Shown in pieces: positions 1 through 64,000 of a stretch of DNA of 64,000 nucleotides (positions are counted from its first letter, which is position 1; each line of letters begins with the position of its first letter). Below the pieces are notes generated by a model, which was not told the origin of the DNA, searched no databases, and saw only the letters and a list, made by a program, of their open reading frames with translations. Source of the DNA: Lachnospiraceae bacterium (lineage in GTDB: Bacteria; Bacillota; Clostridia; Lachnospirales; Lachnospiraceae); NCBI GenBank assembly GCA_014804785.1, contig JAAUZD010000043.1, positions 124,001-188,000 of the forward strand, written 5' to 3'. A program made the translations under genes and the position numbers.

Positions 1-814
1 GGCTATCAGTAAACAGATTATGCCGGTTTATGACAAACCGATGATTTACTACCCACTGTCTACGCTTATGTTGGCAGGGATCAGGGAGGTAATGATTATA
101 TCCACCCCAAGGGATCTTCCGGTCTTCCAGGAACTATTAGGGGACGGAAGTCAGCTTGGAATGGAGTTCTCCTATGCAATTCAGGATAAGCCCAGAGGAC
201 TGGCGGATGCATTTATTATAGGTGCAGAATTCATTGGAAAAGATCGTGTGGCGCTGGTGCTCGGCGACAATATTTTTTATGGACAGAGTTTCTCCAGAGT
301 ACTTCGGGAAGTGGCAGCAAGAGAAAAAGGAGCAACGATTTTTGGATATTATGTCCGTGACCCCAGAGAATATGGTGTGGTTGAATTTGACGAGACAGGA
401 AAGGCTCTTTCCATAGAAGAAAAGCCGGAAAATCCAAAGAGCAATTATGCGGTGCCGGGACTGTATTTTTACGACAATGATGTAGTCAGGATTGCTGAAA
501 ATGTAGAACCTTCTGCAAGAGGAGAGATTGAGATTACCAGTATCAATAATGAATATTTAAAAAAAGGCACCCTGCATGTGGAAACTCTAGGGAGAGGGTT
601 TGCATGGCTGGATACGGGGAATCATGATTCATTACTGGATGCTTCAGACTTTGTGGCGGCTTTCCAGAAGCGTCAGGGATTATATATCTCCTGTATTGAG
701 GAGATTGCTTATAAGAGAGGATTTATCAATAAGGAACAGCTTCTTAAGCTGGCAGAGCCGCTTATGAAGACTGAATATGGAAAATATATGAAGGAAGTTG
801 CGGAAGGTTTATAA
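1..814 (+). CDS. rfbA: Glucose-1-phosphate thymidylyltransferase, 5' end cut by window edge
   Basis: Frame is open before the listed start ([27 protein letters not shown]); typical RmlA motifs incl. VLGDNIFYG and [20 protein letters not shown]. Confidence 0.95.
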
Positions 815-892
815 CTGCAGTTCCAGCTAAAAAGCATTTAATCCTGGCAATGCGCGGAAAGCAGTGTTTTATAAGGTGAGAATGGAGGAAAT

Positions 893-1459
893 ATGGGAAA
901 AATAACAGTAGAGACATGTGAAATTGAAGGACTAAAGGTGATTACCCCTGCCGTTTTTGGGGATACAAGGGGCTATTTTATGGAAACTTACAATTATAAT
1001 GACTATAAGGAAGCCGGCATTGATCAGGTATTCGTGCAGGACAACCAGTCCGCCTCCGTAAGGAATGTTTTAAGAGGACTTCATTTTCAGATTAATTATC
1101 CACAGGATAAGCTGGTAAGAGTGATATCCGGGGAAGTATTCGATGTGGCGGTGGATTTAAGACCCGGTTCAGCAACTTACGGAAAGTGGTATGGCGTCAC
1201 ACTTTCAGCAGAGAATAAGAAACAGTTTTTCATACCGAAGAACTTTGCCCACGGATTTGTGGTTCTTTCGGATTATGCAGAATTTGCATATAAATGTACG
1301 GATTTTTATCATCCCAATGATGAGGGAGGAATCAGATTCGACGATCCGGATATCGGAGTTGAGTGGCCGATTGAGCCGGGAACAGATTTGATTATGTCGG
1401 ATAAGGATAAAAAGTGGGGCGGCATCAAAGAATACACGGAAAGCAGAAAGAACGGATAA
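893..1459 (+). CDS. rfbC: dTDP-4-dehydrorhamnose 3,5-epimerase
   Basis: DTRGYFMETYN, VLRGLHFQ, FAHGFVVLSD motifs; adjacent to rfbA. Confidence 0.95.
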   Translation: MGKITVETCEIEGLKVITPAVFGDTRGYFMETYNYNDYKEAGIDQVFVQDNQSASVRNVLRGLHFQINYPQDKLVRVISGEVFDVAVDLRPGSATYGKWYGVTLSAENKKQFFIPKNFAHGFVVLSDYAEFAYKCTDFYHPNDEGGIRFDDPDIGVEWPIEPGTDLIMSDKDKKWGGIKEYTESRKNG

Positions 1460-1462
1460 AAT

Positions 1463-2494
1463 ATGAACGGTGACGTGAAAGAGAAAAAGCAGTTTCAACT
1501 AAAAAAGCTGCCTAAGCCTTTAGGGATTGGAATCTTTTATGGGATTTGTATTCTGGTAGCAATCATGGTACTTGTCCATAACAATCCCCTGGCGCCTGAC
1601 CAGCATACAGAAAATCTGAAAAAATTTTGTGCCTGTGCGCTTCTTACGCTTGCATGTATCATTTTTGGTCTGTATTATGACAGAATGTTCATCATTCCAA
1701 AGGAATTATTTCAAAGCCGGGAATTAATCTGGAAATTATCCAAAAATGATTTTAAGAAGCGTTATGCCGGTTCCTATCTGGGTTTTTTGTGGGCATTGGT
1801 ACAGCCTGTGGTGACGGTGCTCATGTACTGGATTGTATTTGATAAGGTCTTTCAGACGCGCAGTCAGTTGGTGGCAAGCGGTGTTGAGGTGCCATACGTT
1901 CTATACCTTACAGCGGGATTAGTGCCATGGTTCTTCTTTTCTGAGGCAATCACAAATGGAACAAATGCGTTGTTGGAGTATAGCTATCTTGTGAAAAAGG
2001 TAGTGTTCAACATCAGTGTTCTTCCAATTATCAAACTGATTGCGGCTACCTTCATACATCTTTTTTTTGTGGGAGTCCTGTTGGTGGTCGCAGCTTTTTA
2101 TGGATATTATCCGAATGTATACACGGTGCAGGTGGTCTATTATAGTTTCTGTCTGTTTGTCTTGGTGCTGGCTGCGAGCTACTGCACATGTGCGGTAGTT
2201 GTTTTTTTCAGAGATCTTGGTCAGATTATCAATATTGGTTTACAGGTGGGAATGTGGGCAACGCCGATTCTTTGGAACATTGATATGCTGAACAATGATA
2301 AACTGATCACTCTTTTTAAGCTGAATCCGCTGGTTTATATCGTAAATGGCTATAGAAATGCTATTTATGGTGATGAATGGTTCTTTGAACATTTTTATTC
2401 TTCCACATATTTCTGGATATTTACGGTCACCCTGTTCTGTATAGGGTCGCTGATATTTAAAAGACTGAAAGTACACTTTGCAGATGTATTGTAG
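1463..2494 (+). CDS. Polysaccharide ABC exporter permease (Wzm-like) with extra N-terminal TM segments
   Basis: ABC-2 type permease pattern (KKRYAGSYLGFLWALVQP); followed by ATPase gene. Confidence 0.88.
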   Translation: MNGDVKEKKQFQLKKLPKPLGIGIFYGICILVAIMVLVHNNPLAPDQHTENLKKFCACALLTLACIIFGLYYDRMFIIPKELFQSRELIWKLSKNDFKKRYAGSYLGFLWALVQPVVTVLMYWIVFDKVFQTRSQLVASGVEVPYVLYLTAGLVPWFFFSEAITNGTNALLEYSYLVKKVVFNISVLPIIKLIAATFIHLFFVGVLLVVAAFYGYYPNVYTVQVVYYSFCLFVLVLAASYCTCAVVVFFRDLGQIINIGLQVGMWATPILWNIDMLNNDKLITLFKLNPLVYIVNGYRNAIYGDEWFFEHFYSSTYFWIFTVTLFCIGSLIFKRLKVHFADVL

Positions 2495-3824
2495 AGGCGG
2501 GAGAGAACTGAAAATGGATGAAAAACAAACAGCCATACAGGTAAAAGAGTTGGAAAAAGCATATAAGCTTTATGATAAGCCTTCGGATAGATTGAAAGAG
2601 GCGCTGGGATTGGTAAGAAGGAAGCGCTATAAGGAGCACTATGCCCTTAAAGGTGTAGATATGACAATCTATCAGGGGGAGACAGTGGGAATCATTGGAA
2701 CGAACGGTTCCGGGAAGTCAACGATTTTAAAAATAATAACAGGTGTTTTGAATCCCACAAAGGGTTCCGTAGAGGTAAATGGGCGTATTTCCGCCCTGCT
2801 TGAATTGGGCGCTGGATTCAATATGGAATATAACGGAATTGAGAATGTCTATTTAAACGGAACAATGATAGGGTTTTCCAAAAAAGAAATAGACGCCAAG
2901 ATGGATGATATTCTTGGGTTTGCAGATATTGGAGATTATGTTTACCAGCCTGTAAAGACTTATTCCAGCGGTATGTTTGTTCGCCTTGCATTTGCGGTAG
3001 CAATCAACATTGATCCGGAAATACTGATTGTGGATGAAGCATTATCTGTAGGGGATGTGTTCTTTCAGGCAAAGTGCTATCACAAGTTCGAAGAATTCAA
3101 GAAGATGGGCAAAACCATCGTATTTGTGAGTCATGATCTCAGCAGTATCAGTAAATACTGTGACAGGGTAGTCCTGCTGAATCAGGGCGTCAAGTTAGGG
3201 GAAGGAACGCCGAAGGAAATGATTGATGCCTACAAGCAGGTGCTGGTGGGGCAATATCCTTTTCCTAACGAGGAAGACGAAAATCTGCTGAATGATAAAG
3301 AAATTGAGGCGGCAGCCGCTGCCAAGACCGGGAAAAAACATTCGGAGACAGAAAATACTGATTCTATGGTAAATCCCGATTTACTGGAATATGGAACAAA
3401 ACAGGCACTGATTGAAGAATATTATATTACAGATGAAGCAGGCAGAAACTGCAGCGCTGTAATTAAAGGAACTCAGTGCAGCATACATATGAAGGTATGT
3501 TTCAAGGAAGAAATCTGCGAACCGATATTTGCTTTCACGATAAAGAACATCAAAGGAGTGGAAATCACCGGTACAAATACCATGGTGGAAAAGGCTTTTC
3601 TGGAACCGGTGAAGGCAGGAAGCATTAAGCACATTACATTTACACAGAAACTGGATCTGCAGGGGGGAGAATATCTCCTTTCTCTGGGCGTGACGGGATA
3701 TGAGCAGGAAGATTTTAAGGTGTATCATAGACTATATGATGTGATGAATCTGACGGTTATATCGGATAAAGATACAGTAGGATATTACGACACCAATTCG
3801 AAGATAGAGGTTATTGAGGAGTAA
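2478..3824 (+). CDS. Polysaccharide ABC exporter ATPase (Wzt-like) with C-terminal extension; start more likely the ATG at 2514
   Basis: Walker A GTNGSGKST, signature YSSGMFVRLAF, Walker B ILIVDEALSVGD; about 190-aa C-terminal domain. Confidence 0.9.
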   Translation: MQMYCRGGRELKMDEKQTAIQVKELEKAYKLYDKPSDRLKEALGLVRRKRYKEHYALKGVDMTIYQGETVGIIGTNGSGKSTILKIITGVLNPTKGSVEVNGRISALLELGAGFNMEYNGIENVYLNGTMIGFSKKEIDAKMDDILGFADIGDYVYQPVKTYSSGMFVRLAFAVAINIDPEILIVDEALSVGDVFFQAKCYHKFEEFKKMGKTIVFVSHDLSSISKYCDRVVLLNQGVKLGEGTPKEMIDAYKQVLVGQYPFPNEEDENLLNDKEIEAAAAAKTGKKHSETENTDSMVNPDLLEYGTKQALIEEYYITDEAGRNCSAVIKGTQCSIHMKVCFKEEICEPIFAFTIKNIKGVEITGTNTMVEKAFLEPVKAGSIKHITFTQKLDLQGGEYLLSLGVTGYEQEDFKVYHRLYDVMNLTVISDKDTVGYYDTNSKIEVIEE

Positions 3825-3841
3825 TAGAAAGGAAGCATCCC

Positions 3842-5947
3842 ATGAGTGAAAAGAAAAGCAGACCGACGCCTATTTATTTGAAAGAAGAAGAACTGCTTCG
3901 AGGACTTCCGGAGAGAATTGGCAGGGTGTCTTTGGATTACAGCTGTTATCCGGGTGAAGATTTGTACAGTGATGGTAATATTGAGGATGAAATACTTGCA
4001 ATCGTAAAGGATGCTTCAAGGGTAGAATATCCGGCGATTATAGAAGAAAAGAAAAGCTGGCCGGTTCTATACCATTTATCTCCTCTTAGAGGCAATATTG
4101 TAGATTGGCTTCCGATTAAGCCGGGGGATAAAGTACTTGAGATTGGATCCGGATGCGGTGCGATTACGGAGAAGCTTTCGGAAAAAGCAGGAAGCGTCAC
4201 CTGTGTTGACTTATCCGCCAAGAGGAGCCTTATCAATGCATACAGAAATCAGGACAGGGACAATATAGAAATTCATGTGGGAAATTTCAGCGATATTGAG
4301 CCTTCCCTTTCGGAGGATTATGATTTTGCCTGTATGATTGGGGTATTTGAATATGGACAATCTTACATTCATACCAAGACTCCTTATGAAGATTTTCTGA
4401 AAATCATGAAGAAACACGTCAAAAAAGATGGATGTATCGTGATCGCCATTGAAAATAAATATGGTTTGAAATACTGGGCAGGATGTAAAGAAGATCATCT
4501 TGGGACTTACTTCAGCGGGCTGGAAGGATATCCGGAAGGCGGAAGCGCCCGCACTTTTACCAGACCGGGACTTGAAAAAATTTTCAAAAAATGCGGTGTA
4601 GAGAATTATTCCTTTTATTATCCTTATCCGGATTATAAATTTCCTACGGCAATCTATTCAGACAAAAGGTTGCCCCATACTGGGGAATTGACAGATAACA
4701 TGCGTAATTTTGATCGTGATAGGATGGTGCTGTTCAACGAAAAATATGTATTTGACGGAATCATAGATGATAAATTGTTTGATTTGTTTTCAAATTCTTA
4801 CATGGTTATCATAGGAGGAAATGCAGATACTTGTTACGTAAAATATTCAAATGACAGGGCAGAGGAATATGCACTGCGGACAGATATCGTGGATACGCCC
4901 AAAGGCAGGGTAGTCAGGAAAATACCTTTAAATGAGCAGGCGAAAGAGCATATACAGGGAATGAACCACTCTTGCAGGCTTTTGAAGGAGCGATATGCGG
5001 GAAGCGGTCTTTCCATTAATGACTGTACTCTTTCTGAGGACGGAAGTTATGCAGAATTCCCGTATGAACAAGGAATCACGTTGGAGGAACTTCTGGATCG
5101 ATGCTTGGACAGAGACGATATGGATGGATTTTATCGACTGTTTGAGAGATATTATGAGCTGATTTCTTATGGAGAAGATAAGGAGATAACGGATTACGAC
5201 TTGATTTTTGCCAATATTCTTGTGGATGATGAGCGCTGGACTGTGATTGATTATGAGTGGACGGTGGAGAAGAGAATTCCTTCTGCGGAAGTGGCGTTCA
5301 GAGCAGTTTATTGCTATGTGCTGGAGGAAGAAAAGAGAAACAAACTAAATCTTGATTTAATCATGGATAAATTGGGTATCAGTCAGCAAAAGGCAGAGGA
5401 ATATAGGGAAAAAGAGGGCAGGTTCCAGAAGCAGGTAACCGGCAAGCGAAAATCTATGGGAGAAATCAGAGCATCCATCGGCACATACAGCGTGGATCCG
5501 AAAATCCTAATGGAGCGCCACCTCCAGAAAATCCTGGATCAGAGGATTCAGATTTATTACGACAGGGGAAATGGATTTTGCGAGGAAGATTCCTGTTATA
5601 TGCCGGATATTTATGTGAATGAACATGAAATTGAAGCAGAAATCTTCCTGGATGGAAATGTCAGAGGACTTCGGATTGATCCGGCAGACTGCTCATGTAT
5701 GTTGAAGATAAAGGAATTGCGTCTGAACGAAAGCACTGTGCCTTTACAAAAGAAGTATATACAGACCAATGGCAAGGTGGTAAAAGCAGGATGCTATATC
5801 TTCGATACCCAGGATCCTAATTTATGTATCAGGGTTTCGGAACTTCCAATGAACGGTGAAAATCTTCTTTATGTTAAAATGGAGATTACCCCTGTGCCTG
5901 TTGATATGGCGAAGGATATGATGGATGCAGTTAAAAAACTGTTTTAA
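3842..5947 (+). CDS. Large class I SAM-dependent methyltransferase-containing protein
   Basis: VLEIGSGCGAITEKL motif I; about 700 aa; RBS-like aaaggaag upstream. Confidence 0.75.
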   Translation: MSEKKSRPTPIYLKEEELLRGLPERIGRVSLDYSCYPGEDLYSDGNIEDEILAIVKDASRVEYPAIIEEKKSWPVLYHLSPLRGNIVDWLPIKPGDKVLEIGSGCGAITEKLSEKAGSVTCVDLSAKRSLINAYRNQDRDNIEIHVGNFSDIEPSLSEDYDFACMIGVFEYGQSYIHTKTPYEDFLKIMKKHVKKDGCIVIAIENKYGLKYWAGCKEDHLGTYFSGLEGYPEGGSARTFTRPGLEKIFKKCGVENYSFYYPYPDYKFPTAIYSDKRLPHTGELTDNMRNFDRDRMVLFNEKYVFDGIIDDKLFDLFSNSYMVIIGGNADTCYVKYSNDRAEEYALRTDIVDTPKGRVVRKIPLNEQAKEHIQGMNHSCRLLKERYAGSGLSINDCTLSEDGSYAEFPYEQGITLEELLDRCLDRDDMDGFYRLFERYYELISYGEDKEITDYDLIFANILVDDERWTVIDYEWTVEKRIPSAEVAFRAVYCYVLEEEKRNKLNLDLIMDKLGISQQKAEEYREKEGRFQKQVTGKRKSMGEIRASIGTYSVDPKILMERHLQKILDQRIQIYYDRGNGFCEEDSCYMPDIYVNEHEIEAEIFLDGNVRGLRIDPADCSCMLKIKELRLNESTVPLQKKYIQTNGKVVKAGCYIFDTQDPNLCIRVSELPMNGENLLYVKMEITPVPVDMAKDMMDAVKKLF

Positions 5948-5973
5948 AAACAGGTGCGGGTGTATTTGACTTT

Positions 5974-8238
5974 ATGCAAAGCGAGGAAATGCATGTGACT
6001 TCTCTGAAACAGAATTTAAAACAGATATTGATTGATAGGCAGCATAAAATATACGAAAAAGAGGTAATATCAAAAAATCTGACATATGATAGTTGGATCA
6101 GAGAACAGGAAGAAAAGAATCAAATTGATAGATTTATTGATTTGGAAAATAAGAGATGTTGGACAAATGATTTTACATTTCAAGGATTTGGGAGTGAAAA
6201 CGGCCAAAATGATGGAAATCATTCAAAATGTGACGAATGGTGTCGTCTATTGGAATTTGTTGGTAAAGACGGTCGGAATGAGGAAAAAAAGACTTTTTTA
6301 TATGTTTGGGCAGATGCTTTTGGACGAAATATAGAGGTTCTGTTCAAACAGACTATCCCGGATGTTATTTTATTGAAAATGTACAGCGGAGAAGTAAGTA
6401 AAATTGCCTGCGGGCTGATTGAAGAATGTTTTTCTGCGAACCAGGAAGTGGTTTTAATCTATGGAGATGAAGATATACGGGTAGAAAATATAAGAGAAAA
6501 TCCATGGTTTAAGCCTGACTGGTCTCCTGACAGATTTCTATCCGGCTTTTATTTTGGGGGACTTATTGCAGTCAGGACAGATGCCTTGAAAGAAGCATAT
6601 GTCTATTGCAAACAGAACAATATGCTTAAAAATCTGGGAGACGATTCCCGTCAATTAATTTATCTTCTACTATATCAGATGATAAAAGCACACGGCGGGT
6701 TTTCAAAAAGAAATGCCCAAAGTAAAATACCGGTATATCATATAAGAGAAGTACTCTATCACAGTAGAAAAGACGGCTATGAGCAGATAAAAGGACTGCG
6801 ATTGCCGGAATTTGCGGAAAAAGAAAGTGCGGCAGATGAAAATAGCCGGGAAATGGGAGCTGGGGAGGAGTTTTTATTATCTGTTATTATTCCCTCTAAG
6901 GATAACCCGGCAATCCTTTTTCATTGTCTGGATTCGTTGCTCGAAAGAACACGTTCCTATTATCGCTGCGAAATCATTCTGGTGGATAATGGAAGCCGGG
7001 AGGAAAACAGAAACGCGGTTCTAAACAAGGTATCGGAAATAAATCAGGATTTTGCAAATAAGGACGGAAAGTTTTGCTTTGCCGGATGCACTTATTTGTA
7101 TCAGCCCATGGAGTTCAATTTCTCACGCATGTGCAATCTGGGAGCAGAAAAGGCAAAAGGAAAGATTCTCCTTTTTCTGAATGATGATATGGAAATCATA
7201 CAACCGGACTGGATGGACCTGATGATGGAAAAGGCAATGCTTCCACGGACAGGTGCTGTGGGTGCGAAATTATTATATCCGGAATCAGATCAGATCCAAC
7301 ATGCAGGTATTACGAATCTGCGGGTGGGACCTGCCCACAAGCTGCAATTTTTAACGGATGGGACGGAACATTATTTTGGGATGAACAGAGGCGTTCATAA
7401 CATGCTGGCAGCTACAGGGGCATGTCTTATGGTCCGCAAAGAGGTTTTTGACGAGGCGGGAGGATTCTGCGAAGAACTGGCAGTTGCCTTTAATGATGTG
7501 GACTTATGCTATACGATTTTTGAACAGGGCTATTATAATGTGGTAAGGAATGATGTGATCCTTTATCATCATGAATCTCTAAGCAGAGGAAAAGACGGAG
7601 AATCATCGGAAAAACAGCTCCGCCTTTTAAAAGAAAAGGATATTCTTTATGAACGACATCAGGATCTTTACGGCAAGGATCCCTATTATCATCCGTATCT
7701 TACTACCGATATGCTGGAATCGGAATATTCTCCGGCTTACAGATATCAGGTGACCCTTGATATGCCGTGGATGGCGGCGATTTCCGGTGATAAAATCATT
7801 CAAAAGGCGAGAGAGGATAGGTGCCTTGTAGTTGGAATGGAATGTGCTATGGATATTTATAAGTGGCAGTACGGTGTGGCGCCGGAAAAAGGAAAAATAA
7901 AGATAAAACCGGAGGATATGGGCTATTACTTCCAGGGATATTCATTTGTGATAGGGTCAGATAACGCTTGTTATAAAAAGAAACTGTTGCTGAGGAATCA
8001 GATGAATCATCATGTCTGGATGATAGAAGTGGATAATCGGTATCGCAGGGATATCAGAGATAATTTGAAAGATCAGCTAAATGTAGATTTGACCGGATTT
8101 GCAGCCAAGATGCGCAGGGAGGAAATTCCAGCCGGTATCTATCAGTTTGGAATGCTGGCGGAGGATCAATGTTCCAGACAGAAATTGGTAAATTGGAGTA
8201 ACTGGGTGCTGGAGGTGGTATCGGATGGAAAAGAATAA
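5974..8238 (+). CDS. Family 2 glycosyltransferase, multidomain
   Basis: SVIIPSKDNPAILFHCLDSLLERT and LLFLNDDMEI motifs. Confidence 0.85.
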   Translation: MQSEEMHVTSLKQNLKQILIDRQHKIYEKEVISKNLTYDSWIREQEEKNQIDRFIDLENKRCWTNDFTFQGFGSENGQNDGNHSKCDEWCRLLEFVGKDGRNEEKKTFLYVWADAFGRNIEVLFKQTIPDVILLKMYSGEVSKIACGLIEECFSANQEVVLIYGDEDIRVENIRENPWFKPDWSPDRFLSGFYFGGLIAVRTDALKEAYVYCKQNNMLKNLGDDSRQLIYLLLYQMIKAHGGFSKRNAQSKIPVYHIREVLYHSRKDGYEQIKGLRLPEFAEKESAADENSREMGAGEEFLLSVIIPSKDNPAILFHCLDSLLERTRSYYRCEIILVDNGSREENRNAVLNKVSEINQDFANKDGKFCFAGCTYLYQPMEFNFSRMCNLGAEKAKGKILLFLNDDMEIIQPDWMDLMMEKAMLPRTGAVGAKLLYPESDQIQHAGITNLRVGPAHKLQFLTDGTEHYFGMNRGVHNMLAATGACLMVRKEVFDEAGGFCEELAVAFNDVDLCYTIFEQGYYNVVRNDVILYHHESLSRGKDGESSEKQLRLLKEKDILYERHQDLYGKDPYYHPYLTTDMLESEYSPAYRYQVTLDMPWMAAISGDKIIQKAREDRCLVVGMECAMDIYKWQYGVAPEKGKIKIKPEDMGYYFQGYSFVIGSDNACYKKKLLLRNQMNHHVWMIEVDNRYRRDIRDNLKDQLNVDLTGFAAKMRREEIPAGIYQFGMLAEDQCSRQKLVNWSNWVLEVVSDGKE

Positions 8239-10225
8239 AATAAATAACATGCGAAATGAAATAGCTGAAGAGATGGATTACCGGGAGGAATATGAAAAAG
8301 AACACTTGCGGAATGCCGATCTTGCAGGGCGTGTGGCGGATTTAGAAGCAAAGTGTGACGATCTTACTTTTAAATTAAACCGAATTAAGGAAAATCCCCT
8401 CTGGAAAATGTCGTCCCCTCTGCGCAGGTGTATGCATTTTGCAATCCGGCAGAAGAACAGGCTGAAAAACTGCGGGAGCCTTAAAGGAGTGCTGTCGAAA
8501 CTGAATTATAAAAAGATTGAGAGGCAGGCAAGAGAAAATTATGGGACAAAAAGTTTTCCCACCCCTGAGGAGGCGAAGAGGCAGCGGGAGGAACAATTTT
8601 CCCGGATGGTAAAGTTCAGTATTCTGGTTCCGTTGTATAATACACCGGAGGCATTTTTGAAAGAAATGATTGAGTCCGTGACGAATCAGACGTATGAAAA
8701 TTGGGAGTTGTGTTTAGCAGATGGTTCTGACAGCGCGCATTCTTATATAGAAGAAATTGTGAAGGAGTATCAGAAAGAGGATGGAAAAAGCAGGATCCTC
8801 TATAGAAAACTTGAAAAAAATGAGGGGATTTCGGGAAACACCAACCAGTGCCTGAAAATGGCATCCGGTGAATTCATCGGACTTTTTGATCATGATGATA
8901 TTCTTCATTCCAGTGCCTTATATGAATATGTCAAAGTAATCAACGAAAAAAACGCTGATTACATATATTGCGACGAGACTACCTTCAAGAGCGGTGATAT
9001 CAATAAGATGCTGACGCTGCATTTTAAACCGGATTATGCGATTGATAATCTGAGAGCAAACAATTATATCTGCCATTTCAGCGTCTTTGCAAGAGAACTT
9101 CTGGACGGAACCGAACTGTTCCGCCCCAGATTCGATGGAAGTCAGGATCACGATATGATTTTACGTCTGACGGACCGGGCGAAGAAGGTCGTACATGTTC
9201 CCAAATTGCTCTATTACTGGAGAAGCCATCCGGACAGTGTGGCATCCGATATCGGAGCGAAGCCCTATGCCATTGAGGCAGCAAAGGGAGCGGTGGCGGA
9301 TCATTTGAGAAGGCATGGATTTGAACATTTTCAGATCACTTCAACCAGAGCTTTTGAAACCATTTTCAAAATCCGATATCAGATTATCGGCAGCCCCATG
9401 ATTTCAATTATCATTGCAAATAAAGACCACATAGATGACTTAAAACGCTGCATCACTTCTATATTAGAGAAGTCCACTTATGAAAATTATGAGATCATCG
9501 TAGTGGAAAACAACAGTACAGAAAAAGAGACTTTTGCTTATTATGAGGAACTGAAGGAGAACGAGAGGATTCAGATCGTCAATTTTGAAGGAGACTTTAA
9601 CTATTCGGCGGTAAACAATCTGGGAGCATCGAAGGCCAGGGGAGAGTATCTCCTGCTCCTTAACAATGATACCCAGGTGATAACTGTCAACTGGATGGAA
9701 GAACTTCTGATGTATGCCCAGCGTGCTGATGTAGGAGCGGCAGGGGGGAAACTGTATTATGCCAACAAGACCATACAGCATGCCGGTGTGGTGCTGGGAC
9801 TCGGCGCCCACAGAACAGCAGGGCATAGTCATTACGGACAGCATCGGGATAATCTGGGCTACATGGGGAGGCTCTGCTATGCGCAGGATGTCTCGGCAGT
9901 TACAGGAGCCTGTCTCATGGTAAAGAAATCTCTTTTCGAGGAAGTGGGAGGTCTCGACGAATCCTTTGCGATTTCCTTAAATGATGTGGATTTCTGTTTA
10001 AAACTTCGTGAAAAAGGGTACTTAAATGTGTTCACACCCTTTGCGGAATTGTATCATCTGGAGTCTGTATCCAGAGGGCTGGATGACAATGGGGAGAAGG
10101 CAGAGCGCTACAATATGGAATCAGAACACTTCAGAGAAAAGTGGAAGGATGTGCTTCTTTTGGGAGATCCCTATTATAATCCGAATTTTTCTCTTGATCG
10201 GAGTGACTTTGCTTTGAAAATATAA
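8225..10225 (+). CDS. Tandem-domain family 2 glycosyltransferase
   Basis: Two GT-A domains: FSILVPLYNTPEAFL...LFDHDDIL and ISIIIANKDHIDDL...LLLNNDTQ. Confidence 0.9.
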   Translation: MEKNKINNMRNEIAEEMDYREEYEKEHLRNADLAGRVADLEAKCDDLTFKLNRIKENPLWKMSSPLRRCMHFAIRQKNRLKNCGSLKGVLSKLNYKKIERQARENYGTKSFPTPEEAKRQREEQFSRMVKFSILVPLYNTPEAFLKEMIESVTNQTYENWELCLADGSDSAHSYIEEIVKEYQKEDGKSRILYRKLEKNEGISGNTNQCLKMASGEFIGLFDHDDILHSSALYEYVKVINEKNADYIYCDETTFKSGDINKMLTLHFKPDYAIDNLRANNYICHFSVFARELLDGTELFRPRFDGSQDHDMILRLTDRAKKVVHVPKLLYYWRSHPDSVASDIGAKPYAIEAAKGAVADHLRRHGFEHFQITSTRAFETIFKIRYQIIGSPMISIIIANKDHIDDLKRCITSILEKSTYENYEIIVVENNSTEKETFAYYEELKENERIQIVNFEGDFNYSAVNNLGASKARGEYLLLLNNDTQVITVNWMEELLMYAQRADVGAAGGKLYYANKTIQHAGVVLGLGAHRTAGHSHYGQHRDNLGYMGRLCYAQDVSAVTGACLMVKKSLFEEVGGLDESFAISLNDVDFCLKLREKGYLNVFTPFAELYHLESVSRGLDDNGEKAERYNMESEHFREKWKDVLLLGDPYYNPNFSLDRSDFALKI

Positions 10226-10302
10226 CAGGACTATGGTAAAATAGTACAAGTGTAATGAACCTTTCATGCTTATAAATGAAAATTATGCGAGGAGGATTTA
10301 AG

Positions 10303-12024
10303 ATGAGCTATAAGGAGCAATATGATTTTTGGCTGGAAGATGCCTATTTTGATGAGAAAACCAAAGAAGAGCTGCGTGGTATTGCAGGAGATGAAAAGGA
10401 AATAGAAGACCGCTTCTACAAGGAACTGGAATTTGGAACAGGGGGACTTCGCGGGGTGATTGGTGCAGGTACCAATCGTATGAATATTTACACCGTAAGA
10501 AAAGCAACCCAGGGTCTTGCAAATTATATTATCAAACAGGGCGGAAAAGACAGGGGCGTAGCGATTGCATATGATTCAAGAAGGATGTCTCCTGAGTTTG
10601 CGGACGAGGCAGCCCTCTGCCTTGCAGCGAATGGTATTAAAGCATATGTGTTTGATGCCCTTCGCCCTACACCGGAACTTTCTTTTGCCCTTCGGACACT
10701 GAACTGTATTTCCGGAATTGTCATCACGGCAAGCCATAATCCGCCGGAATATAACGGATACAAGGCTTATTGGGAGGATGGCGCACAGGTTACGGCGCCT
10801 AAGGACGTGGAGATCATTACCGAGGTTAAGAATGTGACAGATTATCATCAGGTAAAGACCATGGACAAAGAAGAAGCCATTGAGGCAGGTCTTTATCAGG
10901 TAATCGGTAAGGAAATTGATGATGCATACATGGAAGAACTTAAGAAACAGATCATCCATCCTGAAATCATCAAGGAAGTAGCTGACGATATCAAGATTGT
11001 CTATTCACCTTTTAATGGAACCGGCAATGTGCCTGTAAGGAGAATTCTCTCTGAACTTGGTTTCAAGCATGTTTACGTGGTGCCGGAGCAGGAACTTCCG
11101 GATCCCGATTTTACAACGCTGGAGTACCCTAACCCGGAGGATCCCAAGGCATTTACACTTGCCCTTAAGCTTGCAAAGGAAAAGAATGCAGACATTATTC
11201 TTGCAACCGACCCGGACGCAGACCGGCTTGGAATTTATGCGTTGGATAGTAAATCAGGAGAATATATTCCTTTTACAGGCAATATGTCGGGCATGCTGAT
11301 TGCAGAATATATTTTAAGAGAAAGAACGGCTACAGGAACCATGCCGGAAAATCCCGCCCTGGTAACGACCATTGTTACCACCAATATGGCGGCAGCCATT
11401 GCAAAGGACTACAATGTAAAATTTATTGAGGTGCTGACAGGATTTAAATATATTGGAGAGCAGATTAAATTATTTGAACAGACCGGATCAAATAATTACG
11501 TATTCGGACTGGAAGAAAGTTATGGCTGCTTGGCAGGCACTCATGCAAGGGATAAGGATGCGGTTGTTGCCGTTATGTGTCTGTGTGAGATGGCAGCATG
11601 GTGCAAAAAGAATGGAATCACCGTTTGGGATCAGATGCTGAAGCTCTATGAAAAATATGGATACTTCAAAGAAACCCAATATGCGATTACCTTAAAGGGG
11701 ATTGACGGATCCAAGCAGATTGCCGAAATGATGGATAAGCTGAGAAGCAATCCGCCTAAGAATTTTGGTGACCTTACTGTAAAGGAATTCAGAGATTACG
11801 GCAGCGGCATCACAAAAGATATAGCAACAGGCGAAGAAAAACCTACGGGTCTGCCAAAGTCCAATGTGCTGTATTTTGACCTTACCAATGATTCGTGGTG
11901 CTGTGCACGTCCTTCAGGTACAGAGCCAAAAATCAAATTTTATATGGGCGTCAAAGGAACCAGCCTTGCTGATGCAGAGGATAAAGTTTTAAAACTTACA
12001 GAGGCGCTTAAGGCTTATCTGTAA
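10303..12024 (+). CDS. Phosphosugar mutase (phosphoglucomutase/phosphomannomutase family)
   Basis: ITASHNPPEYNGYK, ATDPDADRLGI, RPSGTEPKIKFY; ATG at 10303 preceded by gaggagg. Confidence 0.94.
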   Translation: MSYKEQYDFWLEDAYFDEKTKEELRGIAGDEKEIEDRFYKELEFGTGGLRGVIGAGTNRMNIYTVRKATQGLANYIIKQGGKDRGVAIAYDSRRMSPEFADEAALCLAANGIKAYVFDALRPTPELSFALRTLNCISGIVITASHNPPEYNGYKAYWEDGAQVTAPKDVEIITEVKNVTDYHQVKTMDKEEAIEAGLYQVIGKEIDDAYMEELKKQIIHPEIIKEVADDIKIVYSPFNGTGNVPVRRILSELGFKHVYVVPEQELPDPDFTTLEYPNPEDPKAFTLALKLAKEKNADIILATDPDADRLGIYALDSKSGEYIPFTGNMSGMLIAEYILRERTATGTMPENPALVTTIVTTNMAAAIAKDYNVKFIEVLTGFKYIGEQIKLFEQTGSNNYVFGLEESYGCLAGTHARDKDAVVAVMCLCEMAAWCKKNGITVWDQMLKLYEKYGYFKETQYAITLKGIDGSKQIAEMMDKLRSNPPKNFGDLTVKEFRDYGSGITKDIATGEEKPTGLPKSNVLYFDLTNDSWCCARPSGTEPKIKFYMGVKGTSLADAEDKVLKLTEALKAYL

Positions 12025-12052
12025 ATGGAGCAAACATAAGGATGAAATATGG

Positions 12053-12081
12053 AATCGCCCTGCTAAAACAGGGCGATTCTT
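12053..12081 (+). terminator. Rho-independent-like terminator after the phosphosugar mutase
   Basis: AATCGCCCTG-CTAAAA-CAGGGCGATT then ctta. Confidence 0.75.
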
Positions 12082-12127
12082 ATAGGTGCGCCTTGCGGCG
12101 CACGTCTCTAACGGGGAGGTGATAAAA

Positions 12128-13510
12128 TTGGGGAAGATTGCAAAGCTCAGCAATCTGAAAAAAACACTGCGTTATTTAAAGAAAAACGGAATACGCCGGG
12201 CATACTATGCCATGAAAGAACGAATTGAGATAGAGACGAAGGAAGAGTATAGCTATGAGCCTTTGAGTGAGCAACAAAAAAACCGACAGATGCAGGATGG
12301 GAAAAGATTTTCTATAAAATTCAGCATTCTTGTGCCTGCTTTTGAGACAAAGGAAGAGTACCTGCGAGCCATGCTGGACTCGGTTTTGTCACAGACCTAT
12401 GGAAATTTTGAACTGATCGTTGCCGATGCAAGCGAAAGTGACCGGGTGGAACAAGTAATCAGTACTTATACAGATAAGCGGATCATGTACAGGCGTCTTA
12501 AGCAAAATGCAGGTATTTCCGCCAATACAAATCAGGCATTGATGTATGCCACGGGAGATTATGCAGGCCTGCTTGATCATGATGATGTGCTTACGCCTGA
12601 TGCACTTTATGAAATGGCTGCCTGTATTGCAAAATATGAAGCGGATGAGATCGGGCTGCAACTCATATATTCAGATGAAGATAAATGCGATGAAAGTCAG
12701 ACCAATTATTTTGAAATCAACCGGAAACCGGAATTTAATATAGATTTGCTGCTGACCAATAACTATATCTGTCATTTTACAGTAATGAAACGCCAGCTGA
12801 TGCAGGAACTCGGCTTCCGCAGCGTATGCGACGGCGCCCAGGATTATGATCTTGTGCTCCGTGCTCTGAATGTAATGCTGGGAAAAGATAAAAAACGGAC
12901 GAAAAAGAAAGATGTACCGGTGGCACATATTCCCAAGGTATTATACCACTGGAGATGCCATGAACATTCCACCTCAGAAAATCCTGCAAGCAAGCAATAT
13001 GCTTATGATGCAGGAAAGAGGGCATTGGAAGATTTCTTAAGGGCAAGGGGATTTAAAGGGACGGTGTCTCACCTGCCCCATCTCGGTTTTTACAGGGTTG
13101 ACTATCAACCGGATCTGATTGCGAACAGACCCGATGTGGCGGTAGTAGGCGGCAGACTGCTGGATAAAAAGAATAAAATAACGGGTGGAATATACACTGC
13201 TGAGGGACAGCCCCTATATCTGGGGCTTCACAAAGAGTACAGCGGATACATGCACAGAGCCGTACTGCAGCAGGAGGCGGAGATGGTGGATGTTCGCTGC
13301 ATGAGAGTGTCTCTGGCAGCTGAGGCGATTCTGGAAGAAATGATTGGTCTCCCCTATCTGCAGCACCCCGGGACAGGCAGATTTGACTGGAGAGACTGCC
13401 TGAAAGAAGATGTGGATTTTCTGGATTTAAGCCGCAGATTCTGCGATAAGGTGAGAGAGCAAGGCTATCGGATCGTTTGGGATCCCGCCATGTCAGACAA
13501 AATTGACTGA
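12128..13510 (+). CDS. Family 2 glycosyltransferase; TTG start at 12128 preferred over 12086
   Basis: FSILVPAFETKEEYLRAMLDSVLSQTYGNFELIVAD, LLDHDDVL; ggggaggtg RBS precedes TTG 12128. Confidence 0.82.
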   Translation: MGKIAKLSNLKKTLRYLKKNGIRRAYYAMKERIEIETKEEYSYEPLSEQQKNRQMQDGKRFSIKFSILVPAFETKEEYLRAMLDSVLSQTYGNFELIVADASESDRVEQVISTYTDKRIMYRRLKQNAGISANTNQALMYATGDYAGLLDHDDVLTPDALYEMAACIAKYEADEIGLQLIYSDEDKCDESQTNYFEINRKPEFNIDLLLTNNYICHFTVMKRQLMQELGFRSVCDGAQDYDLVLRALNVMLGKDKKRTKKKDVPVAHIPKVLYHWRCHEHSTSENPASKQYAYDAGKRALEDFLRARGFKGTVSHLPHLGFYRVDYQPDLIANRPDVAVVGGRLLDKKNKITGGIYTAEGQPLYLGLHKEYSGYMHRAVLQQEAEMVDVRCMRVSLAAEAILEEMIGLPYLQHPGTGRFDWRDCLKEDVDFLDLSRRFCDKVREQGYRIVWDPAMSDKID

Positions 13511-13551
13511 AAGCAATTTATAATATAAATAGTTAAATGAGGATTTAATAT

Positions 13552-14514
13552 ATGGCAAGCACAACCGTGGTGATACCAAATTACAAGGGAATAAACTATA
13601 TAGACAACTGCCTTGCATCCATTTATAAGGGAACTGTTATTCCCCAAATCATCATGGTGGACAATCATTCTGAAGATGGAAGCCTCCCCCTTGTGAAAGA
13701 AAAGTACCCTGAGGTTAAGATCATAGAATTTACAGAAAACAAGGGATTCTGCAAGGCTGTGAATGCAGGCATCAAAGCGGCGGAGACACAGTATGTCCTT
13801 CTCCTTAACAATGACACGGAAGTAGACGCCCATATGATATCCAGTCTGGAGAAAGCCCTTGACAAGGACCGGACGGCATTTGCTGCAGCGGCGAAGATGA
13901 TCGATCTCCACAATCCTGACCGATTAGACGGTGCAGGCGATTTCTACTGTGCTCTGGGCTGGGCATTTGCCAGAGGAAAGGACAAGCCGACAGAGGCTTA
14001 TGACAAGCCTGGACGAATCTTTTCTGCCTGTGCCGGCGCTGCCCTTTATAGACGTGCAATATTTGATAACATAGGTTATTTTGACGAAAATCATTTTGCA
14101 TATCTGGAAGATATGGATATAGGATATCGTGCAAACATTCATGGTTATCATAATATATATGCCCCAGATGCAAAGGTCTACCATGCCGGAAGCGCTGCCA
14201 CCGGCTCTCGGCACAACACTTTCAAAGTGACTCTCTCCGCCAGGAACAGCGTCTACCTGATTTATAAGAACATGCCCGCGCTGCAATTCATTTTGAACCT
14301 CCCTCTTCTGCTCATAGGGTATGGCATAAAATGTCTCTTCTTTACACTGAAAGGAATGGGCGGCGCTTACCTTTCCGGCTTTTTTCAGGGAATACGCTTA
14401 TCCTTTTCAGAGGAAGGAAAGAAAAATAAAGTAAGTTTTACTGTACGGAACCTGCCGAACTACCGCTGGATCCAGATTCAGCTGTGGATGAATATTTTCA
14501 GAAAATTATTTTAG
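13552..14514 (+). CDS. Family 2 glycosyltransferase (rhamnosyltransferase-like)
   Basis: TTVVIPNYKGINYIDNCLASI, LLLNNDTEVD, EDMDIGYR. Confidence 0.88.
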   Translation: MASTTVVIPNYKGINYIDNCLASIYKGTVIPQIIMVDNHSEDGSLPLVKEKYPEVKIIEFTENKGFCKAVNAGIKAAETQYVLLLNNDTEVDAHMISSLEKALDKDRTAFAAAAKMIDLHNPDRLDGAGDFYCALGWAFARGKDKPTEAYDKPGRIFSACAGAALYRRAIFDNIGYFDENHFAYLEDMDIGYRANIHGYHNIYAPDAKVYHAGSAATGSRHNTFKVTLSARNSVYLIYKNMPALQFILNLPLLLIGYGIKCLFFTLKGMGGAYLSGFFQGIRLSFSEEGKKNKVSFTVRNLPNYRWIQIQLWMNIFRKLF

Positions 14515-14552
14515 AGGAAGGCAGTGAAAGACAGGGAAATATTTCTTTCATT

Positions 14553-15449
14553 TTATTCCTTCATTCTCAATAAAATATTATCAAAATATTCTTTATTTAT
14601 TTCGAATCCGATATATTCTCGTTTTAGATTTTTTGCTGCAACCAATGTTGTCCCACATCCGCAAAATGGATCCAACACAGTTTGTCCCTCTTTTGTAACA
14701 AGTGAAATCAAAATTTCCATTAATTTAACGGCTTTCTGCGTTGGATGTAATCCTCTATCAGTTTTTTGCGTTTGTACCTTTAAAATATTAGAACATACTT
14801 CCAATCCCTCATTTAATGAGGTTAATTCTCTTAACTTATTTTCATTAAATGCCCCTACTTCATACTTTAAAATATTATCGGTCAATGTACTTCCTTGCGG
14901 ATATGGTTTCATAAACCATAAAACAGGTTCAAATAATGGTCTGAGATTGCCTATTTTCCATCCTTCCCATGCCTTACTATTTTCTTTATCATTTCTTCTA
15001 TCAAATACACAACTTACTCTTTGGGCTCTGTATGCTGCCGCTTCCTTTTCCCACGAAATCATATCTTTAAATATAAACCCGGCATCCTCCATTGCACAAA
15101 TACATCTATGTGCCAATCTCCTTCCCGCAAAGATAAAACAACTTGCACCCGGTTTCAAGACTCTTAACCATTCTTCTGCCCACGATGAACACCATTGATA
15201 ATATTCAATTGGAATATTTCTATCCGACTGGGACCAACCATTTAAGGGCTTACCTCTCGTTTTAAATATACTACCGGATTTTTCTTGTGCTGGACTTTTT
15301 CCTAAAAGCGCACTATTGGTATTGTTGTGCAACACATCCCATTCATCGTAATTTATACCATATGGAATATCTGATAAAATTAAATGAACAGACTCTGTTT
15401 CAACACTCTTTATCAGTTGTATTGAATCTCCCAACTCTATTCTACTCAT
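14553..15449 (-). CDS. HindIII-like N6-adenine DNA methyltransferase
   Basis: SDIPYG catalytic motif, LDPFCGCGTTLVAAK SAM motif; close to remembered M.HindIII (DEWDVLHNN, SPAQEK, RGKPLNGWSQ, WCSSWAEEWLRVLKPG). Confidence 0.92.
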   Translation of the reverse strand: MSRIELGDSIQLIKSVETESVHLILSDIPYGINYDEWDVLHNNTNSALLGKSPAQEKSGSIFKTRGKPLNGWSQSDRNIPIEYYQWCSSWAEEWLRVLKPGASCFIFAGRRLAHRCICAMEDAGFIFKDMISWEKEAAAYRAQRVSCVFDRRNDKENSKAWEGWKIGNLRPLFEPVLWFMKPYPQGSTLTDNILKYEVGAFNENKLRELTSLNEGLEVCSNILKVQTQKTDRGLHPTQKAVKLMEILISLVTKEGQTVLDPFCGCGTTLVAAKNLKREYIGFEINKEYFDNILLRMKE

Positions 15450-15460
15450 ATTTCATTTAC

Positions 15461-16315
15461 CTACCGATTTAACTTATTTATGTATGTGGCAATTGCATTG
15501 ATTTTCTCTTGTAATTTCTTTGCCTTGATTAATTCTTCGATGGCCTTTTCTCTAGTATACTTTTTTATTTCTTCAATACATCCGTTCCAGTAATCAATTT
15601 CTATTTTCCCTCTATATACAATTAAATGCTTATAATTATTCAAAATATCTTTATATTCAGAATCTGACATACCTGTCTTTTTAGCAACATAAGCATCCAT
15701 TTTAGGTAAGAAACAACATTTTGCGTTTGCAAAGCTAAGAGATTTATCCCTTGCAATCATTTGAGATGCATTCCATAATGACTCAAGTGATAAAGAATCT
15801 GTCTCTCTAATATTTTGCTCTAGCATTATTGAAATATGTTCCCATGACAATAAACAAACATTATTATCCAATGCTTTTGAATATATTTGACTTGTTGCTT
15901 GTGGGTATTGAAAATAAGGTGCAACTAATATAGCATATTCATTTTCAGATCCTCTCCAATCACTTAAATTACTAACCTTAAAATCTTTTTGGTTTTTAGC
16001 AGTTCTACTTAAACGAAAGCATTTAGCATCTGCAACTAAACTATAATTATATCCGGAAATACTTTCGGCTAAAATATCAGCACTATCTGCTCTTTCGTCT
16101 AATGCACGAGCTGCTAATCCTAATAATCTAAAGCATCTAGCTAATACTATATCAGAAGCTTTTGAATATAATTTTTCTTCTGTTGAGTCATGTTCAATAT
16201 TCTCTGGTATTGTTCCAATTTCTTTTACAATACATTTAAATTCGTTTTCTGAAATATTATCAATAAAGTTACGTATTTCTTTAGTTGCAATCTTAAAATC
16301 TTTTACTGATATATT
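15461..16315 (-). pseudogene. HindIII-like type II restriction endonuclease, 5' end apparently degraded (or noncanonical start)
   Basis: Open frame runs from TAA at 16316-16318 (minus) to 15461 with HindIII-like core VADAKCFRLSRTAKNQKDFKV...APYFQYPQATSQI...LLSWEHISIML; no ATG/GTG/TTG in frame before 15871. Confidence 0.75.
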
Positions 16316-16618
16316 TTAATTATAGAACGTTTGTTCTGCAACTTCAAGAACAATCTTATTTATCTAAATAGTTTATCATATAACTGCTACAATAACTACT
16401 TTTTTATGTGCAAGACAAATAGATTCTTCCTTTGTAGTATTCCACTCTATCATCACCTGCTTTACCATTTGCACAAGTATTTTCTCGTCCAGATAGGTTA
16501 AAACTAACATTGTGTCCACGATCATTCTAACAAAAACAAATTCACCCAACTGAAAAAGTAGAACATATAATAATCATACAGACCTAAAACGCATAAACCG
16601 AGGAAGCACCAGACCAGT

Positions 16619-16647
16619 CCCCTCCCCACCCACTCCCCGTCTTCCCC
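16619..16647 (-). other. Putative G-quadruplex motif
   Basis: Minus strand reads GGGGAAGACGGGGAGTGGGTGGGGAGGGG. Confidence 0.7.
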
Positions 16648-16697
16648 TTCCTTACCGGACTACTGGACTCTCGTCCTCCCGCCCTCCGAATTTTGAG

Positions 16698-16726
16698 TTG
16701 TACTTTTTGTAATAATATTGTAAAAT
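16698..16726 (+). promoter_or_regulatory. Sigma-A-type promoter for the sugar transferase
   Basis: TTGTAC - 17 nt - TAAAAT, 23 nt upstream of ATG 16749. Confidence 0.55.
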
Positions 16727-16748
16727 ATTTGCAAGAAGGTAGCAGGAT

Positions 16749-18158
16749 ATGATAAAGGACAATCAGAAGTATTTCAATAGACTGCACTTGCTAGTCGATG
16801 CCGTTGTAGTAGCCATCGCCTACTTGTTTGCATGGTATATAAAGTTCTGCACCATTTTTGCCGATACGGAACCAGGTGCAGGCGCACTAGACACGAGGAC
16901 CTATTTCAGTTTCCTTTATTTTGTTGTGCCTGAATATATCATTTTATACTATTTTTTCAATTTGTACGCTCCAAAGCGTGCTACCAGACGAAAATATGAG
17001 CTTGAAGGCATTGTCAAGGCAAATACCGTTGGCATTGTCTTCTTTATTGTATTTTTGTATTTGATTAAGCAGCAGCATTTTTCCCGTTTTATGATGGGGG
17101 CATTTTTTGTGATCAATATAACCTTTACCACAATATGCCGTACGCTGATCAGAAATATGCTGCTTTATTTTAGGAAAAAGGGATATAATTTAAAATATAT
17201 TCTTCTTGTAGGCTATTCCAGGGCAGCAGAAGAATATGTTACCAGAATCAATGCAAATCCCCAATGGGGATATGTGGTCCGGGGAATACTGGATGACAGG
17301 ATTCCCAGCGGGACGGTTTATAAGGGCGTTAAAGTGGTTGGCAGGATAGAAAATATCAAGTATATTCTGCCTGAAAATAAGCTGGATGAAATTGCGATAA
17401 CGCTTGCACTGAAGGATTACGACCATCTGGAATATATTGTTGATTTATGTGAAAAGTCGGGGGTTCATACGAAGTTCATTCCCGATTATAATTCATTGGT
17501 GCCAAGTCATCCCTATACAGAGGATCTGATGGGACTGCCGGTAATCAATATCCGCTATGTGCCGCTGACCAATACCCTGAACTGGGTGACCAAACGGGCG
17601 GTGGATATCGTAGGAGCTTCCCTTGGGATTATCCTGTCTTCCCCCATCATGCTAGTGGCTGCCCTGGCTGTGAGATTTACGAGCCGCGGACCGATTCTTT
17701 TTAAACAGGAGAGGGTGGGACTCCACAATAAAACTTTTAAAATGTATAAATTCAGGACAATGGAGATGCAGAAACCTTCGGCAGAGCAGAAGGCGTGGAC
17801 AGTGAAAGACGATCCCAGAGTCACTAAAGTAGGAAAATTTTTGCGGCGCACCAGTTTAGACGAGTTGCCCCAGTTGTTCAATATATTGATAGGTGAGATG
17901 TCGTTAGTGGGACCAAGACCGGAACGTCCCCAGTTCGTGGATGTTTTCAAGGAGGAAATTCCGCGTTATATGATAAAGCATCAGGTCAGACCGGGACTTA
18001 CCGGCTGGGCCCAGATTAATGGGTATCGGGGAGATACTTCCATCCGTAAGAGAATTGAGTATGATTTATTTTATATTGAGAACTGGACCCTGGCAATGGA
18101 TTTTAAAATTATGTTTCTGACGATATTCAAGGGTTTCATCAACAAAAATGCTTATTAG
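16749..18158 (+). CDS. Undecaprenyl-phosphate sugar-1-phosphate transferase
   Basis: N-terminal TM region, C-terminal FKMYKFRTME, RTSLDELPQLFNILIGEMSLVGPRPE, RPGLTGWAQINGYRG. Confidence 0.95.
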   Translation: MIKDNQKYFNRLHLLVDAVVVAIAYLFAWYIKFCTIFADTEPGAGALDTRTYFSFLYFVVPEYIILYYFFNLYAPKRATRRKYELEGIVKANTVGIVFFIVFLYLIKQQHFSRFMMGAFFVINITFTTICRTLIRNMLLYFRKKGYNLKYILLVGYSRAAEEYVTRINANPQWGYVVRGILDDRIPSGTVYKGVKVVGRIENIKYILPENKLDEIAITLALKDYDHLEYIVDLCEKSGVHTKFIPDYNSLVPSHPYTEDLMGLPVINIRYVPLTNTLNWVTKRAVDIVGASLGIILSSPIMLVAALAVRFTSRGPILFKQERVGLHNKTFKMYKFRTMEMQKPSAEQKAWTVKDDPRVTKVGKFLRRTSLDELPQLFNILIGEMSLVGPRPERPQFVDVFKEEIPRYMIKHQVRPGLTGWAQINGYRGDTSIRKRIEYDLFYIENWTLAMDFKIMFLTIFKGFINKNAY

Positions 18159-18332
18159 AAACTTTGTGAATATAAAAGTATTAATTTACAAATCTTAAGG
18201 ATAGATTAAAAAAACGTTCAGGGGCTTGCCTAATGGAAAATTTTGTGCCAAAATAGTATCTTGTGAGAAATCACAGATGATAAAGCCCAATATAGATATG
18301 AAATTGAAGTAAATAAGGGAGAGATTGATCGT

Positions 18333-19490
18333 ATGACAACAACATCAAAGAAACCTGTTAAGAAAAAACCAGTCAGGCGCGAAGAACCTGTAAGTACAAA
18401 GAAAAAGAGCAGCAAAGGAAATGCAGCTGTGGACGCCAAAAAGAAATCCAAGAAAAAGCGCACGAAGATTCTTCTGTTTATCTTGGAGATATTTATTTTA
18501 CTTATAATGGTAGTAGTCTTGTATGGCGTCCTCAAGGTAGAAAAAGTTGGCAAGGTAGATTTGCCAAAGGAAGAAATCGTCATTAACCCTGAGGTAGAGG
18601 AGCAGGTTGAGACTACCATGAGAGGTTATCGCAACATTGCATTGTTTGGTGTGGACTCTACAACAGGCGCGCTTACGAAGAATACGCGAAGCGATACAAT
18701 TATGATTGCGTCCATTAATCTGGACACAGGAGAATGCAAGCTTGTCAGCGTGTATCGTGATACTTATCTGAATCTAAGCAATGATTCCTATAATAAATGC
18801 AACGGCGCGTATGCAAAGGGCGGTCCGAAACAGGCAATCAATATGCTGAATATGAATCTGGATATGAATATTACTGATTTTGTTACAATAGGATTTGCGG
18901 GTCTTAGTGATACAATTGATGCGCTGGGCGGCATCATGATCGATGTGGACGAAGCGGAACTGCAGCATATCAATAATTACCAGATTTGTATGGCGGAGAA
19001 TTTAAAGAGAGACTATACTCCGGTAACGAGTACAGGATATCAGCTATTAGACGGACTTCAGGCAACAGCATACTGCCGTATCCGTTATACAGCAGGGGAT
19101 GATTTTAAACGTGCGGAGCGTCAGAGAGAAGTGCTGATGGCGGTGGCTGATAAGGCAAAAACCGCTTCACCGGCAACTTTGAATTCTGTTGCTAATGCAA
19201 TTTTTGATAAGGATGAGATATATACATCCCTGGATCTTTCCGAGATACTTGAACTTTTAGGTGAAATAGGCAAATACCAGATCGTAGATCAGGGCGGATT
19301 CCCCGAAGAAAGTATGCGTGCGACAGGTACCATTGGCTCTAAGGGAAGCTGTGTTGTACCGGTATCTCTTGCAGATAATGTACAGTGGCTGCATGAATTC
19401 CTGTTTGAGGATCAGGAATATTCTCCATCCGCAACAGTAGTGGAATGCAGTGAAAAAGTTGCAGCTGATACGAATGGTTATATAAAATAA
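18333..19490 (+). CDS. LCP (LytR-CpsA-Psr) family protein
   Basis: TRSDTIMIASINLDTGECKLVSVYRDTYL; Lys-rich N-terminus plus one TM. Confidence 0.92.
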   Translation: MTTTSKKPVKKKPVRREEPVSTKKKSSKGNAAVDAKKKSKKKRTKILLFILEIFILLIMVVVLYGVLKVEKVGKVDLPKEEIVINPEVEEQVETTMRGYRNIALFGVDSTTGALTKNTRSDTIMIASINLDTGECKLVSVYRDTYLNLSNDSYNKCNGAYAKGGPKQAINMLNMNLDMNITDFVTIGFAGLSDTIDALGGIMIDVDEAELQHINNYQICMAENLKRDYTPVTSTGYQLLDGLQATAYCRIRYTAGDDFKRAERQREVLMAVADKAKTASPATLNSVANAIFDKDEIYTSLDLSEILELLGEIGKYQIVDQGGFPEESMRATGTIGSKGSCVVPVSLADNVQWLHEFLFEDQEYSPSATVVECSEKVAADTNGYIK

Positions 19491-19496
19491 AAAATA

Positions 19497-19587
19497 AACG
19501 CCGGTACGCTTTGTGATTGCAGCGAGGGGCTGCTCTCGCTGCCTGCGGCGTTATAAGAGAAATGCCCCGTTGCTTGCAGCGGGGTAT
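19497..19587 (+). terminator. Two consecutive hairpins downstream of the LCP gene
   Basis: AACGCCG.../GCAGCGAG...CTCGCTGC/...CGGCGTT, then ATGCCCCGTTGC/GCAGCGGGGTAT. Confidence 0.6.
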
Positions 19588-19645
19588 TTGACTATACTAT
19601 TGGATGATTTTTATAGGATAATTTTGTGGGTTGAGGTTATATAAT

Positions 19646-20572
19646 ATGTTGGAAGCAGATGTAATTATTCCGGTATATCGGCCAACGCGGAGATTTCTGG
19701 AACTTCTGGATATGCTGGAGTCGCAAAGTCTGCCAATCGGAAAGATCATTCTGATCAATACAGAAAAAAAGTATTTTGACCAGTTGACCAAAGGGACAGA
19801 TTTTTGGAAAAAGCATCAAAAATTGATAGTAGAACACATAACGAAAGAGGAATTTGATCATGGCGGTACCAGGAATTTCGGAGTGTCATTGTCAAAGGCG
19901 TCTTACTTTATTATGATGACGGATGATGCAATTCCGGCAGACAACCGATTAGTAGAGAGACTTCTCGCTCCCTTTGAGGATGAAAAGGTAGGAATGACCT
20001 ATGCAAGGCAGATGCCGGCAGAGGAAAGCGGTGCGATCGAGCGCTATACCCGCTCTTTTAATTATCCGGAGGCTTCTTGTCAGAAATCAGCTGAGGATTT
20101 AAAAGAGATGGGGATTAAGACTTTTTTTGCATCAAATGTCTGCGCGGCTTACAGGAGAGATATTTTTGATGGGTTGAAAGGATTTACGGATCACACTATA
20201 TTTAATGAAGATATGATTTATGCCAGAGGGCTTTTAAATGCAGGCTACCGGATTGCTTATGTAGCGGATGCCAAAGTGGTGCACTCTCATAATTATAGCG
20301 GAAGAGAGCAGCTTGAGAGAAATTTTGATCTGGGGGTGTCACATGCGGATTATCCGCAGATTTTTTCAGGGCTATCTACAGAATCAGAGGGAATCCGCCT
20401 TGTAAAGAAAACCTGTGCACACCTTTTCAAGATTGGAAAACCATGGCTTGTCTTTAAGCTTGTCTGGCAAAGCGGGTGTAAATATCTGGGGTATTTTTTA
20501 GGAAAGAGGTATAAGAAGCTGCCGCGTAAAGTGATAAAAAAATTTTCTATGAACAAGGGATATTGGAAATGA
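19646..20572 (+). CDS. Family 2 glycosyltransferase (rhamnosyltransferase-like)
   Basis: DVIIPVYRPTRRFLELLDML, MMTDDAIPAD, FNEDMIYA. Confidence 0.85.
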   Translation: MLEADVIIPVYRPTRRFLELLDMLESQSLPIGKIILINTEKKYFDQLTKGTDFWKKHQKLIVEHITKEEFDHGGTRNFGVSLSKASYFIMMTDDAIPADNRLVERLLAPFEDEKVGMTYARQMPAEESGAIERYTRSFNYPEASCQKSAEDLKEMGIKTFFASNVCAAYRRDIFDGLKGFTDHTIFNEDMIYARGLLNAGYRIAYVADAKVVHSHNYSGREQLERNFDLGVSHADYPQIFSGLSTESEGIRLVKKTCAHLFKIGKPWLVFKLVWQSGCKYLGYFLGKRYKKLPRKVIKKFSMNKGYWK

Positions 20573-20710
20573 AATTGTGGAATCAATAACAGAATCATCA
20601 AACTTTTGTCACAAAATGAACACAATTGCTGAATATACTAAGTACATAGTAAGGAAATCATAAGCGGCAAAAAGCGGCTGCAGCACAGGAAAGGAAAAGA
20701 GGTAATTGTT

Positions 20711-22195
20711 ATGTATGAAAATAATTATCCAAACAACTATGAGCATACGAGTATAGGGCAAAGCGTGACAAAGCGTACCAGTCAGGGGCAGGAAAGCGGT
20801 AATTCCTATCCGTATAGTTCTAATGGCAGTTTCAGCGGAGCAAATAACGGCTTTTACAATGAAAGAGGAAATAATCAGTATAAACCAGAGAAAACACCTG
20901 CAAAAACGCATAGTAATAGTTCAAGTACAGGCAAAAAACTGGCAATTGGAATCTGTTGTGGATTGCTGTTCGGGATTTTTGCAGGACTGGGATTTAAAAC
21001 GATAGATTTTGCAGGAGACTTCATGAAGGCAAGGATGGGAATGAAGCAAACGCAGGAATCGGTCGCCGCGTTAGAAGGAGAGATTGGCGGGCAGGATGCC
21101 GGCTTACAAGAAGGACAGGACAGCCTGGGAGAAAAGCAGGAGACGGCGGAAATAAACAGCACGCAGGTAATCAAAACCACAGTGACAGACGTGACAGAGG
21201 TGGTGAAGGAAGCAATGCCGGCAGTAGTTTCTGTTAATGGAAGATATATTGAAAGAATGACCTTCTGGGGGCAGGAATATAGCCAGGAAGGGGAAGGCTC
21301 CGGCTCGGGTATCATTGTTGGACAGAACGATACTGAACTTCTTTTGGTTACGAATTATCATGTGGTCGAATCCGCAAAAGAGTTGACGGTTCTGTTTGTG
21401 AACGGGGATCAGGCGCAGGCTCAGGTGAAGGGGGTAGATGAGGATAAGGATCTTGCAATCATTGCGGTACAGCTTGATGATATCAGCAGTGAGGCAATGG
21501 ATGCAATCGCCATTGCAAAGTTGGGCAGTTCGGATGATCTGATTGTAGGTGAGCCGGTCATTGCGATTGGAAATGCTCTGGGGTATGGACAGTCCGTCAC
21601 AACCGGTGTGGTCAGCGCTCTTGACAGAGCTATAGGAACTGTGGAATTACAAAGCACGCAGGATACGGAAATCAATACTTTTATTCAGACAGACGCGGCA
21701 ATCAATCCGGGAAATTCGGGAGGCGCTCTTCTTAATATTAATGGAGAAGTGATTGGTATTAATTCTAATAAAATCGGTGATATGCGTGTAGAAGGCATGG
21801 GATATGCGATTCCCATTTCTGATGCACAGCCGATCATAGAAGAACTGATGAAGAAAGAGACAAGGCTCAAGGTTGCCGAAGAAGACAGAGGCTATCTGGG
21901 AATTACCGGTGTAGATGTAAAATCAGAGTATTCACAGCTCTACGGGGCGCCGAAGGGCGTATATGTTTCTACCGTCACAGCAGGATCAGGTGCAGATAAG
22001 GCTGGTCTCATGAGAGGCGATATCATTGTGGAAATGAATGGTGAAGAGATAACCTCTATGGCAGAACTGAAGAATGAACTTCAATATTATGCGGCGGGAA
22101 CAACGGTAGAACTGAAAATCATGCAGGCTTATCCTGACGGATATCGGGAGAACACAGTGGAAGTTACACTGGGAAGTCAAAGCAGCGTTCAATAG
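20711..22195 (+). CDS. HtrA/DegP-like S1C serine protease with PDZ domain
   Basis: NYHVV (His), DLAIIAV (Asp), NPGNSGGALLN (Ser), C-terminal PDZ. Confidence 0.95.
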   Translation: MYENNYPNNYEHTSIGQSVTKRTSQGQESGNSYPYSSNGSFSGANNGFYNERGNNQYKPEKTPAKTHSNSSSTGKKLAIGICCGLLFGIFAGLGFKTIDFAGDFMKARMGMKQTQESVAALEGEIGGQDAGLQEGQDSLGEKQETAEINSTQVIKTTVTDVTEVVKEAMPAVVSVNGRYIERMTFWGQEYSQEGEGSGSGIIVGQNDTELLLVTNYHVVESAKELTVLFVNGDQAQAQVKGVDEDKDLAIIAVQLDDISSEAMDAIAIAKLGSSDDLIVGEPVIAIGNALGYGQSVTTGVVSALDRAIGTVELQSTQDTEINTFIQTDAAINPGNSGGALLNINGEVIGINSNKIGDMRVEGMGYAIPISDAQPIIEELMKKETRLKVAEEDRGYLGITGVDVKSEYSQLYGAPKGVYVSTVTAGSGADKAGLMRGDIIVEMNGEEITSMAELKNELQYYAAGTTVELKIMQAYPDGYRENTVEVTLGSQSSVQ

Positions 22196-22199
22196 AGGG

Positions 22200-22238
22200 A
22201 AGCAGGTGATGTTCATGAAGAATATCACCTGCTTTATT
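22200..22238 (+). terminator. Rho-independent-like terminator after the htrA-like gene
   Basis: AAGCAGGTGATGTTC-ATGAA-GAATATCACCTGCTTtattt. Confidence 0.8.
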
Positions 22239-22335
22239 TCGTGAGAAAATGTCCCGGAATCTGCTTTCTAGGTATTCTTTTTTTAATGAGTTCATAAAAT
22301 TAGTAAAAAGAAACAGCGAAGTTTATGGGTGATGT

Positions 22336-22773
22336 ATGAAAAAAATCTGTCTGCGGTTTGTTAAATATGGAATGTGTGTGCTTGGAACTGCGGCACTTTT
22401 CCTGCTTGCAGGATGTGCGAAAGAAAAAAATCCAATGGAGAAATTAAAGGACCTGGAGTTTACGGTTCTGGCAGAGGATAATATACCGGAAGAACTTAAA
22501 ACAATCATTGATGAAAAAAAAGAAAATGCTTTTAAAGTTACTTACCAGGACAACGGATTTTTGTACATCTGTATTGGCTATGGGGAGCAGGTGAGCGGGG
22601 GATATAGCATTACGGTAAATGCTCTGTATCTTACAGAGAATGCGATTTATGCAGATACTACGCTGCTGGGACCGGATCCGGCAGATGCAGCGTCCGTAAA
22701 AAAGAATGCGCCGTCCTATCCGTATATTGTAATAAAAACAGAATTTGTGGATAAACCGGTGGTGTTCAACTGA
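22336..22773 (+). CDS. Small lipoprotein of unknown function
   Basis: Signal peptide and lipobox LLAGC. Confidence 0.65.
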   Translation: MKKICLRFVKYGMCVLGTAALFLLAGCAKEKNPMEKLKDLEFTVLAEDNIPEELKTIIDEKKENAFKVTYQDNGFLYICIGYGEQVSGGYSITVNALYLTENAIYADTTLLGPDPADAASVKKNAPSYPYIVIKTEFVDKPVVFN

Positions 22774-22788
22774 CAGGTGAAAAGAGCA

Positions 22789-23157
22789 GCATAATCTTGT
22801 CTTCTGATATAGTGAGCAGCGGTGTATGACAGCAAGAGGCAGGACAGCATACGTTCACACACAAGCAGCATAAAAACTGCTTCAAATCTTTGTACAGTGG
22901 TAAGAAGGACTAAGTACCCTTTGGATAGGTGTATCCATGAGGACGCAAACGGCGTATTGACCCATCCATGGGTCAAATTACGCCTTCGTCGGACGTCCTG
23001 TCCGACGATTGCTGTGTATCTGAAAGGGTACTAAATCCTTCTAACCACTTCCCATAAGGTTTGGCGCAGTTTTTATGCTGCTTGTGTGTGAACGTATGCT
23101 GTCCTGCCTCTTGCTGTCATACACCGCTGCTCACTACATCAGAAGACAAGATTATGC
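22789..23157. repeat. Foldback/MITE-like element with 92-bp inverted arms (22789-22880 and 23066-23157)
   Basis: Arms identical in reverse complement apart from one base seen by eye (GATATAGTG vs GATGTAGTG); identical peptide MLLVCERMLSCLLLSYTAAHYIRRQDYA encoded from both arms in the ORF track. Confidence 0.9.
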
Positions 23158-23301
23158 CGTCAAAAAAGGAGAAGATGGAAAGATTTTCTGGTGGTCTTGG
23201 TATGAATATGATAAAATAAAAAAACATGATGATGTCAAGTCTTGCAGACCTTGTGTATTCCAGGGATGCGGGACTTATTTCAAATCAGTTAAGATAAGGC
23301 G

Positions 23302-24591
23302 GTGGGAGAGATGCTTTATATTAAAAATGGGACAATTATTGATCCAGTCAGGGATATTCTTTACGAAGCGGATTTACAGATAGAGGAAGGAAAAATTTCC
23401 AGAATTATAGAAAAGGGTAAGGTTCTGGAAAAGGAGCTTCCGGACAAAGCGCAGGTGATTGATGGGGAAGGGCTTTTGATTGCTCCCGGTCTGGCAGATA
23501 CCCATGTGCATTTCAGGGATCCGGGATTTACTTATAAAGAAGATATTGATACCGGGGCGGCGGCGGCTGTCAAAGGGGGATTTACGCAGATTGTGCTCAT
23601 GGCAAATACAAAGCCTCCTGTGGACAATACGGAGACCCTTTCTTATGTGCTTGGGAAGGGGAGAAAGACCGGTATTCATATTGCAAGCTGCGCGAATGTG
23701 ACTTATGGAATGGCAGGAAAAGAGCTGGTGAATATGGAAGAACTGGCAAACGGCGGGGCAGCGGGGTTTACGGATGATGGCATTCCGCTGATGGATGAAG
23801 GGCTGGTGAAGCAAGCCATGGAACAGGCAAAAAAGTTGGACAAGCCCATCAGTTTCCATGAGGAGGATCCCGCCCTGATTACCAATAACGGGGTCAACGC
23901 CGGGAAGGCAGCTGCGTTTTATCAGATTGGCGGCTCTCCCAGAGAGGCGGAAATTGGACTTGTAAAAAGGGATTTGGAGCTTGCCCTGCAAACCGGAGCA
24001 GAGGTGGTGATACAGCATATCAGTTCAAAGGAAGCAGTGGAACTGGTGCGTCAGGCAAAAGCAAAGGGCGCCCACGTTCATGCAGAAGCTACGCCTCATC
24101 ATTTTACGCTGACAGAAGATGTAGTAATCGAAAAGGGAACCCTTGCAAAAATGAATCCGCCTCTTCGGGAGGAAGAGGACCGGATGGCGATTATAGAAGG
24201 ACTGAAAGACGGTACCATAGATTTGATTGCCACGGATCATGCGCCCCATAGCAGGGAGGAGAAGGAGCGGACCATTACAGAAGCGCCCAGCGGCATTATC
24301 GGGCTGGAGACAGCGCTTTCCCTGGGAATCAAGGAACTGGTGGAAAAAGGTCATCTGTCTTACGGAAAACTGATTCATGCAATGAGTACAGCCCCCTGCA
24401 GGCTTTACGGGCTTAGCGGCGGCAGAATTGAAGAAGGAGCGGCGGCGGATTTGGTGTTGTTTTCGCCCAAGGAGAGTTGGACGGTATCAGAATTCGCATC
24501 TAAATCCTCGAATTCCCCTTTTATTGGGCAGGAGCTTCCGGGGGTGATTCATTACACTATCTGTGACGGAAATATTGTGTACCACAAATAA
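23302..24591 (+). CDS. pyrC: Dihydroorotase; start more likely the ATG at 23311
   Basis: DTHVHFRDPGF, ATPHHFTLTE, IATDHAPHS. Confidence 0.95.
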   Translation: MGEMLYIKNGTIIDPVRDILYEADLQIEEGKISRIIEKGKVLEKELPDKAQVIDGEGLLIAPGLADTHVHFRDPGFTYKEDIDTGAAAAVKGGFTQIVLMANTKPPVDNTETLSYVLGKGRKTGIHIASCANVTYGMAGKELVNMEELANGGAAGFTDDGIPLMDEGLVKQAMEQAKKLDKPISFHEEDPALITNNGVNAGKAAAFYQIGGSPREAEIGLVKRDLELALQTGAEVVIQHISSKEAVELVRQAKAKGAHVHAEATPHHFTLTEDVVIEKGTLAKMNPPLREEEDRMAIIEGLKDGTIDLIATDHAPHSREEKERTITEAPSGIIGLETALSLGIKELVEKGHLSYGKLIHAMSTAPCRLYGLSGGRIEEGAAADLVLFSPKESWTVSEFASKSSNSPFIGQELPGVIHYTICDGNIVYHK

Positions 24592-24609
24592 CAGCAAAGG
24601 AGAACAGGC

Positions 24610-25395
24610 ATGAACGGAAAAAGAAAAGTGAAGGCGCATGTGCTTGAACAGAAAAGGATTGCACCGGATATTTATGACATGTGGCTGTCCACTGATATGG
24701 CAAAAGAAGCCAGAGCAGGGCAGTTTATCGGGGTCTACCCTGAAAATCAGGCGCATTTGCTGCCGCGTCCCATCAGCATCTGTGAGGTGGATAAGGAAAA
24801 GAATGCGCTTCGCATTGTATATAGGATAGCGGGTGCTGGAACAGCGGAATTTTCTGCATGGGAAGCAGGACAGGAAGTGGAACTCTTAGGGATTTTGGGA
24901 AATGGGTTTCCAGTGGCACGGGGAATGGGAAAAAGAGTGGTGTTGATGGGCGGCGGCATTGGAATTCCGCCTATGATGCAGCTTGCCAGAGAACTAAAGG
25001 AAGCGGGCTTTGAGGCAGTGATTATTCTTGGCTACCGGGACAATCAGCTTTTTCTGAAAGACGAACTGGAAAAATATGGAACAGTCCATATTGCAACGGA
25101 GGATGGAAGCGCTGGAATCAAAGGAAATGTGCTGACTGTGATGGAAGAAGCGCAGATCGAAGCGGATGTAATCATGGCGTGCGGTCCAATGCCCATGCTG
25201 CGTGCTATTAAGGCATATGCGGCAGAAAAGCAGATAGACGCATTCATTTCCTTGGAGGAAAGGATGGCATGCGGCGTGGGAGCATGTTTAGGCTGTGTGT
25301 GCAAAACAACCCATAAGGATGCCCATTCTCATGTGAACAATGCAAGAATCTGTACGGACGGACCGGTGTTTGACGCCAGGGAGGTGGAAATCTGA
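24610..25395 (+). CDS. pyrK: Dihydroorotate dehydrogenase electron transfer subunit
   Basis: LLPRPISICEVD, GGGIGIPPMMQLA, CGVGACLGCVCKT; between pyrC and pyrD. Confidence 0.95.
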   Translation: MNGKRKVKAHVLEQKRIAPDIYDMWLSTDMAKEARAGQFIGVYPENQAHLLPRPISICEVDKEKNALRIVYRIAGAGTAEFSAWEAGQEVELLGILGNGFPVARGMGKRVVLMGGGIGIPPMMQLARELKEAGFEAVIILGYRDNQLFLKDELEKYGTVHIATEDGSAGIKGNVLTVMEEAQIEADVIMACGPMPMLRAIKAYAAEKQIDAFISLEERMACGVGACLGCVCKTTHKDAHSHVNNARICTDGPVFDAREVEI

Positions 25396-26300
25396 TGAAT
25401 ACGAAGGTAAAAATTGCAGGGGTGGAATTTAAGAATCCTGTTATGACCGCATCCGGGACCTTTGGTTCCGGTATGGAATACAGTGATTTCGTAGATTTAA
25501 ATAAGCTGGGAGCTGTGGTGACAAAAGGGGTTGCCAACGTGCCCTGGTCGGGTAATCCGGTGCCGCGGGTAGCAGAAACGTACGGAGGCATGTTGAACGC
25601 CATTGGGCTGCAGAACCCCGGAATAGATGTGTTCATTGAAAGGGATATTCCTTTCCTGAAGCAGTATGATACAAAGATTATTGTGAATGTATGTGGAAAA
25701 AGTGTGGAAGATTACCTTGAAGTGGTGGAAAGACTGGGGGATACGGATGTCGATATGCTGGAAATCAATGTGTCCTGCCCCAATGTGAAGGAAGGAGCCA
25801 TTGCTTTTGGGCAAAAGGCGGACTGCCTGTATGATATTACTTCCCAAATCAAGGCAAAAGCCAGACAGCCGGTCATCATGAAGCTGAGTCCCAATGTGAC
25901 GGATATTAGTGAAATGGCAAAAGCAGCAGAGACAGCAGGCGCAGACGCTATTTCTCTGATTAACACTTTGACAGGTATGAAGATTGACATCCATAAGCGC
26001 ACATTTGCACTGGCAAACAAAACCGGAGGACTTTCAGGTCCTGCCATCAAACCGGTGGCGGTGCGGATGGTATATCAGGCTTCCCGGGCGGTGAAGATTC
26101 CGGTAATCGGCATGGGCGGAATTGGTTCGGCAGAGGATGCTATTGAGTTTCTGTTGGCAGGAGCCAGTGCAGTGGCAGTAGGAGCCATGAACTTTGTAAA
26201 TCCTTATGTGACGGCGGAAGTGGCAGAAGGGATTGAAGCCTATATGAGAAACTATCAGATAAAAGATATCAGTGAGCTGATTGGCGGTGTAAAGGAGTAG
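25395..26300 (+). CDS. pyrD: Dihydroorotate dehydrogenase B, catalytic subunit
   Basis: NPVMTASGTFGSG, NVSCPNVK, GMGGIGSAEDAIEFLLAGASAV. Confidence 0.96.
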   Translation: MNTKVKIAGVEFKNPVMTASGTFGSGMEYSDFVDLNKLGAVVTKGVANVPWSGNPVPRVAETYGGMLNAIGLQNPGIDVFIERDIPFLKQYDTKIIVNVCGKSVEDYLEVVERLGDTDVDMLEINVSCPNVKEGAIAFGQKADCLYDITSQIKAKARQPVIMKLSPNVTDISEMAKAAETAGADAISLINTLTGMKIDIHKRTFALANKTGGLSGPAIKPVAVRMVYQASRAVKIPVIGMGGIGSAEDAIEFLLAGASAVAVGAMNFVNPYVTAEVAEGIEAYMRNYQIKDISELIGGVKE

Positions 26301-26310
26301 GGGCTTTTTT

Positions 26311-26340
26311 GACATACTTTACCTCCCTGGGTCATACATT
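26311..26340 (+). promoter_or_regulatory. Possible SigE-type sporulation promoter upstream of the sipL-like gene
   Basis: GACATA - 16 nt - CATACATT. Confidence 0.35.
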
Positions 26341-26371
26341 TAAAATAAGTAGACTCAAGGGAGGTATTTTT

Positions 26372-27943
26372 GTGGAGCTGATTAAGCGGAATATACATAC
26401 TGACTGCATTAAATGTAAGGCCCAGACCCAGATGACGCTGGAGGATGATGTGATCATATCCGATTCCCGACCGGATGCAGCGAAGCTGATCATGGATAGA
26501 GGAAATGTGATGATCGAAGAAGTGAAGGTGAGTGATGATCACGTAAACGTGAAGGGAAGAATGCGCTTTCAGGTTTTGTATCTGACAGAAAACGGAATGG
26601 CATCTTCGGGAAGAAGTGATGTGGCAGACATGGAGGGTGAAATTCCCTTTGATGAGATGATATTTATGGAAGGTATCAGAGGCGGGGATAGTGTGAATGT
26701 GGACTGGGAACTGGAGGATTTAAGCGTAGGGCTGATCAATTCCAGAAAGCTTAGTATACAGTCGGTGGTGACTTTGACACTTGCCTGTGAGGAAATCTGC
26801 GATGAAGAGACGGCGGTAGATCTTTACAGTGAGGAACCGGTGGAGTTTAGGAAAAAAACATTGGACATAGCAGCTATGACCATTAAAAAGAAGGATATTT
26901 TCAGGGTAAAAGAGGAAGTGGAAATTCCGGGAAGCTTTCCGAATATTTCTGCCATGGTCTGGACGGAAATCGTGCCTGATGCAGTGGAATTTAAAGTACT
27001 GGAAGATAAAATAAGTGTGCAGGGAGAACTGCGCGCCTTTTTCCTTTACAGAGGAGAAGGGGAAGAAGAGGAATTATGCCATTACGAGACTACCCTGCCT
27101 TTTGCAGGAAGTCTGGACTGCCCGGGTGCCCAGGAGGGCATGATACCGGAAATCCGTTTCAGCGCTGAAAACAGAGAGGTGGAAGTGAGACCGGACTTTG
27201 ACGGCGAGGAGAGAGTTATTACTTTTGAACAGTGCCTGGATCTGGATATCTGCATTTATGAGGAAGAGGAAATTGATCTTCTGTCGGATGTTTACGGCGT
27301 AGTGAACGAGGTATCGGTGCTGGAAAAAAATGCTGATTTTAGAAAGCTTCTTTCCAGAAGCAGCGGCAAGACAAAGCTGTCCGGGCATTTTAAGTGTGAG
27401 GATGAAAAAGCAATCCTGCATAAGATTCTGCACACCACATGCAAGCTTCAGATAACAGGGCAGAATGTGACGGAGGGCGGAATTAATCTTACCGGTGTGG
27501 TGAACATGCAGATTTTTTATGAGTGTAGTAACGAAGAAGACAAATACGGTGTGATTAAGGGAACGCTCCCCTTCCAATATGTACTGGAAGCTGACGGAAT
27601 AGGCGAGAACTGCATCTATCCTGTGCAGGCCTTTGTGGATCAGGTTGCAGTGGCGATTATTGATAACGGAGAAGTAGATGTGAAATGTGTTCTTTATTTC
27701 AGATCTAACGTTTACAGCACATGGCAGGAAAAAATCGTGGAGCAGATTGTGGTGTCAGAGCCGGATATGGAAAAAATGGCATCCCTGCCCGGAATTGCAG
27801 TATACATGGTCAAGGAAGGAGAAAGTCTGTGGGATATTGGGAAACGTTATTATGTTCCAGTATCTGTGATTAAACAGACCAATGAACTTACCTCTGACGA
27901 GGTGAGGGCAGGCGATAGAATTTTAATTGTTAAAAATGCTTAA
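26372..27943 (+). CDS. sipL: SipL-like spore morphogenesis protein (SPOCS/DUF3794 repeats plus LysM)
   Basis: Repeated SPOCS-like segments and C-terminal LysM (VKEGESLWDIGKRYYVPVSVIKQTNEL); GTG start after gggaggt. Confidence 0.82.
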   Translation: MELIKRNIHTDCIKCKAQTQMTLEDDVIISDSRPDAAKLIMDRGNVMIEEVKVSDDHVNVKGRMRFQVLYLTENGMASSGRSDVADMEGEIPFDEMIFMEGIRGGDSVNVDWELEDLSVGLINSRKLSIQSVVTLTLACEEICDEETAVDLYSEEPVEFRKKTLDIAAMTIKKKDIFRVKEEVEIPGSFPNISAMVWTEIVPDAVEFKVLEDKISVQGELRAFFLYRGEGEEEELCHYETTLPFAGSLDCPGAQEGMIPEIRFSAENREVEVRPDFDGEERVITFEQCLDLDICIYEEEEIDLLSDVYGVVNEVSVLEKNADFRKLLSRSSGKTKLSGHFKCEDEKAILHKILHTTCKLQITGQNVTEGGINLTGVVNMQIFYECSNEEDKYGVIKGTLPFQYVLEADGIGENCIYPVQAFVDQVAVAIIDNGEVDVKCVLYFRSNVYSTWQEKIVEQIVVSEPDMEKMASLPGIAVYMVKEGESLWDIGKRYYVPVSVIKQTNELTSDEVRAGDRILIVKNA

Positions 27944-28006
27944 ATGGAATATTTTACGGAAAGAAACTGCGGATGACCGCTCCCGCGGCTCATCCGTAAT
28001 TTATAA

Positions 28007-28039
28007 AAAGGCTCAAAGCAAACCTGCTTTGAGCCTTTT
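28007..28039. terminator. Bidirectional terminator between convergent genes
   Basis: Perfect 15-bp stem AAAAGGCTCAAAGCA / TGCTTTGAGCCTTTT with ACC loop. Confidence 0.85.
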
Positions 28040-28062
28040 CACAATTTAATTTTCGGTTGGAA

Positions 28063-28686
28063 TTATTCTTCTGTCTGTGCTGTCTTGAGTCCGGCATCCT
28101 CAGCCATCTTGTCGAATCCTTTCATAACAGCGTCATAGGTCCGCTGTGAAATGTCAGGAAGACTGCCGCCCCAGGTTTTGGTAGCCTGTTTAAAGCCTTT
28201 TTGGAATGCAGCACGCATTTCTTCAATCTTATCAGGGTCGCCGCCTGTCAAAGCGGTAGCAAAATCCAGAATACGCTGGGAAGTCTGGGATACGCCCCAG
28301 TATCCATCTTCAGCGATATCTGCCTGTGCCTGTGCTTTGGTTGCAGCATCTACAGTAAAGTTTCCGCTGGATAAAAGACTCCAAATGTCGTTTGCCTTTC
28401 CATAGGCTTCACCCTGCTTGGTGAGCATTTTCTCTACCAGGCTCTTTAACTGAGAGGTTCTTGCCTCAGCATCTGCTTTCAGTTTAGCAATCATATTGGT
28501 ATCGGGCTGATACTTCTTAGTGGAAGCTGTAGCGGCTTCTTTTGAAGGCTCGTACACTACGCCGGTGGATTCAGCAGATGTGGTCTCTTTGGAAGTTTCT
28601 GCCGTGTTGTTGGTTTCGGTGCTTTTCGTATTGGCTGCGTATGTACTATACGCGCTGCTTGCACCTGTAACTCCGTTTACGCTCAT
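28063..28686 (-). CDS. Hypothetical protein with Ser/Thr/Ala-rich N-terminus
   Basis: ATG at 28686 preceded by AAGGAGGGTGAAATT; 207 aa. Confidence 0.7.
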   Translation of the reverse strand: MSVNGVTGASSAYSTYAANTKSTETNNTAETSKETTSAESTGVVYEPSKEAATASTKKYQPDTNMIAKLKADAEARTSQLKSLVEKMLTKQGEAYGKANDIWSLLSSGNFTVDAATKAQAQADIAEDGYWGVSQTSQRILDFATALTGGDPDKIEEMRAAFQKGFKQATKTWGGSLPDISQRTYDAVMKGFDKMAEDAGLKTAQTEE

Positions 28687-28921
28687 AATTTCACCCTCCT
28701 TGGTCATATTAGTTATCATTTTTATCGGCATGTTCTACAAAGTAAATTAGTGCCTATGGAAAATTTTATAATAAATGTCATGAAATGAGAGAAAAGTGTA
28801 ATACCTGAATTTCTGCCATATATATCCGATCTTGCGGCAACCATTGACAGGAATGCATAAATTGTATAGAATTAAGTACAATCTATGTATTATGTATACA
28901 CCAGAATCTGAGGAGGTGCTT

Positions 28922-29830
28922 ATGGATCTGATTACGCGGAAAGCATATGCAAAAATCAATCTGGGACTGGATGTAATCAGGAGGCGTCCTGACGGATACC
29001 ATGAAGTGAAGATGATCATGCAGACAGTTGGGATTTATGATATTCTGACATTCAGGAAAAAAGAACAGTTAGAGGGTTCCCCTCAGATATCGATTGCGTT
29101 AGAATCAAAAGAGAAGGAGGGAATGGCATTTCCTAAAGAGGAACTTCCCTGCGATAAAAGTAACTTGATTTATAAAGCAGCGGCATTGATTATGGAAACT
29201 TATGATATTAAAGAGGGAGTGGAGATTACCCTTCAGAAGAATATCCCCATAGCCGCAGGGATGGCGGGCGGCAGCACAGATGCGGCGGCTGTCTTTCACG
29301 GACTGAATGAACTGTTTGCGCTTTCCATGAGCCTTGAGGATATGAAGGAGCTGGGGGTAAAGATAGGCGCTGATGTACCTTATTGCATCATGGGAGGCAC
29401 AGCATTGTCGGAAGGAATAGGAGAGATGCTCACACCTCTTCCGGCGCCGCCGGAAGCGCATTTGCTGATTGCCAAGCCGGACATCAATGTTTCGACGAAG
29501 TTTGTGTATGAAAATCTTCATGCCGATACATTACAGTTCCACCCTGACATTGACGGTATGGCAGAGGCTTTAAAGGCGGGAAACCTTGCAGGAATCACAG
29601 AGCGGATGGGCAATGTGCTTGAAACGGTAACAGTGAAGGAATATCCGGTCATAAATCAGATGAAAGAGGAAATGATAAAAAACGGTGCCCGGAACGCTCT
29701 CATGAGCGGAAGCGGTCCTACCGTATTTGGAATTTATGAGAACAGAGAAACAGCCGAAAGGGCATACGAAGCAGTAAAAGAGCTGGGACTTGCCGGGCAG
29801 ATCTTTGTGACTGGTTTTGTGCTGCCCTAG
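28922..29830 (+). CDS. ispE: 4-diphosphocytidyl-2-C-methyl-D-erythritol kinase
   Basis: AKINLGLDVIRRRPDGYHEV, PIAAGMAGGSTDAAA, MSGSGPTVFG; ATG after gaggaggtg. Confidence 0.96.
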   Translation: MDLITRKAYAKINLGLDVIRRRPDGYHEVKMIMQTVGIYDILTFRKKEQLEGSPQISIALESKEKEGMAFPKEELPCDKSNLIYKAAALIMETYDIKEGVEITLQKNIPIAAGMAGGSTDAAAVFHGLNELFALSMSLEDMKELGVKIGADVPYCIMGGTALSEGIGEMLTPLPAPPEAHLLIAKPDINVSTKFVYENLHADTLQFHPDIDGMAEALKAGNLAGITERMGNVLETVTVKEYPVINQMKEEMIKNGARNALMSGSGPTVFGIYENRETAERAYEAVKELGLAGQIFVTGFVLP

Positions 29831-29832
29831 AA

Positions 29833-30543
29833 ATGGAGGGAAAAATGGAAGAGCAATTTCAAGTGGATATGGATGAATTTCTGCCTCTTCGCGATGTGGT
29901 TTTTAATACCCTTCGAAAAGCAATCCTTACCGGACAATTAAAGCCGGGAGAGCGGCTCATGGAGGTACATCTGGCAAACCAGCTGGGTGTCAGCAGGACG
30001 CCCATACGGGAGGCAATCAGAAAGCTGGAGCTTGAAGGACTGGTCATTATGATTCCAAGGCGGGGAGCCGAGGTGGCAAGAATCACAGAAAAGAGCCTGA
30101 AGGATGTGCTTGAGGTAAGAAGGGCACTGGATGCGCTCAGCGTGGAGCTTGCCTGTGACAGAATCACAGAAGAGGATATTGGGCGCCTGCTAAAAGCCTG
30201 TCAGGATTTTGAGCAGGCAGCAAGGGGAAAGGATGCGGCTGTGATTGCAAAGGCGGATGTTGATCTCCATGATATCATTGTGGAAGCTACCGGAAATCAG
30301 CGTCTGCAGCAGCTGGTGAATAATCTTTCCGAGCAGATGTATCGCTATCGGTTTGTTTACATTAAGGAAGAAAGCCAGCATGACACGTTGGTAGCGGAGC
30401 ACCGGGAAATTTATGAGAGCATTGCTGACCGGGATAAGGAACGGGCGGCAAGAGCAGCCAGGATTCATATTGACAATCAGGAAAAGTCCATCATCAGGCA
30501 GATTCGTCTGGAAAATGAAAGCATATTGAATAAGCGCCACTAA
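29833..30543 (+). CDS. GntR-family regulator with FCD domain; start likely the ATG at 29845
   Basis: HTH LRKAILTGQLKPGERLMEVHLANQLGVSRTPIREAIRKLELEGLV. Confidence 0.92.
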   Translation: MEGKMEEQFQVDMDEFLPLRDVVFNTLRKAILTGQLKPGERLMEVHLANQLGVSRTPIREAIRKLELEGLVIMIPRRGAEVARITEKSLKDVLEVRRALDALSVELACDRITEEDIGRLLKACQDFEQAARGKDAAVIAKADVDLHDIIVEATGNQRLQQLVNNLSEQMYRYRFVYIKEESQHDTLVAEHREIYESIADRDKERAARAARIHIDNQEKSIIRQIRLENESILNKRH

Positions 30544-30609
30544 AATGGAAACACTCTTATCAGAAAGCAAATTACTGCAATGGCAGTGCGCGGAAGGATG
30601 AGAGTCAAA

Positions 30610-30897
30610 ATGAGAAAATTATATGAAACAGCATTGATATTGATAGGAACCATAGGCTGGTGGGGATTTGTATATCCTGATATGTGTCTTACAGAAGACG
30701 TATACGAACAGGAGTGTGAGGAAGACCAGACGGAGATTGATGCATCAGAGTTGATGAACCCAGAGCAGATGCCTGTAAGAAGAGAAATGTCTTCCGCAGA
30801 TGCGGCGGAGGATACAGGTTTGGTGCAGTCAGGCTGGAAGATTGGTGACATTCGTATAAAAAGCCGGATTGTGGAATATCTATATCAGGAAAGATAA
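30610..30897 (+). CDS. Small membrane-anchored hypothetical protein
   Basis: 95 aa with one N-terminal hydrophobic segment; ATG at 30610. Confidence 0.5.
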   Translation: MRKLYETALILIGTIGWWGFVYPDMCLTEDVYEQECEEDQTEIDASELMNPEQMPVRREMSSADAAEDTGLVQSGWKIGDIRIKSRIVEYLYQER

Positions 30898-30926
30898 AGA
30901 ACAAGAGCAGAAAAGAGATAAAGATT

Positions 30927-31748
30927 ATGATAAATAAGAATGCGCCTATAGGCGTCTTTGACTCTGGCGTAGGAGGGTTGACGGTCGTAAGGGAGATCAT
31001 GCGGCAGATTCCGAATGAAAAGATTGTTTATTTTGGCGACACTGCCAGAGTGCCCTATGGCAGTAAATCCAAAGAGACGGTTACCAGATATGCAAGGCAG
31101 ATTGTCCGCTTTTTGCAGACGCAAGATGTGAAAGCGATTGTAGTGGCATGTAATACTGCAAGCGCTTATGCGTTGGATGAAATAGAAAAAGAAGCAGATA
31201 TCCCCATGATTGGAGTGGTAAAGCCGGGAGCTAAAGTGGCAGCAGAGGCAACTTCAAATGGGAAGATTGGCGTAATCGGTACGGAAGGTACAATCGGCAG
31301 CGGCATCTACTCCCGGTACATAAAAGAAATCAATCCTGACGTTAATGTCATCGGCAAAGCCTGTCCGCTTTTTACTCCGCTCGTGGAGGAAGGGCTTTTG
31401 CAGGATCCGGTAACGGATGAAATTGCCAAGCGGTATCTGACGGAATTGATCGACATCGGTATCGATACGCTGATACTGGGCTGTACCCACTATCCGCTGA
31501 TCCGCTCCACGGTGGGGCGAATCATGGGAGAGGGTGTACAGTTGGTAAATCCGGCTTATGAAACAGCGCGGGAATTAAAAGAACTGCTCGAAGCGGAGCA
31601 TATCCTGAGCGATGAGGAGGCAAAGCTGGGAGATAATCGGTATCGCTTTTTTGTAAGTGATGCGGCAGAAAAGTTCAAACATTTCGCAAACTCTATCATT
31701 AAATATGGTATTTTATCTGCTAAAATAATCCATATAGAAGAATATTAA
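30927..31748 (+). CDS. murI: Glutamate racemase
   Basis: IGVFDSGVGGLTVVREI, VACNTASAYAL, LGCTHYPLI. Confidence 0.96.
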   Translation: MINKNAPIGVFDSGVGGLTVVREIMRQIPNEKIVYFGDTARVPYGSKSKETVTRYARQIVRFLQTQDVKAIVVACNTASAYALDEIEKEADIPMIGVVKPGAKVAAEATSNGKIGVIGTEGTIGSGIYSRYIKEINPDVNVIGKACPLFTPLVEEGLLQDPVTDEIAKRYLTELIDIGIDTLILGCTHYPLIRSTVGRIMGEGVQLVNPAYETARELKELLEAEHILSDEEAKLGDNRYRFFVSDAAEKFKHFANSIIKYGILSAKIIHIEEY

Positions 31749-31830
31749 AATTTTTTGGATTTATTTAAGAAGTATCACAGGCAAAACTTGTGATATGCAT
31801 TGAAACTATAACTGGAGGAATAAAAATAAA

Positions 31831-32274
31831 ATGACAAAAGAGATACTACTGTCCCTTAAAGGACTTCAAATGGAAAGCAAGGAAGACGCCCAGTCGACGG
31901 AAACTATAACACCGGCGGATTATTATCAGAGAAATGGCAGCCATTACGTGGTTTATGAAGAGATCATGGAGGGATTTACGGCACCTACCAGGAACAGAAT
32001 CAAGTTTAATGGTTCCTGTATGGAGGTTTCCAAGAAAGGTCTTGTAAACGTGCAGATGCTGTTTGAAGAAAACAAAAAGAATATGACCAACTATACGACA
32101 CCCTACGGCAATATTCTGATTGGAATTGATACGGAATCCATTTTAGTGGAAGAAAAGGAAAATCAGATTCGTGTGGAGGTGGAGTACGCTCTGGAAGCCA
32201 ACTATCAGCATCTGGCTGACTGCAGGATTGAGATGAAACTAAGACCCCGGGAAGAGGGAATAAATCTGTTGTGA
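31831..32274 (+). CDS. DUF1934-like small beta-barrel protein
   Basis: About 147 aa; pattern of GSHYVVYEE..., NRIKFN..., YGNILIGIDT. Confidence 0.7.
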   Translation: MTKEILLSLKGLQMESKEDAQSTETITPADYYQRNGSHYVVYEEIMEGFTAPTRNRIKFNGSCMEVSKKGLVNVQMLFEENKKNMTNYTTPYGNILIGIDTESILVEEKENQIRVEVEYALEANYQHLADCRIEMKLRPREEGINLL

Positions 32275-32286
32275 ATAACAACCTAA

Positions 32287-32322
32287 AAAAGGATGCCTGT
32301 TGAACCGGGCATCCTTCTCTTA
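32287..32322 (+). terminator. Terminator between convergent genes
   Basis: AAGGATGCCTGTTGAACCGGGCATCCTT stem-loop followed by ctctt. Confidence 0.75.
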
Positions 32323-32330
32323 TGCGGTAT

Positions 32331-32807
32331 TTATTTTATAGGCTTTGCACCGGCCTTTTCCTGAGCTTTTTCGAGGGTGCGCTTGAAAAGACCTTTCTTT
32401 TTGACAGGAGCGGCAGGTGCTTTTCCGTGGAGACCTTTTACATCTGTAATGTAGATGCCGCTGACAACTGCCTTTACTTCCTTTTTGACAGGAACGGAAT
32501 CGAAGATTTTTTCCTCGCAGACAAGTGACATAATCTGTGGTCCGACCTTTGCTTTTACAATGGGAAGCTTAGTGCCTCGCATAATCTTGGGCGTCTGATC
32601 GATTACCATTTGGGGAAGACCGGATTCCTTAATCTTCATTCGTTTCTTGTCTATGATAAGCATAGATACGGTCTGCTTCATCGCATCGATTTGCGCCTGC
32701 TGCTCGGACTGACGCTTTTGTGCTTTTTTCCCGAGGAAATATAATACGACCAGGGCAATTACCAGGACTGCCAGAATGATTAATAATATAATACCTAATT
32801 TACTCAC
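32331..32807 (-). CDS. Single-TM hypothetical protein with basic C-terminus
   Basis: N-terminal LGIILLIILAVLVIALVVLYFLGKK; 158 aa. Confidence 0.65.
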   Translation of the reverse strand: MSKLGIILLIILAVLVIALVVLYFLGKKAQKRQSEQQAQIDAMKQTVSMLIIDKKRMKIKESGLPQMVIDQTPKIMRGTKLPIVKAKVGPQIMSLVCEEKIFDSVPVKKEVKAVVSGIYITDVKGLHGKAPAAPVKKKGLFKRTLEKAQEKAGAKPIK

Positions 32808-33079
32808 GATAACCTCCTTGCCGTTGGGAATCTTTCAAATAAATCCGGCGGCGATACGAAAATTATTTTATCATTTTTAGGGAAAATAGGCAAGTAGTTT
32901 CATTGAACTTAAAGGCGGATTAGTGTATAATTACTAAATTAGTTTAAAATTTGATGCTTAAGTACTTTCGTTTACCGCCGTTTTATGGTATAAAGGTAGA
33001 GTACCTACCAAATGTCCGCGGGTGTTCTTGCGCGGTTTAGCTGGATTAAGGGAATTACAAAAGGAGATTGACAAGCTTT

Positions 33080-34255
33080 ATGAAGAAAAATATTTTAGCA
33101 ATACTAATGGTCATTATGTTTGCAGCAATGATGGCAGGATGCGGGAATAGTGATACAAGCAATCCGGAGCAGAATGAAAGCGAACAGGAACAGGAACAGG
33201 ATACAGATCAGCCTGATGAGAATGCAGATGACGGGGAGGCAGATACAGACGAGCCGGCATATCTGACAGATTTCAATGCAGGTGATTATGTGACGCTTGG
33301 GCAGTATAAAGGTGTAGAAGTAGAAGTTGCGGCACCGGTAGTGACGGAGGAGTCAGTGGACGAATATCTGGAGTATGTTTTATCTGCTCATGCAGGAGCT
33401 GTACCTGTAACAGACCGCAGTGCCCAGAGCGGTGATATTGTCAACATTGATTTTGAGGGAAAATTGGACGGTGTGGCTTTTGATGGAGGCAGTGCTCAGG
33501 GATTCGAACTGACGATTGGAGCAGGAGGATTCATTGACGGCTTTGAAGATGCAATAATCGGTATGGAAATCGGAGAGATGAAGGATGCTGATTTGAGATT
33601 TCCCGATCCCTATCCGAGTAATCCGGATCTGGCAGACAAGGATGTAGTTTTTTCGTTTACACTGAATAGCATCAGCGAGCAGGTCGTTCCGGAACTGACG
33701 GATGAATTTGTAGAAGATCTTGGTATAGAAGGCTGTACTACGGTGGAGGATTATAGAAAGTTCATATACGATGGGCTGACGGAGCAGGCACAGGCGGCTT
33801 TTGAGGAAGAGAAGACCAGTGCTGCTATTGCGGCTGTGGAGGAGAATACCACCTTTGAGACAGCGCCTGACGGTATGATAAAGCGTATGAATGAGACTTT
33901 GACCGATTCTGCATTTTCGTATGCACAAATGTACGGGATGAGTACCGGGGAGTATGTGGCTGCGGTATATGGCGGCACAGCTGATACGTATGAGGATGTG
34001 CTTTGGGAAGAAGCGGCTATTATGGCGCAGCGATACCTCATGATAGGGGCTATTGCAGATGAAGAGGGCATTGTCGTAACGGATGAAGAGCTGGATGAAA
34101 TCCTGGCAGATGAGGCCGAGATGTTTGGATTTGAAGATGTAGAAGAATATAAGGAAGAACTGGATGTAGAAGCTTACAGAGAGTATCTGCTGGTTCAGAA
34201 AGTAGTTGAATTTCTGGCAGAAAATGCCGTTGCAAAGGAACCGGTCTTAGATTGA
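33080..34255 (+). CDS. FKBP-type PPIase / trigger-factor-like lipoprotein
   Basis: Lipobox MAGCG; GDIVNIDFEGKLDGVAFDGGSAQGFELTIGAGGFIDGFEDAIIGM; trigger-factor-like C-terminal helices. Confidence 0.9.
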   Translation: MKKNILAILMVIMFAAMMAGCGNSDTSNPEQNESEQEQEQDTDQPDENADDGEADTDEPAYLTDFNAGDYVTLGQYKGVEVEVAAPVVTEESVDEYLEYVLSAHAGAVPVTDRSAQSGDIVNIDFEGKLDGVAFDGGSAQGFELTIGAGGFIDGFEDAIIGMEIGEMKDADLRFPDPYPSNPDLADKDVVFSFTLNSISEQVVPELTDEFVEDLGIEGCTTVEDYRKFIYDGLTEQAQAAFEEEKTSAAIAAVEENTTFETAPDGMIKRMNETLTDSAFSYAQMYGMSTGEYVAAVYGGTADTYEDVLWEEAAIMAQRYLMIGAIADEEGIVVTDEELDEILADEAEMFGFEDVEEYKEELDVEAYREYLLVQKVVEFLAENAVAKEPVLD

Positions 34256-34321
34256 TAGGATGCTACAGTTCGCACTGTGCATCAGAACTTAAGCGATAGG
34301 GTACAGGTGTGAATCAAGAAG

Positions 34322-35656
34322 ATGCATAAGAAAAATAAAAATAAATTCAGATTTCTAACAGCTGTTTTGTCATGCATAATGATGTTTTTAGTGGTAGAAC
34401 CGGTAAGGGCTACCACTATTTCCGATTTGGAAAAACAGAAAGAAGAGCTGGAAGAGCAGAAAAGAGAAGCAGACGAAAAGAAAAGAGAAGAACAGCAGAG
34501 GTATAATGATGCTTCCGGAAAAGTAAATTCCATTCAGTCTGACGTGGATGAAGTGGCAGGAGAAATTGATGAGATCGATGCCGCCCTTGTGGAAACCCTT
34601 GCCAGTATCGAACTGATTGAAGAAGATATTGCGGAAAAAGAAGACCAAATAGAAGAAACCACGATGGAGCTTGATGCAGCTATAGCCACAGAGCAGGAAC
34701 AGTATGAGGCGATGAAGCTGCGTATTAAATTCATGTATGAAAAGGGCGAGACTACTTATCTGCAGATTTTGCTGGAAAGCCAGAATTTCAGTGATATGGT
34801 GAATAAAGTGGAGTATGTGGAGAAACTGTATGAGTATGATCGTAAACTGCTTTTAGATTATCAGGCAGCAAGGGAAGCAGTAGAGGCGCTCAAAGAGAAG
34901 CTTGAGGAAGAAATGGCAGAGCTGGAAGCGCAGGAACATGAGCTGAATGAGGAAAAGGAAAGTTTAGAGATTATTCTGGCGGAGAAGCAGGCGGCCTACG
35001 ATAATTATGAAGTTCAGCTGGCGCAGGCAAAACAGGAGGCAGCTGTTTACAAAGCCAATATTAAGAAGCAAAATGATGAAATCAAGAGGCTTGAGGCGGA
35101 AGCGTCAAAGAAACAGTCTGAAATCGATGCGGCAAAACAGGCGGAAGAGGAAGCACGGAGAGCACAGGAACTTGCATTGCAGAAGGAGGCGGCGCAGAGT
35201 TCTTCAAATAACTCTTCAGAAACATCTTCAGGATCATCTTCCGGTTCCTCCTCTGGAAGCAACAGTTCATCGGGAGGAAATTATGCGTCTGCTTCCAGTT
35301 ATTCCGGGTCAGGAAGTAAAGGACAGCAGATTGCCAATTATGCCTGCCAGTTTATTGGAAATCCATATGTACCGGGAGGAACCAGCCTGACGGAAGGGGC
35401 AGACTGTTCAGGGTTTGTGTGGAGAGTATACAAGGATTTTGGGTATAGTGTACCGAGAACTTCTTATTCTCTTAGAAGTACCGGCAGAGGGGTATCTTAT
35501 TCGGAAGCCCAGCCGGGTGATATCATGTGCTATGCAGGTCATGTAGGCATTTATATCGGCAATGGTCAAATTGTACATGCCAGTACGCAGAAAACGGGAA
35601 TCAAGATTACCAGTGCCACATATAAAGAAATCTTGTCAGTTAGAAGAATTGTATAA
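34322..35656 (+). CDS. Secreted coiled-coil NlpC/P60 peptidoglycan hydrolase (PcsB-like)
   Basis: Signal peptide, long coiled coil, Ser-rich linker, NlpC/P60 core GADCSGFVW...GDIMCYAGHVGIYIGNGQIVHAS. Confidence 0.92.
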   Translation: MHKKNKNKFRFLTAVLSCIMMFLVVEPVRATTISDLEKQKEELEEQKREADEKKREEQQRYNDASGKVNSIQSDVDEVAGEIDEIDAALVETLASIELIEEDIAEKEDQIEETTMELDAAIATEQEQYEAMKLRIKFMYEKGETTYLQILLESQNFSDMVNKVEYVEKLYEYDRKLLLDYQAAREAVEALKEKLEEEMAELEAQEHELNEEKESLEIILAEKQAAYDNYEVQLAQAKQEAAVYKANIKKQNDEIKRLEAEASKKQSEIDAAKQAEEEARRAQELALQKEAAQSSSNNSSETSSGSSSGSSSGSNSSSGGNYASASSYSGSGSKGQQIANYACQFIGNPYVPGGTSLTEGADCSGFVWRVYKDFGYSVPRTSYSLRSTGRGVSYSEAQPGDIMCYAGHVGIYIGNGQIVHASTQKTGIKITSATYKEILSVRRIV

Positions 35657-35721
35657 CAAAAATTTGAAAAGAGAGATGGCTGGAGAAAGACAGCAATTTT
35701 GGATGGTTAAGGGAGGAAAAT

Positions 35722-37257
35722 ATGTCAGATTTTGATGAAAAGGATCATGATGAAGATAAAGAGGATCTGGAGAATATAGACGGACAGGAGAAAGAAACAG
35801 ACCAGAACAAAACAGAGTCCGAAGATAAGAAAGAAAGTGAATATGAGGACGTCTGCTTTATCTGCCGCCGTCCTGAAAGCAAAACAGGAAAGATGTTCAA
35901 GCTGCCCAATCATATTACGGTATGTAATGACTGTATGCATAAGACGATGGATACGGTAAGTCAGTTTGATTATCAGGGCATGCTTAATAACCCTGGTTTT
36001 ATGGATGATCTCAACAAAAATATGAATGGTAAGGGGTATCCGAATATTCGTTTTGTAAATATCACAGATCTGCAGGGTGAGGGAGGGATTCCCAACAAAC
36101 AGCGGGTCAAGAAGAAGAAAGCTAAAACGGGTGAGGAACCTGTTCTGGATATCAGAAATATTCCGCCTCCACACAAGATCAAGGCACAACTGGATGACTA
36201 TGTCATTGGTCAGGAACATGCAAAGAAAGTGATTTCTGTGGCAGTTTACAATCACTATAAGAGGGTTGCTACCGGCACCATGGATGATATCGAAATAGAA
36301 AAGTCCAATATGCTGATGATTGGTCCTACAGGATGCGGAAAGACTTATCTGGTAAAGACTCTTGCCAGGCTTTTAGATGTACCGCTAGCCATTGCGGATG
36401 CTACTTCTCTGACGGAAGCAGGATATATTGGAGATGACATTGAGAGCGTAATCTCCAAACTTCTGGCTGCTGCGGATAATGATACGGAAAAGGCGGAAAG
36501 AGGAATTGTATTTATCGATGAAATAGATAAAATCGCCAAGAAGAAAAATACATCCAGCAGAGATGTCAGCGGTGAAAGCGTACAGCAAGGGCTGCTGCGC
36601 CTTTTAGAGGGAGCGGATGTGGAAGTGCCGGTGGGTGCGAACAGCAAGAATGCCATGGTGCCCCTTACGACGATCAATACCAGAAATATTCTCTTTATCT
36701 GCGGCGGTGCATTCCCTGATCTGGAGGAAATCATCAAGCAGCGTTTAAAGAAACAGACTTCTATCGGCTTTAATGCTGAACTTAAGGATAAATTTGATAA
36801 AGAAAAAAATATCTTAAGCCAGGTCACGGTGGAAGATTTAAAGAAATTTGGTATGATACCGGAGTTCTTGGGACGTCTGCCGGTCATCTATACATTGGCG
36901 GCACTGGATAAGCCCATGCTTGTCAAGATTTTAAAGGAGCCCAAAAATGCGATTCTGAAACAGTATCAAAAACTTCTGGAATTGGATGAAGTGAAATTGG
37001 AATTTGATGACGGTGCACTTGAGGCTATCGCTGAAAAGGCAATGGAAAAGGATACTGGAGCGAGGGCGCTTCGGGCAATCATTGAGGAGTTTATGCTGGA
37101 TATCATGTATGAGATTCCCAAAGATGATAATATCGGACGTGTCGTCATAACCAGAGAATATATTGAAGGCACTGGCGGACCGGTTATCGATATCCGCAGT
37201 GTGAGCGGGGAAAACCCGGATCATCTAAATGCGATAGAGGATAAGACAGAGAGATAG
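35722..37257 (+). CDS. clpX: ClpX-type AAA+ unfoldase with acidic N-terminal extension
   Basis: Zinc finger CFICRRPES...CNDC, Walker A GPTGCGKT, pore loop GYIG, IGF loop (TSIGFNA). Confidence 0.93.
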   Translation: MSDFDEKDHDEDKEDLENIDGQEKETDQNKTESEDKKESEYEDVCFICRRPESKTGKMFKLPNHITVCNDCMHKTMDTVSQFDYQGMLNNPGFMDDLNKNMNGKGYPNIRFVNITDLQGEGGIPNKQRVKKKKAKTGEEPVLDIRNIPPPHKIKAQLDDYVIGQEHAKKVISVAVYNHYKRVATGTMDDIEIEKSNMLMIGPTGCGKTYLVKTLARLLDVPLAIADATSLTEAGYIGDDIESVISKLLAAADNDTEKAERGIVFIDEIDKIAKKKNTSSRDVSGESVQQGLLRLLEGADVEVPVGANSKNAMVPLTTINTRNILFICGGAFPDLEEIIKQRLKKQTSIGFNAELKDKFDKEKNILSQVTVEDLKKFGMIPEFLGRLPVIYTLAALDKPMLVKILKEPKNAILKQYQKLLELDEVKLEFDDGALEAIAEKAMEKDTGARALRAIIEEFMLDIMYEIPKDDNIGRVVITREYIEGTGGPVIDIRSVSGENPDHLNAIEDKTER

Positions 37258-37302
37258 AATCATAAAAGGATAGAGACCTGTCATATATTAAGAAAAACGG
37301 TA

Positions 37303-39024
37303 ATGAGACGTTCAATGACAGATCAGGAAAAAATTTTATCAAATGATTATTATGATTTGATTACAGATTATGTCCTGCCAGAAGAAATAAGGGCGAGAGC
37401 AGGAGGGTATGTCTATCAGCCGATAAGCGGAGAGATAGGGGTAACCTATATGAATCGGGCGAGTATACCGCTGCCGATGAGCGTGAGTAATTTTACGTAT
37501 TCGGTTATTCCGAAATTGTATGGTTTGATGCAGACGCCGCAGGAAACCTTTGATCCTACGGCACTGCTCCGCAGCGGAATCACCCAGGTACAGGGGGATG
37601 CGCTGAACCTTACGGGCAGAGGAGTGGTCATAGGTTTTTTGGACACAGGCATCCGGTATGATGAGGATGTTTTTCGCAACCCAGACGGAAGCACCCGTAT
37701 TCTGGGGATATGGGACCAGACCATACAGACAGGGGAACCGCCGGCAGGCATATTATACGGTACAGAATATAGAAAAGAGATTATAGACCTGGCATTACAA
37801 AGTGAGAACCCAAGAGAAATCGTCCCCAGCTATGATGAAAACGGTCATGGGACTGCGGTTGCCAGCGTGGCAGCAGGAAGCGTATTGAGAAGCGGACTTG
37901 CTTTTACCGGTGCGGCACCGGAAGCGCATATTGTTATGGTAAAGCTGAAACAGGCGAAACAGCATTTGAGGGAATTTTATCTGATACCGGAGGATGTGCC
38001 TGCCTATGCAGAAAGTGACATACTGGTAGCCCTCCGTTATCTGGAAAGCTATGCGATTTCCCTGTCAAGACCGCTGGTAATCTGCTTTGGACTGGGAACC
38101 AACATGGGCGACCATGAAGGGATTTCCATTATGGCAGACTATCTAAACCAGATTGCCACCAGACGCAGCAGAGCAGTGGTCGTATGCGGCGGAAATGAAG
38201 GCAATAGTGCGCACCATTATCTGGGAACGGCAACGGAGGGGCTTTCGGAAACGACTGATAATGTGGAAATCAGAGTAGAAGAGAGTATAAGAGGTTTTAC
38301 GGCGGAACTTTGGGGATGTGTCCCCGCCCAACATGCTATAGCCATCAGGACACCGGGAGGTGAGATCACGCCTAAGGTGGATTTCAGAGAGCAGAGCAGC
38401 CGGGAATTTGAGTTTGTGTTTGCCAGAACAAAAATCCAAGTCGATCATGTCCTTGTGGAACCGGGATCAGGCGAAGAATTGATTTTTTTCAGGTTTATCA
38501 ATCCTGTTCCTGGAGTTTGGACGATACAGGTCACGATCAGCGGAAATGGAAAAGGAAGTACTTTTCATATATGGCTTCCACTGACGGAGTTTCTGCAGAG
38601 TGATACTTATTTTTTACGTCCTTCTCCCTATACGACTTTGACGGAACCCTCAAATGTGAGAGAAGTCATTACGACTACCACTTATAATGATGCAAATGGA
38701 AGTTTCTGGTCTGAATCCGGAAGAGGATATACCAGAACAGGGCGTATCAAACCGGATATCTGCAGTCCGGGTGTGGATATCAGCACTGCCCTTGGGAGGC
38801 GGACTGGTTCCAGCATGGCGGTGGCGTTAGCGTCCGGTGCATCAGCACTGTTCCTGCAATGGGCAGTTGTGGAGGAGAATCGTCCCAGAGTGGAGAGCCG
38901 TGAACTTAAAAATTATCTGATCCGTGGAGCCACAAGATCGGCGGGAGAGGAATACCCTAGCAGAGAATGGGGATACGGCAGATTGAATATTGCCGGCGTC
39001 TTTGATGTCCTTGCGGGAGTGTGA
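37303..39024 (+). CDS. S8 family (subtilisin-like, Csp-type) serine peptidase
   Basis: GFLDTGI (Asp), NGHGTAVASVAAG (His), TGSSMAVALASG (Ser). Confidence 0.9.
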   Translation: MRRSMTDQEKILSNDYYDLITDYVLPEEIRARAGGYVYQPISGEIGVTYMNRASIPLPMSVSNFTYSVIPKLYGLMQTPQETFDPTALLRSGITQVQGDALNLTGRGVVIGFLDTGIRYDEDVFRNPDGSTRILGIWDQTIQTGEPPAGILYGTEYRKEIIDLALQSENPREIVPSYDENGHGTAVASVAAGSVLRSGLAFTGAAPEAHIVMVKLKQAKQHLREFYLIPEDVPAYAESDILVALRYLESYAISLSRPLVICFGLGTNMGDHEGISIMADYLNQIATRRSRAVVVCGGNEGNSAHHYLGTATEGLSETTDNVEIRVEESIRGFTAELWGCVPAQHAIAIRTPGGEITPKVDFREQSSREFEFVFARTKIQVDHVLVEPGSGEELIFFRFINPVPGVWTIQVTISGNGKGSTFHIWLPLTEFLQSDTYFLRPSPYTTLTEPSNVREVITTTTYNDANGSFWSESGRGYTRTGRIKPDICSPGVDISTALGRRTGSSMAVALASGASALFLQWAVVEENRPRVESRELKNYLIRGATRSAGEEYPSREWGYGRLNIAGVFDVLAGV

Positions 39025-39096
39025 GATTTCAAGCGGACAATCGGCAGAACCAAGGGCTATACCGGAGATGAATTTTTGAAAGAAGAAATAAGGTTT

Positions 39097-39140
39097 GGGA
39101 CTAAGCTTGTTAATCGGTTAGTTGGCTTAGTCCCTTTTTA
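39097..39140 (+). terminator. Rho-independent terminator
   Basis: GGGACTAAGC ... GCTTAGTCCC followed by tttttat. Confidence 0.85.
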
Positions 39141-39247
39141 TATAAAAATTTATATACTGGCATCTTCTTGAACCTTTATGCTTATCAAGTTATAATCAAA
39201 TGTGATATCTTAGGACGCTCCATCATAGCATCCATAAAAATACATAA

Positions 39248-40369
39248 ATGAACCGAGGTAAGAATATGGACAACACCTGCAAAACAACTCTTATGAATAA
39301 GCGTGAGACAGACTGGTTTCGCGGAATTGCTGCATTGATGGTAGTATTATCACATTATGGAGAGTGGATAAATATATTAGGACCATTAGAAGGGAATGCA
39401 GAGACTTTTAGATTTGCCATTACAAAACTGGGAGTATACGGTGTAGATATATTTTTCCTCTTTTCAGGGTATGCTATGATTAAATCCCTCGGGATCAAAT
39501 CCCTCGGGATCAAATCCCTCGGGATCAAATCCCTCGGGATCAAATCCCGTGGGATCAAATCCCGTGGGATTGAATCCCGTTGGGACAGAGAAATGAGCTG
39601 GCAATTCATATGGAAAAGGATAAAAAATGTGTTTATTCCGTATTTAATCGTAGTAGGCATCATTGAACTGCTTTCCGGTGGTCTGACTTCAATTCATGAC
39701 TTTTGGATCTTTATAATCGGTTATAATTACTGGTATATGTGCGTATTATTCATATTTTATATAGGATTTATAGTTATCTACGCGATGATACGGGTTAAGG
39801 GCATTCGGGTAATCGCTTTTTCCATCTTCACGTACGCTTTGTCTTATGTGCTTTATCAACATGAGATGCTTCCATTCTGGTATGTATCCAATATTGCATT
39901 TGCCATAGGCGTAATCGTAGGAGAATATGAAAAAACAGCCAAAAAGATTATGGACAAGGTGTGGATTCCTATGATTGTCCTCCTGACAATAGGGATGGCA
40001 TTTATTACAAAATGGGGGCTTACAGGCGGTGTAGATTTGGGCGGTGACCCTGAGGACTATCAGCTGTGGTTTAAAATTGGCGCAACCGTAGTTTGGACAT
40101 TGCTTATTCTGATTCTTGCGTCAAAATGCCGGATAAGGGAAAAAATATTCGTGTTTCTTGGAAGAAATTCCCTCTACATCTATCTCACACATGTATACAT
40201 TTTTATGAGATGCATCAATGACCTGACTTGTGATCTTTACATGAGATTTATTATCAGCCCAATATGCATTATCGCAGTGTCGTTTTTGTGTAATCTAGTC
40301 ATATCCGGAATGTGGAAACTGATAGCTATGCTTAGCCGAAAGCTGCATAACGGTACGAATAACTACTGA
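39248..40369 (+). CDS. Acyltransferase 3 family membrane protein with tandem KSLGI/KSRGI repeats
   Basis: ETDWFRGIAALMVVLSHYGEW, VDIFFLFSGYAMIK, multiple TMs. Confidence 0.88.
   Translation: MNRGKNMDNTCKTTLMNKRETDWFRGIAALMVVLSHYGEWINILGPLEGNAETFRFAITKLGVYGVDIFFLFSGYAMIKSLGIKSLGIKSLGIKSLGIKSRGIKSRGIESRWDREMSWQFIWKRIKNVFIPYLIVVGIIELLSGGLTSIHDFWIFIIGYNYWYMCVLFIFYIGFIVIYAMIRVKGIRVIAFSIFTYALSYVLYQHEMLPFWYVSNIAFAIGVIVGEYEKTAKKIMDKVWIPMIVLLTIGMAFITKWGLTGGVDLGGDPEDYQLWFKIGATVVWTLLILILASKCRIREKIFVFLGRNSLYIYLTHVYIFMRCINDLTCDLYMRFIISPICIIAVSFLCNLVISGMWKLIAMLSRKLHNGTNNY
39482..39586 (+). repeat. In-frame 15-bp tandem repeat, 7 units
   Basis: aaatccctcgggatc x4, aaatcccgtgggatc, aaatcccgtgggatt, gaatcccgttgggac. 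Confidence 0.97.
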
Positions 40370-40385
40370 AAGGAGTACATACAAG

Positions 40386-41534
40386 ATGAAAAAAACATCG
40401 ATAATTCTCACGTTAATATTTGCTCTCGCGTTGTGTGGATGCGGTAAGCAGGAAACGGCAGTTAATGAAGTATCTGCAGACGCGGTTGTAGAATCTGATT
40501 CTTCCGATATCATGGATGCGCAGGCGAAAGAACAGACACCATCAAACGAACAGTCACAAGATGATAACAAAGAAACCGAAAATGCGGATTCAGACGACAC
40601 TGATGAAGCAGAAACAGCCGATGAAAATAAGGATACGAATGCGGAAAATGATGCAGCTGGCAATGAAACAGCAGACAATGCGGCAACAGACAATGAAATG
40701 ACGGAAGAAGAAGCTGTTTTGGAATATACAGTAACTACATATGATGAATCACAGGTCATGTATGCAACTGGTTCCGTAAATGTAAGGAAAGGACCTTCGA
40801 CTGATTTTGAAAGAGTGGGAGCGCTGAGATACGGACAGGAAATCACTGTTACCGGACAGGCTGACACTAATTGGTATGAAATCATGTATGGTGAAGAAAA
40901 GGCATATGTCAGCAATAAATATCTGCAGAATGATAAGCTTGCCGACGAATCTCAGGCTGCTGCAGCAGCTAATCCTCAGGCAGAAGCAGATGCGCAATCT
41001 CAGACACAGCAGACAACACCTAAAATACAGCCTGTTACAGAAGTAAAAAATGTAGCCGGTGTGATTCTTGTAGGAGATTCCCGATTTGTACAGATGCAGG
41101 AAAGCGTAGGCGCTAACTCCTGTACATGGATTGCGGAGAGCGGTAAAGGATATACATGGTTCGAGGAAAAAGCTATTCCGAGGATAGAAGGCTGCGTGGG
41201 CAGAGGCACCAAAATATTGATTAATCTTGGTGTAAATGACCCGGGAAATCATCAAAAATATCTAACCCTTGTGAATGCAAAAGCCGCAGAATGGACAGCT
41301 ATGGGAGCAACCGTTTATTATGCTTCCGTAAATCCGGTTTGGGAAAATCCGTATGTTACAGAGGAACAGGTGGAATATTTTAACTCTCAGATGCAGAACG
41401 GATTAAGCGCCGATGTGCACTGGATAGACAGCCACAGCTATATTACTTCTGTCGGATACAAGCTGGTAGACGGACTTCATTATAATTCGGAAACCTATCA
41501 GAATTTATACGCTTACTTTATGAGTTGTCTCTAA
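40386..41534 (+). CDS. Lipoprotein with SH3 domain and SGNH/GDSL-hydrolase-like domain
   Basis: Lipobox LALCGC; acidic linker; SH3 VRKGPSTDFERVGALRYGQEITVTG; ILVGDSRF and DGLHYNSE. Confidence 0.82.
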   Translation: MKKTSIILTLIFALALCGCGKQETAVNEVSADAVVESDSSDIMDAQAKEQTPSNEQSQDDNKETENADSDDTDEAETADENKDTNAENDAAGNETADNAATDNEMTEEEAVLEYTVTTYDESQVMYATGSVNVRKGPSTDFERVGALRYGQEITVTGQADTNWYEIMYGEEKAYVSNKYLQNDKLADESQAAAAANPQAEADAQSQTQQTTPKIQPVTEVKNVAGVILVGDSRFVQMQESVGANSCTWIAESGKGYTWFEEKAIPRIEGCVGRGTKILINLGVNDPGNHQKYLTLVNAKAAEWTAMGATVYYASVNPVWENPYVTEEQVEYFNSQMQNGLSADVHWIDSHSYITSVGYKLVDGLHYNSETYQNLYAYFMSCL

Positions 41535-43639
41535 AAGGTAACAAGCTCCTGTAAATAGTAGTACAGCTGTGGATTTGAGGTCCGTACATTCACGCTCAAA
41601 TCGCCGTTTCCCAATATTATACCGAGTCCATAGGCAGTCTGCAGCAAACAGACTGCCATCATAAACAACATTAATGTTTTTAGTGTACCGTGTGTGGTGG
41701 TATGTTCTGTCCATGCCAAGAGGAGCAGTGCGGCGGCAAACCAGATTCCCCATGTCATATCCACAGTATATCGCTGTAAGATACCGGCTCCGGTCACATC
41801 CACAATACCCAGGATAACTGAAATGATTATAGAAGCAAATGATAAAACGTAAAGCCTTTTTTCTTTTAACAGTTCCCGTCCCCGGGCGACAGATAACAGA
41901 ATCCATAAGAAAGCATTGCATGTAAGGATACCGCCATAAGTATATTCCGCATTCAATTTTCCCATATAGGAACCTGATGCAATCTGAATTCCTTGTAAAA
42001 AGGGAAAGTCGCTTTCAATGACCGGGGGACGCAGAAAGTAATGCCATAGCCCCAACAGCGCTTGATGCAGATTGAAACTGCGCTTCGTCATATCATTACT
42101 GGTCAGGCTGTAGGTTGCCCCAAAATCAAAAGGAGAACCAAAACGCGCGGCGTTATAATACATAATCCCTGCCGCTACAAACAGATAAGGAAGACAGATA
42201 CTGGCAGCGTCCTTAATGGTTTCCGTCATGCCCTGTGCTGTCTTCGGAAGTCCGCTTGGCTGCAGACCGCTCAGACGGCATTTTGGGAAAAAATCGCCAA
42301 TGAAAAGCGGAATTGCCAAAAAAGAAAGCAAAAGCATCTGAGGGCGGCATCCGGCAACCAACGCCATACACAAAGACCCCAGAAACAGGCATGTCCGCCT
42401 GTTTGCTGTCTTGACGGTATATTTTCCTTTTATCCATAGCCATAGACCTGCAACGGTAAACATATTTGCCGCCATGATCGGTGTGTCGTACAAATCAGGT
42501 CTTGCGATCACAAACAGATAATTTCCGCTGCATACGGTCAGGATACAAATCATCAAATACAGAAAATATGGGGTGCGCATAAACCATCTTCTGATCATTT
42601 CCCGATATAGGGCAAAGACCGCCAGGATGAAACCGCAGTAAAAGAGAAAAACCGCCGCATAATTGGGGATATGGTGACCTGTCAGCAGATACACCGGCAG
42701 ATAGAGCAGCAGTTCCGGAACTACGCCGAAATAAACATAATATTTCCCGTCATAATAAGCGTAGTCCGCAAGGTAGTCGATGCCGTTTGCCTGAAGATAG
42801 ATAGTATCATAAGGATTTTCGGCGTTGATGAGACCTTCCGAGGGCTCTGCGTCCAGATAAAGATGCCCCTGCGCCATGACTTCCACCAGTTCTTGATATT
42901 GCTTGTGGTGAGGCCATGGTGAGGTAATGCATATGGGATTGACATGCGCAAGAGCCCATGCCATTCCGATTAACAGCAAAATTGTAACAGTGGTAATAAG
43001 GTGCTGCTTTTTCACTTTTCCACACGCGATATTCTGCCATATTTCCACATGTCTTGCATAATCAAATAAAAGGAAAAATCCTAAGAGCAGAAGAAATCTT
43101 CCGAGACTGAATAAAAAAGGAATACGGGCGTTGGCACAGATTCCGTTTATTGAGACGAAACTTCCGGCTGGAACGGAGAATTGCACGTCGATTGTTCCGA
43201 CTTTCCCGGCGGGGTAGAGGTTTGTATAAAAGCTTCTTTTGATTCCCGGCATCAGAATCTTTTCCGGCAGAGTATAAGGATAATAATTCCCTTCATCGGT
43301 CAGCGTTACCGTATAAGAAACGGGATCCGACTCAGAAAAGTCCAGTGCAAAAAAAAGATTATGTATCTTAGTATCCGCCTTCGCGATATGCAAAGTCAGG
43401 GTGCCGTCCGGTACAATGTATTTCCCAATATGTCCGTCTAAGCCCTCCTCCGTCGGAGTGCCTCCTTCAACAGTTATTTCTTCGAAGAGAATTCGGTCTT
43501 GGTAAAGCAGGCTTTTCCAAGATGAAAAATTACATATAATCAGTTCTATTATAAGTGCTCCTGCGGCAAGCCGGAGGAAAGAAATCCATTTTCTTTTGTC
43601 CATTTTTAAAGTTACTCCATTGCCTTTGTCATTATTCAT
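41531..43639 (-). CDS. Large multi-TM membrane protein, possibly GT-C-like; start perhaps ATG at 43603
   Basis: About 700 aa with many TM segments. Confidence 0.65.
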   Translation of the reverse strand: MNNDKGNGVTLKMDKRKWISFLRLAAGALIIELIICNFSSWKSLLYQDRILFEEITVEGGTPTEEGLDGHIGKYIVPDGTLTLHIAKADTKIHNLFFALDFSESDPVSYTVTLTDEGNYYPYTLPEKILMPGIKRSFYTNLYPAGKVGTIDVQFSVPAGSFVSINGICANARIPFLFSLGRFLLLLGFFLLFDYARHVEIWQNIACGKVKKQHLITTVTILLLIGMAWALAHVNPICITSPWPHHKQYQELVEVMAQGHLYLDAEPSEGLINAENPYDTIYLQANGIDYLADYAYYDGKYYVYFGVVPELLLYLPVYLLTGHHIPNYAAVFLFYCGFILAVFALYREMIRRWFMRTPYFLYLMICILTVCSGNYLFVIARPDLYDTPIMAANMFTVAGLWLWIKGKYTVKTANRRTCLFLGSLCMALVAGCRPQMLLLSFLAIPLFIGDFFPKCRLSGLQPSGLPKTAQGMTETIKDAASICLPYLFVAAGIMYYNAARFGSPFDFGATYSLTSNDMTKRSFNLHQALLGLWHYFLRPPVIESDFPFLQGIQIASGSYMGKLNAEYTYGGILTCNAFLWILLSVARGRELLKEKRLYVLSFASIIISVILGIVDVTGAGILQRYTVDMTWGIWFAAALLLLAWTEHTTTHGTLKTLMLFMMAVCLLQTAYGLGIILGNGDLSVNVRTSNPQLYYYLQELVTF

Positions 43640-43667
43640 ACAAATTATACAAAAAAAACAGAAATTA

Positions 43668-43676
43668 TGCTATAAT
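43668..43676 (+). promoter_or_regulatory. Extended -10 promoter element
   Basis: TGCTATAAT, about 58 nt upstream of ATG 43734. Confidence 0.5.
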
Positions 43677-43733
43677 CCCCTTGTAAATAATTATCTAAAA
43701 TATTATTTCGAGGAAAGGTTTTCATTATATACC

Positions 43734-45296
43734 ATGAATTTACACAAGATAAGGATTCATATCAATCAAGCGCTTATGCTGATGATTATTTTCTTCTGCC
43801 TTTTTACAACATTGCTCCAAGGAACCTTTTTATCCTCTGCGATTCCCGAAAACGTTATCCTGATCGGCTGCATCTTAACTGCCCTTGGCGTTTGGCTTTC
43901 TATTTTGTATTTCTATAGAAAAGAAAAGCTGACGGAAGAAAAAGTCGTGTTTGCAATTATCTTCTCCGGGATGCTTTTTCACTGTTGTTACGTGCTCTTA
44001 TCGGGTCTTTACGAAAGGCAGCATGACGAAGGCGTTTACACCGGAATTGCCACGAATCAGATTAATCCCGGACACATCGGTTATATTGAATATATTTATA
44101 AATTTCGTAAGCTGCCCGATATAAATCCCTATGAACTTTTTTCTTATTATCATCCGCCGCTGCACTATGCAATATCCGGATTATGGCTGATTTTATTGAC
44201 ATCGTTAGGTATGGCGGAGGACTTGGCTTTCGAAAATTTACAGGCGCTTCCGCTGCTTTATTCGGGGCTGCTCATGCTCCTTACGTATTGGATTTTGAAA
44301 AAGACAGGTGCCAAAGGAAAGGCAGTTTATGCCGGACTGCTTCTTGTGTCAATGCACCCGGCGCTTACCATTATGTCCGGCAGTATTAACAATGACATGC
44401 TCTCGACGTTACTGCTTGCATGCTGCATTTTTTCTACACTGTGTTTTATTCGGGAAAGAAGTCTCATAAATTTATTATGGATGGCGTTGGCCATAGGCTT
44501 CGGTATGTTGTGTAAAATCAATACCGCGGTCATTGCATTTCCGATCGCTCTTGTCTTGTTGATGGATTTTATAGAAAAGATTCGTTCCAAGGATAAAACG
44601 GCCATCTTTCGATGCATCAGAAATGATATTTTGTTTGGGCTGACTGCAGGCGCGGTGGGCCTATCTTGGGTTATTCGGAATCTGGTACGTTTTCATGTGA
44701 AGCCCGGAATTTCCTCCGCAACGGAGGCTTCGGTGATGTATACAGGGAATTATGGCATATGGGCGAGGGTGGGAATTCCCTCCTTTGCAGATTGGCATTT
44801 TGATTTTCCCTTTCATCCCTTAAGCGGGGATGTGATTCATAATATCTGGGTGATTATGTTTCAAACTTCCTTGTTTGCAGAGGTATATCCTGCGGAAATA
44901 AACGGAATATCCCTTATGTTATGCCGGACTGCTTATGTGACAGCAATTTTTGCGGCTGTCTGTTCCGCCCTTCTGTTTTGCATAACTCAATTTCAAAAGT
45001 GGAAGAGCGGCGGGCAAAAAAACGTATGCGAGGCAGCTTTTTTCCTTACCGGCTATTGGACTTTTTTGGCAAGTTTTGTTGTCTTTGCTTTAAAATATCC
45101 TTATACATGCAGCAGTGATTTTCGCTACATTGTGATCTGCCTTGTATATATTGCAGTGGGATTAGCTGATAGTAGAAGGATTGTTCCGGAAAAAACAAGA
45201 ATGTCAGCAGCATTTCGTGTTATTCGGATTCTAGTATGTGTTACGCTTATTTTGACCACTATAATATATATGACATGGCAGCAATGGGGAGCATGA
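43734..45296 (+). CDS. Multi-TM glycosyltransferase-like (GT-C) protein
   Basis: EGVYTGIATNQ, YYHPPLHYAISGLW, multiple TMs; ATG at 43734. Confidence 0.75.
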   Translation: MNLHKIRIHINQALMLMIIFFCLFTTLLQGTFLSSAIPENVILIGCILTALGVWLSILYFYRKEKLTEEKVVFAIIFSGMLFHCCYVLLSGLYERQHDEGVYTGIATNQINPGHIGYIEYIYKFRKLPDINPYELFSYYHPPLHYAISGLWLILLTSLGMAEDLAFENLQALPLLYSGLLMLLTYWILKKTGAKGKAVYAGLLLVSMHPALTIMSGSINNDMLSTLLLACCIFSTLCFIRERSLINLLWMALAIGFGMLCKINTAVIAFPIALVLLMDFIEKIRSKDKTAIFRCIRNDILFGLTAGAVGLSWVIRNLVRFHVKPGISSATEASVMYTGNYGIWARVGIPSFADWHFDFPFHPLSGDVIHNIWVIMFQTSLFAEVYPAEINGISLMLCRTAYVTAIFAAVCSALLFCITQFQKWKSGGQKNVCEAAFFLTGYWTFLASFVVFALKYPYTCSSDFRYIVICLVYIAVGLADSRRIVPEKTRMSAAFRVIRILVCVTLILTTIIYMTWQQWGA

Positions 45297-45387
45297 TGTC
45301 TAAGTGGTTAAATGCAGTCTGGTGATGGACTGTTTTTCACATAAAAGAAATGTGAGGTGTATAATACCATAGAAAAGGAGGCTACAT

Positions 45388-45834
45388 ATGCAATATCTGG
45401 CGGTCGTATTAGGAATTTTCGGTTTAGAGCTTAAATTGAAAAATAAAATAGAAGAATTAAAGACGGAGGGGCAGACGGAGAAGAAGTGCGGCGGTTTTTT
45501 GCTTATCAGAAAGTATCATAACCGCGGGGCATTTTTAAACACAGGGCAGGAGAGACCGAAGCTGATCACAGCTATATCCGTTCTTCTGGCGGCTGTCCTG
45601 ACAGTTCTGTATATCCTTACGCTTGGTACAGCGGGAAAGAGGCTTCTGAAATGGGGACTCACGCTGCTGTTGGGAGGTGCATACAGCAACACCTATGACC
45701 GACTCGTGCGTAAGTATGTGGTGGATTATGTCAGCTTTAACTTGCCTCTGGGATTAAGAAAAGTCATCTTCAACATAGGAGATTTCTGTATTATGATAGG
45801 GGCTTTCTTAAGTGTGGTTGGATATAGCAAATAG
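45388..45834 (+). CDS. Signal peptidase II (LspA)-like protein
   Basis: HNRGAFLN, GGAYSNTYDRLVRKYVVDYVSF, FNIGDFCIMIG. Confidence 0.75.
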   Translation: MQYLAVVLGIFGLELKLKNKIEELKTEGQTEKKCGGFLLIRKYHNRGAFLNTGQERPKLITAISVLLAAVLTVLYILTLGTAGKRLLKWGLTLLLGGAYSNTYDRLVRKYVVDYVSFNLPLGLRKVIFNIGDFCIMIGAFLSVVGYSK

Positions 45835-45918
45835 AATTTGGCGCAAAAATCTTTTTTATGGACTTGACAAAATCCTCTCGGTGTATTATTGTATCAATAG
45901 AATGGTACAGTGAAAAGA

Positions 45919-46292
45919 GGATGCACATGGCATGGAATTTAGATTCCGACCGTCCGATTTATACTCAGATTCTTGAAGAAATACAGCTCCGGGTTATTAC
46001 AGGGCAGTATAAAGCGGGAACGAAGATACCCAGCGTGAGGGAACTTGCGGCAGAGGCTGGAGTCAATCCCAATACAATGCAGAAAGCGTTGGTCGAACTA
46101 GAGAGAAATGGTCTGGTGATGGCACAGCGGACAAGCGGGCGGATTGTGACGGAGGATATGAAAATGATTGAAGAGACTCGGAATAAAATTGCACGGGATC
46201 AGATAAATGATTTTATTGATAAGATGTTGAAGCTGGGATTTCAAAAAGAGGAAATCATCACGCTGATCAAACAGGCAGGAGGAGAGGCATGA
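45919..46292 (+). CDS. GntR-family (YtrA-type) regulator
   Basis: DRPIYTQILEEIQLRVITGQYKAGTKIPSVRELAAEAGVNPNTMQKAL; start inside the listed ORF because a promoter-like TTGACA lies at the ORF 5' end. Confidence 0.9.
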
Positions 46293-46990
46293 ACGAATTA
46301 GTACAGATAAACAATCTTACCAAAATTTATGAAAAAGAAAAGTTAGCATTGGACCATATGAACCTTACTATACCAAGAGGAAGGATCATCGGACTCCTTG
46401 GACCTAATGGAAGCGGTAAGACAACACTGATTAAGCTGATCAGTGGACTTTTAGTGGCAACGGAAGGAGAAGTCCTTGTCAACGGAAGCCGGCCGGGACC
46501 GGAGACGAAGGCTGCTGTCTCCTATCTGCCCGAGAGGACTTATTTCCAGGGAGGTATGCAGGTAAAAGAACTGATTGCGTATTTTACCGACTTTTATAAA
46601 GATTTCCGCCCGGAGAGAGCAAAGCAGATGCTGGCAAATCTGAACATTGATGAAAATGCCCGCCTGAAAACACTATCCAAGGGAACAAAGGAAAAGGTAC
46701 AGCTTATCATGGTCATGAGCAGAGATGCACAGCTTTATATTCTGGATGAACCTATTGCGGGGGTGGATCCGGCTGCAAGAGATTACATTCTGAAGACGAT
46801 TATAAGCAACTATAACGAAAATGCCACCGTCCTCATCTCCACACATCTGATATCAGATATTGAAAAAATACTGGACGAAGTGGTTTTTATCCGTAACGGA
46901 AGAGTGATCTTACAAGATACGGTGGAGAATATCAGGGAACGCAGAGGAAAATCCGTGGATTCTTATTTCAGGGAGGTGTTTGCATGTTAG
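46289..46990 (+). CDS. ABC transporter ATP-binding protein
   Basis: LLGPNGSGKTTLIKL, LYILDEPIAGVDP; overlaps the regulator gene. Confidence 0.94.
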   Translation: MNELVQINNLTKIYEKEKLALDHMNLTIPRGRIIGLLGPNGSGKTTLIKLISGLLVATEGEVLVNGSRPGPETKAAVSYLPERTYFQGGMQVKELIAYFTDFYKDFRPERAKQMLANLNIDENARLKTLSKGTKEKVQLIMVMSRDAQLYILDEPIAGVDPAARDYILKTIISNYNENATVLISTHLISDIEKILDEVVFIRNGRVILQDTVENIRERRGKSVDSYFREVFAC

Positions 46991-47839
46991 GAAAGTTGTT
47001 AAAACATGAGTGGAAAGCTGTCTGGAAGGTTCCTACGCTTTTGATTGGCATTTTAATGCTTATCGCGGTACTGTCGGGGCTTACCTTTGCGCTGCCGATA
47101 TGGGACAGTGAGTGGATTGGGCTTCCGCTTTCCGGCATCATGATGTTTGTTATGTTCTATTTAGCTATGTTCGCAGTCGGCATCGGTATTATGATTTATT
47201 TTGCAGTGCGATATTACAAGAATATGTACACTGATGAAGGATATCTGACTCATACACTGCCGGTCAGCGCCCGTCAGCTTTTACTTAATAAAGTGATTAC
47301 CATGAGCGCATGGAATCTGATTGGCGGTGCTGCTGTGGTTGTCAGCGTGATTATTTTCGGGGGAGTTACATTCCTGTCATTAATGGCAAAGGACAGCACC
47401 TTCGCCAGAGGATTTGTGGAGGAGATTGCACAGCTTCCCAGGGTTATGAGGGCAATCTGGAATGAACCCTATTTGAGAGGAATCAATGGATTCTGTGCAA
47501 GTGTTGTATTCCTGCTACTGACAAGTTCATTCAGTGGCACGATGATGATTATAGGTGCTGTCAATCTGGGGCAGATGGTACGTAAGCACAGGATATTAGG
47601 GGCGGTCGGCGCATATTTTGTCATTAATTTTTGTTATGCAGATGCTCTCTACCGTTATTACCATGCCGCTGATGCTGGTGCAGATAAACAGTGCCTTTGA
47701 CAGTGTGCATGAGGAATTATCACCGTTTCCGGTTTTGACGCCAATGTATTTCGGTATAGCGGCGGGGTCATTGGTGATATCCATAGGATTATACTTCATG
47801 AGTGAATATCTGCTCCGCAGGCAGTTGGAATTAGAGTAA
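46984..47839 (+). pseudogene. ABC transporter permease, apparently frameshifted at 47628-47632
   Basis: ORF 46984-47700 diverges after GAYFVINF; TM-rich continuation VMQMLSTVITMPLMLVQ... lies in the overlapping frame of ORF 47618-47839. Confidence 0.75.
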
Positions 47840-47941
47840 CATAAACACATGTATTGCACACATATGCGCGGCATCACAGCGTATATGTGTGCAATGTTGC
47901 GCATATATGGGGAAAATACAATGAATAACGGAGGAAACAAG

Positions 47942-48637
47942 ATGGCAAACGAGCAGGAAATCAGACAGGAAATGTGTGAGATCGGGAGAAGAGTCTATGA
48001 CAGGGGAATGGTGGCTGCCAATGACGGTAATTTTTCCGTAAAACTGGATAACAACGAATTCCTCTGTACGCCTACAGGAGTGAGTAAAGGATTTATGACC
48101 CCGGAATATATCTGCAAAATAGATGCAGAAGGCAGACTTCTTGAAGCGAACGGAGATTTTAAGCCATCCTCTGAGATGAAGATGCACCTTCGAGTTTATA
48201 AGGAGCGTCCTGATGTGCAGGCTGTGGTTCATGCCCATCCTCCCTATGCCACTACCTTTGCGGCAGCAGGGATTCCCTTAGATAAGCCGGTTTTGTCCGA
48301 AGCAATTCTCACCCTTGGCAGAGTGCCAGTGGCAAGATATGGAACGCCCTCCACCAGGGAAGTGCCTGATGCGGTTGCGGAATACCTGTCCTATTATGAT
48401 GCCATGCTGCTGGCGAACCACGGAGCCCTGACTTATGGAGATTCTTTGATGAATGCTTACCATAAGATGGAATCCGTGGAGTTTTATGCCAGAATCCTTT
48501 ACCAGGTCCAGATGCTGGGCGGCGCAAGGGAACTTTCATCGGAACAGGTGGGGGATATTTACGAAATCAGGAGAAAGTCAGGAATGGCAGGGAGACATCC
48601 GGCACTGTTCCTTGATAATATTTCCGGCATTAATTAA
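47942..48637 (+). CDS. Class II aldolase/adducin family protein (fuculose-phosphate aldolase-like)
   Basis: NDGNFSVKL, HAHPPYATTFAAAG, LLANHGALTYG; ATG after ggagga. Confidence 0.9.
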   Translation: MANEQEIRQEMCEIGRRVYDRGMVAANDGNFSVKLDNNEFLCTPTGVSKGFMTPEYICKIDAEGRLLEANGDFKPSSEMKMHLRVYKERPDVQAVVHAHPPYATTFAAAGIPLDKPVLSEAILTLGRVPVARYGTPSTREVPDAVAEYLSYYDAMLLANHGALTYGDSLMNAYHKMESVEFYARILYQVQMLGGARELSSEQVGDIYEIRRKSGMAGRHPALFLDNISGIN

Positions 48638-48773
48638 CCTTGAACTGGAATTTAGAGCAGCAAAAAAATTGCGTCTCTTGTCTTATCATGTTAAAATAAA
48701 ATATCTAATTAATTTGGGATTTGCACGAAAAAATGTGCAAAATATACAAATGGAAAATGGTGAGGTGATAAGG

Positions 48774-50699
48774 ATGGGAGAGTTAAACAATGGTTTAATA
48801 TTTACCAACGAGAAATGCGCCGGATGTAACCGGTGTATTTCTGTTTGTCCGGTATTTCAGTCCAATAGAGCCGTTGACGAGAACGGGAAGAACAAAGTGG
48901 TGGTAGATGGGGATGCATGTGTGCACTGCGGCGCCTGCATGGATATCTGCCATCATGAGGCAAGAGATTATAGGGATGATACTGATCGTTTTTTTGAAGA
49001 TTTAGAAAAAGGAGAAAAAATCAGTCTGCTTGTGGCTCCTGCCTTCATCGCCAACTATCCAAAGCAATACGAACAGGTTCTGGGATATTTGAAGAGCCTT
49101 GGTGCAAATCGCATTATCAGTATTAGTTTTGGTGCCGATATCACCACATGGGGATACTTGAATTATATTACAAAGTATAATTTTAAAGGCGGTATATCAC
49201 AGCCTTGCCCTGCAATTGTGGATTATATTGAAAAGTATATACCGGAACTGGTGCCAAAGTTGGTGCCCGTTCATAGTCCGCTGATGTGCGGAGCGATTTA
49301 TGTGAAAAAGTATATGCATGTGACAGATAAGCTGGCTTTTATCAGCCCTTGCATAGCCAAGAAGTCAGAGATAGACAGGCCGCAGAATCGCAATTATGTT
49401 TCTTATAATGTGACATTTAATCATTTGATGGAAAAGATAAAGGGTAAGGATTTATCCAGATATAGAGCAAAAGATGAGATAGAGTATGGACTTGGCAGCG
49501 TTTATCCTCAGCCGGGGGGCCTTAAAGAAAATGTGGAGCATTTCCTTGGAAAAGACGTTATGATCCGTCAGATCGAAGGCGAAAAGCATGCTTATCATTT
49601 CCTGGGAGTTTACGCCGACAGAGTGAAAAAGGGCAGGACACTTCCGTTTATGGTGGATGCGCTGAACTGTGGGAGCGGATGTATCTATGGCACCGCCACA
49701 GACCCTGCCAATGAAAATAATGATGACATTTTATTTGAGATACATAAACAAAGAATGGCAGACCATAAAAATAAAAAGAAAGATCCATGGGACCGCAGAG
49801 CGGATTATGCTGCGCGCCTAAAAAGATTTAATGAGCAGTTTAAGGAATTAAAACTGGAGGATTTTATCTGTACATATTCTGTAAAAGATAACAGATTAAA
49901 ATCTGTTTCTGATGCACAGATTGAGGAAGTGTTCCGTACCATGAATAAGCATACGAGTGAAGAAAAATCCATAAACTGCGGCGCCTGCGGCTATGATACC
50001 TGTAAAAATATGGCAAAGGCAATTGCAAATGACTTAAACAAAAAGGAGAATTGTATCCATTTTGTTAAGAAGCAATTGGAAAACGAGAAAGCATCCATAA
50101 ATGAGATGACCATACAGCTGCAAGAAAAGCAGGAATATAAAGAAAAGAAATATCAGGATATCATGGAAGAGTTTGAGCGGATCAAAATGGCGGTAAGCGA
50201 GTTGGCAAAAGGGAATTCTGAATGTGCCGAAGATGCTACGGCAATGGCTGGTGCGATGGCGGATATGATGAAATTTAGCGGCGTGTTGAAAAATTCCGTT
50301 GAGAATGTTACGGAATCAGTACAAGGCTATGATGAAATTAATGAGTCGATTATCAAAATTTCAAATCAGACAGGGATGTTGGCGCTTAATGCAGGGATTG
50401 AAGCAGCGAGAAACGGTGAGGCAGGAAGAGGCTTTACTGTAATCGCTAATCAGGTCAGGGATCTGTCTGAACAGACTAAAGGTACAATTGCAGATGGAAA
50501 ACGGCAGAGCGACAGCATTATTCCGGCGATGGAAGAATTGAACGCAGAGACGGATCATTTCCTTGAGAATGTTGCCAGTGTAAATGACCGGATTACAACT
50601 CTTGCCGCCAGCAGCGAGGAAATCGCAGCTAAGACTGGCGAGATAGAATTCCTGGTAGAGAAGATTGTGGAGCAGATGGAGGAGGTAATCAAGGTGTAG
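48774..50699 (+). CDS. FeFe-hydrogenase-like sensor fused to an MCP signalling domain
   Basis: Two 4Fe-4S motifs, H-cluster-like SQPCPA / SPCIAKKSEI / NCGSGC, extra Cys cluster CGACGYDTC, MCP tip NQTGMLALNAGIEAARNGEAGRGFTVIANQVRDL. Confidence 0.88.
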   Translation: MGELNNGLIFTNEKCAGCNRCISVCPVFQSNRAVDENGKNKVVVDGDACVHCGACMDICHHEARDYRDDTDRFFEDLEKGEKISLLVAPAFIANYPKQYEQVLGYLKSLGANRIISISFGADITTWGYLNYITKYNFKGGISQPCPAIVDYIEKYIPELVPKLVPVHSPLMCGAIYVKKYMHVTDKLAFISPCIAKKSEIDRPQNRNYVSYNVTFNHLMEKIKGKDLSRYRAKDEIEYGLGSVYPQPGGLKENVEHFLGKDVMIRQIEGEKHAYHFLGVYADRVKKGRTLPFMVDALNCGSGCIYGTATDPANENNDDILFEIHKQRMADHKNKKKDPWDRRADYAARLKRFNEQFKELKLEDFICTYSVKDNRLKSVSDAQIEEVFRTMNKHTSEEKSINCGACGYDTCKNMAKAIANDLNKKENCIHFVKKQLENEKASINEMTIQLQEKQEYKEKKYQDIMEEFERIKMAVSELAKGNSECAEDATAMAGAMADMMKFSGVLKNSVENVTESVQGYDEINESIIKISNQTGMLALNAGIEAARNGEAGRGFTVIANQVRDLSEQTKGTIADGKRQSDSIIPAMEELNAETDHFLENVASVNDRITTLAASSEEIAAKTGEIEFLVEKIVEQMEEVIKV

Positions 50700-50718
50700 G
50701 AAGGCACCTTCGATCTAT

Positions 50719-51051
50719 TTGGCGTATAATGCAGTGGCGGAGCGGACGGCAAGCAACAGGATAAAGCTGATCCATGAAAATGTCAAAAAAATCAGAGCCT
50801 CGGAACAAATGGGAGTGAAGTATATGCAGTTGTGGGAAGAAAAAGCGCTTATCAGAGAAGAGGGTAGAAGTGAAGGCAGAAGTGAGGGAAGAAACGAAGG
50901 AATAAAGGTGGGCAAAGCAGAAATGCTTGTGAATAGCGTGGAAGCAGCCATGAAGAATTTTGGAATAGACTTGCAAAGAGCCTGTGAAGGAATTGGGACA
51001 ACGGTGGAAGAGTATCACAGGGCGAAGGAAGGTAAATGTGAGATGCCTTAA
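50719..51051 (+). pseudogene. C-terminal remnant of an Rpn/PD-(D/E)XK transposase-family protein
   Basis: Tail-like region with EEGRSEGRSEGRNEGIKVGKAEM; no N-terminal nuclease domain. Confidence 0.6.
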
Positions 51052-51280
51052 TTAGTTTAAAATTTGTAGGGAATCTTTTTGGAATATATTTCCATAGCAT
51101 TGTGCATTGTATTCCTTAAAAATAATTGTCATTGCAGTTAAACCATGGTAAACTAATGACGATATAAAGTTATGTGGATATAAAACAGTAATACTTGTTT
51201 TATCGACGATTTGAGAAATCCGTGATAGTTTTACACAATGGTTTTACTGGCATTCTTTACAGGTTGTACAGGACGCATAA

Positions 51281-52681
51281 TTGGGAGTAGGCATGAGAAA
51301 AGCGCAGAAACAACAGGCAGAAGAACTGGTCAAACAGATAGAAGAAGCACATGACCAAATAAAAAAGTATATTGCACAAGGCTGCATGCAGTCTGCTATG
51401 GAACTCTTAGAAGACTGCCAGAATGGTGGAATTACCATAGGCACGCTGATTGAAGAAACAGAAGGCGAAGGTCATCCGACCGTATCACTCCTGGAAGAAT
51501 ACTGTGAGCTGCTCTATCAGATTCACACGGATTTGGCGGAAAATAAAGAAATTAATGCAAATAAAATATACAAGCTGCTGAGGCAAAAGCTGATTAAAGT
51601 AGACAATAGCTTAAAGAATGATATTCAGGGAAGGATAGAGGCAGTTTTCCTTCCGTATAAAGCTAGCATGTGGGATAGCCTGGAGAGTGTGTGGAGGGCA
51701 GCAAACGAGGATCCAAATTGTGATGCCTATGTCATTCCGATACCATATTACGATAAAAATCCTGACGGAAGCTTTCGGCAAATGCACTATGAAGCTGATC
51801 AATATCCGGATTACGTTCCTATCACAAAATATGATGCATTTGATTTTGGGACGCATCAACCGGATATGATTTTTATTCACAATCCGTATGATTCATCAAA
51901 TTTTGTGACAAGTGTGCATCCCTTTTTTTTCTCGGATAATTTAAAAAAATATACTGAGAAGCTTGTATATATACCATATTTTATTTTAGATGAAATCAAG
52001 CCGGATGACGATGCCGCAATAGAAGGAATGGAACACTTCTGTATAACACCGGGCGTTTTTAATGCGGACAAGGTTGTCGTTCAGTCGGAGGACATGAAAC
52101 AGGTATATATGAAAGCCCTTATGGGAGCGACAAATGACTATAGTGAGTCGGCCAGGAAATATTGGAGTGGCAAGATTTTAGGACTTGGATCGCCTAAAAT
52201 TGATAAGGTATTAAATACCAAAAAGGAAGGCTTGGAAGTGCCGCAGGAGTGGTTAAAGTTTATTGAAAAGCCTGACGGAAGCTGGAAGAAGATCATTTTT
52301 TATAATACGAGCGTAGTAGCATTGCTGCAGCATAATGAAAAGATGCTGGAAAAGATGCGCTATGTATTTCAAGTATTTCAGGAAAATAAGGAAGAGGTTG
52401 CATTATTGTGGCGTCCGCATCCGCTGATAAAGGCAACTGTAGAAAGCATGCGCCCGCAGCTTTGGATGGAATATGACAAACTTGTCAGAAAATATCGCGA
52501 AGAAGGCTGGGGGATTTATGATGACAGTGCGGATGTGGACAGGGCAATTGCACTCAGCGATGCGTATTACGGGGATGCTAGCAGTGTGGTGCAGATGTAT
52601 CATCAGACAGGAAAACCAACGATGGTGCAGAGCGTGGATGTGATAGAACATAATAATCATCAAATGAGGCAGGTAAAATGA
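51281..52681 (+). CDS. CDP-glycerol glycerophosphotransferase-like protein; start likely the ATG at 51293
   Basis: IFYNTSVVALLQHNEKML, LLWRPHPLIKATVES, DAYYGDASSVVQMYHQTGKP. Confidence 0.7.
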   Translation: MGVGMRKAQKQQAEELVKQIEEAHDQIKKYIAQGCMQSAMELLEDCQNGGITIGTLIEETEGEGHPTVSLLEEYCELLYQIHTDLAENKEINANKIYKLLRQKLIKVDNSLKNDIQGRIEAVFLPYKASMWDSLESVWRAANEDPNCDAYVIPIPYYDKNPDGSFRQMHYEADQYPDYVPITKYDAFDFGTHQPDMIFIHNPYDSSNFVTSVHPFFFSDNLKKYTEKLVYIPYFILDEIKPDDDAAIEGMEHFCITPGVFNADKVVVQSEDMKQVYMKALMGATNDYSESARKYWSGKILGLGSPKIDKVLNTKKEGLEVPQEWLKFIEKPDGSWKKIIFYNTSVVALLQHNEKMLEKMRYVFQVFQENKEEVALLWRPHPLIKATVESMRPQLWMEYDKLVRKYREEGWGIYDDSADVDRAIALSDAYYGDASSVVQMYHQTGKPTMVQSVDVIEHNNHQMRQVK

Positions 52682-53655
52682 AAGTGTTGGTAACAGGCTC
52701 CGATGGGTTTATTGGCAGTCATTTAACAGAGGAATTGGTAAAAAAAGGATATCAGGTAAAGGCGTTTGTGTATTATAACTCCTTTAACAGCTGGGGATGG
52801 CTGGATACGCTACCTAAAGATATTATGGAAAATGTAGAAGTTTTTCAAGGGGATATCCGTGATCCGAATGGTGTAGAGCAAGCTACGAAGGATGTTGATG
52901 CAGTATTTCATCTGGCAGCTTTAATTGCGATACCGTTTAGCTACCATTCACCGGACACATATGTTGATACAAATATAAAGGGAACGCTGAATGTGTTGCA
53001 GGCATCTAGAAAGTTGGAAGCGAAGCGTGTGCTGGTGACATCTACATCAGAGGTATATGGAACAGCGCAGTACGTTCCGATTGATGAAAAGCATCCATTT
53101 CAAGGACAGTCACCGTATTCAGCAACCAAGATTGGTGCGGATAGGCTTGCAGAAAGCTTTTATCGTTCTTTTCAATTGCCTGTGACAATTGTGAGACCGT
53201 TTAATACATATGGGCCAAGACAGTCGGCGAGAGCAGTGATTCCGACAATTATTACACAGTTGCTTGCGGGAAGGACAGAAATAAAACTTGGTTCATTGAC
53301 ACCGACGAGGGATTTTAATTACGTGAAGGATACAGTGAATGGTTTTGTGTCAATTTTTGAGTCTGATAAAACAATTGGAGAGGAAATTAACATTGCAACA
53401 CAGAAAGAGATTTCAATCAGGAGGCTTGCAGAAGAGCTGATTAGGCAGATTAATCCAAACGCACAGATTGTATGTGATGAAGAAAGATTAAGACCTGAAA
53501 AAAGTGAAGTGAACAGACTAATTGGATGTAATGAAAAGATAATGCGTCTGACAGGCTGGAAGCCACGGTATACTTTGGAGGAAGGATTAAAAGATACGAT
53601 ATTGTTTTGTGAAAAAAATTTGGATAAGTATAAGACGGATATATACAATCTATAA
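52678..53655 (+). CDS. legB: NAD-dependent 4,6-dehydratase (LegB-like)
   Basis: GSDGFIGSHLTEEL, STSEVYGTA, YSATKIGADRL; followed by nonulosonate genes. Confidence 0.88.
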   Translation: MKVLVTGSDGFIGSHLTEELVKKGYQVKAFVYYNSFNSWGWLDTLPKDIMENVEVFQGDIRDPNGVEQATKDVDAVFHLAALIAIPFSYHSPDTYVDTNIKGTLNVLQASRKLEAKRVLVTSTSEVYGTAQYVPIDEKHPFQGQSPYSATKIGADRLAESFYRSFQLPVTIVRPFNTYGPRQSARAVIPTIITQLLAGRTEIKLGSLTPTRDFNYVKDTVNGFVSIFESDKTIGEEINIATQKEISIRRLAEELIRQINPNAQIVCDEERLRPEKSEVNRLIGCNEKIMRLTGWKPRYTLEEGLKDTILFCEKNLDKYKTDIYNL

Positions 53656-53674
53656 AAGCGAGAGAGCATGAAAC

Positions 53675-54712
53675 ATGAATGAAGTGTGTATAGAGGAAGA
53701 TAAAAGCATACTGGAGGCAATGCAGCAACTTGATAAGAGCGCAAGAAAAATACTGTTTGTGCATAGAGAAGGGAAGCTTCTGGCATCACTTACGGATGGG
53801 GATATTCGCAGGTGGATATTAAAAAAGGGCAATCTGCAGACGTCTATTAAATATGCGGCTAATTATGCACCGAGGTATTTGTATGAGCAGCAGGCGGATC
53901 AAGCTGTGCGCGTCATGAATGAGCATAGGATTGATGCGATTCCTGTCGTGGACAGAGAACATAGAATTAAAAAAATTGTTTTTGCGAAAGATTTGATACA
54001 AGAACACAAAACATTTGATAAAGAAATTTCTATCGTTATTATGGCAGGAGGATTAGGCACAAGACTTTCGCCATATACAAATATTTTACCGAAACCCTTA
54101 ATACCTGTTGGTGATTATCCGATAGCTGAGCACATTATTAATTGTTTTTGCGCATATGGATGCAGGCAGTTTTATATGATAGTCAACTACAAAAGAAATA
54201 TGATAAAGGCATATTTTGATGAGATTGATAAAGAGTACCAACTTGATTTTATAACAGAGGAAAAAGCACTTGGAACGGGTGGAGGCATTAGCTTGTTGAA
54301 AGGAAAAATAAAAGATACATTCATTTTAACCAATTGTGATATTTTGATAGAAGATGATTTAACCAAGGCATATGAACAGCATATTGAATCAGGGAATGTG
54401 ATTACAATGGTATGTTCATTAAAAAATTTTACGATTCCATACGGAGTAGTAAATATAGGGGAAGATGGAAGGCTTGCCTCCATGCAGGAAAAGCCAAATA
54501 TGTCTTTTTTTACAAATACGGGGTGCTATTTTGTGGAGCCGGAAGTGATAGAAGATTTAGAATATAACGAACCTGTAGATTTCCCGGCAATTATTGAAAA
54601 GTATATGGAAGCGGGAAAACGAATAGGTATTTATCCGATTGGTGAGGAAGCATGGTTGGATATGGGACAGTTTGATGAACTAGAAAAGATGAAGGCAAGA
54701 CTGGGGTGCTGA
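53675..54712 (+). CDS. Sugar nucleotidyltransferase with N-terminal CBS pair (PtmE-like)
   Basis: CBS-like N-terminus; IVIMAGGLGTRLSPYTNILPKPLIPVGDYPI. Confidence 0.88.
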   Translation: MNEVCIEEDKSILEAMQQLDKSARKILFVHREGKLLASLTDGDIRRWILKKGNLQTSIKYAANYAPRYLYEQQADQAVRVMNEHRIDAIPVVDREHRIKKIVFAKDLIQEHKTFDKEISIVIMAGGLGTRLSPYTNILPKPLIPVGDYPIAEHIINCFCAYGCRQFYMIVNYKRNMIKAYFDEIDKEYQLDFITEEKALGTGGGISLLKGKIKDTFILTNCDILIEDDLTKAYEQHIESGNVITMVCSLKNFTIPYGVVNIGEDGRLASMQEKPNMSFFTNTGCYFVEPEVIEDLEYNEPVDFPAIIEKYMEAGKRIGIYPIGEEAWLDMGQFDELEKMKARLGC

Positions 54713-54717
54713 CGAAA

Positions 54718-55332
54718 ATGGAAGATATCATATTGCTTGGGATGGGCGGTCATGCGCATAGTGTTGTGGATAGTATAGAACAGACAGAAAAGTACAATAT
54801 TATAGGTTTCCTTGATATGGAGGAAATGCAAGGGAAAAAGTTTAGGGATTATCGGGTTTTGGATACAGATGATGCACTGCAAAAGTATTTTGATAACGGA
54901 ATAAAGAATGCCTTTGTAACAATAGGGTTTATGGGGCATGGAGATGTAAGGGAGAAGCTGTATTACAGAATTAAAGATATTGGGTATAAAATGCCTAACA
55001 TTATTGATGATACAGCGGTTGTTTCCGAAAAAGCAGAGCTTGAAGATGGCATATTTGTCGGGAAAAATGCTGTAATAAACTCCGGTGCCGCGATTGGAGA
55101 GATGTGCATTATCAATACGGGAGCAATTATAGAACATGATTGCATGGTGGGAGCGTTTTCACATATTGCGGTTGGAAGTGTGTTATGTGGTGGGGTATCG
55201 GTCGGAGAACGGACCTTGATAGGAGCAAATGCTACAGTGATTCAGGAAAGAAATGTTGGAAGTTGTTGCATTATAGGGGCAGGAACTACAATAAGAAAAA
55301 ATGTGGTGAAAAATAACGTGGTGATAGGTTAA
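54718..55332 (+). CDS. NeuD/PglD-like sugar acetyltransferase
   Basis: IILLGMGGHAHSVVDSIE N-domain plus hexapeptide repeats. Confidence 0.88.
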   Translation: MEDIILLGMGGHAHSVVDSIEQTEKYNIIGFLDMEEMQGKKFRDYRVLDTDDALQKYFDNGIKNAFVTIGFMGHGDVREKLYYRIKDIGYKMPNIIDDTAVVSEKAELEDGIFVGKNAVINSGAAIGEMCIINTGAIIEHDCMVGAFSHIAVGSVLCGGVSVGERTLIGANATVIQERNVGSCCIIGAGTTIRKNVVKNNVVIG

Positions 55333-55334
55333 TC

Positions 55335-56333
55335 ATGAATAAGGTATTTGTAATAGCAGAGGCAGGAGTAAATCATAATGGCAATGTGGAGATTGCAAAA
55401 CGATTAATTGACGCAGCAAGTGCGGCAGGAGCAGATGCGGTTAAGTTCCAGACATTTAAGGCAGAACAACTTGTGTGTAAGAACGCAAAAAAGGCAGAAT
55501 ATCAATTTGAAACAACTGACAAATTAGAAACACAGTATGACATGCTTAAGAAATTGGAATTGACAGAACAAATGCATAAGGAATTGATAGAATACTGCGA
55601 TAAAAAGAAGATTATGTTTTTATCAACGCCGTTTGATATTGAAAGCGTAAAACTGTTATCAAAATTAGGGATGCAGATGTTTAAGATACCGTCGGGAGAG
55701 ATAACGAATCTTCCGTATTTGAGAGAAATAGCAAAACAACAGAAAAAAATAATACTTTCAACCGGAATGAGCACTATGGATGAAGTAAAGGCGGCAGTAA
55801 AGGTGCTTAAGGATAATGGAATAGGTGATATTACATTGCTCCATTGTAATACTCAATATCCGACGCCAATGTCGGATGTAAACCTGTTGGCAATGGTGAC
55901 AATGCATAAAGAACTTAAACTTCCTGTTGGCTATTCAGACCACACGCAAGGAATAGAGATACCAATTGCTGCTGTGGCGCTAGGGGCTGTAGTAATAGAA
56001 AAGCATTTTACATTAGATAAAAACATGGAAGGACCAGATCATAAAGCGAGCCTCGAACCATACGAGTTAAAGCAGATGGTAGAAGGAATAAGAAAGACAG
56101 AACTGGCTTTGGGAAATGGCATAAAGCAGGTATCTAAGTCAGAAAAGGCAAATGTGGATATTGTCAGGAAGAGTATTGTGGCGGTAGGCAATATAAAAAA
56201 AGGTGAAAAGTTTACAGAAAAAAACTTAACAACAAAACGTCCTGGAAATGGAATAAGTCCCATGCGTTGGGATGAAATTATAGGAATTACAGCCAAAAGA
56301 GATTATGAAACAGATGAGATAATACAGACATGA
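55335..56333 (+). CDS. neuB: N-acetylneuraminate/legionaminate synthase
   Basis: IAEAGVNHNGNVEIAKRLIDAA, KFQTFKAEQLV, YSDHTQG, C-terminal SAF-like domain. Confidence 0.93.
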   Translation: MNKVFVIAEAGVNHNGNVEIAKRLIDAASAAGADAVKFQTFKAEQLVCKNAKKAEYQFETTDKLETQYDMLKKLELTEQMHKELIEYCDKKKIMFLSTPFDIESVKLLSKLGMQMFKIPSGEITNLPYLREIAKQQKKIILSTGMSTMDEVKAAVKVLKDNGIGDITLLHCNTQYPTPMSDVNLLAMVTMHKELKLPVGYSDHTQGIEIPIAAVALGAVVIEKHFTLDKNMEGPDHKASLEPYELKQMVEGIRKTELALGNGIKQVSKSEKANVDIVRKSIVAVGNIKKGEKFTEKNLTTKRPGNGISPMRWDEIIGITAKRDYETDEIIQT

Positions 56334-57499
56334 AAAAAATATGTGTAGTGACAGGCACAAGAGCAGAGTATGGCTTGTTAAAACCTCTTATTGAAAAAAT
56401 TAATAATGACAAAGATATGGAATTGCAGCTTGTGGTGACTGGAATGCACCTGTCTCCTGAATTTGGGCTAACTTATCAGGAAATAGTGCAGGATGGATTT
56501 GAGATAACAGAGCGGAATGAAATGCTTTTAAGTTCCGATACACCAAATGGTATTACGAAGTCGGTTGGATTGGGAACAATTGGATTTGCAGAAATTTTTA
56601 CAAGAATTGTTCCGAATATGTTGGTAATACTCGGCGATAGATATGAGATGCTTGCAGCAGCCACGGCAGCAATGATACATAGAATACCGATAGCGCATAT
56701 ACATGGTGGAGAACTGACAGAAGGAGTTATAGATGAGTCAATCAGGCATGCGCTAACCAAGATGAGCATATTGCATTTTACATCGACAGAAAAATACAGG
56801 AACAGGGTAATTCAGCTAGGTGAGCAGCCTGATAGAGTATTTTGTGTTGGTGCATTAGGTGTTGAGAATATTAAAAGGCAAACACTGATGAGTAAAAAAG
56901 AATTAGAGAACAGTATATGTTTTAAATTGGATAAGCCATATATACTAGTGACGTTTCATCCAATAACGTTAGAAGACAATACAGTAAAAAAGCAGTTCGA
57001 AGATCTTTTAGAAACATTAGACAGTATCAAAGATTACCGAATTGTATTTACGAAGGCAAATGCAGATACTGATGGAAGAATAATCAATCAAAAGATAGAC
57101 GCGTATGTAAGCAAGAATAAAAATAGGGCAGTTGCATTTGCCTCATTAGGAATGGTGCGCTATCTGAGCGCATTGCAGTATTGCGATATGGTTGTTGGTA
57201 ATTCATCCAGTGGTATTATTGAAGTTCCTTCGTTTCATATTCCTACGGTTAATATTGGTGACAGACAAAAAGGGCGTGTGAGAGGAAAAAGTGTGATTGA
57301 TTGTGCTTGTACACCAAAAGAGATAACAAACGCAATACGTATCGCCCAGATGATGAATAGGAGCAATACTTTAAAAAATGAAGATAATCCATATGAAGGT
57401 AAGAATACCTCAGAAACTATCTTGAGTGTAATTAGAAAATATTTGGAATCAGGCGTTGATTTAAAAAAGCATTTTTATGATGTCAATTGGAGAAGTTAA
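56330..57499 (+). CDS. neuC: Hydrolysing UDP/GDP-GlcNAc-type 2-epimerase
   Basis: VTGTRAEYGLLKPLIEKI, HIHGGELTEGVIDESIRHALTKM, GNSSSGIIEVPS. Confidence 0.92.
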   Translation: MKKICVVTGTRAEYGLLKPLIEKINNDKDMELQLVVTGMHLSPEFGLTYQEIVQDGFEITERNEMLLSSDTPNGITKSVGLGTIGFAEIFTRIVPNMLVILGDRYEMLAAATAAMIHRIPIAHIHGGELTEGVIDESIRHALTKMSILHFTSTEKYRNRVIQLGEQPDRVFCVGALGVENIKRQTLMSKKELENSICFKLDKPYILVTFHPITLEDNTVKKQFEDLLETLDSIKDYRIVFTKANADTDGRIINQKIDAYVSKNKNRAVAFASLGMVRYLSALQYCDMVVGNSSSGIIEVPSFHIPTVNIGDRQKGRVRGKSVIDCACTPKEITNAIRIAQMMNRSNTLKNEDNPYEGKNTSETILSVIRKYLESGVDLKKHFYDVNWRS

Positions 57500-58388
57500 A
57501 GTGAAAGCGATATTTATTGGGTGTGTAGAATCCTCAGCAATATTTTTAGAAACACTTTTAGAAGAAAAAGCTAATATTGTTGGTGTGATAACAAAAGAAG
57601 AGTCAAAGCTTAATTCTGATTTTGTAGACTTATCAGATATTGCGAGGAAAAATAAGATTCCGTATCTTTATGTGAAAAATATTAATGATAGTCAGACACT
57701 TAAATTTATCAAAGAACTGAATCCAGATATGGGATTTTGTCTGGGGTGGTCACAACTGCTAAGGAAGGAATTACTTGATGTGTTCCCTCAAGGAATAATT
57801 GGATTTCACCCTGCGGCACTTCCACAGAATAAGGGAAGGCATCCTCTGATATGGGCTCTTGTGCTGGGGCTGGATGAAACTGCGTCCAGTTTTTTCATGT
57901 TAGAGGAAAGCGCAGATACAGGACAGGTTATATCACAGGAACGGGTATCAATACTGTATGAGGACAATGCAAGAACTTTGTATGATAAGGTAATGAATAT
58001 TGCAAAGGTTCAGTTGAAAGAACTGTGGAATGATATCTGTGAAAATAATGTGCATATTATTGAGGATAAAGAAAAGAAGGGAAATATATGGCGAAAACGT
58101 AGTAAGGATGATGGAAGGATAGATTGGAGAATGTCATGCAGAAATATTTATAATTTAGTGAGAGCATTGTCGGAGCCATATGTTGGAGCACATTTTGAGT
58201 ATAATGGATGTGATTATAAAGTATGGGAAACAAAGGAACTCGAAGATAGTTTATGTAAAAACATTGAGCCTGGAAAAATACTGGAGGTAAATGATAATAA
58301 TCGTTTTGTTATAAAGACGGGGAATGGATTGATTGAGGTTATACGCTATGATAAAAGATTTAAACCACAGGTTGGAATGTATTTATAA
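57477..58388 (+). CDS. Formyltransferase-family protein
   Basis: GFHPAALPQNKGRHPLIWAL and FMLEESADTGQVISQE. Confidence 0.88.
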   Translation: MMSIGEVKVKAIFIGCVESSAIFLETLLEEKANIVGVITKEESKLNSDFVDLSDIARKNKIPYLYVKNINDSQTLKFIKELNPDMGFCLGWSQLLRKELLDVFPQGIIGFHPAALPQNKGRHPLIWALVLGLDETASSFFMLEESADTGQVISQERVSILYEDNARTLYDKVMNIAKVQLKELWNDICENNVHIIEDKEKKGNIWRKRSKDDGRIDWRMSCRNIYNLVRALSEPYVGAHFEYNGCDYKVWETKELEDSLCKNIEPGKILEVNDNNRFVIKTGNGLIEVIRYDKRFKPQVGMYL

Positions 58389-58459
58389 TTTCTTAAAACA
58401 AATATAGCCAGGGCTGTGCTAAAAAAGAATAAAGACCATGTAAATGGAGAAATAGAAAA

Positions 58460-59116
58460 ATGAAAATTATGGTAGTATCACCACACCCTGATGATGAAAC
58501 GCTAGGGGCGGGGGGAAGCATTTTGAAATTAAGAGATTTAGGGAATAAGATATGTTGGTTAAATATAACCGATGCAAAAACGGGGGAGTATAATAATGAG
58601 TTTGTGGAGAAACGCAAAATTCAGATTGACAAAATTATAAATTTTTTTAATTTTGATAATTTTATTAATTTGAAATTCTCACCAGCAGATTTAAACGATA
58701 GCATAAAAGGGAATTTGATTGATTCTATAGGAGAAGCATTTGATAGAATAAAGCCAGATTGCATTATTTTACCCGACTATAATGATGCACATTCTGACCA
58801 CAAGTATGTATTTGAGGCAGCTTATGCATGCTCTAAAATATTTAGACGTAGCTACATAAAAAGGATTCTGACAATGGAAATTATTTCAGAAACAAATTTT
58901 GGAATGCCGTATGATACATTTAAACCTAATTTATATGTAGACATTACAGACTATTTAGATAAAAAGATAGAAGCACTTAAAATATATGATACTGAGTTGG
59001 GCGAGTTACCATTTCCGAGAAGTGTGGATGCTGTAAAGGCCCAGGCGATTATCAGAGGGACTGAATCAGGAGCATTATATGCAGAGGCGTTTAGAGTGAT
59101 AAAAGAGATTGAGTGA
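58460..59116 (+). CDS. PIG-L family deacetylase
   Basis: VVSPHPDDETLGAGGSILKL and DYNDAHSDHKYVFEAAY. Confidence 0.92.
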   Translation: MKIMVVSPHPDDETLGAGGSILKLRDLGNKICWLNITDAKTGEYNNEFVEKRKIQIDKIINFFNFDNFINLKFSPADLNDSIKGNLIDSIGEAFDRIKPDCIILPDYNDAHSDHKYVFEAAYACSKIFRRSYIKRILTMEIISETNFGMPYDTFKPNLYVDITDYLDKKIEALKIYDTELGELPFPRSVDAVKAQAIIRGTESGALYAEAFRVIKEIE

Positions 59117-59224
59117 GTAGAAGTGGAGAAATGAATTATACCAATGTAAAGTATGTAGTTGAAGGGCAACGACTGTAGGCATAATTACAGTGAGATTTTT
59201 CGTTATTGGAAAAGAGATGATTAT

Positions 59225-60202
59225 ATGAAGATTTGTGTTATTGGTTTAGGCTCAATGGGGAGAAGAAGAATAAGGCTGCTAAAGCTGCTTTTTGAGAACT
59301 TGACTATTATAGGGATAGACAGCAACATGGAAAGGGTAAATAGTGTAGCTGATGAATATGGAATGGAATGTTACCCAGCATTGGCAGATGTTTCTCAAAA
59401 GTTGGATTGTGCTTTTGTATGCACGTCGCCACAGTTTCATGCATCAATCATTAAAGAATGTCTTGAAAATAATCTTCATGTCTTTTCAGAAATCAATCTG
59501 ATTGATGACTTGTATGATGAAAATATCAAATTGGCAAAACAGAAAGAAAAAGTATTATTCCTTTCATCTACGCCTTTATATAAGGACGAGATGCAAATAA
59601 TTGACGATAGGATTAAGCAGAATGGTAAGCTGTGCGCATATCAGTATCATGTGGGGCAATATCTGCCGGACTGGCATCCGTGGGATAGCTTAAAAGATTT
59701 TTTTGTAAGTAATAAAAATACCAATGGGTGCAGAGAACTTTTGGCAATTGAGCTCCCTTGGATACAGAACACATTTGGAGAAATAAAAACTGTACATGTA
59801 GTGAAAGCGAAACTTACTGATTTAAAGCTGGATTTTTTTGATACATATTTTATTCATGTGGAACATTTAAATGGGAATATTGGTAATCTGACGGTGGATG
59901 TTGTGAGCAGACAGGCAGTTAGAAGGTTAGAAGTTTTTAATGAGGATTTATATTTTAGGTGGGATGGAACGCCGGAAACGATGTTTGAAAAAGATGTTGT
60001 ATCAGGAGAATTAAAACAGATATCAGCAGGAAAGTATATTCATCAGGAAGAATACAGTGAATCCATTAATGAGTATGCATATATGAAGGAAATAGAAGAA
60101 TTTTTTGAGGTAATAAAGGGAAAGAAACCTATATATAGCTTTGATAAGGATAAAGAAATTTTAAAGATAATTGATGAAATTGAGAATGAGGTAATGAATT
60201 GA
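59225..60202 (+). CDS. Gfo/Idh/MocA oxidoreductase 1
   Basis: VIGLGSMGRRRIRLLK, FVCTSPQFHASIIKECLENNLHVFSE. Confidence 0.87.
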   Translation: MKICVIGLGSMGRRRIRLLKLLFENLTIIGIDSNMERVNSVADEYGMECYPALADVSQKLDCAFVCTSPQFHASIIKECLENNLHVFSEINLIDDLYDENIKLAKQKEKVLFLSSTPLYKDEMQIIDDRIKQNGKLCAYQYHVGQYLPDWHPWDSLKDFFVSNKNTNGCRELLAIELPWIQNTFGEIKTVHVVKAKLTDLKLDFFDTYFIHVEHLNGNIGNLTVDVVSRQAVRRLEVFNEDLYFRWDGTPETMFEKDVVSGELKQISAGKYIHQEEYSESINEYAYMKEIEEFFEVIKGKKPIYSFDKDKEILKIIDEIENEVMN

Positions 60203-61137
60203 AAGTTTGCATGATAGGTCTTGGATCTATAGGAAAACGACATTTGGAAAATTTAACCAGAGTATTAGAAAAAAGCAGAATTGAATATCAGATAGATGCT
60301 TTGAGATACAATCATACAGCATTACCGGAACGGTGGGATAATATTATTTCACAACAGTATTATCACATAGATGAATTGCCGGATGACTATGACATTATAT
60401 TTGTGACAAATCCGACGTCATTACACTATGACACAATTAACAATACAATCGAAAAAACAAAGCACATGTTTATAGAAAAGCCTGTTTTTGAATCGATTAC
60501 TTACAGTATAGATAAACTGCACTTAAAAAAACATAGCATTTATTATGTTGCATGTCCGCTGAGGCATAAAAAAATTATGCAATACATTAAACAGAATATT
60601 ATAGTTCATGAGAAAATTATATCTGCAAGAGTTATTTCCACATCATATTTGCCATCATGGAGGAAAGAGGTGGATTACAGGGCTGTGTATTCAGCAAAGA
60701 AGGCTTTGGGCGGTGGGGTGACGAAAGATTTAATTCACGAATGGGATTATGTAGTATATCTGTTTGGAAAGCCTGAAAGAGTAATGCATATAAAAGGTCA
60801 TCTGTCGAATTTGGAGATAGACAGTGATGACATATCTATATATATGGCTCAATATCCGGACATGTTTGTAGAGATGCACTTGGACTATATTGGACATAAA
60901 ACAGAACGTATTTTACAGATGTTTACAAATCATAAAAGAATAGATGCTGATTTGATTTCTAATACAGTGTATGAATATGAGAATAATGAATTAACAAACA
61001 GGATGGAGTTTCCAGAAGAAGACTGCTATATAAATGAGTTGGAGTATTTTCTGGATTGCATATGGAAGATGCAGGAAAATATGAATACGATAGCGGATGC
61101 ATATAATACGCTAAAAATTGCTTTGACGGAGGAGTAA
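60199..61137 (+). CDS. Gfo/Idh/MocA oxidoreductase 2
   Basis: MIGLGSIGKRHLENL, FVTNPTSLHYDTINNTIEKTKHMFIEKPVFES. Confidence 0.85.
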   Translation: MKVCMIGLGSIGKRHLENLTRVLEKSRIEYQIDALRYNHTALPERWDNIISQQYYHIDELPDDYDIIFVTNPTSLHYDTINNTIEKTKHMFIEKPVFESITYSIDKLHLKKHSIYYVACPLRHKKIMQYIKQNIIVHEKIISARVISTSYLPSWRKEVDYRAVYSAKKALGGGVTKDLIHEWDYVVYLFGKPERVMHIKGHLSNLEIDSDDISIYMAQYPDMFVEMHLDYIGHKTERILQMFTNHKRIDADLISNTVYEYENNELTNRMEFPEEDCYINELEYFLDCIWKMQENMNTIADAYNTLKIALTEE

Positions 61138-61146
61138 GATGAAACG

Positions 61147-61887
61147 ATGAATATATTATTTACAGTGTGTGCAAGGGCTGGATCCAAGGGAGTTGTAGGG
61201 AAGAATGTTATAATGTTTTGCGGACGACCAATTGTACACTATACATTGGAAATATATGAAAAATATGTGAAAAAATACGGTGGTAATCAAAACATAATTG
61301 ATTTGGCTGTAAATACGGACAGCAAACGGCTTTTGGAACAGATTGATAGTAAGGAGACAGAATATATATTTGTAAAAAGAAAAGATGAATTGGCAGGAGA
61401 TATTGTTGCGAAGGGAGAGGTTATAAGAGACACGCTTTTGGAAGTGGAAAAAAATAAAAATTGTGAATACGAATTGGTAGTTGACTTGGATCTTACTTCA
61501 CCATTAAGAACATTGGAGGATGTTGAAGGAACCATTTGTCAGGTGACGCAGAATGAAAAATGTAATTTTGCTTATAGTGTTGTGGAGTCTAGGAGAAGTC
61601 CGTATTTTAATATGGTATGTAAAAATGAAACAGGATTTTATGATAGGGTTATTTCGTCTAACTATACTGCGAGACAGCAGACACCTGAATGTTTCGATAT
61701 GAATGCTTCTATATACGTGTATGATAGGGACTATTTATTACATATGAACATTGAAAATAGACATGCGCTGGTATGGAAAATGGAGGACAGTGTTGTTTTA
61801 GATATAGATAGTGAGAATGATTTGAAGGTTATGGAAGTATTGACAAGGTATTATTGGGAACAAGGGAAATATTTGGATATTAAGTAA
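61147..61887 (+). CDS. neuA: CMP-nonulosonate cytidylyltransferase
   Basis: ARAGSKGVVGKNVIMFCGRPIVHYTLE; DLDLTSPLRTLEDVEG. Confidence 0.92.
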   Translation: MNILFTVCARAGSKGVVGKNVIMFCGRPIVHYTLEIYEKYVKKYGGNQNIIDLAVNTDSKRLLEQIDSKETEYIFVKRKDELAGDIVAKGEVIRDTLLEVEKNKNCEYELVVDLDLTSPLRTLEDVEGTICQVTQNEKCNFAYSVVESRRSPYFNMVCKNETGFYDRVISSNYTARQQTPECFDMNASIYVYDRDYLLHMNIENRHALVWKMEDSVVLDIDSENDLKVMEVLTRYYWEQGKYLDIK

Positions 61888-61905
61888 TGCAGGGAGAAAG
61901 AATCT

Positions 61906-63249
61906 ATGGCGAATGTATATATTGTACATTGTATTGACACTGAAGGACCTCTTTATGAGGATAAGGGTGTCATATTTGAACAGATAAAGAAAATATTTGG
62001 AATTGAAATTGAAAATACACAAAAAAATTATGAGTTGTTGCAAAGTGGTCTTTTAGATTGCGGAGAAAACGCAGAAGGAGTTAAGAATTTACTGAAAAAT
62101 CATAAAGTGGTAACAAAGGGTTCGTGGAATGAAATTGATAGGATGTTGGAGAAAATAACGACATATAATTTTAGGCATGAATTAAATGATTCAGATGGGA
62201 AGGGTTGGATTTATAATTGGTTTTGCATGGATCATGTTGGATTTTGGGGTGAAAATCCGAGGAAAAGAGATTCGGGACACCACAAAATATATGATCATTA
62301 TGTTTCGCTAGTACAAGCGCAAAAAATGGGGGATTTAGTCGAATTTCATCATCATCCTGTATCTTTTTCGGGAAATTACCATGATTCCGGAACTGCGTAC
62401 TGGGGACGGGATACGTTGAATCAAATATTTGCAAGAAAGATAATTGATAGAGGGTGGTTTCCAAGTGTATACAGACCGGGATTTCACACAGAACGCCCTG
62501 ATTCTCATTGGTTTTTAGAGCAGTGGATTCCATTTGATTATGGAAACCAAGCAACTGATTGCACAGACAATGAACAAATTGATTTAGGTGACGGTAGATT
62601 TGGTGACTGGAGATATGCACCTAAAGAGTGGTTTCCATATCATCCAAGTCATGATAATTATCAACTAAAAGGCAATTGCCATAGATGGATAACAAGATGT
62701 CTAAATATGAAAGCACGAATTAGGGAATTGAGACAGGATGATGTTAATGATGCATTTAAGTCAGCGTCAGAAGGTCAGGACACAATTTTAGCATTCACGA
62801 ATCATGACTATAAAGACATGGAGGAAGAGATTGGTAAAGTAAGAGAAATGATTCGAAAAGCTAGTGTTCAGTATAAGGATGTAAAGTTTGTATATTCAGA
62901 TGCACTGAATGCTATGCGGAAAGTATTGAAACTACAGAGCGAAAAAATAGGACTGGAAATAAAGATGAATTTAAGCACTTTTCCTAGTAAGTTAATAATA
63001 ACTGCTGAAAATAATATTTTTGGTCCCCAACCATTTCTCGCGATAAAAACAAAAGCGGGTAAGTATTATTGGGATAATTTAGATTTTGTCGATAGGAATA
63101 AGTGGAGTTATACATTTGATAATAATACGTTTTCATATGATGATGTTGAAATAATAGGTGTGGCTTCAAATAATAATTATGGTGAAACAGAAATATTATG
63201 TTATGATTGTTTGAAAAATGCATATAAAAAAATGGTATTGAATGAATAA
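61906..63249 (+). CDS. Polysaccharide-deacetylase-fold-like protein (CE4-like, tentative)
   Basis: HCIDTEGP, VEFHHHPVSFSG, YRPGFHTE. Confidence 0.55.
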   Translation: MANVYIVHCIDTEGPLYEDKGVIFEQIKKIFGIEIENTQKNYELLQSGLLDCGENAEGVKNLLKNHKVVTKGSWNEIDRMLEKITTYNFRHELNDSDGKGWIYNWFCMDHVGFWGENPRKRDSGHHKIYDHYVSLVQAQKMGDLVEFHHHPVSFSGNYHDSGTAYWGRDTLNQIFARKIIDRGWFPSVYRPGFHTERPDSHWFLEQWIPFDYGNQATDCTDNEQIDLGDGRFGDWRYAPKEWFPYHPSHDNYQLKGNCHRWITRCLNMKARIRELRQDDVNDAFKSASEGQDTILAFTNHDYKDMEEEIGKVREMIRKASVQYKDVKFVYSDALNAMRKVLKLQSEKIGLEIKMNLSTFPSKLIITAENNIFGPQPFLAIKTKAGKYYWDNLDFVDRNKWSYTFDNNTFSYDDVEIIGVASNNNYGETEILCYDCLKNAYKKMVLNE

Positions 63250-63306
63250 ATAAATCATTAAGTTATTTTATAGATTTATGAATTTTGGAATTGGGGGATT
63301 AAGAAT

Positions 63307-64000
63307 ATGGACAATACAAATAATAAAGAATATTGGAATGATTATGTTACATATTGGGAGAATAGAGTAAAAGATACTAATGAAGGAAAAGAAGTAAAGG
63401 ATAAGACTAATGATGATTCAATTTTAGAGGCGTATTTTGAAAAACTAGATGTAAAAAAAGACGAGGTTTTGTTGGATTATGGATGTGGATCAGGACGATT
63501 ATACACAATATATAACAAAGAGTATGGAAAGGGGGATAATTACTTTGGAATAGATGTCTCAGGAGTATGTCTAGAACATGCTCAAGAGAAAAATAAAAGA
63601 TTGTCTATAGGAAAAAATTTGAAAGAATTTGATGGATTGCATATTCCGTTTAATGATAGTTATTTTGACAAGATAATATGTTTTGGTGTCTTTGACGCAT
63701 GTAATCAGGAAAAAGTTATTGAAGAGTTGTTTAGAGTATTAAAAAAGGGTGGAAGGTTATTGATTACAGGAAAAAACAATAAGTATTATGAAGATGATAA
63801 AGCAGCTTTAGTGGCTGAAGTAAATGCGCGTAAAAAAGGACATCCCAATTACTTTACAGATGTACATGATTTTACAATTCAATTAAAACAACATAACGTG
63901 AAAGTGCTTGAAAAATATTATTTTTTAAGAAGAGGTGATTTCCCAAGAAATCAAGCAGTACAAGAAATACCTGAAATATTTTATGAGTGGGCATATATAA
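63307..64000 (+). CDS. Class I SAM-dependent methyltransferase, cut by window end
   Basis: VLLDYGCGSGRLYTI motif I; frame open to base 64000. Confidence 0.82.
   Translation, partial: MDNTNNKEYWNDYVTYWENRVKDTNEGKEVKDKTNDDSILEAYFEKLDVKKDEVLLDYGCGSGRLYTIYNKEYGKGDNYFGIDVSGVCLEHAQEKNKRLSIGKNLKEFDGLHIPFNDSYFDKIICFGVFDACNQEKVIEELFRVLKKGGRLLITGKNNKYYEDDKAALVAEVNARKKGHPNYFTDVHDFTIQLKQHNVKVLEKYYFLRRGDFPRNQAVQEIPEIFYEWAYI

Follow-up and report, generated by a model that had tools for sequence, protein, structure and literature searches.

A minus-strand reading frame in the 64-kb stretch of Lachnospiraceae DNA analysed here (the window) resembles the HindIII restriction endonuclease and has no evident start codon. 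This raises the question of whether the gene was recently knocked out next to a methyltransferase that is still intact, or is translated from an unusual start.

An endonuclease frame with a conserved core

The first-pass annotation had described a HindIII-like frame of about 284 codons, closed on its upstream side by a TAA, and both features were borne out (Table 1; the endonuclease gene is termed R and the methyltransferase gene M). Sense codons run from 16315 to 15464, the stop codon occupies 15461-15463, and an in-frame TAA at 16316-16318 directly abuts the other end of the frame. The translation matches the Pfam RE_HindIII profile (PF09518) with 194 bits (E = 4.4e-57; curated cut-off 25.3 bits) over profile positions 17-281 of 285, HindIII itself (PDB 2e52/3a4k) with 225 bits (E = 6.5e-66) in an alignment that begins at HindIII residue 15, and the PADLOC REase_II model at 6e-75. 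Similarity to the HindIII family is beyond doubt at these scores, which lie far above chance. The D-A-K motif that had been picked out as catalytic in type is retained: D96, K98 and D111, representing the catalytic D-x-K and neighbouring conserved residues, are unchanged, and R keeps 67 of the 67 highly conserved columns, a column counting as such when at least 90% of 71 relatives agree. R is thus assigned to PF09518 both by its whole-length profile match and by its D-x-K residues.

As a translatable gene R is deficient in both a start codon and a ribosome-binding site. The first ATG, GTG or TTG in the frame is indeed the TTG at 15871, and the 136-aa fragment that begins there, which does not include the D-A-K motif, is the sole open reading frame with a start codon that can be called. 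We therefore regard R as a pseudogene of the PF09518 family, given the stop codon directly upstream, the lack of any start before 15871 and the lack of a usable ribosome-binding site.

Table 1. Features of the HindIII-type restriction-modification locus in the window.
Feature	Position	Strand	Basis
M, intact N6-adenine DNA methyltransferase, HindIII-type, 298 aa	14553..15449	minus	PF01555 4.2e-47; PADLOC MTase_II 1e-87
R remnant (HindIII-type restriction endonuclease gene)	15461..16315	minus	284 sense codons and stop; start codon and first ~10 codons absent
Putative deletion junction (approximate), -10 region joined to ~codon 11 of R	16313..16321	minus	upstream regions of L004-L012
Promoter-like site TTGAAG-17-TATAAT of the R-M operon	16319..16347	minus	consensus scan 10/12 (by itself the scan gives a similar number of sites in shuffled sequence); 17-bp layout as in L004-L009
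SOS (LexA) box GAACAAACGTTC in promoter spacer	16325..16336	minus	exact GAACN4GTTC, perfect match

The missing 5' end

A scan of bacterial genomes provided 80 relatives of R, the closest nine of which (L004-L012, mostly Lachnospiraceae) are 68-88% identical to it. All nine have a normal ATG or GTG about ten codons upstream of the first R codon in the window, giving N-termini such as MFNKLI, and ribosome-binding sites of -5.5 to -12.2 kcal/mol; the residues expected at the N-terminus are absent from the window, as had been noted. The promoters of L004-L009 have the form TTGNNN-17-TATAAT (TATACT in L006), with the start codon 32-81 nt further on, and the distance from promoter to start codon is 19-81 nt among all relatives with a recognised promoter. 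The window promoter (16347-16319), in contrast, stops 3 nt short of the remaining R frame. Because the relatives' leaders are far longer, approximately 60-110 nt appear to be absent, a size that is approximate since these leaders vary in length. The comparison supports a deletion that took the leader, the ribosome-binding site, the start codon and the first ~10 codons of R, and the TAA at 16316-16318 falls at its junction. The window has lost exactly the stretch in which the relatives start, with the promoter kept, which supports the proposal of fresh inactivation beside an intact methyltransferase.

A single-base indel near 16316 was rejected, as the defect is a deletion of the size given above, and so was read-in from an upstream gene, because of the in-frame TAA directly upstream of R. 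The junction sequence had no match in viral contigs, in which HindIII relatives are at most 48% identical, and among 397 genomes of the same family no further good match turned up.

The retained methyltransferase

M lies directly downstream of R, the R-then-M order being found in nearly all relatives, and the earlier description of it as intact was confirmed. It is 91% identical to M of both L004 and L005, with a dN/dS of 0.037 to each, and has its own ribosome-binding site, as do its counterparts in the relatives. With this adjacent cognate methyltransferase the pair has the make-up of a type II restriction-modification (R-M) system. In AAGCTT, the base modified by M.HindIII, M.EcoVIII and M.LlaCI is the first A (PMC5974420), and by analogy we infer the same recognition sequence and target base for M, which is probably still methylating AAGCTT. 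The only HindIII-type endonuclease match in the genome (99.5% complete, 57 contigs) is the broken R; a second such gene was not found in this assembly, leaving M as a solitary methyltransferase with no functional cognate restriction gene there. Avoidance of AAGCTT was not seen in the genome, which contains 1371 sites compared with 327 for the reversed pattern.

Of the evaluable loci, 9 of 80 carry a broken R and none of 78 a broken M (Fisher p = 0.003), as scored with profiles built from the relatives' own set and at loci gathered through R, so that complete losses of R are uncounted. In addition to the 5' deletion in the window, the broken genes comprise nonsense mutations in L012, L068 and L075, apparent frameshifts in L020, L027, L033 and L064, which belong to other (metagenome) assemblies and may be sequence errors, and L021, in which the front ~100 residues of R are replaced by unrelated sequence. 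Sequence errors in metagenome assemblies, however, should strike M too. The nine-to-zero ratio fits the idea that loss of R is safe and loss of M is not. The swap in L021 (around 4946-5003, in another rabbit-gut Lachnospiraceae assembly) is in frame and leaves M intact; if it is a real rearrangement and not a misassembly, it is a candidate for another R gene that lost its front end, here by a different route. An apparent R-M fusion in L025 was discarded, as a stop codon separates the two genes.

An SOS-type box in the promoter

The spacer of the R-M promoter contains GAACAAACGTTC, the sole exact GAACN4GTTC in the window and of the same form as the published Bacillus subtilis SOS box (PMC4234289); the first-pass annotation had made no mention of this box. 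Within the same genome an exact box is situated 57 nt ahead of recA and another 116 nt ahead of an apparent uvrB (named by eye from its translation), and the upstream region of lexA contains three copies with one mismatch each. The R promoter also contains an exact box in L005, L006, L007, L009 and L012, five of the nine close relatives, and in four of these the box occupies the identical position within the 17-bp spacer; at that position the box of L008 deviates by one mismatch, and L004 retains a decayed copy. The R-M promoter thus has a box in common with core SOS genes and with relatives, as would be required of a member of the LexA regulon. No exact box was found at the loci of more distant relatives.

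A rival reading is that the GAACN4GTTC palindrome arose by chance or is bound by a different regulator, with no LexA control of the operon. In 64 kb a chance match would be expected about half the time, several of the sites that we inspected fall inside open reading frames, and the 48 sites in the genome are fewer than the 70 of a reversed control pattern. Against this, the L004-L012 loci contain only one other box in 88 kb, and recurrence in the promoters, at an identical spacer position in four cases, has a nominal p of ~1e-10 if shared descent is ignored; coincidence likewise does not account readily for the boxes at recA, the apparent uvrB and lexA, or for the match to the published form. 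We consider this alternative, which concerns the SOS part of the interpretation only, to be doubtful. LexA control of the R-M operons is likely for the clade of close relatives, as the box recurs in their promoters and also stands ahead of recA and the apparent uvrB. On balance we favour, with some reservation, the broader reading that the Lachnospiraceae HindIII-type operons form a LexA-controlled clade and that the SOS-type promoter in the window now drives the methylase alone. With the box built into the promoter spacer, endonuclease and methylase would both be induced by DNA damage, and AAGCTT methylation in the window strain may shift with DNA damage.

Elsewhere in the same genome an exact box, GAACAAATGTTC, lies 66 nt ahead of a 311-aa open reading frame (L103; G000:C28:18356-20356), which is possibly a further SOS gene.

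Age of the proposed loss and alternative explanations

The dN/dS of R against L004-L006 is 0.056-0.075, compared with 0.050-0.056 among the intact L004-L006 genes themselves, a constraint that would look the same in a still-translated gene or under an assembly error. The absence of any damage to R other than at its 5' end (67/67 columns, dN/dS) points to a recent deletion, and the data fit a very recent loss of R.

The same perfect preservation would be expected if the real genome had an intact 5' end from which a short stretch was dropped in assembly, and R is known here from one draft assembly of 57 contigs. The gap, however, amounts to tens of bases within a 234-kb contig (C43, 233,649 bases), unlike a one-base homopolymer error, the promoter is exactly kept on one side of it, and other loci too have a broken R and never a broken M; we consider such an artefact improbable. 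Production of an N-terminally shortened, perhaps weakly expressed enzyme from ATA, ATT or a similar codon, for which the intact and constrained catalytic core might speak, is very improbable, since the best ribosome-binding site in the first 150 codons is -4.0 kcal/mol (ATA, codon 36), those at codons 8-18 are -2.3 kcal/mol or weaker compared with -5.5 to -12.2 kcal/mol in the relatives, the predicted transcript start falls at the R frame itself, and no relative uses such a start. A rescued translation product of R is accordingly unlikely, and the suggestion of an unusual start found no support, no start-like codon in this stretch having a comparable ribosome-binding site. The locus is thus very probably a HindIII-type R-M operon with a small 5' deletion in R, a solitary methylase and a LexA box in its promoter.

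Proposed course of events and relation to known systems

We propose that a HindIII-type operon, with R followed by M under one promoter, was probably gained horizontally and came to lie within a polysaccharide locus. A short deletion would then have brought the promoter up against codon 11 or so of R, with transcription now starting at or just inside the remaining R frame. R would no longer be translated and M, from its own ribosome-binding site, would continue to methylate the first A of AAGCTT, leaving the cell with a solitary methyltransferase. The box in its promoter suggests that the operon was probably LexA-repressed and DNA-damage-induced.

The closest R-M systems are HindIII of Haemophilus influenzae (PDB 2e52) and the isospecific EcoVIII, LlaCI, PsaI and Csp231I. 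The window shares with the HindIII system a full-length match from HindIII residue 15 onwards, an N6-adenine methyltransferase, and neighbouring R and M genes on the same strand; it differs in the missing start codon, ribosome-binding site and first ~10 codons of R and in the SOS box of the promoter. Unlike in Csp231I (PMC4824078), no gene for a C protein was found next to R and M or between them in the window. Solitary (orphan) DNA methyltransferases that remain after loss of the restriction gene are an established concept (PMC3874152). M resembles these in being intact and constrained beside an untranslatable R, whereas the remnant of R survives nearly in full, which suggests that the loss has been caught very early. 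As judged by comparative analysis, the system is of an ordinary kind and well resolved, a HindIII-type pair that has kept its methylase and has only just lost the start of R; it presents a type II system just after restriction loss, and the intact relatives outline the deletion.

The part worth following is the SOS-type promoter. The box has the same form as at recA and the apparent uvrB and is placed over the promoter, as in the Gram-positive LexA regulon (PMC4234289); what departs from the usual regulon is that the controlled operon would be a type II R-M system. Among the papers searched, none was found on LexA control of HindIII-type or other type II systems. The ydiO-ydiP genes of B. subtilis, which encode the BsuM methylases, are reportedly LexA-controlled. 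The conserved box raises the question of why a Gram-positive gut lineage places a restriction enzyme under DNA-damage control.

Genomic setting

The R-M pair is AT-rich: GC content is 30-35% in the intervals covering it compared with 38-49% in the others. The pair sits on the opposite strand between genes at 13552-14514 and 16749-18158, which from reading their translations we take to be glycosyltransferase-like and sugar-transferase-like, respectively. None of the flanking window genes tested was found at the L004-L012 loci; as no flanking gene recurs there, the pair looks mobile and was probably acquired horizontally. Upstream of the R promoter, a short open stretch on the minus strand within 16319-16748, YLDEKILVQMVKQVMIEWNTTKEESICLAHKK, has no match at the relatives' loci and could be the remaining tail of a further decayed gene.
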